A stretch of 30,687 bases of DNA, taken from the IMG/VR virus record IMGVR_UViG_3300049846_000522, positions 1-30,687 of that record, one strand, 5' to 3'. Below the pieces are notes generated by a model that had not been told where the DNA came from, did no database searches, and was given only the letters and a program-made list of their open reading frames with translations. This DNA is from a virus. The first letter of the stretch is position 1. Each line of letters opens with the position of its first letter. Of the stretch, positions 1 through 30,687 are shown piece after piece. Both the position numbers and the translations under genes were made by a program.

Positions 1-171
1 GGCACAGGGATGCGGTATCCGAGCGAGCAGGACTTTGCCGATGCCATTGGCTGCACTATCGCGGCATATCGGCATATGTGGGCACCGAGGGTTGCGATGG
101 GGCGCAGGGAATTGGATCGGTTGGAATACGCGGCGGTTACGCGGTTTTCGGAGATCATGAGTGACTATTGA
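1..171 (+). CDS. C-terminal part of an unrecognised gene (partial at window edge)
   Basis: The open frame enters from the left edge and stops with TGA at 169-171, giving 56 codons. An ATG lies at position 10, so the gene could begin inside the window, but no clear ribosome binding site supports that. The product is short and charged with several aromatic residues. I recognise no domain. Its place just upstream of a terminator and the lysis genes is where late regulators often sit in lambdoid phages, but nothing in the residues proves such a role. Confidence 0.45.
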   Translation, partial: GTGMRYPSEQDFADAIGCTIAAYRHMWAPRVAMGRRELDRLEYAAVTRFSEIMSDY

Positions 172-221
172 CGCCCATGAGGGCCACCGCTAGATTGACC
201 CTCGTCAGTTCGCTCGCCCTG

Positions 222-255
222 AAAAAAGTGCCCGCCTAGAGCGGGCGTTTGCATT
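222..255 (+). terminator. Terminator-like hairpin before the lysis genes
   Basis: A run of six A (222-227) precedes a perfect 6-bp GC-rich stem, GCCCGC (230-235) with GCGGGC (241-246), around a 5-base loop. It is followed by GTTTGCATTT. The A-run on one side and T-rich stretch on the other suit a weak, possibly bidirectional intrinsic terminator. It separates the upstream gene from the lysis module. Confidence 0.5.
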
Positions 256-293
256 TCTGGCCCCCCGAAAAACAAGAACTGGAGCCTTTGTGC

Positions 294-578
294 GTGGACG
301 ACCATCCCAACCATCGAGACATCATGTCGCTAATCCACGCGCATGACGTAAGGCTCACAAGGGTTGAAGTGCAGCAGGCGTCCATGGCTGGCGAGCAGCA
401 CGAGCAGTCCGAGCGGCTTGGCCGGGTCGAGGGGATGATGGTCGATGTATACAAGGCTGTGGGAGAGCTGCGCAGCATCGTGGCGAACATGACAGGACGC
501 CAGCAAATCATTCTATGGGTTGTGGTTGTAGGCATCCCGGCGATCATGGGCCTGGAAATCTGGGGCCGTTTGCATTGA
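294..578 (+). CDS. Membrane-anchored coiled-coil protein of the lysis module, holin/XhlA-like
   Basis: This 94-residue protein has an alpha-helical, Glu/Gln-rich N-terminal part and one hydrophobic segment near the C-terminus (about residues 72-88, containing ILWVVVVGIPAIMGLEIW). I chose the GTG at 294 because GGAG lies at 281-284 with a 9-base spacer. A TTG at 249 would fall inside the terminator-like hairpin, and an ATG at 324 lacks as good a site. A soluble coiled coil plus a single C-terminal membrane helix resembles XhlA-type hemolysin/holin helpers of phages. The next gene is the endolysin and overlaps it, so a role in lysis is likely but unproven. It could instead be another small inner-membrane accessory protein. 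Confidence 0.6.
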   Translation: MDDHPNHRDIMSLIHAHDVRLTRVEVQQASMAGEQHEQSERLGRVEGMMVDVYKAVGELRSIVANMTGRQQIILWVVVVGIPAIMGLEIWGRLH

Positions 579-967
579 TCGACTGGGGCAGTGTCCAGTA
601 TTTCCGGTCTAGCGAGTTCGCATGCCAATGCGGGTGCGGCAAAAACGATATCCAACCCGTTTTAGTTTATACGCTCGACGAGCTGCGCGAGGCATACGGC
701 AAGCCAATGACCGTGACCAGTGGCTACAGGTGCCCGGCGCACAACCAAGCCGTGAGCAGCACAGGTGAAGCCGGACCCCATACGACCGGCCTAGCCGTGG
801 ACATAGCCTGCTCTGGGCGCGACGCCTGGACGATCCTGCGCCTTGCTATGGCATCCGGCAAATGGACCGGGATCGGCGTGCAGCAGAAAAGCAACGGGCG
901 TTACCTGCACCTCGACATGATCCCGGATTCGCTGTCGCATAGACGACCTTGGGTTTGGTCATACTAG
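575..967 (+). CDS. Endolysin, peptidase M15 (VanY/D-Ala-D-Ala carboxypeptidase type)
   Basis: This 130-residue protein is a zinc peptidase of the M15 type that cuts the peptide stems of cell-wall peptidoglycan. The core SGYRCPAHNQAV is followed by a GPHTTGLAVDI segment and a late LHLD, giving the expected zinc ligands His69, Asp76 and His112. A Cys-rich patch (residues 17-21) sits near the N-terminus, as in the phage Peptidase_M15_3 group. The start is taken as TTG at 575, which overlaps the TGA of the previous gene (TTGA) and places the domain at the N-terminus; a longer reading from 515 would add residues that only shadow the upstream gene. There is no signal peptide, so release should depend on a holin. 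Confidence 0.85.
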   Translation: MIDWGSVQYFRSSEFACQCGCGKNDIQPVLVYTLDELREAYGKPMTVTSGYRCPAHNQAVSSTGEAGPHTTGLAVDIACSGRDAWTILRLAMASGKWTGIGVQQKSNGRYLHLDMIPDSLSHRRPWVWSY

Positions 968-1218
968 CCTAGCTTCGGCTGAGGATGACGGGCGTCGCTG
1001 CCTATCTACCCAAAGCAAGCCGCTGGCCCAGCGCACGGGCACGATCAACCGGCGGTTTTCGCTTGTAAACTGTCTGCGGGCATCCATCTGCCGATGATGA
1101 CTCTCAGCCTGCGATTCACGGTCGCATAGACCGAGCCGCCGTTCCCTTCCGGCCCCTTCCGTCCTCCCCCTCCCCGCTCCTCCAGCGGAAGGGTGCCGGA
1201 CCCTATTCGGAGAACCTC
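968..1218. other. Intergenic stretch with polypyrimidine hairpin
   Basis: This 251-base gap holds no convincing gene. Its right half is very rich in C and T (about 1141-1185). Two copies of CCCTTCCG (1144-1151 and 1154-1161) can each pair with CGGAAGGG at 1186-1193. The hairpin lies just ahead of the ribosome binding site GGAG (1209-1212) of the holin-like gene. The left half shows nothing I can name. Confidence 0.5.
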
Positions 1219-1398
1219 ATGGCAGCACGACAGACCGCAAGGGCGACCAGCGCAGGCGTTGGTATGGCTGTGGGCGTGGTATCCATCTGGGTGTTTGGCA
1301 TTCTTACCGGGATCACGCCGCCTGCCGAGGTATCGGCTGCGTGGGGGACTATTTCCACGGCGCTGACTGGCTGGTTTATTTCGGAGATGGGCATTTGA
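1219..1398 (+). CDS. Small holin-like membrane protein
   Basis: This 59-residue protein has a short basic N-terminus and two hydrophobic segments (about residues 13-31 and 39-56) joined by a turn containing TPPAEV. Short two-helix proteins with a PPxEV turn are common in phage lysis modules and are usually called putative holins. The start is well placed: GGAG at 1209-1212 with a 6-base spacer before ATG. It follows the endolysin and overlaps the next gene through a TTGA junction. With the membrane protein at 294 it may form a two-component lysis system. Function is inferred from size, topology and location only. Confidence 0.6.
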   Translation: MAARQTARATSAGVGMAVGVVSIWVFGILTGITPPAEVSAAWGTISTALTGWFISEMGI

Positions 1399-1751
1399 AC
1401 ATCGCCGGAAAAATCGTAACCGCCGCGATATTGCTGGCCTGTGCCCCAGCGTGGGCAGCGACTCGGGATGTAACGGTTTCGTGGACGCAGGAACTTACAA
1501 CCGTCGACGGGGACCCTATCCCTGCAATGGGCGGGTTCAGGCTCTACGACCAAAACGGGGTGTTTATATCCGCGTTTCCCGGCGACGCTCGTACCGGCAA
1601 GGCGCGTATAAACCTGCCGTGGGGGCAATCGTGTTTCAAAATGCGGTCCTACTTCACGGCTAACGGCGTCGAGCTGGAAAGCGCCGATTCAAACGTCGGC
1701 GGCTGCTTGACCATCAACCCCGGCCCGCCGGTCCCGCCGAAGGTTCAGTAA
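1395..1751 (+). CDS. Small exported protein with fibronectin-III-like domain
   Basis: The 118-residue product begins with a clear signal peptide: a basic start, a hydrophobic run (VTAAILLACAP) and an AWA cleavage site near residue 20. The mature part has the pattern of an immunoglobulin/fibronectin-III beta-sandwich: a VSW strand, a GFRLYDQNGV strand, then a closing segment resembling the usual late strands; its two cysteines (in QSCFKM and VGGCL) could form a disulfide. The C-terminus is a Pro-rich tail. I start it at TTG 1395 because GGAG lies at 1383-1386 and the TTG overlaps the previous TGA; this also places the signal peptide exactly at the N-terminus. A role in the periplasm or at the cell surface is inferred. 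I do not recognise a named family. Confidence 0.6.
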   Translation: MNIAGKIVTAAILLACAPAWAATRDVTVSWTQELTTVDGDPIPAMGGFRLYDQNGVFISAFPGDARTGKARINLPWGQSCFKMRSYFTANGVELESADSNVGGCLTINPGPPVPPKVQ

Positions 1752-2008
1752 TGGCGCTCGACCTTCAGCACCAAACCGCCGCGCAGTTTGTCACGCGGTT
1801 TAGGGAAGCCTATCGGACGGCGGATAAAGACCGCTGCGCCAAGTTAGCTTCATGGCTCTATGACCGCTGGGCTGCGGGGGATATCACTACCGCGCAGATA
1901 CGCAACGCGTTCAACCTCGACACGCAAACGAAATGGGACGCCTTCAGGGTAAAAATTAGCGCGATGCGCGATGCATGGCTATCGGTTCAGGGGGCAAAGG
2001 GCGAATGA
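1751..2008 (+). CDS. Small hypothetical phage protein, helical
   Basis: An 85-residue, mostly helical protein with Trp-rich patches (WLYDRW, KWDAF, DAWLSV). The ATG overlaps the TAA of the exported protein (TAATG), so it is translationally coupled. I do not recognise a family. It belongs to a run of tightly overlapping small genes between the lysis and tail-associated genes. Confidence 0.6.
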   Translation: MALDLQHQTAAQFVTRFREAYRTADKDRCAKLASWLYDRWAAGDITTAQIRNAFNLDTQTKWDAFRVKISAMRDAWLSVQGAKGE

Positions 2009-2208
2009 TCGTCGGCACGGATATCGAACGCGACGGCGGCCCGCATGTAGTTGTTCGTCTCGCCGATCACCTGGGCAATTTCTATACGTGTTCGTTCTTC
2101 GAGCCTGCTTCGTGGGGTGATGCCGAGGTCAATGCCAAGGTGGCGCAGATTGTCGCGGACCTTGAACAGCGTCTAGCCGACGCTGAATTCGAGCAGATCG
2201 TCGGATGA
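2005..2208 (+). CDS. Small hypothetical phage protein
   Basis: A 67-residue acidic protein. I start it at ATG 2005, which overlaps the previous stop as ATGA and follows a GGGGGCAAAGGG purine stretch; an in-frame ATG at 1975 would overlap the neighbour by more. The first half looks like short beta strands (IVGTDI, HVVVRLADHLG, FYTCSFF) and the second half is a helix (residues about 43-66). It ends in an ATGA overlap with the beta-helix gene. No family recognised. Confidence 0.55.
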   Translation: MIVGTDIERDGGPHVVVRLADHLGNFYTCSFFEPASWGDAEVNAKVAQIVADLEQRLADAEFEQIVG

Positions 2209-3530
2209 CGACCAAATACGTGAACAGCGGCGCAGGCGGCGCTGCCACGGGAAACGACTGGACCAACGCCTACACCACGCTGGGCGCTGCTGTAACGGCT
2301 GGTGCTGACGCTATTCTGGTCCACAAGGCGCACAACGAATCGCTGGGCGCTGATACGACGTACACGCTGACCGTTGATACAGAGATTTTGTGTGTCGACA
2401 AGGATGCATCGGACGCACTATCAACGGGCGCGATCATTGGCAGCCAGGCTACCAACTGGGCCATCACGTTCGCCGGGGCGTTCAAGCTTTACGCATACGG
2501 GATAGATTTTCGAAACGGGACCGGCGCAACCGCAAAAAACATCATATTCAGTTCGACGGACGGCGCGCATACAGAACTGGAAAGTTGTGTTATCAACCTT
2601 ACCGGCTCAAGCACGACAAACCGCATTTTGTTTGGTGGTAACGGGGCTTCGTTCAACTGCTATACGCTCGTTAAAAACTCGACACTTAAGTTCGCCTCAA
2701 CCTCTCAGGGGATAAACACGTTCGAGGTGGTGGACCTCTCGGGCGTTACAATCGACTCTGGCGGCAGCGCCCCGTCGACTCTTTTCCTTGCAAACACAAA
2801 CTCGGCTGGCGTTAGGATCAACTGTAGCGGCTGCGACTTTTCGTTCATCACTGGGACGCTGGTTGCGGACCGTGGTGCAAACGGGACGGGCACTGCCGTG
2901 CTTCGGCAATGCAAGATCGGGGCAGGGGTTACGATCAAGGGGGCCTCTGCCACTGTTTTGAACAAGGGCAACAGCGACGTAATGGCGTTCGACTGCAATA
3001 GCGGCGATACGCACATCAGCTTTTACCACTCGGACGCGTTCGGCGAGACGACCGTAAGCACAACGTACTCGATCAGCGACGGCGCGCAGATCAACTCTAC
3101 CGCTGTTAGTTGGAAGATCGTCACCACAGCGAACTGCTCATTTTTCACGCCGTACACAAGCCCCTGGATCGCGCGCCCGCATACTGGTACCAGTGCGGTA
3201 ACCGCCTCTTTCGAAGGCTTCCGCGCAGGCTCTACGACGGTTTACAAGGATGACGCGATATGGGGCGAGTGGCAGAGCAAGGTCACAGCCTCAAGCACTC
3301 AGGTAACCACGTATAACGACCGGGCGACGCCTGCCGTCACGCCTACGGGTTCGAACCAGACCAGCACAAAGACCTACAGCGACTGGTCGGGCGGTTCTGC
3401 CTCTGATAGCACCTTCAAGCTGTCGTCGTCGAGTTTTACGCCTGCTGAATCCGGGCATGTATTCGGCAGGATCGTTGTCGGCGGCGCGTCTCTAACGGCC
3501 TACGTTGACCCGCAGATACGGCTGGCATGA
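2205..3530 (+). CDS. Right-handed beta-helix structural protein
   Basis: The 441-residue product opens with KYVNSGAGGAATGNDWTNAY and a following LGAAVTAGADAILV. This is the standard opening of right-handed parallel beta-helix proteins: a YV(N/D) strand, a TGNDWxNAYxTL turn, then repeated strands. The middle is rich in Ser, Thr, Asn and Gly in short repeating strands. The C-terminus (about residues 395-441) looks like a separate beta domain. Such proteins occur in phage fibres, spikes and neck or tail appendages. It is coupled by ATGA to both neighbours and lies with other probable virion proteins. It may be a receptor-binding or polysaccharide-binding part; enzymatic residues are not evident. 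Confidence 0.65.
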   Translation: MTTKYVNSGAGGAATGNDWTNAYTTLGAAVTAGADAILVHKAHNESLGADTTYTLTVDTEILCVDKDASDALSTGAIIGSQATNWAITFAGAFKLYAYGIDFRNGTGATAKNIIFSSTDGAHTELESCVINLTGSSTTNRILFGGNGASFNCYTLVKNSTLKFASTSQGINTFEVVDLSGVTIDSGGSAPSTLFLANTNSAGVRINCSGCDFSFITGTLVADRGANGTGTAVLRQCKIGAGVTIKGASATVLNKGNSDVMAFDCNSGDTHISFYHSDAFGETTVSTTYSISDGAQINSTAVSWKIVTTANCSFFTPYTSPWIARPHTGTSAVTASFEGFRAGSTTVYKDDAIWGEWQSKVTASSTQVTTYNDRATPAVTPTGSNQTSTKTYSDWSGGSASDSTFKLSSSSFTPAESGHVFGRIVVGGASLTAYVDPQIRLA

Positions 3531-3988
3531 GCAACCTTTCTATACCTGGCGTCGAGATATTCGACAATGCCGGGTCGCTGTCCATCGCTGGCGTCAGGGT
3601 TGTCGAATACTCGACTGGCTCAAATCGCACGGTGTCTTGCAATGCCGAGGTTCTGGGCGTTACGGGTCAGGCTGCAACGGTTTATCGCGGGCGGCTTGTA
3701 TCGTCTGCGCTTGAGCAGATCGGGCTAAACGACCTCAACGGGACGGTTAACCGCAGCCGGTATGTCAGCGCATCGGTCGAGCAGATCGGCGTATCGGGCC
3801 TGGATGTCAGTTTCGGGGGCCTGCAACTTGCGTGCGCTAGAGAGCAGCTTGGCGTTGCTGGAAAGGCTGCGACAGTCGCGTTTACTCAAACCCGGTTTAC
3901 ATCATCGCCAGGGGCAAAGTCCCCAGCAAGGCGAACCGGGACAATTTCCACCGGGCGCGTATCGACCGGCAAAGTAGGTAGAGCGTAA
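3527..3988 (+). CDS. Repeat protein with four ~22-residue units, probable structural protein
   Basis: The 153-residue product contains four consecutive units of about 22 residues between residues 36 and 122, with the loose consensus V-S-x3-E-Q-(I/L)-G-V-x-G-x4-T-V. The N-terminus holds a second, shorter pair: LSIPGVEIF and LSIAGVRVV. The C-terminus is a basic, Ser/Thr/Gly-rich tail. The pattern predicts a small repetitive beta structure. It is coupled by ATGA to the beta-helix gene and by TAATG to the next gene. I do not recognise the family; the place among tail-associated genes suggests a virion protein. Confidence 0.6.
   Translation: MSNLSIPGVEIFDNAGSLSIAGVRVVEYSTGSNRTVSCNAEVLGVTGQAATVYRGRLVSSALEQIGLNDLNGTVNRSRYVSASVEQIGVSGLDVSFGGLQLACAREQLGVAGKAATVAFTQTRFTSSPGAKSPARRTGTISTGRVSTGKVGRA
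3632..3895 (+). repeat. Tandem 66-bp coding repeats (four units)
   Basis: Four in-frame 66-base units lie inside the preceding gene. Bases GAGCAGATCGG at 3713 and again at 3779 are exactly 66 apart. The units have diverged in DNA but keep the protein pattern, so the repeat is old rather than a recent slippage. Confidence 0.6.
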
Positions 3989-4449
3989 TGGCACAGGGTG
4001 ATGTCGTCTTTTTCGATCAGGCCTTAGTGGATGCATGGTCCGCCAAGCACAACCTTGCAAGCGACACGATCAAGGTAGGACTCATCAGTAGCGCGGTCAC
4101 CCCGGCGGCTACAACCTCTGACCCTCGCTGGGGCGCAGGCGGAAGCACCAACCTTTCGACGAACGAACTGAGCGCAGGCGGTAACTACACCGCAGGCGGG
4201 GCGACCATCGTAAGCACGAGCATCGTTCTGTCCGCTGGCGTGGCGAAGTTCGACGGTAATGACATCAGTTGGGCGGCATCTGGAAGCAACCCAAGCACGT
4301 CGGCAAGGTGGGGGATCATCTACAACAGCACAGATGCCGGGAAGCGGTGCCTGGGCTATGTCGACCTGGGCAGCGACTTCGATATGAGAACCGGCCAACT
4401 GGACATCGTTTGGAACGCGTCCGGTATTTCGACAACGGATCAGGTATGA
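3988..4449 (+). CDS. Phage tail-associated structural protein (conserved hypothetical)
   Basis: This 153-residue protein matches a pattern I know from many tailed phages: a start with GDVVFFDQAL, a segment DTIKVGLISSAVTP, a GGNYTAGG turn, an ISWAASG strand, then ARWGIIYNST and a closing QLDIVWNASGI. The family is found beside tail or fibre adaptor genes and is believed to be a virion component, though its exact role is not settled. It starts with a TAATG overlap and ends with an ATGA overlap into the adaptor gene, which supports joint function. Confidence 0.6.
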   Translation: MAQGDVVFFDQALVDAWSAKHNLASDTIKVGLISSAVTPAATTSDPRWGAGGSTNLSTNELSAGGNYTAGGATIVSTSIVLSAGVAKFDGNDISWAASGSNPSTSARWGIIYNSTDAGKRCLGYVDLGSDFDMRTGQLDIVWNASGISTTDQV

Positions 4450-4712
4450 GGACGTTCCGTAAAGACACAGAGGAAACCATCACGCTTGGCGTTGACTGGT
4501 CTGGCCGCATGGACGGGGAAACCATATCGGCGTCGCAATGGGACGTTGCTGTCGGCCTCACATACGAATCCAGTGACTACGCAGATACGACGACCGACGT
4601 TCTTGTTTCGGGTGGAACGGAAGGGACTCAGTACACACTGAGCAACACGATCACGACGACCGAAGGGAACATATACCAAAGATCATTCATTGTTCAGGTA
4701 GTGGATAGGTGA
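4446..4712 (+). CDS. Fibre-tail adaptor-like protein
   Basis: The 88-residue product has the layout of the small phage fibre-tail adaptor family: an N-terminal RTFRKDTEETI strand, DWSGRM, an ISASQWDVAVGLT turn, then VSGGTEGTQYTLSN and a closing RSFIVQVVDR. It folds as an immunoglobulin-like beta domain in that family and is thought to join fibres to the tail. The ATG at 4446 overlaps the previous TGA. Finding it next to the 3988 gene matches the pairing seen in other phages. Such a gene is more familiar in siphophages, which makes its place in a P22-like genome notable. Confidence 0.65.
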   Translation: MRTFRKDTEETITLGVDWSGRMDGETISASQWDVAVGLTYESSDYADTTTDVLVSGGTEGTQYTLSNTITTTEGNIYQRSFIVQVVDR

Positions 4713-5164
4713 TGCGCTGGTACGTGTATGAATTATGCGACCCGCGCACAGAGCGACCCTTCTACATTGGGAAGGGTTGCGGTCGGCGAATGTACAGTCA
4801 TCTCAAGAAGTCAGCCGCGCAGCATGTAAAGGTTGTAGTGGACGCGATCAGGGCGCGCGGGGATGAGCCAGTCGTTCGAGAGGTCGCCTATTTCTGGGAA
4901 GAACAAGACGCCCTGAACTTCGAGACGCGGCGAATTGCCGAAAACAAAAACCTTGCAAATCGGGCGAAGAATAAAGCCCGGCCGATTTCCTTTGGGCTAT
5001 ACGAAACGCTTAGGGGCGCTTTGCTAGGGACTCTGCCAGCAGAAGTTATTGTTAGGCGTCTCGGGATAATCGAATCCGGGCTGCATCAAATCAAAAATCC
5101 TGAACACGTAGAACTGTATAAGCAGTTGATTTGCATAGGGCGCGGTGCTGCTGCGCGCATGTAA
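4712..5164 (+). CDS. GIY-YIG homing endonuclease-like protein
   Basis: The 150-residue product begins with RWYVYELCDP and continues with FYIGKGCGRRMYSHLK. These are the YVY and YIG strands of the GIY-YIG nuclease core, followed by the usual Arg, Tyr and His. A conserved Glu (FEEQ-type region, here in NFETRRIAE) is the likely metal ligand. The family makes single- or double-strand cuts and spreads its own gene. It starts at ATG 4712, overlapping the stop of the adaptor gene (a GTG at 4709 is also possible), and sits just before the terminase genes, a favoured site for homing genes in phages. The C-terminal half contains a probable helix-turn-helix (GTLPAEVIVRRLGI). Confidence 0.75.
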   Translation: MRWYVYELCDPRTERPFYIGKGCGRRMYSHLKKSAAQHVKVVVDAIRARGDEPVVREVAYFWEEQDALNFETRRIAENKNLANRAKNKARPISFGLYETLRGALLGTLPAEVIVRRLGIIESGLHQIKNPEHVELYKQLICIGRGAAARM

Positions 5165-5186
5165 AGTAGACAAGATAGATTCTCAA

Positions 5187-5486
5187 ATGGACGCCAACGG
5201 GAACAAGACTGGCGGAAGGCAGAAAGGCACGCCAAACAAAGCAAAGCAGGCATTGCTTGAGGCAATACAGCAGAGGTTCCCGGACTATCACCCCGTTTTG
5301 GCGATGGCAGACATAGCGAACGACATGGATCTGCCGGTAGATCTTCGATTCAGCGCACACAAGGAAATCGCCCAATACGTCGAGCCTAAGCGCAAGGCCA
5401 TTGAGGCGTCTGTAAAGCTCGATGGCGAATTGGAGATAACCCAAATTGAGCGCCATATCGTCAAAGCTTCAGATTCCAACGGCTGA
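5187..5486 (+). CDS. Probable terminase small subunit (DUF5681-like)
   Basis: The 99-residue product opens with KTGGRQKGTPNKAKQAL, a Gly/Lys-rich signature seen in DUF5681-type phage proteins that precede large terminase genes. A helical segment follows (residues 22-75). Small subunits recognise the packaging site and hand DNA to the large subunit. Its stop lies 41 bases inside the next gene, so the two are coupled. The start is the ATG at 5187; upstream sequence has only a weak ribosome binding site, and translation could also be helped by the preceding gene. The assignment rests mainly on position and the signature. Confidence 0.6.
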   Translation: MDANGNKTGGRQKGTPNKAKQALLEAIQQRFPDYHPVLAMADIANDMDLPVDLRFSAHKEIAQYVEPKRKAIEASVKLDGELEITQIERHIVKASDSNG

Positions 5487-6762
5487 GATATTCGAGCCTC
5501 TGCTTTACCCGGCTCGCTATAAGGGTGCGTTCGGCGGTCGAGGTTCCGGCAAGTCGCACTTCTTCGCTGAGAAACTGATAGACGATAGCCTGTACGAAAA
5601 GGGGCTGCGAAGCGTCTGTATTCGGGAAGTGCAGAAGTCTCTGAAAGAGTCGGCAAAGCGGCTGATCGAGGACAAGTTGGCGCAGTTCAGTTTGGGCGAG
5701 CGCCACGGGTTCAAGGTATTCAACGAAGTCATTCAAACGCCCGGCGATGGGATTATCACGTTCCAGGGCATGCAGGATCACACTGCGGAATCCATCAAAT
5801 CCTTAGAAGGATTCAAGCGGGCGTGGGTCGAGGAAGCACAAACGCTTTCCGATAGATCGTTGCAGTTGCTAAGGCCGACGATCAGGGCGGATGATTCGGA
5901 ACTCTGGTTCTCATGGAACCCTCGCAGACGGAATGATCCTGTTGACGTGATGCTACGGCAGGGCGAATTGCCTACGAATGCCGTGGTTGTCAGGGCGAAC
6001 TGGAACGACAACCCGTGGTTTCCTGCCGTTCTGGAACAAGAGCGCCAGGATTGCCTGCGAAAGAATCCCGACCAGTACGACCACATCTGGGAAGGTGGTT
6101 ACGTTACGGTCACGTCGGGCGCTTACTACGCTCGTCACCTTGCAGAAGCGCGGCAAGAGCATCGAATCGGTCGGGTTGCTGCTGATCCTCTGTTGACCAT
6201 TCGCCTGTTTGTAGACATCGGCGGAACGGGCGCTAGGGCCGACGCATTCTCGATGTGGGCGGCGCAGTTCGTAGGGCAAGAGATCCGGGTTCTCAAGTAT
6301 TACGAAGCGCAGGGACAGCCTCTAGCGAGCCATCTCGACTGGATGCGTCGGAATGGCTACACACCAGACAAGGCGCAAATCTGGTTACCCCATGATGGGG
6401 CGACACAGGATCGCGTCTACGACGTTTCGTATGAAAGCGCGTTCAAAGACGCAGGCTATCAGGTCACGGTTGTGCCGAATCAGGGGAAGGGCGCAGCAAA
6501 GGCCAGGATTGAGGAAGCCAGAAGGCTGTTTCCTCAAATGTGGTTCGACGAGGAAGGCTGTCGCGGCGGGCTAGAAGCCCTCGGTTGGTATCACGAAAAA
6601 CTGGACGAAGTGCGGAACATCGGACTAGGCCCTGAACATGACTGGGCCAGTCACGGTGCGGACGCATTTGGTCTTATGTGCGTCGTCCATGAGGTTCCAA
6701 AGAAGGTGAATATCGAAATGATGATGGAGCCTAAGATTGGAGGCGGCGGTTGGATGCGATGA
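5446..6762 (+). CDS. terL: Terminase large subunit (packaging ATPase/nuclease, Terminase_3/PBSX type)
   Basis: This 438-residue protein powers DNA packaging and cuts the concatemer at the portal. Visible parts are Walker A GGRGSGKS (30-37), Walker B ending in WVEEA (about 127-131), the coupling motif SWNP (156-159), and a C-terminal RNase-H-like nuclease with acidic residues in FVDIGG (Asp257), HDGA (Asp317) and HGADAF (Asp406). The length is normal for the family. The start is TTG at 5446: GGAG lies at 5432-5435, and the resulting N-terminus (residues up to FGGRGSGKSHFF) matches the compact form usual in this group. It overlaps the small subunit by 41 bases and the portal gene by a few bases. 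Confidence 0.92.
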   Translation: MSAISSKLQIPTAEIFEPLLYPARYKGAFGGRGSGKSHFFAEKLIDDSLYEKGLRSVCIREVQKSLKESAKRLIEDKLAQFSLGERHGFKVFNEVIQTPGDGIITFQGMQDHTAESIKSLEGFKRAWVEEAQTLSDRSLQLLRPTIRADDSELWFSWNPRRRNDPVDVMLRQGELPTNAVVVRANWNDNPWFPAVLEQERQDCLRKNPDQYDHIWEGGYVTVTSGAYYARHLAEARQEHRIGRVAADPLLTIRLFVDIGGTGARADAFSMWAAQFVGQEIRVLKYYEAQGQPLASHLDWMRRNGYTPDKAQIWLPHDGATQDRVYDVSYESAFKDAGYQVTVVPNQGKGAAKARIEEARRLFPQMWFDEEGCRGGLEALGWYHEKLDEVRNIGLGPEHDWASHGADAFGLMCVVHEVPKKVNIEMMMEPKIGGGGWMR

Positions 6763-8687
6763 AAGACGACAAGATTTTAGAAGAAGCTCTCAAGCGGTTT
6801 GAAAAAGCCGAACAGGCCGAGCAGGAAAACCGCGATCTTGCCGAAGAGGATTTCAAGTTCGCTGCTGGTGAGCAATGGCCTGACGACATCCGTCGGGAAC
6901 GTGAACAGAGCGACCGGCCGTGCTTAACTTTTAACCGCCTGCCTGCATTCATCGCTCAAGTTGTCGGGGATGCGAGGCAGAACAAGCCCGCGATCAAGGT
7001 ATTGCCCTGTGACTCTGGTGCGGACATCGAGACGGCAGAGGTCTACAACGGCCTGATCCGCAACATTGAAAGCCAGTCCCGCGCGACACAGGCTTACATC
7101 ACCGCATTCGAGCATTCCGTAACCGGGGGCATGGGCGCGTTTAGAGTACTTACCAAGTACGCCAGTGACGACAGCTTCGAGCAAGACATCCGCATCGAGC
7201 GGATCACCAACCCTTTCTCTGTTCACTGGGACCCGAACGCCAGGGAATACGACAAGAGCGACGCACAGTGGTGCTTTGTCTCGGAATGGATGACCAAGGA
7301 AGCATTCGAAGCGAAGTATCCGAAGGAAACGCCAAGCGACTGGAAGGAAGAATACCGGGGCAGTTCATGGGCGTTGGATGATCGGGTTCGGGTTGCCGAA
7401 TACTGGTGCAAGAAGCCGGTAACCAAAAAGATCGGGCTTATCGAAGGCCGGGCTATCGAGATCAAGCCGGGGATGGAAGGATTCCCGTTCGAGATGACTC
7501 GCACGGTCGAGAGTTTCAAAGTGGTTCGTTACGTCCTCTCGGGCCACGCGGTCCTCGAAGGTCCGAGCGAGTGGGCAGGGCGGTGGATTCCGATCGTTCC
7601 CGTTTTTGGCCCTGAAGAATGGGTGGATGATCGTATCCGCTATCGCTCGCTGATTCGGTATGCGAAAGACCCGCAGAGGCAGTACAACTACTGGCAGTCG
7701 GTCATCACCGAGAAGGTTGCGCTAGCGCCTAAGTCGCCGTGGCTTGTGACCCCCGCGATGATTGCCGGTCTAGAACGTTTCTGGAACGCTGCCAACAAAG
7801 AGAATCGGGCATACCTTCCGTATAACCCTGATCCTACTGCGGGACGCCCTGAGCGGCAGCAGCCAGCCTTCATCCAAGCCGCAGAACTTCAGCAGTCCGC
7901 GCAGGCTGTTGATGACATGAAGGCCACGATGGGGATGTTCGACGCATCCCTCGGCGCTCAGAGCAATGAGACTTCGGGTAAAGCGATCATCGCCCGGCAG
8001 AGGGAAGGCGATAACGCAACCTATGCGTGGATAGACAACCTCGCCCGTTCTATCCAGCACGCAGGAAGAATTTTGGTTGACCTGATCCCGCGCATTTACG
8101 ACACGGCCCGAATCGTTCGAATCATGGGCGAGGACGAGGCTGCGGAAATGATCCCGATCAACTACGTGCTTCCCACGGGCGAAATCATTAACGACCTGTC
8201 CGTCGGGAAGTATGACGTAGAGATCGTGGTCGGCCCGTCCTACGCCACGAAGCGCATGGAAGCCGCTGAGTCGATGATGGCGTTTGTACAGGCTATCCCG
8301 CAGGCGGGCGCGGTTGCTGGCGATCTTATTGCGAAGTCACTTGATTGGCCGGGGGCAGAGGCAATAGCAGAACGGCTTAAAAAGATGCTGCCGCCTGGGC
8401 TGGCAGAGGACAAGGGAGAGCAACCCGCGCCGCCGCCCCCGCCTGACCCGATTCAGGTGGCAGAGGCGCAGGCAAAGCAGGCTGACGCCGAGAAGAAGCA
8501 GGCCGAAGCGGACGGGGTTCGCCTCGACAACGCGAAGAAGGAACTCGAACTAGCCGCCGTGACTGGCGGGATTCAGGACATGGTTGCCGCTGAAGTGCAG
8601 CGGGTGATTATGGCAATGATGCAGCCTGATCCAATGCAACAGCAGCTACCGCCGCCTGAACCATACGGGCAGCCGATCACCATCTAG
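6750..8687 (+). CDS. Portal protein, P22-like
   Basis: The 645-residue product is the ring through which DNA enters and leaves the capsid. It has the P22-type opening: an acidic helix, then GEQWPDDIRREREQSDRPCL and FNRLPAFIAQVVGD, followed by NPFSVHWDPNA and a central region with DASLGAQSNETSGKAIIARQ. The C-terminal part (about 560-625) is a long Gln/Ala/Lys-rich coiled coil, consistent with the barrel seen in P22 portals. A GGAGG at 6739-6743 is spaced 6 bases from TTG 6750, so I use that start; ATG 6759 (ATGA overlap with the terminase stop) is the alternative. Its TAG stop shares the palindrome CTAG with the stop of the convergent HNH gene. Confidence 0.88.
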   Translation: MDAMKDDKILEEALKRFEKAEQAEQENRDLAEEDFKFAAGEQWPDDIRREREQSDRPCLTFNRLPAFIAQVVGDARQNKPAIKVLPCDSGADIETAEVYNGLIRNIESQSRATQAYITAFEHSVTGGMGAFRVLTKYASDDSFEQDIRIERITNPFSVHWDPNAREYDKSDAQWCFVSEWMTKEAFEAKYPKETPSDWKEEYRGSSWALDDRVRVAEYWCKKPVTKKIGLIEGRAIEIKPGMEGFPFEMTRTVESFKVVRYVLSGHAVLEGPSEWAGRWIPIVPVFGPEEWVDDRIRYRSLIRYAKDPQRQYNYWQSVITEKVALAPKSPWLVTPAMIAGLERFWNAANKENRAYLPYNPDPTAGRPERQQPAFIQAAELQQSAQAVDDMKATMGMFDASLGAQSNETSGKAIIARQREGDNATYAWIDNLARSIQHAGRILVDLIPRIYDTARIVRIMGEDEAAEMIPINYVLPTGEIINDLSVGKYDVEIVVGPSYATKRMEAAESMMAFVQAIPQAGAVAGDLIAKSLDWPGAEAIAERLKKMLPPGLAEDKGEQPAPPPPPDPIQVAEAQAKQADAEKKQAEADGVRLDNAKKELELAAVTGGIQDMVAAEVQRVIMAMMQPDPMQQQLPPPEPYGQPITI

Positions 8688-9193
8688 TCGAGATGTTTCC
8701 ACGTTCGCATGGTGACGATTCGGTGGATCGTCGAATGGGCGACTGGGTATATCTTTGAGATGACATAAGCGGACATTTGCTCGTGTCCGTGAAGCCTGCG
8801 AATAGTTCTAACGTCCGATGCAGAAAGTTTGGCGAGATGTGCTGATTCGCCATTATTTGCTCGTAGAACGTCGGACGCGTGCCGCATGTTTTCCTTCGCC
8901 GTCACGTACTCAAGGTTTTCTGGGCGATTATCTGATTTGTTCCCGTTGATGTGGTTGACGGCCAAATCAGACGGCCCATGAAATGCCGACGCGACTGCTC
9001 GATGGACGTAGGTAAGAGCGCATTTCCCGTTAGACCACAGGCCGACACGCCTGTACCCCGTTTTGCTTGTGGACTCTTTAAGAATTCTTCCGACGACAGC
9101 CCCGGCAACCTTGCCGGTTCGTCGGATATTCCCAGAACTTGAAGCCTCGTAAACGCCTTCGAATCCTGGGATTGGTCGCCAGACTGTTTGCAT
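8684..9193 (-). CDS. HNH homing endonuclease with NUMOD4 domain
   Basis: The 169-residue product starts with WRPIPGFEGVYEASSSGNIRR, the NUMOD4 DNA-binding signature (residues 5-25). An HNH nuclease core follows: VHRAVASAFHG, then VNHINGNKSDNRPENLEYVT. A C-terminal helix-turn-helix ends in RTWKHLD. The ATG at 9193 puts NUMOD4 right at the N-terminus; a TTG at 9223 is possible. The gene is inverted relative to its neighbours and lies between portal and scaffold genes. Its stop overlaps the portal stop within CTAG. Such free-standing homing genes cut homologous phages lacking the insert. I infer that it is a mobile insertion and not part of virion assembly. Confidence 0.85.
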   Translation of the reverse strand: MQTVWRPIPGFEGVYEASSSGNIRRTGKVAGAVVGRILKESTSKTGYRRVGLWSNGKCALTYVHRAVASAFHGPSDLAVNHINGNKSDNRPENLEYVTAKENMRHASDVLRANNGESAHLAKLSASDVRTIRRLHGHEQMSAYVISKIYPVAHSTIHRIVTMRTWKHLD

Positions 9194-9233
9194 CAGGTCA
9201 ATCCATTTATTACCTGCATGCAATTATCCGAAG

Positions 9234-9314
9234 CCCCTTGTTAATTGCAAGGGGATTGGCCGATTACCCCTTTTAACTAAGGGGAAAACGCTACCCGTGG
9301 CGTAACACGGGGTA
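9234..9314. repeat. Three consecutive inverted repeats between HNH and scaffold genes
   Basis: The 138-base divergent gap contains three hairpins in a row. The first is CCCCTTG (9234-9240) / CAAGGGG (9248-9254) with a 7-base loop. The second is CCCCTT (9267-9272) / AAGGGG (9279-9284) with a 6-base loop. The third is TACCCGTG (9292-9299) / CACGGGGTA (9306-9314) with one extra G. None has a strong T-run after it. They could be operators, weak terminators or remnants of a homing site. Confidence 0.5.
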
Positions 9315-9331
9315 AATCCGCGAGAGCGCAA

Positions 9332-10147
9332 ATGACTGATGAAAACCTTTCAGGGGTTGCCCCTGCCGAGGACGCTACCCCTTTGCCTGACGCGCCGGAA
9401 ACGGTGGGTGAGGTAGAGGAACAAGAGCAGTCGGAATCGTCCACCGACGAAGGCGAATCGGAACAGACCAAGAAAATTGGTGGTGTGACGAAACGCATAA
9501 ATGAACTGGTCGCACAACGCGAGGAAGAAAAGCGAAGGGCGCAACGGCTCGAATCGATGCTGGAACAGGTACTGGCTAACCGCCCGCAACCTGAGAAAGC
9601 ACCGGAACCAGTTTTAGCGAAACCGCAAGGCGAGCCGAAACTAGAGGACTTTGCGACCTATGAGGAATTCGTAGACGCAAGGGCCGACTGGCGGGCAGAA
9701 CAGCGAATCCAGCAGTGGGAACAGAGGCAGCGGGATGCTGAAGCCGAGAGGCAGAAGGCAACCCAGGCGCAGACGTTCCAGGCGAAGGTGCAAGAGTACC
9801 GAAGCCAGACGCCGGATTTCGATGCGGTCGCACTGAACCCTTCACTGCCTGTAACCGACGCGATGGCAGAAATCATTAACGGGTCCGAGAACGGCCCGGA
9901 ACTTCTCTACCAGCTCGGTAAAAACCCGGCAGAAGCCGCACGCATAGCAGCACTTCCCCCGCTGATGGCGGCAGTTGAACTGGGAAAGTTCGCAGTGAAA
10001 GCGAGCCTACCCCAACCAAAGAAACTGTCCTCCGCACCACCGCCAGTCGAGCCGCTTACGGGCGGGGCAGGCACTCTGAACGTCGATCCCGACAAGATGA
10101 GCGCCGACGACTGGATGAAGTGGAGGCAATCAACACTGAAAAGGTAA
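9332..10147 (+). CDS. Scaffolding protein
   Basis: This 271-residue protein is very acidic at the N-terminus (residues 1-45, full of Glu, Asp and Pro). A long charged coiled coil follows (about 50-150, with REEEKRRAQRLESML and QWEQRQRDAEAERQ), then a Pro-rich region and a C-terminal helical segment ending in DDWMKWRQSTLKR. A basic helical C-terminus that contacts the coat protein is the hallmark of P22-type scaffolds. It lies directly between the portal region and the coat gene, where scaffold is expected. The ribosome binding site is modest (GAGAG before ATG). No protease motif is seen. Confidence 0.75.
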   Translation: MTDENLSGVAPAEDATPLPDAPETVGEVEEQEQSESSTDEGESEQTKKIGGVTKRINELVAQREEEKRRAQRLESMLEQVLANRPQPEKAPEPVLAKPQGEPKLEDFATYEEFVDARADWRAEQRIQQWEQRQRDAEAERQKATQAQTFQAKVQEYRSQTPDFDAVALNPSLPVTDAMAEIINGSENGPELLYQLGKNPAEAARIAALPPLMAAVELGKFAVKASLPQPKKLSSAPPPVEPLTGGAGTLNVDPDKMSADDWMKWRQSTLKR

Positions 10148-10150
10148 ACC

Positions 10151-11422
10151 ATGGCTAACACTATCCTGACGCCTACCGCGATCACGCGGGAAGCAGCACG
10201 GGTTCTGCACGGCAAACTGTCGTTTGTCGGCACCGTGAATAGGCAGTACGACAACCGCTTTGCCGTCAGCGGCGCGAAGATCGGAACCACCCTCAACATC
10301 CGCATGCCCCCGAAGTACACCGTGCGAACTGGTGCGAGCTTCAGCGGGCAGGATCACGTTGAACGCTCGACCCCGCTGACTGTGAGTTCGCAGGCCGGTA
10401 TTGACCTGTCGTTCACGACTTCGGAACTGACCATGTCGCTGGACGAATTCAGCTACGTGGTTCTCGAACCCGCCATGAGCCAGCTCGCGGCGCACATCGA
10501 GAACGCGTGTCTGAGCGCGGCGTACAAACTGGTAGCGAACTACAACGGAACGACCACGACCTCGGGTCAGATCACGTTCAAGCAGTTCGACAACCAGGGT
10601 TCGCTGCTCACTGAACAGCTTGCGCCGATGTCGAACCGGGTGGCTCTGCTCTCGCCGACCAGCCGGAACGAGTTTAACGACGCGACAAAGGGTCTGTTCC
10701 AGGCGTCGCAAAACATCTCGCAGCAGTACCGCGAAGGTATGCTGGGCCGCACCTCGGGCTTTGATGTTTATGAGTCCACGTTCCTTCCGACCCACACCAC
10801 CGGCACGCTGGCGGGCACCCCGCTGACGACCGGCGCGGCTCTCGGAACTTCGACTACTTCGAACGCGTGGGTGTCCTCGACCGACCTTAGCGTGGACGGC
10901 GCGACTGCTGGCACGACTCTGAAGGCTGGCGACATCATCACGCTGGGCACGACCTCGACTGGTGTTCTGGACGTACACCCGGAAAGCAAGACGAGCCTCG
11001 GGCGTCTGAAGCGTTTCGTTGTCCAAAGCGACGTGACGCTGACGACCTCGACCAGCACGTACACGGTAACCGTCAAGCCGGGCCTGATCTGGGGTTCGGG
11101 TAACGCGTACCGCAACGCACTGCTGACCGGCACGACCACGACCGACAACATGACGGTCACTCTGATTGGTAACGTCGGCACGACCTATGGCCAGAATATG
11201 GCATACCATCGTGATGCATTCGTGTTCGCCACGGCGGACCTGATCGACGTGTCCAACCTGGGTTCTTGGGGTGCTCGTGAGGTGATCGACGGCATTTCGT
11301 GCCGCCTCGCTCGCCAGTACGACGCATCGACTGACGCGGTATACAACCGTTTCGACGTGTTGTACGGCTTCGGCGGTCTGTACCCGGAACTGGCTGTCCG
11401 TAACTGGTACACGCTGTCGTAA
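10151..11422 (+). CDS. Major capsid (coat) protein, P22 gp5-like
   Basis: The 423-residue product begins ANTILTPTAITREAARVLHG, then FVGTVNRQYDNRF, the N-terminal arm seen in the P22 coat family (HK97 fold). A later segment, RTGASFSGQDHVERS, and a Ser/Thr/Gly-rich insertion (about residues 220-300) fit an I-domain-like region. The C-terminus, YDASTDAVYNRFDVLYGFGGLYPEL, is also typical of the family. The length is near that of P22 coat (430). The start has AAGG shortly upstream. Codon use is strongly skewed to favoured GC-ending codons compared with neighbours, as expected of the most abundant virion protein. Confidence 0.88.
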   Translation: MANTILTPTAITREAARVLHGKLSFVGTVNRQYDNRFAVSGAKIGTTLNIRMPPKYTVRTGASFSGQDHVERSTPLTVSSQAGIDLSFTTSELTMSLDEFSYVVLEPAMSQLAAHIENACLSAAYKLVANYNGTTTTSGQITFKQFDNQGSLLTEQLAPMSNRVALLSPTSRNEFNDATKGLFQASQNISQQYREGMLGRTSGFDVYESTFLPTHTTGTLAGTPLTTGAALGTSTTSNAWVSSTDLSVDGATAGTTLKAGDIITLGTTSTGVLDVHPESKTSLGRLKRFVVQSDVTLTTSTSTYTVTVKPGLIWGSGNAYRNALLTGTTTTDNMTVTLIGNVGTTYGQNMAYHRDAFVFATADLIDVSNLGSWGAREVIDGISCRLARQYDASTDAVYNRFDVLYGFGGLYPELAVRNWYTLS

Positions 11423-11432
11423 TGTGAGGTTT

Positions 11433-11481
11433 GCGCTGGGTCGGTGTCCCCTCCACCCTTGGCCGAAAGGTGGCCCAGCGC
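11433..11481 (+). terminator. Structured hairpin after the coat gene
   Basis: GCGCTGGG (11433-11440) pairs perfectly with CCCAGCGC (11474-11481), and CCACC (11453-11457) pairs with GGTGG (11469-11473) inside it. No T-run follows, only TCTTGAGGGGAAATATTA before the next ATG. It may act as a partial, Rho-independent-like brake or as a 3' stabiliser of the coat message, setting a step-down before the downstream genes. Confidence 0.45.
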
Positions 11482-11499
11482 TCTTGAGGGGAAATATTA

Positions 11500-12270
11500 A
11501 TGGATAAGACACGACGCCTTGGAAAGGCGAAACAACCCGAGATACGCGCGTTTGTAGCCACGCCTGCCTACGATGGAAAGGTGGATGTGGATTACGCTGT
11601 TTCGCTGGCCGATTCCTGTATGCACGCGACCATGCTGGGCATAAAGGTAAAGGCCTGCGTTATGGGTAACGGCGCGTTCATCGAGATGGCGAGGAACATT
11701 TTCGCCAAGCAGTTCCTTGATAGCGACTGCACGCACCTGTTTTACATCGACTCGGACCTGAAGTGGGAAAGCCGGGCATTCGTTGGGCTGTTGCAGGCTG
11801 GTCGACCTGTAGCCTGTGGGATTTATCCCAAGCGGCAAAGCCCCGAAGAATACCCGGTCCACTACATTGAGGACGAGAGCAACCCTGGAATCCAGATTTT
11901 TGAGGGCGGTTGGGTTGGATGCGACAAGGTGCCGACCGGCTTCTTGTGCATTGAACGCAGCGTCATCGAGGAAATGGTTAAGCACGTCCAGGTCTTGGAA
12001 CTGAAGGACCACGGCCCGGTGCCGTGGCTGTTCAGTACCGAGATTGTCGAGAACAAGGACGGCACCAAGACCTTCATGGGCGAAGATTTCGCTTGGTCCG
12101 TGAAATACGGCCAGATTTTCAACAAGCCGATCTATGCGTGGCCTGACTTCGACTTTATTCACCATGGTTATCGCGGGAACTGGCACAAGTTCATGCTCGC
12201 TGCGGTAAAGCGGGCAGAGGAAGAAGGTTCCCTGATTAATCTGGTTACGTCGGAGGTGGTGCATGGCTAA
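11500..12270 (+). CDS. Glycosyltransferase-like protein, GT-A fold
   Basis: The 256-residue product shows a GT-A nucleotide-sugar enzyme pattern: an N-terminal FVATPAYDGKVDVDYAVS strand-turn, a helix NGAFIEMARNIFAKQF, then THLFYIDSDLKWES with the metal-binding DSD (84-86). Later GIYPKRQSPEEYP and a GEDFAWSVK acidic segment fit the acceptor side. The family transfers a sugar from a nucleotide donor; donor and acceptor cannot be told here. It lies after the coat gene and overlaps the methyltransferase by 8 bases, starting a three-gene cassette. There is no membrane segment, so it should act in the cytoplasm, either on phage protein or on a precursor. Confidence 0.7.
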   Translation: MDKTRRLGKAKQPEIRAFVATPAYDGKVDVDYAVSLADSCMHATMLGIKVKACVMGNGAFIEMARNIFAKQFLDSDCTHLFYIDSDLKWESRAFVGLLQAGRPVACGIYPKRQSPEEYPVHYIEDESNPGIQIFEGGWVGCDKVPTGFLCIERSVIEEMVKHVQVLELKDHGPVPWLFSTEIVENKDGTKTFMGEDFAWSVKYGQIFNKPIYAWPDFDFIHHGYRGNWHKFMLAAVKRAEEEGSLINLVTSEVVHG

Positions 12271-12823
12271 GGTCATTTCGAATGAAGCAGAGTTCGTGAG
12301 TTCGCCTATCAAGGGTCACGAATTACTGATCGGCTGCGGGAACAACCGCGCAAAGCAGTTGGCGCAGAAGGGCGACAGCAAAGACTGGCATGATGTCGTC
12401 ACTCTGGACATCGATCCGAATTGTAAGCCGGACGTGCAGTGGGACTTGGCACACATTCCGTATCCTTTCGAGGACGAGACGTTTACGGAAATTCACGCCT
12501 ACGAGGTGCTTGAACACGTCGGGCAGCAGGGCGACTGGAAATTCTTCTTCAAGCAGTTCGAAGAATTCCACCGCATCCTGAAGCCGGGCGGCATGATCTT
12601 CGCAACTGTCCCTATGTGGGACACGGAATGGGCATGGGGCGATCCGGGTCACACTCGGGTGTTCACGCCGGGCACCATTTCTTTCCTCAGCCAGTCGCAG
12701 TACGAGCAGGATGTCGGCAAGAGCACAATGACCGATTACCGGCACTTCTATAAGGCTGATTTCGAGATCGAGGGTTGCCAAGAAGTCGGCGGACGGCTCT
12801 GTTTTGTCCTGTCGAAGAAATGA
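12263..12823 (+). CDS. Class I SAM-dependent methyltransferase
   Basis: The 186-residue product has the Rossmann methyltransferase motifs: LLIGCGNNRAK (21-31, SAM-binding loop), VTLDIDPN (46-53, acidic residue for ribose), DLAHIPYPFEDETF (61-74) and YEVLEHV (80-86). The FATVPMWD segment corresponds to the post-motif IV strand. This is the methyltransferase type 11 pattern that works on small molecules, sugars or proteins. ATG is preceded by GGAGG with a 6-base spacer, so it is probably well translated. It overlaps the glycosyltransferase by 8 bases and the radical-SAM gene by 4. Together they imply a shared product. Substrate unknown. Confidence 0.82.
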   Translation: MAKVISNEAEFVSSPIKGHELLIGCGNNRAKQLAQKGDSKDWHDVVTLDIDPNCKPDVQWDLAHIPYPFEDETFTEIHAYEVLEHVGQQGDWKFFFKQFEEFHRILKPGGMIFATVPMWDTEWAWGDPGHTRVFTPGTISFLSQSQYEQDVGKSTMTDYRHFYKADFEIEGCQEVGGRLCFVLSKK

Positions 12824-13635
12824 TCGAACTGCTTCGTGAGTTGTATCTCGACCAGCCCAAAGAGGTATCGCTAGAGACGTTTTCGCGGTGCAACGCCGCG
12901 TGTACGTTCTGCCCTTATCCCACGCTTGACCGGATCGGCACGAAGATGCCGGACGAACTGCTGTGGCGGCTGGTCGATGAGATGTCAGAGTGGACGATCC
13001 CGTTCGCGTTTTGCCCGTTCAAGGTCAACGAGCCTTTGCTAGACAAAAGGCTGATGCCGTTACTTGAGCGGGTGGAATCGCAAACGATAGCGGACATTCG
13101 GCTATTCACCAACGGGCAGGCGCTTACTGAAAAGTGGGTCGAGCAGATCAACCAACTCGACCGGCTAGAAGTGCTGTGGATATCGCTTAACGACCATAGA
13201 CCGGAAGAATACCGGCAGTTGATGGGGTTGGACTTCGAGCGCACTGCGCGAAACCTCGACTTCCTGCATGACTCGGATTTCATCCATCCCGTGACCATCT
13301 CGCGGGTTGGGCACAGCGAGGAATTCCAGCGGTACGTGCATTCCCGTTGGCCTAACTTCGACATCGTGCAGATCAAGAAAGATGGCTGGCTTGGATACAC
13401 CGAGCCAGGGGTGGACGTTGTGCCGAATACGCCCTGCTCGCGGTGGTTTGAGTTGAGCATCATGGCAACCGGAAAAGTTGCGCTGTGCTGCATGGACGGT
13501 GAGGGGAAGTTCCAGATTGGCGACCTGACGACGCAGACGATGCTGGAAGTCTACAACTCGCCGCATTGGCGCGACCGCCGGGAACGGATGATTTCGCGGA
13601 AGGAAGTGTTTCCCTGTTCCACTTGTAGTTATTGA
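12820..13635 (+). CDS. Radical SAM protein with SPASM-like C-terminus
   Basis: The 271-residue product carries the [4Fe-4S] motif CNAACTFC (Cys24, Cys28, Cys31), spaced CX3CX2C, in the context SLETFSRCNAACTFCPYPTL. A NEPLLD segment (70-75) replaces the usual GEPLL. The C-terminus is SPASM-like: Cys206, the CC pair 223-224 (VALCCMDGEG) and Cys266/Cys269 (PCSTC), which probably bind a second iron-sulfur cluster. SPASM proteins modify peptides, proteins or sugars by radical chemistry. I start it at ATG 12820 (ATGA overlap with the methyltransferase); a longer reading would only shadow that gene. The length is short for the family but the core and SPASM cysteines are present. Confidence 0.85.
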   Translation: MIELLRELYLDQPKEVSLETFSRCNAACTFCPYPTLDRIGTKMPDELLWRLVDEMSEWTIPFAFCPFKVNEPLLDKRLMPLLERVESQTIADIRLFTNGQALTEKWVEQINQLDRLEVLWISLNDHRPEEYRQLMGLDFERTARNLDFLHDSDFIHPVTISRVGHSEEFQRYVHSRWPNFDIVQIKKDGWLGYTEPGVDVVPNTPCSRWFELSIMATGKVALCCMDGEGKFQIGDLTTQTMLEVYNSPHWRDRRERMISRKEVFPCSTCSY

Positions 13636-13642
13636 GGAAGTA

Positions 13643-14032
13643 ATGGCCACCGCTAGAGACCTGATAACGATGAGCCTGCGGACGCTGGGGGTCCTGCACT
13701 CTGGCGAAACGGCGAGCGCAGAGGAAGGCAGCGACGGCCTCGACACCCTTAACCAACTCATGAACTCATGGCTTTATGAGGGCATCGACCTCGAGTGGAC
13801 GACGCTGACGAGTCTCAACGATACCATCGACTACCCCGATGACCACATCGGTCCATTCCGCTACAACCTTGCGGTTGCCTTGTCCCCTGACTACGGGATA
13901 CAGGTCACCCCTGCCATTGCTGCTCTGGCCCGAAACGGCTACGACCAACTGCGCCGAGAGTATCTGGACAACCGCGAACTGTCCGTAGACAACGGGCTTC
14001 TTGAACGGCACAACTGGGTCAGGCTGTTCTGA
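13643..14032 (+). CDS. Tail accessory factor, P22 gp4-like head-tail adaptor
   Basis: The 129-residue product resembles P22 gp4: an opening ATARDLITMSLRTLGVLHSG, then LDTLNQLMNSWLYEGIDLEW, and a later RYNLAVALSPDYGIQV. In P22 it binds the portal first and builds the neck that closes the capsid after packaging. It starts 8 bases after the radical-SAM stop with GAGG ahead of ATG, and its stop overlaps the gp10-like gene (TGATG). This gene order is the same as in P22 (gp4 then gp10), which supports the call. Confidence 0.8.
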   Translation: MATARDLITMSLRTLGVLHSGETASAEEGSDGLDTLNQLMNSWLYEGIDLEWTTLTSLNDTIDYPDDHIGPFRYNLAVALSPDYGIQVTPAIAALARNGYDQLRREYLDNRELSVDNGLLERHNWVRLF

Positions 14033-15381
14033 TGGAACTTCAGGTTGCGCTGAATTCCGGCCAAGCCACCCAGATCAACGCCGAGCGGCTGGTTAACATC
14101 TACGCAGAGCAGTCCTCTGGAAAGGCTCGCGTCAGGTTAACCGGCACCCCTGGCCTTACCCTGTTCTCTACCTGTGGCAGTTCCCCTGTCCGTGGCATGG
14201 CGACGATGGACGATGTTCTATACGTCGTCACTAGCAGCCTGTATTCCGTGGATTCTGCCGGGACGGCTACAGAAATCGGGGCTATTTCCGGGACCGGGCT
14301 TGTCCAGATGGCGTCTAACGGCACGCAACTAGTCATCGTTGCGGATGGGACCATTTACGTCTACGACGGGACACTATCCACGGTTACGGACCCCGACGCG
14401 CCTGTTGCCGAGAGCGTGGACTATCTCGACGGTTACCACATCTTCTCGGACGGTTCGGGGTCTTTCTATATCTCTAGCCTATACGACGCTACCACATTCG
14501 ACGCGCTCGACTTCGCATCTGCTGAGAGCAATCCAGATCCAATCCGTAGGGTGTTCGTTGACCACCGGGAACTGATTCTTTTTGGTTCCGAGACAACCGA
14601 GGTGTGGGTCAATACTGGCGGCGTGGACTTCCCTTTCGAACGCCAGCCCGGTGCGATTGGGGAAAAAGGGATAGCAGGGGCCAATGCCTGCGCGAAGCTC
14701 GACAACAGCGTGGTTTGGATCGATCAAAATGGCGTCGTCCGCAGAATGGCATCCGGTTATGCCCCGCAAAGAATATCGACTCACGAAGTCGAGCGCGCGC
14801 TATCGGAATCGACATCTCTCGCGGATGCAGAGGCGTTCGCATATACCCAGGAAGGGCATGAGTTTTTCGTGCTGACCGCGCCGGGTTCCGGTACGTGGGT
14901 ATTCGACGCCGCGACCTCTCTATGGCACGAGCGGCAGTCTTATGGCGATGACCGCTGGCGGGCGCGTTGCTATGCCTTTGCCTACGAAAAGCACCTGGTG
15001 GGCGACTACACGAGCGGCAACGTGTACGAACTGGACTATTCGGTACACGATGAGAACGGCGACATTCTGCTGTCGGAACTGATCTTCCCGCCGATCCACG
15101 CCGAACAGAATCGCTTCAGGATGCACCGCCTTGTTCTGGACATGGAACACGGCGAGACAGAGCCGTATGGCGAGAGTCAGGTGCGTCTCGACCTTTCAGA
15201 CGATTCTCAGGACTGGACTACGCTGGGTTATGGGTCAATGGGGGAAACCGGCCAGCGTTCAACCAGGACCGTCTGGCGGCGTTTGGGGCAGCATCGGAAC
15301 GCGCATCTTAGATTCCGCATAAGCGACCCTGTTCGACGCACCATCTATGCGGCCTACGCCGAGCTCGAGTCTGATGCGTAG
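14032..15381 (+). CDS. Packaged DNA stabilisation protein, P22 gp10-like
   Basis: The 449-residue product begins LQVALNSGQATQINAERLVN and IYAEQSSGKARVRLTGTPGL, the opening of the P22 gp10 family (Phage_stabilise). The rest is a beta-propeller-like series of short strands, with VDHRELILFGSETTEVWVNTG and QPGAIGEKGIAGANACAKLD near the middle as expected. In P22, gp10 hexamers sit under gp4 and carry the tail needle and spike attachment. The length is close to that of P22 gp10 (472). It overlaps the next gene by 8 bases. Confidence 0.85.
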   Translation: MELQVALNSGQATQINAERLVNIYAEQSSGKARVRLTGTPGLTLFSTCGSSPVRGMATMDDVLYVVTSSLYSVDSAGTATEIGAISGTGLVQMASNGTQLVIVADGTIYVYDGTLSTVTDPDAPVAESVDYLDGYHIFSDGSGSFYISSLYDATTFDALDFASAESNPDPIRRVFVDHRELILFGSETTEVWVNTGGVDFPFERQPGAIGEKGIAGANACAKLDNSVVWIDQNGVVRRMASGYAPQRISTHEVERALSESTSLADAEAFAYTQEGHEFFVLTAPGSGTWVFDAATSLWHERQSYGDDRWRARCYAFAYEKHLVGDYTSGNVYELDYSVHDENGDILLSELIFPPIHAEQNRFRMHRLVLDMEHGETEPYGESQVRLDLSDDSQDWTTLGYGSMGETGQRSTRTVWRRLGQHRNAHLRFRISDPVRRTIYAAYAELESDA

Positions 15382-16021
15382 ATTCTTCAACGCGCGCATC
15401 TGGTCCCAACTCGGCTGGCCGCCTGTGGCTATCGAGTACCTACGGCTCAACGACGTTGATACCACCACGGTACTCGACGCCATTCCTGTCGGCGGGACGG
15501 CTAACCAAGTCCTGAAGAAAACCACGGCAACGGACTACGACACCGAATGGTCGGCGGTTTCCCATGACGAACTGAGCGACGTTCAGGGCGGGGCGGTTTC
15601 GGAACATTACCACCTGACCAGCGCGCAGGTATCCGGCCTGCATACGCGTTCTCATGCAGTCACCAGCACATCCGACCATACGGCGGGGAACTGGAAGGTT
15701 TTTTACTCGGACGGGTCGGGCAATGTTATCGAGCTGGCCCTCGGCGCATCCGGCTACCTGAAAAGCAACGGCGCATCTTCTGCCCCCACGTTCGGATTCC
15801 CTGCCCACAGCGAAACGGGAAGCCTTCAGGGCGGGACAACGGGCGAGTACTACCACCTGACGAACGCGATCTATTCGCGCCTGTACACCGGCACAGGGAC
15901 GCCAGAGGGCGCTGTTACTGCTGGGGTAGGGTCTTTGTACCTGCGTCAGGACGGCGGGGCGGCGACGACGCTATACGTGAAGGAAAGCGGTTCAGGGAAC
16001 ACTGGTTGGGTTGCCAAGTGA
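15374..16021 (+). CDS. Fibre-like tail protein
   Basis: The 215-residue product has a short basic N-terminus, then repetitive beta and turn segments containing two EHYHLT/EYYHLT motifs typical of trimeric phage fibres. The C-terminal module (about residues 167-215: GTGTPEGAVTAGVGSLYLRQ and TLYVKESGSGNTGW) is shared with the fibre at 22880, so these may be parts of one tail appendage set. I start it at ATG 15374, overlapping the gp10-like stop; this gives the N-terminus MRRFFNARIWSQLGW. In P22 the tail-needle gene sits after gp10, so a needle-like or spike-hub role is possible, but the sequence is more fibre-like. Confidence 0.6.
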   Translation: MRRFFNARIWSQLGWPPVAIEYLRLNDVDTTTVLDAIPVGGTANQVLKKTTATDYDTEWSAVSHDELSDVQGGAVSEHYHLTSAQVSGLHTRSHAVTSTSDHTAGNWKVFYSDGSGNVIELALGASGYLKSNGASSAPTFGFPAHSETGSLQGGTTGEYYHLTNAIYSRLYTGTGTPEGAVTAGVGSLYLRQDGGAATTLYVKESGSGNTGWVAK

Positions 16022-16055
16022 TCCCGGTTCCATGTGAAACCTTGAGGACAAAAAT

Positions 16056-16931
16056 ATGGTTTGGCTAGCGGCAGCGGCGGCTCTTGCTTCAGCGGCAAGC
16101 TCTGTATATGGCGCGAACAAAGCATCGGACGCCATGCAAGAGTCTGCGGCAAAGTCGAACGCCCTTTCACAACAGGTTTACGCCCAGCAGCGCGCGGACC
16201 AGATGCCCTACATGCAGAGCGGGTATCAGGCTCTCAACGCCTACAACCGTCTGATGGGTCTTAACCCTGTGGACGTTAACGCCCTGACTCAAAACATGGG
16301 GCCTGGCGGGCTGAAGATGATTCCCGAGCAGTACCGGGGTAAGGGAATCCTCGTAGACGCCGAGGGCAACGGGTACATCCAGGCGGTGAGCGGATCGAAC
16401 GCCGGGACTCTGATCCCGATTGGCAAAAAGTATCCGCAATACGCCCAACAGGCCCAGCAAGCCGGCGGCGCGCCAGCCTCTACAACGCCGCAGGACCGCT
16501 ATGGCGGCTTCTACGCATCGCCCGGCTACCAGTTCCGCCTAGACGAAGGAACGCGCGCTCTGGACCGCTCTGCGGCGGCTAGGGGGATGTTGCTCTCGGG
16601 TGCGCAGGTCAGAGCGCAGACGCGGTACGGTCAGGGGGTGGCATCGGACGAGTTCAATTCGTATGCCAACCGTCTTGCGGCCATCGCTGGTATCGGGCAG
16701 ACCGCTAACCAGTCCGTTGCAGGATCTGCGGCCAACTACGGCGCAAACGCCGCTAACGCCATCATTAACCAAGGCAACGCTCGAGCATCTGGGTATCTCG
16801 GGACGGCGAACACGATAGGCAGTATTGCGAACGGCGTGCTTGCCTCTATCCCGTACTGGGGGAACAACCGGGTGAGTTCTAACCGCGCCGGGGCTGACGA
16901 CGCTATCAACTGGGCCATCAACCAAAGGTAG
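16056..16931 (+). CDS. DNA ejection protein 1 (internal virion protein)
   Basis: The 291-residue product opens with an Ala-rich hydrophobic helix (WLAAAAALASAASSVYGANKA), then Gln-rich helices, a variable middle, and SPGYQFRLDEGTRALDRSAA with GMLLSGAQVRAQTRYGQGVA. That SPGY-FRLxEG-LxRSAAARGxLxSG block marks a widespread family of phage DNA transfer/ejection proteins. Such proteins leave the virion with the genome and help it cross the cell envelope. In P22 the equivalents are gp7, gp20 and gp16. TTGAGG lies just before ATG. It is the first of three such genes in a row. Confidence 0.75.
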   Translation: MVWLAAAAALASAASSVYGANKASDAMQESAAKSNALSQQVYAQQRADQMPYMQSGYQALNAYNRLMGLNPVDVNALTQNMGPGGLKMIPEQYRGKGILVDAEGNGYIQAVSGSNAGTLIPIGKKYPQYAQQAQQAGGAPASTTPQDRYGGFYASPGYQFRLDEGTRALDRSAAARGMLLSGAQVRAQTRYGQGVASDEFNSYANRLAAIAGIGQTANQSVAGSAANYGANAANAIINQGNARASGYLGTANTIGSIANGVLASIPYWGNNRVSSNRAGADDAINWAINQR

Positions 16932-16936
16932 TAAGC

Positions 16937-18094
16937 ATGTCCATCTTTGACCAGATCGCCCAAGGCTCGAACATCGGCGCAGGCATCAACGCCTTTGCCC
17001 AAAACCGCTACATGGTCCAGCAGGATCAAAAGGCAGAGCAGGAACGGCAGCAGCAGAACGCGTTTGCACGGCAGCAGAACGAAATGGCCGTAAAGCAGGA
17101 AGCGTTGCAGAAAGCTGCACAGATACTGGCTGCAACGGGCGACCCCAACAAAGCCTACGGCTATCTCGACTACACATCCCAGCAGTACGGATTCGAGCGC
17201 GCCAACCGGCAGGAACTTGCGCCGTATCTGGAAGGGCTGGCGGCGACGTTTAAGCAATCGACTGAAGTCCCGGCAGAGGTGCAGGCGTTCAACGTGCTCA
17301 CGGAAGGATTGCCGGAAACAGACCGAGAAAAGGCCCGCCGAATCTCTCTTGGTCTTGAGCCTCGCGCAACGGTTCAAGCCCCTGCGCCGCTGCCGAAAAG
17401 CGTAGAGGAATACAACTTCTGGATGGGACTCTCGCCGGAAGAACGGCAAAACTTCATGAACCTTCGCCGTGCTGGGCAGGTTGTCCAGATGGGCGGAAGC
17501 GGCGTCGGGGTTATCCCGCCCGGCCAGACCCAGCCAGAGGTTGCAGTCCCGGCACCACAGGCTACGCAGCGCGATGCGGAAAGGGCGGCGGCAGTCAAAG
17601 AGGCTGAAGCAACAGCGGCGGGGGACGTTGTTCCGCCTGAAACCAAGGCAAAAGCGAAAGATAAACTCAGGAACGTAAAACTTATCCGTTCGCAGTTGGA
17701 TCAGGTTCGAAACCGCTGGATGGCCATAAAAGACTCTTATTCGGCTGGTCCTGTACAGGGGGTGTTGCCCACCCCCTCCGGTCAAGCATTCGATGCGGCT
17801 GTTGTGGCTCTTGCGCCGTTTATCCGGCAACTCACCCGGACGCCGGGCGAGGGCGCTATGTCGGACTATGAAAGCAAGCTCGCGCAGATGATCCTGCCGG
17901 ATCGCGGCAAGTTCGAGCCGGTTACCGAGGGGCAGATTCAGCAACTCTATTCACTGCTTGATGAGATCGAGTCCGGCTATCAAAGCGTACTAGACAATAA
18001 GCAGCAGAATGATTCTTCCGCAACGCAAAATACTGGTGAAACGCCGCAGGGCGAGACATACGAGCAGCGTCGAAAAAGGCTTTTGGGGCGATAA
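16937..18094 (+). CDS. DNA ejection protein 2 (internal virion protein)
   Basis: The 385-residue product is long and helical, with a Gln/Glu-rich coiled coil (about residues 30-65), Pro-rich linkers (about 150-160 and 195-215) and an Ala/Lys-rich helix. The C-terminal half (about 235-355) contains RSQLDQVRNRWMAIKDS and GYQSVLDNKQ. This matches the general shape of P22-type gp20/gp16 ejection proteins, where long helices line the ejection channel. AAGG lies 8 bases before ATG. The stop overlaps the next start as TAATG. Assignment is by shape and gene order, not by a named domain. Confidence 0.6.
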   Translation: MSIFDQIAQGSNIGAGINAFAQNRYMVQQDQKAEQERQQQNAFARQQNEMAVKQEALQKAAQILAATGDPNKAYGYLDYTSQQYGFERANRQELAPYLEGLAATFKQSTEVPAEVQAFNVLTEGLPETDREKARRISLGLEPRATVQAPAPLPKSVEEYNFWMGLSPEERQNFMNLRRAGQVVQMGGSGVGVIPPGQTQPEVAVPAPQATQRDAERAAAVKEAEATAAGDVVPPETKAKAKDKLRNVKLIRSQLDQVRNRWMAIKDSYSAGPVQGVLPTPSGQAFDAAVVALAPFIRQLTRTPGEGAMSDYESKLAQMILPDRGKFEPVTEGQIQQLYSLLDEIESGYQSVLDNKQQNDSSATQNTGETPQGETYEQRRKRLLGR

Positions 18095-19986
18095 TGGCGA
18101 CAAGAGAAGAATTGCTGAAGTTCGCTGACGAGGCAGACCGCGCGGGCAAATACGATGATGCCGAAGAAGCGTTGCGCGCTGTTGATGCAATGGACGCGGC
18201 GCAAAGGTCTGCTCGCGGCACCGTTGCCGACCCTCTCGCACAAGGTTTCTTCTGGGGCGGCGCTGATGAGCTTTCCGGGTTGGTTGGCGCTATCCCTGCG
18301 GCAATTCAGCTTGGCGACTTGACCCCATCCGGCGTTGCGTCGGCATATCGAGGCATCAGGGACGCAGCTCGGGAAAACAACCGCCAGTTTACCGAGCGCA
18401 ACCCGAAAACGGCGCTCGCTGCCAATGTCGTCGGCGGGGTTGGCAGTGCTGCGGCTGGCGCGGTATTAGCCCCTGCCGCTGGCGCTATGGCAGTACAGGC
18501 CCCGATTCGCGCATGGGGCCTTGCTGGCGGCGTTGGCGGGTATCTCGGAAGCGACGCTGAAACGGCTGGCGGGCTTGCCCGTGATACGGCCATAGGAACC
18601 GCTGTAGGCGGCGCGCTTGGCAGGCTGTCCGCACCTACGGCCAACGCCATCGGGCAGGTTGTAACCGCTCCTGCGAGGCTTGCAGAGGCGCGTTCTGCGT
18701 CTCGGCCTGCTCGCGTCATTGCAAACCGACTGGCAAGGGACGAAACCACTACCCAGCAAGCCGCCGCGCGCCTTGCGAAGATGCCAGCAGGCGCGACGAT
18801 TGCCGACGCTGCCGGGGACAATACCGCACGGCTGGCCGAGGACATCATCGCCATGCCTGGAAAGGCGGCGACAATAGGGCGGGACGTGTTCGCAAAGCGT
18901 CAGGCTAAAGCCGCGTCTCGGGTTGATTCTGCGATCAATGCCGCGTTGCAGATCAAGGGTGACTTCTACACCGCAATGCAGGCGATCCAGAACAACCTAA
19001 AGACCCGCGCCAAGCCTTTCTACGATGCGGCATACGCAGAATCCGTACTGCAAACGCCAACGCTTAAAGGGCTGATGAAGCGGTTAAACGATGCCGCGCC
19101 TGATGTTCTGGAAAGCGCACGCAAAAAGGCCCGGCTTGACGGTCAGGTGACAGGGACATCAGTTCGCTATTACGACTACGTTAAGCGCGCCCTCGACGAC
19201 AAGATCGGCGCGGCGACCCGCTCTGGTGAAAATGATAACGCGAGGGTTTGGCAGGGAATTAAAAAGTCCCTGCTCGATGAGCTTGACGCGCGCATTCCTG
19301 CCTACAAAACGGCGCGCTCGATCTTCTCGGATGATGCCGGGATGAAAGAAGCCCTCGAAATGGGCCGTTCGTTCCTGCGGGAAGATTCCGAAGTCATCGC
19401 CCAGCAGATGAGCACGATGTCGGAAGCTGAAAAGCAGATGTTCCGCATGGGTGCCGCGCGGGAACTCAGGGACAAGATTCTAAGCCGCCCGGATACGGCG
19501 GACGTATATAAAGCGTTTTTCAATAAACCGCTGATGCGTGAAAAGATTCGGGCCATCTTCCCTGATCGCAAGAGTTTTGCCCGGCTTCAGCGGGCTATGC
19601 TTAATGAACAGAAGATGTATGCAACGTCATCTGGGGCAACGGGTAACTCTGCCACTGCGCGCAGGCTTATGGGTGTCCGAGATTTGGCGACAGACCCGGA
19701 AACCGCGATGGATGCCGCTACGGGCGGGCCAAAGTTTGCCGTTCTTAACGCTGCGCGAAAGTACGTCAGGCAACGCCTCGGGCCGCTGGCAAATGAGAAT
19801 CTTCGGGAACAAGTGGCGCGGATGCTTTTTGAGGGTGATCCGCAAACCAGAAAGCAAATCCTGATGGCGCTCGAAAAGCCGCCGCAGGTAAGGCCCTACG
19901 TTCCGGGAACTATCAACCGCGCGCTGACTACTCCAGGTCTTGCCGGTGCCGCTGGCGCGAATGTGCCGGGCCTGCTCTCCAATTGA
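18094..19986 (+). CDS. DNA ejection protein 3 (large internal virion protein)
   Basis: The 630-residue product is Ala/Gly-rich. Residues about 90-170 form a hydrophobic low-complexity region (ANVVGGVGSAAAGAVLAPAA and repeats of GGVGG), which fits insertion into or across a membrane. The rest is helical and Arg-rich. In P22-like phages the largest ejection protein (gp16) sits last of the three and carries such a membrane-active part. The C-terminus ends in a Gly/Ala-rich tail. Gene order and shape support the call; there is no clear catalytic domain. Its 3' end is overlapped by a small antisense gene. Confidence 0.65.
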   Translation: MATREELLKFADEADRAGKYDDAEEALRAVDAMDAAQRSARGTVADPLAQGFFWGGADELSGLVGAIPAAIQLGDLTPSGVASAYRGIRDAARENNRQFTERNPKTALAANVVGGVGSAAAGAVLAPAAGAMAVQAPIRAWGLAGGVGGYLGSDAETAGGLARDTAIGTAVGGALGRLSAPTANAIGQVVTAPARLAEARSASRPARVIANRLARDETTTQQAAARLAKMPAGATIADAAGDNTARLAEDIIAMPGKAATIGRDVFAKRQAKAASRVDSAINAALQIKGDFYTAMQAIQNNLKTRAKPFYDAAYAESVLQTPTLKGLMKRLNDAAPDVLESARKKARLDGQVTGTSVRYYDYVKRALDDKIGAATRSGENDNARVWQGIKKSLLDELDARIPAYKTARSIFSDDAGMKEALEMGRSFLREDSEVIAQQMSTMSEAEKQMFRMGAARELRDKILSRPDTADVYKAFFNKPLMREKIRAIFPDRKSFARLQRAMLNEQKMYATSSGATGNSATARRLMGVRDLATDPETAMDAATGGPKFAVLNAARKYVRQRLGPLANENLREQVARMLFEGDPQTRKQILMALEKPPQVRPYVPGTINRALTTPGLAGAAGANVPGLLSN

Positions 19987-20137
19987 TCCAATGCCCGAAG
20001 GTTGCGCGGTAGCCGATTTCGTAAACGGCCATCACCATCAGCGCGCCTAAAAGGAACGCCGTTCCGCCTTCTTTGAACGCAGCCCACATTGCGGTCATTG
20101 CGACCACAAAAAGCAGGGTGGCGATTACTTTTTGCAT
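19928..20137 (-). CDS. Small antisense membrane protein, function unknown
   Basis: This 69-residue frame starts with ATG at 20137 on the minus strand. AGGGG lies 10-14 bases ahead. Two strongly hydrophobic segments (VIATLLFVVAMTAMWAAF and GTAFLLGALMVMAVYEIGY) are joined by a short charged KEGG turn, and the C-terminus is basic. Such a clear two-helix topology is unlikely by chance in the reverse strand of a non-coding gap. It overlaps the ejection protein 3 gene by 59 bases. It could be a moron, for example a superinfection exclusion protein, or a holin-like protein. No family is recognised. Confidence 0.55.
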   Translation of the reverse strand: MQKVIATLLFVVAMTAMWAAFKEGGTAFLLGALMVMAVYEIGYRATFGHWINWRAGPAHSRQRHRQDLE

Positions 20138-20152
20138 GATTAAGAGGCCCCT

Positions 20153-22240
20153 ATGGCGCTGATGTATCCGGCTGGATTCAGCTTTTTGGACTCCAACGGC
20201 AACCCCGTGGCGTCTGGCTCCGTCGCCTTTTATAGCACTGGAACCCAGACCCTCAAAGCCATTTACACCGACAAAGACCTGACCATAGCGGCCACGAACC
20301 CGTTTGACCTCGATGCCAGCGGGCGGTTCAGTCAAAACCTGTACGGATCGGGGGATTACACCGTCAAGTGTTTCTCTGAAGCCGCAGGGGCGGGGACGAC
20401 GGTGTTTTCTCGAGATGACGTGTTCGGGTGGGGGGATGGGACGCCGTACTATGAGAGATCGGCAGAGGAAATAGCGGCAGGCGTTACCCCATCTTCGGAC
20501 GGGTATCAATACCGGCCTGGGAACGCGCGCAGGTATGGGGCCACGGGGGATGGGGTCACCGACGACAGTACAGCAGTCCATGCCTGCCTGACCTATGCGG
20601 GGTACGTTGGCGGGACGGCGTATTTCCCTGCGGGGACGTATCGGGTTACGTCTACATTCACCACGACAGCCGATTACAAGAACATCTTGATCCGTGGCGA
20701 CGGTGCGCAGCGGGTATTTCAGGCGGGCCAGGGCAGCATCATTCAGCTCGACAGCTCGTCCGCTGCGGTGGGCTTTTTCTTCCTCGCACACCGGATGCAC
20801 TTGCAGGTTTCGGACATCACGTTTAGGTGCGCGCAGGCGGCTACAGACCGTCCGTTCTTCAAGCTCTATGGCGCTCTATACCACTTCAGTTTTGAAAACG
20901 TAGATTTCGAGTCTGTCGAGAGACCTATCGTTCTGTCGTCCGGCGGGTACTTCCAGAACGGTTCCCTGCGAAATGTGCAGTTCCGCGCAAGCGGGACTAT
21001 CCATAGCGAGTTCACTGGCACAAATCTGGCGGGAACTCTGCTTCGTCTTGACAACGTTAACCACGAGACAACCGTGCCGTCGCTCACTGAAAAAGTGGTG
21101 TGCAACCTGTACGGTATACGGAACATTGTCGCCGATAACCTGTTGCTCGAGGGGACTCTGCCGTCTAGCGGGTGGACGATCCTTAAACTCGGCTGTCGCT
21201 ATGCCGCAGACTGGACGCGCTCATCTGTCGCTGAGATCAACGGATATTGGTCCGAATGGGTGTCGACGCAGCCGACCTATGTGGTGGATCAAACGGGCGG
21301 AACCTGCGTATTCCGCTCTGGCGTTTTCGGGATCACGTCAACGGCCACCTACAACATGACCAACAGCGCGACCGCGATCCTTGAGAACGCATCGCTTACT
21401 GGTTCGGCAGACGCAATAGGGACGCTGTTCACTAGAGAGAATTCGTACTGCAATGTGGTCTTGCAAAACTGCAAGATCCGGTCGGCTATCGGTATTGAGA
21501 AGAACGATTTTGCGTTGCTCAACTGCCAACTGACGCCAGACTCGAACGCGGATACTAATGGCTTCGGCGCGACAGTATTCAGCAACATTCAGAGCGTCGA
21601 GGCTTACAAGTGGGGCGGCGGAATCCCTGACGGCGAGTCATTCATCATTGGCGGGTCGGACACCTACGTCAACAGCACCGACTCGACCTACGGGCGAAAG
21701 CTTGTCGTAACGCCGTTTTCTGCTTCGTCTCTGTTTACCCTGCTTTCCGCTGCGTATCGCGGCGTGGTAGGGGTAGATAGCCAGGTCTGGGTAGTGATCG
21801 AGTACAAGCTGCCAACGTTTTCGAATGGCAGCGTTTACCTTTACACGTACCAAGAAACGACCACCGGGGCGGCGCTTCGGCAACATACCTCGGCGGACTC
21901 TGGCGGCACGTTCCGACTGGTCTGCCCGATTCGGGTTACGACAACCATCACCAGCAAGGTCGGCATCCGCATATCCGCGTCCGGGTCCACCACTCTCGGA
22001 TCGACCCTCGATATCTACCAGTTTGCGCTGTATGTCGGGAACTCAGCCCCGAAGATCGTCCACGGCTCGTATCCGAAAAACATCATCACTTACAGCAGTG
22101 CAGCACCCACTACGGGGACATGGTTGAGGGGGGATGTTGTCTGGAACACGGCCCCGGCGGCAGCGGGTGCGCCTGGGTGGGTTTGCGTAACTGGGGGCAC
22201 CCCTGGGACGTGGAAAGCAATGGCGAACGTGGCGGCGTAA
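20153..22240 (+). CDS. Tailspike 1: anchor domain plus pectate-lyase-type beta-helix
   Basis: The 695-residue product has an N-terminal anchor (residues 1-95: GFSFLDSNGNPVASGSV, AIYTDKDL, NPFDLDASGRFSQNLYGSG, FSRDDVFGW). This domain recurs in the next fibre gene. A pectate-lyase-like beta-helix begins with RRYGATGDGVTDDSTAVH (about 128-145) and continues with FPAGTYRVTS, the standard start of spike depolymerases. The rest is Ser/Thr/Asn-rich short strands and a C-terminal beta domain. Such spikes bind and often cut surface polysaccharide; catalytic residues cannot be assigned here. AAGAGG precedes ATG. Confidence 0.8.
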   Translation: MALMYPAGFSFLDSNGNPVASGSVAFYSTGTQTLKAIYTDKDLTIAATNPFDLDASGRFSQNLYGSGDYTVKCFSEAAGAGTTVFSRDDVFGWGDGTPYYERSAEEIAAGVTPSSDGYQYRPGNARRYGATGDGVTDDSTAVHACLTYAGYVGGTAYFPAGTYRVTSTFTTTADYKNILIRGDGAQRVFQAGQGSIIQLDSSSAAVGFFFLAHRMHLQVSDITFRCAQAATDRPFFKLYGALYHFSFENVDFESVERPIVLSSGGYFQNGSLRNVQFRASGTIHSEFTGTNLAGTLLRLDNVNHETTVPSLTEKVVCNLYGIRNIVADNLLLEGTLPSSGWTILKLGCRYAADWTRSSVAEINGYWSEWVSTQPTYVVDQTGGTCVFRSGVFGITSTATYNMTNSATAILENASLTGSADAIGTLFTRENSYCNVVLQNCKIRSAIGIEKNDFALLNCQLTPDSNADTNGFGATVFSNIQSVEAYKWGGGIPDGESFIIGGSDTYVNSTDSTYGRKLVVTPFSASSLFTLLSAAYRGVVGVDSQVWVVIEYKLPTFSNGSVYLYTYQETTTGAALRQHTSADSGGTFRLVCPIRVTTTITSKVGIRISASGSTTLGSTLDIYQFALYVGNSAPKIVHGSYPKNIITYSSAAPTTGTWLRGDVVWNTAPAAAGAPGWVCVTGGTPGTWKAMANVAA

Positions 22241-22249
22241 GAGAAATTT

Positions 22250-22291
22250 ATGGCACTACTCTACCCCAGCGGGATGCCTCACGGCGATTAG
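22250..22291 (+). pseudogene. Remnant of a third tailspike start (13 codons)
   Basis: A ribosome-binding-like GAGA precedes ATG at 22250 and reads MALLYPSGMPHGD, then TAG. The first eight residues resemble the openings MALMYPAG and MALIFQAG of the two flanking tail genes, after which homology stops. The HNH gene on the other strand ends directly at this TAG (TAGCTA). This looks like a beheaded tailspike copy left at the site where the HNH gene entered. Confidence 0.5.
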
Positions 22292-22777
22292 CTATTTGAC
22301 GTGCTTCCATATCCGCCTAGTTGCTGCTTTCCATATTCTAGGCAATGGAAGGTTGTACTCTTCGGACATCTTTTGATAGGTAACCTTTTCGGCTTCGCGC
22401 CTTTGGCGTATTTCTCGTACAAGCGCATCAGTTAGTTTTGCTGACTTGCAACGCTCTCCGCATGGTGGGTTATTCCGAGATTTCCGCTCTCTGTCTGCAA
22501 CGTTATCGGCGTGAGTCCCAACCCAAAGATGGGAAGGATTTACGCAGCAACGAACGTCGCATGAATGGCAGACAAATAATCCGTCAGGAATTTCCCCGAC
22601 AAATAATTCGTACGAAAGCCGATGGGCGTATTTGTCCGAATTGTTGGCCCTTATTACGCCGTATCCATAAGAATTTGTAGCCCCCATCCAAATCCAGCAA
22701 CCGGACTCGGTTACCAGCTCGCTTCGTTCTATTAGAAGCGTTTTTACATCGCTATCAGTATGCTTTCGGCGCGGCAT
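22292..22777 (-). CDS. HNH endonuclease between tail genes
   Basis: The 161-residue product has an HNH core: [58 protein letters not shown]-terminal part contains a DNA-binding helix-turn-helix (about residues 110-155) ending in IWKHVK, similar to the end of the portal-region HNH (WKHLD). I start it at ATG 22777 because GGAG lies 7 bases ahead; a frame extending to 22849 would run through a strong hairpin. It is inverted relative to the tail genes and abuts the 13-codon remnant. It probably acts as a mobile homing gene. Confidence 0.85.
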
Positions 22778-22806
22778 GTTGATACTCCGAATATCAATGT
22801 GTCGTA

Positions 22807-22844
22807 GAAGGGCCACAAGTGTCGCAAGCACTTCGTGGCCCTTC
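22807..22844. repeat. Strong hairpin upstream of tail fibre 2
   Basis: GAAGGGCCAC-AAGTG (22807-22821) pairs with CACTT-c-GTGGCCCTTC (22829-22844): 15 bp with one bulge and a 7-base loop. There is no T-run on either side. It lies between the HNH start and the fibre 2 ATG, so it is in the 5' leader of fibre 2. It may be an RNA regulatory stem, an RNase processing site or an insertion scar. Confidence 0.5.
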
Positions 22845-22879
22845 GCCATTATACCAACGTTGTTTTGTTAGAGGTTGAA

Positions 22880-23761
22880 ATGGCTTTGATTTTTCAGGCG
22901 GGGCAGCAGTTCTTCGATTCCAATGGCCTGCCCGTCGCAGCCGGAACGCTGACCTTCTACGACAGCGGTACAACGAATTACCGCGCGATCTACACCGACG
23001 CGGACATGCAAACCGAGGCGGATAACCCGTATACATTGGATGCCTCTGGCCGGATGTCCCAGAACATCTACGGCACCGGGAACTTTACGGTGATCCTGAA
23101 GAAGTCCACGGGCGCCACCGTATTCTCGCGCGATGAGGTATTCGGCTGGTCCATTACTGACCCGGCTACCGAATCTATAATCCCTGCATCAGATGATTCT
23201 ATCGCTCTTGGATCGGCTCTAAAGCGTTTCGCTTCGCTTTATGCCGTGGATGCAATCCTGACGACTGCGACCGCGACGACGATCACGGCAACCGGCAATA
23301 TCTCAGGCGCGGACCTGACCGCATCCGGCAAGGTTCTGGTCGGCTCGACTCGGCAGATTGTGAGCGGAACAGGCTCGCCGGAATCGGCGGTTACCGCGCC
23401 TATGGGATCGCTGTATCTCAGGACGGATGGGGCATCAGATACCACGCTATATGTTAAAACGTCCGGGTCAGGGAATACCGGCTGGCAGGCGGTTTATACC
23501 AACGTGTTGACCGCATCTACAACTTGGGACGTTGGAAGCCTCGCGGACGGGGCAGGGGAAACAAAATCGGGGATCACGGTCACGGGCGCTGCTCTGGGTG
23601 ACTTCGTGGACGCTAGCCTGTCCGTAGACCTTCAGGGAATGCTGCTTACGGCATGGGTAAGTTCCGCCAATACCGTGGCCGCGCGAATTCAGAACGAAAC
23701 CGGAAGCGGGCCGATTGACCTTGCCTCGGCAACGCTTCGGGTGAGAGTCAGGAAGGCGTAA
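22880..23761 (+). CDS. Tail fibre/spike 2 with shared anchor domain
   Basis: The 293-residue product repeats the anchor of tailspike 1 in residues 1-92 (QFFDSNGLPVAAGTL, AIYTDADM, NPYTLDASGRMSQNIYGTG, FSRDEVFGW), then diverges. The middle (about 95-165) contains DDSIALGSALKRFASLYAVD, a motif typical of phage fibres. Residues about 168-210 repeat the module of the 15374 protein (GTGSPESAVTAPMGSLYLR and TLYVKTSGSGNTGW). The C-terminus forms a beta domain. AGAGG sits before ATG 22880. It has no beta-helix lyase part, so it may be a second receptor-binding protein or a structural side fibre. Two different appendages sharing one anchor suggest a choice of receptor modules. Confidence 0.72.
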   Translation: MALIFQAGQQFFDSNGLPVAAGTLTFYDSGTTNYRAIYTDADMQTEADNPYTLDASGRMSQNIYGTGNFTVILKKSTGATVFSRDEVFGWSITDPATESIIPASDDSIALGSALKRFASLYAVDAILTTATATTITATGNISGADLTASGKVLVGSTRQIVSGTGSPESAVTAPMGSLYLRTDGASDTTLYVKTSGSGNTGWQAVYTNVLTASTTWDVGSLADGAGETKSGITVTGAALGDFVDASLSVDLQGMLLTAWVSSANTVAARIQNETGSGPIDLASATLRVRVRKA

Positions 23762-23829
23762 CCCTGTCCAAAACCCCCCGAACCCGCACGGCGGAATGCG
23801 GGCGTGGGATAACCTTGGGAAAGTGGGAT

Positions 23830-23865
23830 AGGCTTACCGGGAATGCCGCGTAAGCCTTTGATTTT
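23830..23865 (+). terminator. Rho-independent terminator after the tail genes
   Basis: AGGCTTAC (23830-23837) pairs perfectly with GTAAGCCT (23850-23857), with an inner CGG/CCG extension, and is followed by TTGATTTT. It ends the rightward late operon and abuts the attachment core. A smaller stem, CCCGCA (23783-23788) / TGCGGG (23797-23802), lies just ahead. Confidence 0.75.
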
Positions 23866-23910
23866 GGTCGGGGCGGCCGGATTTGAACCGACGACCACTT
23901 GACCCCCAGT
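23865..23910 (-). other. attP core: 3' half of tRNA-Pro(GGG)
   Basis: Read on the minus strand from 23910 to 23865, the 46 bases match the 3' half of a tRNA: loop CTGGGGG with anticodon GGG (23907-23905), anticodon stem TCAAG, variable TGGTC, T-arm GTCGG/TTCAAAT/CCGGC, acceptor CGCCCCG, A and CCA. No 5' half with a matching CGGGGCG is present upstream, and the anticodon stem no longer pairs (CATAA against TCAAG), so it is a fragment and not a gene. Such tRNA 3' fragments are the crossover cores of phage integrases; insertion at the host tRNA-Pro would restore an intact gene. The integrase lies about 0.8 kb away. Confidence 0.8.
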
Positions 23911-24014
23911 TATGGCGTCATTCTGCCGCGTAACCCGCTGAACGCGCGGATTCTGGTTTAAAATTTTTCCCACAAAAATTTAAGCCATTTCGGCCCTTTA
24001 AATGCTTTGTGGGA
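23911..24014. other. AT-rich attP arm with inverted repeat and GTGGGA-type sites
   Basis: The gap between the tRNA fragment and the first early gene holds AAATTTTT (23961-23968) / AAAAATTT (23974-23981). GTGGGAT-like words occur at 23804, 23823 and 24009, and inverted at 23967-23973. This fits an IHF-bendable, integrase-arm region of attP. No gene is seen. Confidence 0.45.
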
Positions 24015-24320
24015 TTACTCGTCATCCTCATTGGACGGCTTGCCAAGCTCACTTAGCCGCTGGTGTATTGTGCGGTATTGTCCAGTGTCCCACTCGAAGC
24101 AATCGACCTCTTCGACAAAGCCGGACTTGACTAGCCATGCGTCGAACTTTTCGTGTGAGAATTTGAACTCGTCGGATTGTTTCGGGTATTTGGCAAGGTA
24201 TTGGTCTGCGAGTTTGTCTATATCTAAATCTTGCTTCGCCCTGAATAGCGCCCTGACGTAATAGTCGGAGTATTCCCCGCATGTCATCAAGACAAACGCC
24301 CCGGCCTTTATAACCCTCAT
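24015..24320 (-). CDS. Hypothetical early protein next to attP
   Basis: The 101-residue product starts at ATG 24320, preceded by GGGAGG with a 7-base spacer, which is why I reject a longer frame. The N-terminus is hydrophobic (AGAFVLMTC), and the rest is charged with aromatic-rich helices (DIDKLADQYLAKYP, FDAWLVKSGFVEE). I recognise no family. It is the gene nearest to attP on the integration side. Confidence 0.55.
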   Translation of the reverse strand: MRVIKAGAFVLMTCGEYSDYYVRALFRAKQDLDIDKLADQYLAKYPKQSDEFKFSHEKFDAWLVKSGFVEEVDCFEWDTGQYRTIHQRLSELGKPSNEDDE

Positions 24321-24370
24321 TTCAACGCCTCCCTGATCGCTAGGCCGCATGTTTTGCGGGATTCGGCGCT

Positions 24371-24748
24371 TTATTGTTCCCACTCCGAATCCCGCGTTTC
24401 CGCTGGTTTGGCGTGATCGTGGGATATGGATTCTTGCCATGCGAGAATCGCTCGTAGCAATTGATTCTTTTCTTGGCGCAGACCAAACCCGGCCAAAGCA
24501 TCAGCGTTCTTTTCCAGTCTTCGCAGCCTCTCCACCAGCTCATCAGGCAGCCCGCTGGATCGAGTGGCAGCATTCCATGCGCAATTCGCGTTATCCACAA
24601 CCTCATCGCCAACTGCGTACTGGTTCCGAAATTCCACGGACCAATCCCCGCATTCACATGAGCCGTATCCCCACTTCGCCCGATCCTCACAGGTGATCGC
24701 CAGATATCCGGGGATCTTCCCGCACGGGCATGGCTTCAAGTCGCTCAC
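24371..24748 (-). CDS. Lar-like zinc-ribbon protein with shared C-terminal module
   Basis: The 125-residue product begins SDLKPCPCGKIPGYLAITCE and has WGYGSCECGDW, the layout of small Lar/restriction-alleviation zinc-ribbon proteins (LKPCP near the start, a later Cys pair and Trp). The C-terminal part has GLPDELVERLRRLE and NQLLRAILAWQES, a pattern that recurs in the 26534 gene. GTG at 24748 overlaps the integrase stop (GTGA), so it is translationally coupled. A role against host restriction is suggested by the N-terminus alone and is not proven. Confidence 0.6.
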   Translation of the reverse strand: MSDLKPCPCGKIPGYLAITCEDRAKWGYGSCECGDWSVEFRNQYAVGDEVVDNANCAWNAATRSSGLPDELVERLRRLEKNADALAGFGLRQEKNQLLRAILAWQESISHDHAKPAETRDSEWEQ

Positions 24749-25728
24749 TTCAGCGTCTCCACCTTCTGAGCGCCGATCCGGTACACCCTCGCGGTGGTCT
24801 TCTGATCCTGGTGCCCGAGCAGGCCCTGCGCGTGCTCCATCGTGTCGGCGCCGGTCGCGGTGGTCTTGCGGATGTCGTGTTCGTTGAACCGCTCGCCGCC
24901 CTGCTCGACGTATCGAGCCATCGCCCTGCGCCACGCCGATCGGAACGCCGTCGCAGACCACTGGTCGCCCTTGCGGTCGGTGAATAGCGGGCCGCGCGGG
25001 ATTCGTTTGCCCAGGATCGCCTTGACTGTCACCACCAGCGAGTCGCCCTGGTACGACGTCACCCGCCCGCCCTTGCTGGTCGGCGGCGTCAGCGCCTGGC
25101 CGTCCCAGTGCTTCGTCAGATCGAGCGCCAACATCTGGCCCTGCCGGAGCCCCGTGATGCGCTTCAACGACACGTAGGCGGCGAGCCGTGGATTGATGCG
25201 GCAGAACTCTGCAAGCTCGTCCAGAGATGGCACGCGCTGCCGTGGCGTCTCTTTCGCGGCGCCCTTCCTGGACACCTGGCCGCGCAGCGGATTGTTCTCG
25301 ATCACGCCTTTCTCAACGGCATACGTCAGTGCGGACGACAACACCGAAACCTCCCGATTCCCCGCCACCTTCGGACGCTTCGCCCGGTACTTGTACGCAT
25401 GCGTCGCCTGGATCGCGCTGGGCCGCATGTGCCCGAACACCTTCCGCAGCGGCATGAGGTGAAACTGATAGCTTTCCCGGGTGGCCGGCGATAGGTGCAG
25501 CAGCACGTACTCCCGCCACCACTCATCGAAGACGGCATTCATGTCGGCCATCTCGCCGTTGCCGTCGTCGCCCAGGTGCTCGAACCAGGTGCGCCAGGCC
25601 TCCGCCTCGGTCTGTCCGAGCGTGACCTCCTTCCGACCGCCCCAGCGATCCTCCTGCCCGGGCGGCACCCTGTACCGGTACGCCCCAAAGCGGAACCGCC
25701 ACCGAGGCGGCAGCTTATATTGCGGCAT
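24745..25728 (-). CDS. int: Tyrosine-recombinase integrase
   Basis: The 327-residue product carries the catalytic set of tyrosine recombinases: Arg195 (GLRQGQ), Lys219 (TSKGG), His284 and Arg287 (EHDIRKT), His306 (LLGHQD) and Tyr316 (TARVYRIG). The core-binding helices lie at about residues 65-145, with an N-terminal arm-binding region before them. I start it at ATG 25728 because GGGAGG lies 10-15 bases upstream. It faces attP and should insert the phage into tRNA-Pro(GGG). It overlaps the excisionase-like gene by 14 bases. Confidence 0.92.
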   Translation of the reverse strand: MPQYKLPPRWRFRFGAYRYRVPPGQEDRWGGRKEVTLGQTEAEAWRTWFEHLGDDGNGEMADMNAVFDEWWREYVLLHLSPATRESYQFHLMPLRKVFGHMRPSAIQATHAYKYRAKRPKVAGNREVSVLSSALTYAVEKGVIENNPLRGQVSRKGAAKETPRQRVPSLDELAEFCRINPRLAAYVSLKRITGLRQGQMLALDLTKHWDGQALTPPTSKGGRVTSYQGDSLVVTVKAILGKRIPRGPLFTDRKGDQWSATAFRSAWRRAMARYVEQGGERFNEHDIRKTTATGADTMEHAQGLLGHQDQKTTARVYRIGAQKVETLK

Positions 25729-25915
25729 AGTCCGGTTCCCTCCCATACCGTTCGCGCTGGCTCCGCGACTCTACGTCAGACCGCAGCACCTTGATAGCGC
25801 CGGTCGGCGTCACGCGGAAGCGGATGCGCATGTGCGCGAGCGCGGCCATCTGTCGGTCCCGCCTGCGGTAGCCGGTCAGGTCGGCGAGTTCCTCGGATGT
25901 CAGGCAGAGGGTCAC
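25715..25915 (-). CDS. DUF4224 protein, likely excisionase-like
   Basis: The 66-residue product has CLTSEELADLTGYRRRDRQM, AALAHMRIRFRVTPTGAIKV and a basic tail. This is the DUF4224 signature found in small proteins beside phage integrases, many of which are thought to act in excision or its control. The GTG at 25915 overlaps the upstream TGA as GTGA, with GAGG 10 bases ahead. A longer reading from 25948 adds an unlikely leader. The helix-turn-helix-like LTxEELAxLTG fits DNA binding. Confidence 0.75.
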   Translation of the reverse strand: MTLCLTSEELADLTGYRRRDRQMAALAHMRIRFRVTPTGAIKVLRSDVESRSQRERYGREPDYAAI

Positions 25916-26205
25916 GTCTGCTGCGCCTCGTGGTGTCGCGCCGCACATGGATGATGTGACGTCTGATAGTAGCCAGGGCCGTTATACCCGCATGCAAAGC
26001 ACGGCGGGTCACTCATTGCTCCAAGTGAAAACAACAAGCCTTTAAGCCGCTCAAGCTCATTGAGCGCAAGTCCAAGCGCAGCCACCGCTCCAACCGGAGC
26101 GCGTCCGTCCATATGTTCCGCCCACCACCGCATAGCGTTTTCCGGCGTATCCCGGTCAAGCCCGTAGTTGGCTTTCCATACTTCTATTGTTTTTTGGTCA
26201 ATCAC
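25912..26205 (-). CDS. Small zinc-finger-like early protein
   Basis: The 97-residue product is mostly helical (KTIEVWKANYGLDR, AVAALGLALNELERLKGLL) with a C-terminal Cys/His cluster, CFACGYNGPGYY then HHPCAARHHE, that could bind zinc. The GTG at 26205 overlaps the preceding TGA (GTGA); a longer frame to 26241 is less likely. No family recognised. Confidence 0.6.
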   Translation of the reverse strand: MIDQKTIEVWKANYGLDRDTPENAMRWWAEHMDGRAPVGAVAALGLALNELERLKGLLFSLGAMSDPPCFACGYNGPGYYQTSHHPCAARHHEAQQT

Positions 26206-26537
26206 TGCTGCTCCTTCAGCGCGCGGATGGCGGCGGCGCATTCGCGTGCAATCTCAGCATCGAACGGATCGCAGTCCGATTTCACTTGCTCGCACACCTC
26301 AGCGCACCGCTCGATGGTTTGGTCATACCCTTTTGCCTGCGCGATTCCCTTCCACTTCTCGGATTCGTTCGCTTTGTTGGTCAGTTGCTCGATCTTGGCG
26401 TAGAGCGTTCTGCGCTCCTCACGCAGCCGCTCTGCTCTAGTCCGCCAGTAGCAGACATCGCACAAATCGCCGTCTGACCCGTCCCGACCATGCGAATGAT
26501 GGTTGATCGCATAACTCCCGCACTTGCACTGTTTCAT
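26202..26537 (-). CDS. Zinc-finger coiled-coil early protein
   Basis: The 111-residue product has an N-terminal Cys cluster (CKCG then CDVCYW) typical of a zinc knuckle, then a long charged helix (RAERLREERRTLYAKIEQL) and a helical C-terminus. It shares the C-x-x-C then RLREER pattern with the next gene. The ATG at 26537 overlaps the previous stop as ATGA. No family recognised. Confidence 0.6.
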   Translation of the reverse strand: MKQCKCGSYAINHHSHGRDGSDGDLCDVCYWRTRAERLREERRTLYAKIEQLTNKANESEKWKGIAQAKGYDQTIERCAEVCEQVKSDCDPFDAEIARECAAAIRALKEQQ

Positions 26538-26719
26538 GTCCGCTGCGCCTCATGCCATGCGAGGAGGTCGCGGAGCAGTCTTAACACAGCAAGCCTGCCT
26601 GTTCCGGTTGTTAGTTCAGCGTTGCGTATGCCATCCACCAATTCATCCGGCAACCCGCGCTCCTCCCGCAGCCGCTCACAAGATTCACACCGCTTGTTTT
26701 CGTGCTCGGTAGTTTTCAT
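26534..26719 (-). CDS. Small early protein with shared GLPDELV module
   Basis: The 61-residue product has a CESC motif, then ERLREERGLPDELVDGIRNA and LAVLRLLRDLLAWHEAQ. The second half repeats the C-terminal pattern of the 24371 protein. I start it at ATG 26719 (AGAGG 8 bases upstream); a longer frame exists to 26785. It overlaps the HNH gene by 35 bases, unlike the other 4-base junctions, which fits the HNH having entered here. Confidence 0.55.
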   Translation of the reverse strand: MKTTEHENKRCESCERLREERGLPDELVDGIRNAELTTGTGRLAVLRLLRDLLAWHEAQRT

Positions 26720-27179
26720 TGTGCATCCTCTGACAAATTCGGCAGCCTCTGCCTTTGCCGTTCGATTGGAGATAAAGGTTGTCACCGTCTAGAGGGTGGC
26801 CTCTTTTGCAATGCGTCTTGTGCTTTTGCCATCCTGAATACTCAGGGTTGGCTTTGTGCCTGCCTTTCCTGACCGCATCAGCGATGTTTTCGGACATAGA
26901 TCCAACGAAGATGTGCGCCGGGTTTACGCAATTCGGATTGTCACAGGTATGGCACGCCAATTTGTCGGGCGGAAACGTCTGATTGTGGTGTAGGCTCCAT
27001 GCGACTCGTGGTGCTCTAACTAGCCTGCCATTAATCCAAAACTGGCCCCGACCTTTCCCGTCCGTAGCGCCAATCCAAGGCCAACAATCCGATCTGCCTG
27101 CGCTGTTATCTACCTTTTCGTAAAACCGCTTCATCAACGCAGGGTCTTGCAGACCCTGCTCTGAAGGCGCATCACTCAC
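26685..27179 (-). CDS. HNH endonuclease in the early operon
   Basis: The 164-residue product has an HNH core: CWPWIGATDGKGRGQFWING, then LACHTCDNPNCVNPAHIFVG and SENIADAVRKG. A C-terminal zinc-binding part follows (HCKRGHPLDGDNL and GCRICQR). It lies in the same direction as its neighbours, coupled upstream by GTGA at 27179, but its 3' end overlaps the next gene by 35 bases. It may be a homing gene that entered the operon without breaking it. Confidence 0.82.
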   Translation of the reverse strand: MSDAPSEQGLQDPALMKRFYEKVDNSAGRSDCWPWIGATDGKGRGQFWINGRLVRAPRVAWSLHHNQTFPPDKLACHTCDNPNCVNPAHIFVGSMSENIADAVRKGRHKANPEYSGWQKHKTHCKRGHPLDGDNLYLQSNGKGRGCRICQRMHNENYRARKQAV

Positions 27180-27574
27180 TGCCCGCCCTCCCTCTCAATC
27201 CCTAGCATCGCCCGCACCCGCTCGTCGCGGTCCTCGCGGTTTAGGTAGACCAGGCCGTCTGCGAGCCAGCGTTTTTGCAGCTCGCTGCCATTCCACCGAA
27301 ACACTGCGGTTTCGTAAGTCACGGTCGGGTCTGCAAGAAAGAACTGATCGCCAGAAAATAGTTCTGCACTATGCGGCGCAGGAATCTCCCGCCTCGGCTG
27401 GATAACGCGGGGGCGGATTAGTCTGACCTCATATTCATCATTCTCATACCACGACGGGGCGACTATGCCGTCAAGACGCCGCCATGCAGGAGATCCCTTA
27501 GACCGCCACTCCGCCTCGTGCCAGTGGTCGGCAGCAAATTTCATGAGTTCTGCGTGTCGATGGGCCTTGCTCAT
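27176..27574 (-). CDS. Hypothetical early phage protein
   Basis: The 132-residue product starts at ATG 27574 with an ATGA overlap. The first half has HRHAELMKFAADHWHEAEWR, then WRRLDGIVAPSWYENDEYEVRL, a pattern seen in phage proteins of unknown role. The C-terminus has FRWNGSELQKRWLADGLVYL and a basic/acidic tail. No domain recognised. Confidence 0.6.
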   Translation of the reverse strand: MSKAHRHAELMKFAADHWHEAEWRSKGSPAWRRLDGIVAPSWYENDEYEVRLIRPRVIQPRREIPAPHSAELFSGDQFFLADPTVTYETAVFRWNGSELQKRWLADGLVYLNREDRDERVRAMLGIEREGGQ

Positions 27575-27789
27575 TTCTCCCGCTCCTTCAGCATGGCGTC
27601 GGCATGTTTGTACGCCCAAGATGACACGAATTCTGGCCCCATCACATGGGACGAATACGACGCAAGGATTCCAGCCATCGCCTGCCCGGCGAAGTAGTCC
27701 CTGATCGACATCCCTGGGCCGTCGTAGACCGTTCCGTATTCTGCTCGCACAACTCCCGGAAACGCAGGCCCGCTTATGTCCTTGCTCAT
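27571..27789 (-). CDS. Small early protein with RDYFAGQAMAGIL motif
   Basis: The 72-residue product contains GPGMSIRDYFAGQAMAGILA, a motif common in small phage and prophage proteins of unknown role. Upstream and downstream junctions are ATGA overlaps (27789 and 27574). Longer frames reading to 28122 are shadows of neighbours. Confidence 0.65.
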   Translation of the reverse strand: MSKDISGPAFPGVVRAEYGTVYDGPGMSIRDYFAGQAMAGILASYSSHVMGPEFVSSWAYKHADAMLKEREK

Positions 27790-27929
27790 TGGATCAACCC
27801 CCGCACAATCCACCCGCAAACCGCGCCCATCAGATAAATCCATCCGAGCAGCACAATCCCAACCGCCCGCTCGCTGCGCGCCATCTGGCGCTCGTGGTAC
27901 GTGATGTTCTGGAAATCTTCCTCGCTCAT
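27786..27929 (-). CDS. Small single-helix membrane protein
   Basis: This 47-residue frame reads a charged N-terminus (MSEEDFQNITYHERQMARSE), then one hydrophobic segment (VGIVLLGWIYLMGAVCGWIV) and a short tail. It is linked to both neighbours: TAATG upstream at 27929-27931 and ATGA downstream at 27786-27789. The perfect fit in the operon makes it real. Role unknown; it could affect the host envelope. Confidence 0.7.
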   Translation of the reverse strand: MSEEDFQNITYHERQMARSERAVGIVLLGWIYLMGAVCGWIVRGLIQ

Positions 27930-28150
27930 TAGTAGTCCCCTGTTTCGTAGTCATCCGGCAGGGTTTCGAATGCCGTTTTATAGTTTGACGCTTCCTGCCA
28001 CGCCTCCCATGCGGCTTGCACGAAATAAACGCGATACTGCTTAGGAAACGCGGTTTTGCTTTCGTCAGACCCGAATCTGTCAACGTCCCACTCGCGTGGG
28101 GATTGCCTTGCCCATTCCTCAAACCTTGCTCTGATTGCTGATTCGCTCAT
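27929..28150 (-). CDS. Small early protein
   Basis: The 73-residue product begins SESAIRARFEEWARQSPREW and has VYFVQAAWEAWQEAS, a pattern seen in small phage proteins of unknown role. It starts at ATG 28150 with an ATGA overlap upstream and ends in TAATG downstream. No domain recognised beyond this. Confidence 0.65.
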   Translation of the reverse strand: MSESAIRARFEEWARQSPREWDVDRFGSDESKTAFPKQYRVYFVQAAWEAWQEASNYKTAFETLPDDYETGDY

Positions 28151-28467
28151 TGCTCTTCCGGCCCGCAAGTCCCAAACGCCTCGCAGATGTTCTGCCATTC
28201 CACCGGCTCGCCGGGCAGTTCGACGTGTTCGACCTTGAACGGGTCAGGCGCATCCGAAATCCAAGCGAGTTCGGTTTCGCCGGCAGGGTCGATTCCTGCA
28301 TCCGTATCCGGCGGTATCCACCAATCCGCCAAAGCGCCGCCAAACAATCCCAGCAGGATCAACGTAACGCCCATGACCCCGTGCAGCTTCGCGTTTGCCG
28401 TGTGAACGTCCTGGTGCCGCGCACGGCGTCCTGCGATCAAAAGCCTTGCTCTGAGTTTCCTGTTCAT
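28147..28467 (-). CDS. Early membrane protein, unknown
   Basis: The 106-residue product has a strongly basic N-terminus (RKLRARLLIAGRRARHQ), one hydrophobic segment (VMGVTLILLGLFGGALADWW, about residues 31-50), then an acidic, Pro-rich C-terminal domain with two Cys. By the positive-inside rule the C-terminal part would face the periplasm. It starts with an ATGA overlap at 28467. Confidence 0.6.
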   Translation of the reverse strand: MNRKLRARLLIAGRRARHQDVHTANAKLHGVMGVTLILLGLFGGALADWWIPPDTDAGIDPAGETELAWISDAPDPFKVEHVELPGEPVEWQNICEAFGTCGPEEQ

Positions 28468-28787
28468 CGCAACGTCATCCTTGCGCGTTCTGATGCCTCT
28501 AGCGTTTGCCATGCCCGAAACCATGACAGCGCCGATTCGTATTCCACTGCCGCAATCCCTGCGTCTTCCTCGGCTTTCTCTGCGCGCTTACAAGCCTCGA
28601 TGTATTCAGGCTCGACCAGTGCAAGAGACTCAGCCTTCCCCAGCGTGCAACCCGCGTTGAGGTACTGGACCACGTACTGCGCTCTCACCTGCTTCCGTAA
28701 GCGGTCCGCGGTCGCTTGGTATGCTCTGGTGCGGGCCATCTCTTTGCCCGCCTCTGAGAGCTTATGGTGAAGTTTGGCGGGGTCCAT
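28464..28787 (-). CDS. Helical early protein, unknown
   Basis: The 107-residue product is almost all charged helix (DPAKLHHKLSEAGKEMART, EYIEACKRAEKAEEDAGIA, SWFRAWQTLEASERARM), with one Cys near the middle. It sits right after the nuclease gene (TAATG at 28787) and is coupled to the next by ATGA. A recombination helper role is a guess from position. Confidence 0.6.
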   Translation of the reverse strand: MDPAKLHHKLSEAGKEMARTRAYQATADRLRKQVRAQYVVQYLNAGCTLGKAESLALVEPEYIEACKRAEKAEEDAGIAAVEYESALSWFRAWQTLEASERARMTLR

Positions 28788-29398
28788 TACGCAGCCCTCA
28801 GAATTTCCACAAGCCGGTCCCGTTCCTCGCAAACCGATTTGATCCCGCGCAGAAGTTCATCTATGTACTTTTCGTCTCGCGTGACTCGCACGGTCAGCCC
28901 CGGAAGATCAGGGTGGAAAAACGACAGGTCGCACCACTCGCGCTCGCAGATCAGCAACTGCCCGTAAACTTGCGGCAGGTATCCCGGCGGGCAGGCTTTA
29001 TTCTTGTGGTAGTAGGCAAGCGTCTGAACGTGACCTTTTGCCATCTGGCACTTGATCTCATGCAGACCGTCGTTGCCGACCAGCCCATCAGGAGAACATC
29101 CGGCCCCGTGGTTCACGATGAACCCGACCCGTACCACTTCCACGCCGTTATCAAATTCGTAGCTAGAGCGCGCCTGCGGCTCGATCTCGTGACCGCGCTC
29201 CGTTGCATCGTTGCCGCCCCACTTTTCGAGCGGCTTGCCTGCGAACATGTCTGCCGCAAGTTCAGCCGCGTAGTCCGTCAGTTGGGTGGATGCTTTCCCG
29301 GTCCCCGTAACGATCCGAGAAAAGCTCGACGCGGTGGGGATTCCGACACGCGCCGCATACCATTCGTCGGTCCCTTGCTCGACATCAATTATCTGCAT
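28787..29398 (-). CDS. YqaJ / lambda-exonuclease-like nuclease
   Basis: The 203-residue product is a PD-(D/E)XK exonuclease of the phage recombinase type. It opens with QGTDEWYAARVGIPTASSFS, then ATERGHEIEPQAR (Glu67, Glu73), CSPDGLVG (Asp104) and HEIKC (Glu114, Lys116); a QVYGQLLIC helix follows. Such enzymes resect duplex ends to 3' overhangs for an annealing partner. I start it at ATG 29398, with AGG 6-8 bases upstream. It overlaps the ERF gene by 14 bases, forming a two-part Red-like system. Confidence 0.87.
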   Translation of the reverse strand: MQIIDVEQGTDEWYAARVGIPTASSFSRIVTGTGKASTQLTDYAAELAADMFAGKPLEKWGGNDATERGHEIEPQARSSYEFDNGVEVVRVGFIVNHGAGCSPDGLVGNDGLHEIKCQMAKGHVQTLAYYHKNKACPPGYLPQVYGQLLICEREWCDLSFFHPDLPGLTVRVTRDEKYIDELLRGIKSVCEERDRLVEILRAA

Positions 29399-30113
29399 TT
29401 CGACCTGCCGCCTTTTTGAACCGTGCAACTGCCTCTGCGAACTTTGAGGCGGGCAATTCATCGACCGCGCTGATCCGGTATGCTCCAAGGAACGACCGCT
29501 CAAGGTTCGGCATTTCGTCCAGGTATTCCTTGATGGTCGCTGCCTGTTCCTCGGTGATGGTCGCCAGTGCTTTCGTTACCGGGCCGTTGCCGTCGTTGTC
29601 GTCCTCGCCGATGGCGACGTTAAAGATCATCTTCAGTAGGTAGCGCATCCCGTAGGACATTGCCGCGCCGGTCGCGTGGGTTTTGGTCATCACGTCCCCG
29701 CCCTTTGCGCCTTTCCCATCTGCGGGCATATCAACGTGGTACTCACGCGAGTATCCGCCACGGTGGGAAACGCGGCAGATCACGCGCAGCATTCCTTCCG
29801 ATGCCTCGCCGGTATCGAACGACAACGCGAACCCGTGCGCCGTGTAGATAGGGCGCAGTACAGAGTCGAGCTTGCCGTAGGTCGCGTAGCGGCTGCGGGT
29901 CTGCGGGTTCGTTGCGTCGGTGGATACGCGACCCATCTCGGACTGCGCGGCGGTCATTCCTGCGTTGAACTCTGTCTCTGCCTGTCGCATCAGAATGCGG
30001 TCATGCATGTCCAGCAGGCGTTCCATCTTCTCGATATCAACCTCGGGGTTGATCGCGGCGCGCTCGATGATGCTCACCAAGGCCGCGCTGTTGTTCTGCG
30101 TGACTTCGTTCAT
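29385..30113 (-). CDS. ERF-family single-strand annealing protein
   Basis: The 242-residue product matches the ERF annealing family: EFNAGMTAAQSEMG, RYATYGKLDSVLRPIYTAHG, then THATGAAMSYGMRYLLKMIFN and GEDDNDGN. ERF proteins coat and pair single strands to circularise or repair phage DNA. It starts at ATG 30113 with GAGGG upstream and an ATGA overlap. Pairing with the YqaJ-type nuclease at 28787 gives a complete Red-like pair. The C-terminal part (about 185-242) is variable, as in the family. Confidence 0.87.
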   Translation of the reverse strand: MNEVTQNNSAALVSIIERAAINPEVDIEKMERLLDMHDRILMRQAETEFNAGMTAAQSEMGRVSTDATNPQTRSRYATYGKLDSVLRPIYTAHGFALSFDTGEASEGMLRVICRVSHRGGYSREYHVDMPADGKGAKGGDVMTKTHATGAAMSYGMRYLLKMIFNVAIGEDDNDGNGPVTKALATITEEQAATIKEYLDEMPNLERSFLGAYRISAVDELPASKFAEAVARFKKAAGRNADN

Positions 30114-30322
30114 TTCGTCGCCCTCTTTTGCATCTCGACTTCCCACCCCTGCTGCATGTCGCGAAGTCCGGCTTTGTGTCCGTCTATCCACATCCCGCGC
30201 GCGAGTTCCTTTATCCACTCGGCTAGGTATCGCCGCTCGCCGGTGCTGATTTCGGCGTCGATAAAAACGAATTTGAACCGCGCAACCGCGTCGTTCGCTG
30301 CCTGTTCTGCCGTCTCGTACAT
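30110..30322 (-). CDS. Small early protein, unknown
   Basis: The 70-residue product begins YETAEQAANDAVARFKFVF and is helical with a Trp-rich part (YLAEWIKELARGMWIDGH). GGGG precedes the ATG at 30322. It ends in an ATGA overlap with the ERF gene. No domain recognised. Confidence 0.6.
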   Translation of the reverse strand: MYETAEQAANDAVARFKFVFIDAEISTGERRYLAEWIKELARGMWIDGHKAGLRDMQQGWEVEMQKRATK

Positions 30323-30323
30323 G

Positions 30324-30641
30324 TCATTTCCCCATCGGGTCGTATGCAAAATCGGCCTGCCGCTGGCGAGCCCGATCCCACTGGCTGAGTTCGTGTTCAA
30401 CGGCCCGCGCGAAGTCGCTGGCTGCGCTGGCGCCTTCCTTGTGCAGGTCGATCAGGTCGGATTCGATGTCTGCCAGATCGTCGTCATCCATCTGCGCGAG
30501 CAACCACTTTTGCACCTCTGGCGGGGCTTCGAATTCCCACTCGATTTCGTATGGTTCCGCCGGGTCATAGAACGTCGCCGGGCGTCCGGGGACGAAGTGG
30601 ACGACGCGTACTGAGAGTTCTAGTTCCTTCCAAACCTTCAT
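30324..30641 (-). CDS. First visible gene of the leftward early operon, unknown
   Basis: The 105-residue product has beta-like strands at the start (KVWKELELSVRVVHFVPGRP), then an acidic helical part (AQMDDDDLADIESDLIDLHK). GGAG lies 9 bases ahead of ATG 30641. No gene is visible between it and the window edge at 30687. I recognise no family. Confidence 0.6.
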   Translation of the reverse strand: MKVWKELELSVRVVHFVPGRPATFYDPAEPYEIEWEFEAPPEVQKWLLAQMDDDDLADIESDLIDLHKEGASAASDFARAVEHELSQWDRARQRQADFAYDPMGK

Positions 30642-30687
30642 TTCGCTAACTCCTAGCCGATAGCCAAACTATACGCCGGGTCGCGTT

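Follow-up and report, generated by a model that had tools for sequence, protein, structure and literature searches.

A glycosyltransferase (GT), a methyltransferase (MT) and a radical-SAM enzyme (rSAM) that lie in a row between the coat and neck genes of a P22-type phage probably form a cassette for a glycan on the coat, or elsewhere on the virion, in which the GT would fit the capsid while the MT and an optional rSAM would tailor the sugar. That the target lies in the virion is well supported, and the chemistry is our proposal. Taken by itself, the link of these enzymes to the coat or the head is a conclusion that we hold with good confidence.

Organization of the locus

The stretch of DNA analyzed here, referred to as the window, is the IMG/VR virus record IMGVR_UViG_3300049846_000522, with a length of 30,687 bases; part of the genome is absent from the record. 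Pfam and PHROG matches of its open reading frames reveal a late region of P22 type, in which the terminase (5446-6762), portal (6750-8687) and scaffold (9332-10147) genes are followed on the + strand by a P22-type coat gene (10151..11422; PF11651, 3.5e-32; phrog_283, 5.7e-65), the product of which is the proposed acceptor of the modification. The GT (11500..12270), the MT (12263..12823) and the rSAM (12820..13635) come next, also on the + strand, and the slot is closed by a gp4-like head-tail adaptor (13643..14032, + strand; PF11650, 6.9e-7; phrog_637), with a gp10-like gene (14032-15381) beyond it. The coat and GT genes are separated by 77 nt, the GT and MT genes overlap by 8 bp and the MT and rSAM genes by 4 bp (ATGA), and 7 nt remain before the gp4-like gene, which is exactly the arrangement given in a preliminary description of this DNA. 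The rSAM starts at the ATG at 12820, the TTG at 12775 in the list of open reading frames being an upstream extension, and no promoter- or terminator-like sites above chance were found inside the cassette.

Elsewhere in the window, a short open reading frame preceding the terminase gene (4709-5164) has a weak GIY-YIG match that falls under the cut-off (PF22945), and a short repeated domain (TGTGSPEGAVTAPVGSLYLRTDGG...GW) occurs in tail-type proteins at 15347-16021 and 22835-23761. The same domain is found in another contig, L013, in the open reading frame directly upstream of the MT (7151-7456).

The glycosyltransferase and methyltransferase

The GT has no Pfam match up to an E value of 0.1, and its sole family match is phrog_1574 (2.4e-17), labeled “unknown function” in PHROGs. 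In an alignment of 30 relatives D84 and D86 (DSD) are invariant and D196 (GED) is kept, and the AlphaFold model (pLDDT 91) adopts a GT-A fold that aligns with many GT-A enzymes at Z scores of 13-18. Among known folds the model comes closest to STIV A197, an archaeal virus protein (Z 17.9 over 159 of 191 residues, 18% identity); the glycosyltransferase portion of human LH3 (Z 16.5) ranks next, ahead of Mimivirus R699, Mnn9 and ColGalT1, while LH3, ColGalT1 and GalNAc-T take the top ranks in Foldseek. Modeled fold and acidic DxD motif together make the protein a predicted GT-A glycosyltransferase; its likeness in the model to protein glycosyltransferases is suggestive of the acceptor and, as a shared fold, not proof of it.

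Given the fold of the model, phrog_1574 as a family could be renamed. In three relatives without the rSAM (L050:9238-10503, L051:9537-10775 and L201:6057-7334), the GT in the slot between coat and gp4 continues into a long C-terminal extension. No Pfam match was found for these extensions; those of L050 and L051 resemble a class I methyltransferase by eye (EYGSGLST, EMGCGLST) and, if this is true, represent a natural GT-MT fusion.

The MT matches PF08241 (2.1e-7; 31.9 bits against a cut-off of 21.2) and, as also seen in an alignment of 31 relatives, is a class I SAM-dependent methyltransferase. It has at least 300 relatives; some occur without a GT or an rSAM, and some have genes for DNA polymerase and the primosome nearby. 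Weak PHROG matches of the MT carry the label DNA methyltransferase, and phages do use glycosyltransferases for DNA hypermodification, so that the three enzymes could be thought to build a modified base that protects the packaged DNA; the part of the genome absent from the record could hold further base-modification genes. Such a role is very unlikely in our judgment, as the genes have a late location in the head region and are co-inherited with the coat, neither the MT nor the GT has a recognizable DNA-recognition part, and the GT, by its fold, is closest to GT-A enzymes that act on proteins and surface glycans. The T4-type DNA glucosyltransferases are GT-B.

The radical-SAM enzyme

The rSAM, a protein of 271 aa, matches PF04055 (1.4e-11; 45.3 bits against a cut-off of 29.5), and its CX3CX2C motif, C24/C28/C31, is invariant in an alignment of 26 relatives. 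Among the C-terminal auxiliary cysteines of these sequences C206 is invariant and C223, C266 and C269 are nearly so, with C224 adjoining C223. The twitch subclass has one auxiliary cluster, and SPASM proteins typically bind two, AuxI and AuxII (PMC9012708). The preliminary description spoke of a SPASM radical-SAM enzyme, of which the radical-SAM part stands; a full SPASM with two auxiliary clusters was rejected, as the cysteine count is too low, although PF13186 matches (3.4e-9). Four auxiliary cysteines fit the twitch subclass of the radical SAM superfamily, with a predicted single four-cysteine auxiliary cluster as in BtrN.

BtrN is also the nearest solved relative by sequence (1.6e-5, 19% identity), with YydG/EpeE second, and the nearest solved fold to the model (pLDDT 87), with Z 19.2, an rmsd of 3.4 and 222 aligned residues. 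The next fold stands at Z 17.6, and the peptide-modifying enzymes, with which a comparison had been suggested, follow close behind BtrN (ChlB, SuiB, EpeE, anSME and SkfB, Z 16-17.6). As BtrN is best by both sequence and fold and peptide enzymes are near, a sugar-like substrate is favored without being proved, and we lean slightly toward an rSAM that acts on a sugar rather than a peptide.

These peptide-enzyme folds, the second place of YydG/EpeE among the sequence matches and the coat-linked position of the gene would all suit an rSAM, and perhaps an MT, that modifies a virion protein directly by epimerizing, oxidizing or crosslinking coat residues, with the GT adding its sugar independently. 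We consider this unlikely: BtrN remains the better match, the enzyme has a single auxiliary cluster and no peptide-recognition extension, and the spacing of the genes (77, -8, -4 and 7 nt) contains neither a precursor gene nor room for one. A RiPP maturase system was rejected on the same ground, there being no room inside the cassette for a precursor peptide gene between its members.

The genomic neighborhoods of cellular rSAM relatives are mixed, some lying beside sugar genes and others among housekeeping genes. In L079 and its near-twin L081, which has the same layout, an NAD-epimerase/GDP-mannose-dehydratase-type gene and a C-methyltransferase gene are near the rSAM relative, and other loci contain a TPR-GT41 protein (L077) or WecG (L073). 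The rSAM relatives of L079:367-7567 and L081 are about 40% identical and the locus is of a sugar type; in a BLAST clustering, an 829-aa open reading frame upstream in this locus groups with the TPR-GT41 protein from L077, while the largest group of the clustering is probably an antisense artefact of the rSAM itself.

Conservation among P22-type coats

Viral contigs from IMG/VR were scanned with each single protein and with alignments of the rSAM and of the MT, and genes were mapped with custom profiles. The resulting sample holds 67 distinct P22-type coats (97% cut), with counts that are biased to carriers because most contigs were retrieved via cassette genes. The order coat-GT-MT-rSAM is intact in 36 of the 67. 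A further 17 have coat-GT-MT without the rSAM, the MT there mostly abutting gp4, and one coat each shows coat-GT-MT with a 37-codon rSAM remnant (L178), an rSAM relocated upstream of the scaffold (L024), and the MT and GT swapped (L155). Three have the GT only, some of them cut short, and the eight coats with no cassette genes are all distant. By these variants, above all the 17 without the rSAM, GT and MT are the core, to which the rSAM adds a third step that is optional. In L016 and L022 the same coat-GT-MT-rSAM block comes with different scaffold and neck genes (phrog_3927, phrog_2941 and phrog_3287), and a cassette search of phage records at the DNA level gave no match.

A gene order conserved over many independent contigs excludes a chance arrangement, and the view that the three genes belong together in a head operon is confirmed. 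As a set of three they are frequently intact and not obligate, given that the rSAM is often absent and that MT relatives occur without either partner. This gain and loss of the rSAM, down to the remnant in L178, together with HNH endonucleases (L028, MW202691), GT-containing fusions and unrelated open reading frames at the same place in relatives, could be taken to mean that the slot is neutral and the enzymes are mobile accessory genes without functional link to the coat. We find this highly improbable, since the GT stays with the coat clade, the motifs of the enzymes are kept and the MT-rSAM pair recurs in other head clusters.

Some coat genes of this family themselves appear to be interrupted. 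In L022 (1280-3250) the coat is split after about residue 33, residues 1-33 being encoded at 1280-1393 and residues 34-413 at 2087-3250, with a 179-aa open reading frame between them; the coats of L016 and L003 start matching only at residue 26-27, and in L016 an HNH/endonuclease VII-type open reading frame (4357-5043) lies just upstream. The pattern resembles that of an intron or of an inserted homing endonuclease. Endonuclease genes, HNH or other, recur in or beside the cassette (L028:7043-7483, L201:5256-5837 and L020:14495-15055) and are a possible vehicle of its spread.

Two environmental phages in GenBank, MW202573 and MW202691, fill the place between a P22-type coat and the tail adaptor with an MT and a GT annotated as A197, or with a fusion that contains a GT; known from annotation only, they differ from the window in having no rSAM and in coats that are 32-34% identical. 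The P22-like phages PAE2, PBR31 and DSL-LC05 share the order scaffold-coat-gp4-gp10, with coats about 32-36% identical, but have only small hypothetical open reading frames between coat and gp4.

Co-inheritance with the coat

In the 36 loci that have all of scaffold, coat, GT, MT and gp4, coat distances between pairs of loci correlate with those of the GT at 0.66, as against 0.28 for the scaffold and 0.36 for gp4, and the bootstrap interval for the coat-GT minus coat-scaffold difference is 0.16-0.57. Since scaffold and GT both adjoin the coat and their correlations differ, adjacency alone does not explain the coat-GT value; as physical neighbors, GT and coat could hitchhike. In the 23 loci with an rSAM, the correlation is 0.76 for MT-rSAM and 0.47 for rSAM-gp4.

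The coat tree unites the carriers of the cassette, the window among them, in a single clade (1 change, SH-aLRT 94), and the portal tree does not (3 changes, AU p 0.02), both results being for the data without L037, which is cut off before the MT, and L165, a distant coat with a cassette; the two rows were removed after the fact, and a coat tree that includes them rejects a single carrier clade. Conserved columns that are diagnostic of carriers number 34 in the coat and none in portal, terminase and scaffold at the same threshold, a comparison that has few non-carriers behind it, above all for terminase. Ser or Thr occupies 14 of these 34 coat columns as against 64 of 294 variable ones, a modest excess among sequences that are related and non-independent, and the diagnostic residues include S73, T74, T236, T296, T298 and T299. 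The motif R72-S73-T74 (10364..10372, + strand), kept in coats that come with GT and MT and replaced in coats without a cassette, is one of several candidate acceptor sites, and residues 296-299 (T296, T298 and T299; 11036..11047, + strand), a Thr cluster that is likewise specific to coats with the cassette, are another candidate. The overall Ser/Thr richness of carrier coats was discarded as a signal, at 20% against 17% only not being informative, and no match by sequence was found between the P22 coat structure and the coat of the window. Coat columns that separate carriers with the rSAM from those without it were sought, and none was convincing (largest difference 0.45), which also speaks against direct modification of coat residues by the rSAM.

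The preliminary description preferred a virion target to host conversion, and here the head location and the co-inheritance with the coat support the virion, most likely the coat, the modification itself being presumptive. Glycosyltransferases of marine myophages have been interpreted in print as acting on the host envelope (PMC7029224), a passage in PMC2909390 has the P22 gtr genes modifying O-antigen, and the sugar genes beside some cellular rSAM relatives would agree with a similar function, in which a late change to O-antigen or capsule would keep out superinfecting phages or free the progeny. We judge such a role distinctly unlikely for the present enzymes in view of their head-operon site in four coat families, the co-evolution of GT and coat, and a carrier clade in the coat tree with none in the portal tree; in addition the GT consists of one soluble domain and has no GtrA or GtrB partners in the cassette. 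A gtr serotype-conversion cassette as such was rejected, as the neighbors of the GT are coat, MT, rSAM and gp4, with no GtrA flippase or GtrB bactoprenol transferase beside it.

The MT-rSAM pair in phages with other capsids

An MT and rSAM in the head cluster together with a phrog_1574 GT are common to four coat families, phrog_283, phrog_1328, phrog_212 and phrog_9953. The gene order is terminase-MT-rSAM-portal-scaffold-coat-...-GT-neck in L020 (coat phrog_1328), terminase-portal-MT-rSAM-GT-scaffold-coat in L013 (coat phrog_212), and scaffold-coat-...-MT-rSAM-GT-neck in L030 (coat phrog_9953). The cassette is therefore locked between coat and neck, as had been stated, in the P22-coat lineage only, and elsewhere the pair can separate the portal from the terminase or from the scaffold. 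Of the 65 rSAM loci in viral contigs, some of which are copies of one contig, almost all are in head regions, L131 being the clear exception and L029 too short to tell. Independent occurrence far from head genes, which would have spoken against the original idea, is thus not the rule for the rSAM, while MT relatives are also found off head genes.

In the rSAM tree L013 falls inside the P22-coat group, beside L014 (SH-aLRT 83, within a starred clade). The two are 64% identical in the rSAM, 48% in the MT and 29% in the GT (over part of its length), and their coats are without similarity, a clear case of transfer of MT-rSAM between phages with unrelated coats. The simplest reading of these identities is a portable MT-rSAM pair sharing a small-molecule or glycan substrate, alongside a GT that must fit its capsid. 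More generally the rSAM is 54-64% identical between phages with unrelated coats, which is awkward for direct protein modification if the enzyme were to read the coat sequence. We tentatively extend the reading, at somewhat less than even confidence, to a transferable module of MT and twitch rSAM that makes an oxidized or epimerized methylated sugar in unrelated capsid types, with a coat-matched GT in each lineage.

Proposed function

The window holds a phage-encoded GT genetically tied to virion genes, as belongs to virion glycosylation. In the glycan scheme that we prefer, GT, MT and rSAM would be made together with the shell from the late operon, and the GT would glycosylate the capsid, with Ser/Thr of the coat as the most probable target and a nucleotide-sugar of the host as donor. 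The donor must be host-made, since the open reading frames examined revealed no nucleotide-sugar genes. The MT would methylate the capsid-bound sugar or the activated donor, and the optional rSAM would make a further change to the sugar, the likeliest reactions being a two-electron oxidation as in BtrN or an epimerization at a carbinol carbon. We infer the coat as acceptor, the residue that accepts, the identity of the sugar, the sugar as MT and rSAM substrate and the order of these steps; the biological use may be shielding, adsorption or stability.

The GT belongs to the same compact size class as A197, a viral GT-A enzyme. In STIV, as far as the account in PMC10551542 goes, the major coat protein B345 is glycosylated, the GT is essential and glycosylation by the virus GT has been proposed; STIV differs in being an archaeal virus with an unrelated double-jelly-roll coat, and the sections of that account dealing with it describe no methyltransferase or radical-SAM partner (PMC10551542). 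In the mycobacteriophages Che8, Corndog and Myrna, a phage-encoded glycosyltransferase glycosylates capsid and tail proteins, according to a passage in PMC12363180 citing Freeman 2023. This is like the window in having a phage-encoded GT, a likeness by description, and unlike it in that the passage mentions no coat-GT-MT-rSAM cassette (PMC12363180). BtrN likewise is a small twitch enzyme with a single four-cysteine auxiliary cluster, but it works in a cellular pathway for the antibiotic butirosin, as dehydrogenase of a free aminocyclitol, the carbocycle 2-deoxy-scyllo-inosamine.

In the literature searched, mostly outside subscription journals, we found neither a coat-linked cassette of GT, MT and rSAM nor an earlier link between an oxygen-sensitive radical enzyme and a virus particle.

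Implications

Glycosylated virions are known from a few phages and archaeal viruses, and donor, acceptor and purpose are mostly open there. A compact, recurrent cassette that is inherited with the coat across divergent phage backbones names a candidate for the acceptor and can be tested with four genes. Decoration of a virus shell by a radical-SAM enzyme, if true, would be new chemistry for virions. In marine virome papers (PMC7029224, PMC7150976) rSAM and GT genes are assigned to the host O-antigen, to DNA protection or to general metabolism, and for those that virome surveys count as auxiliary metabolic genes or as genes for host O-antigen the cassette offers an alternative reading, in which they may serve the virion.
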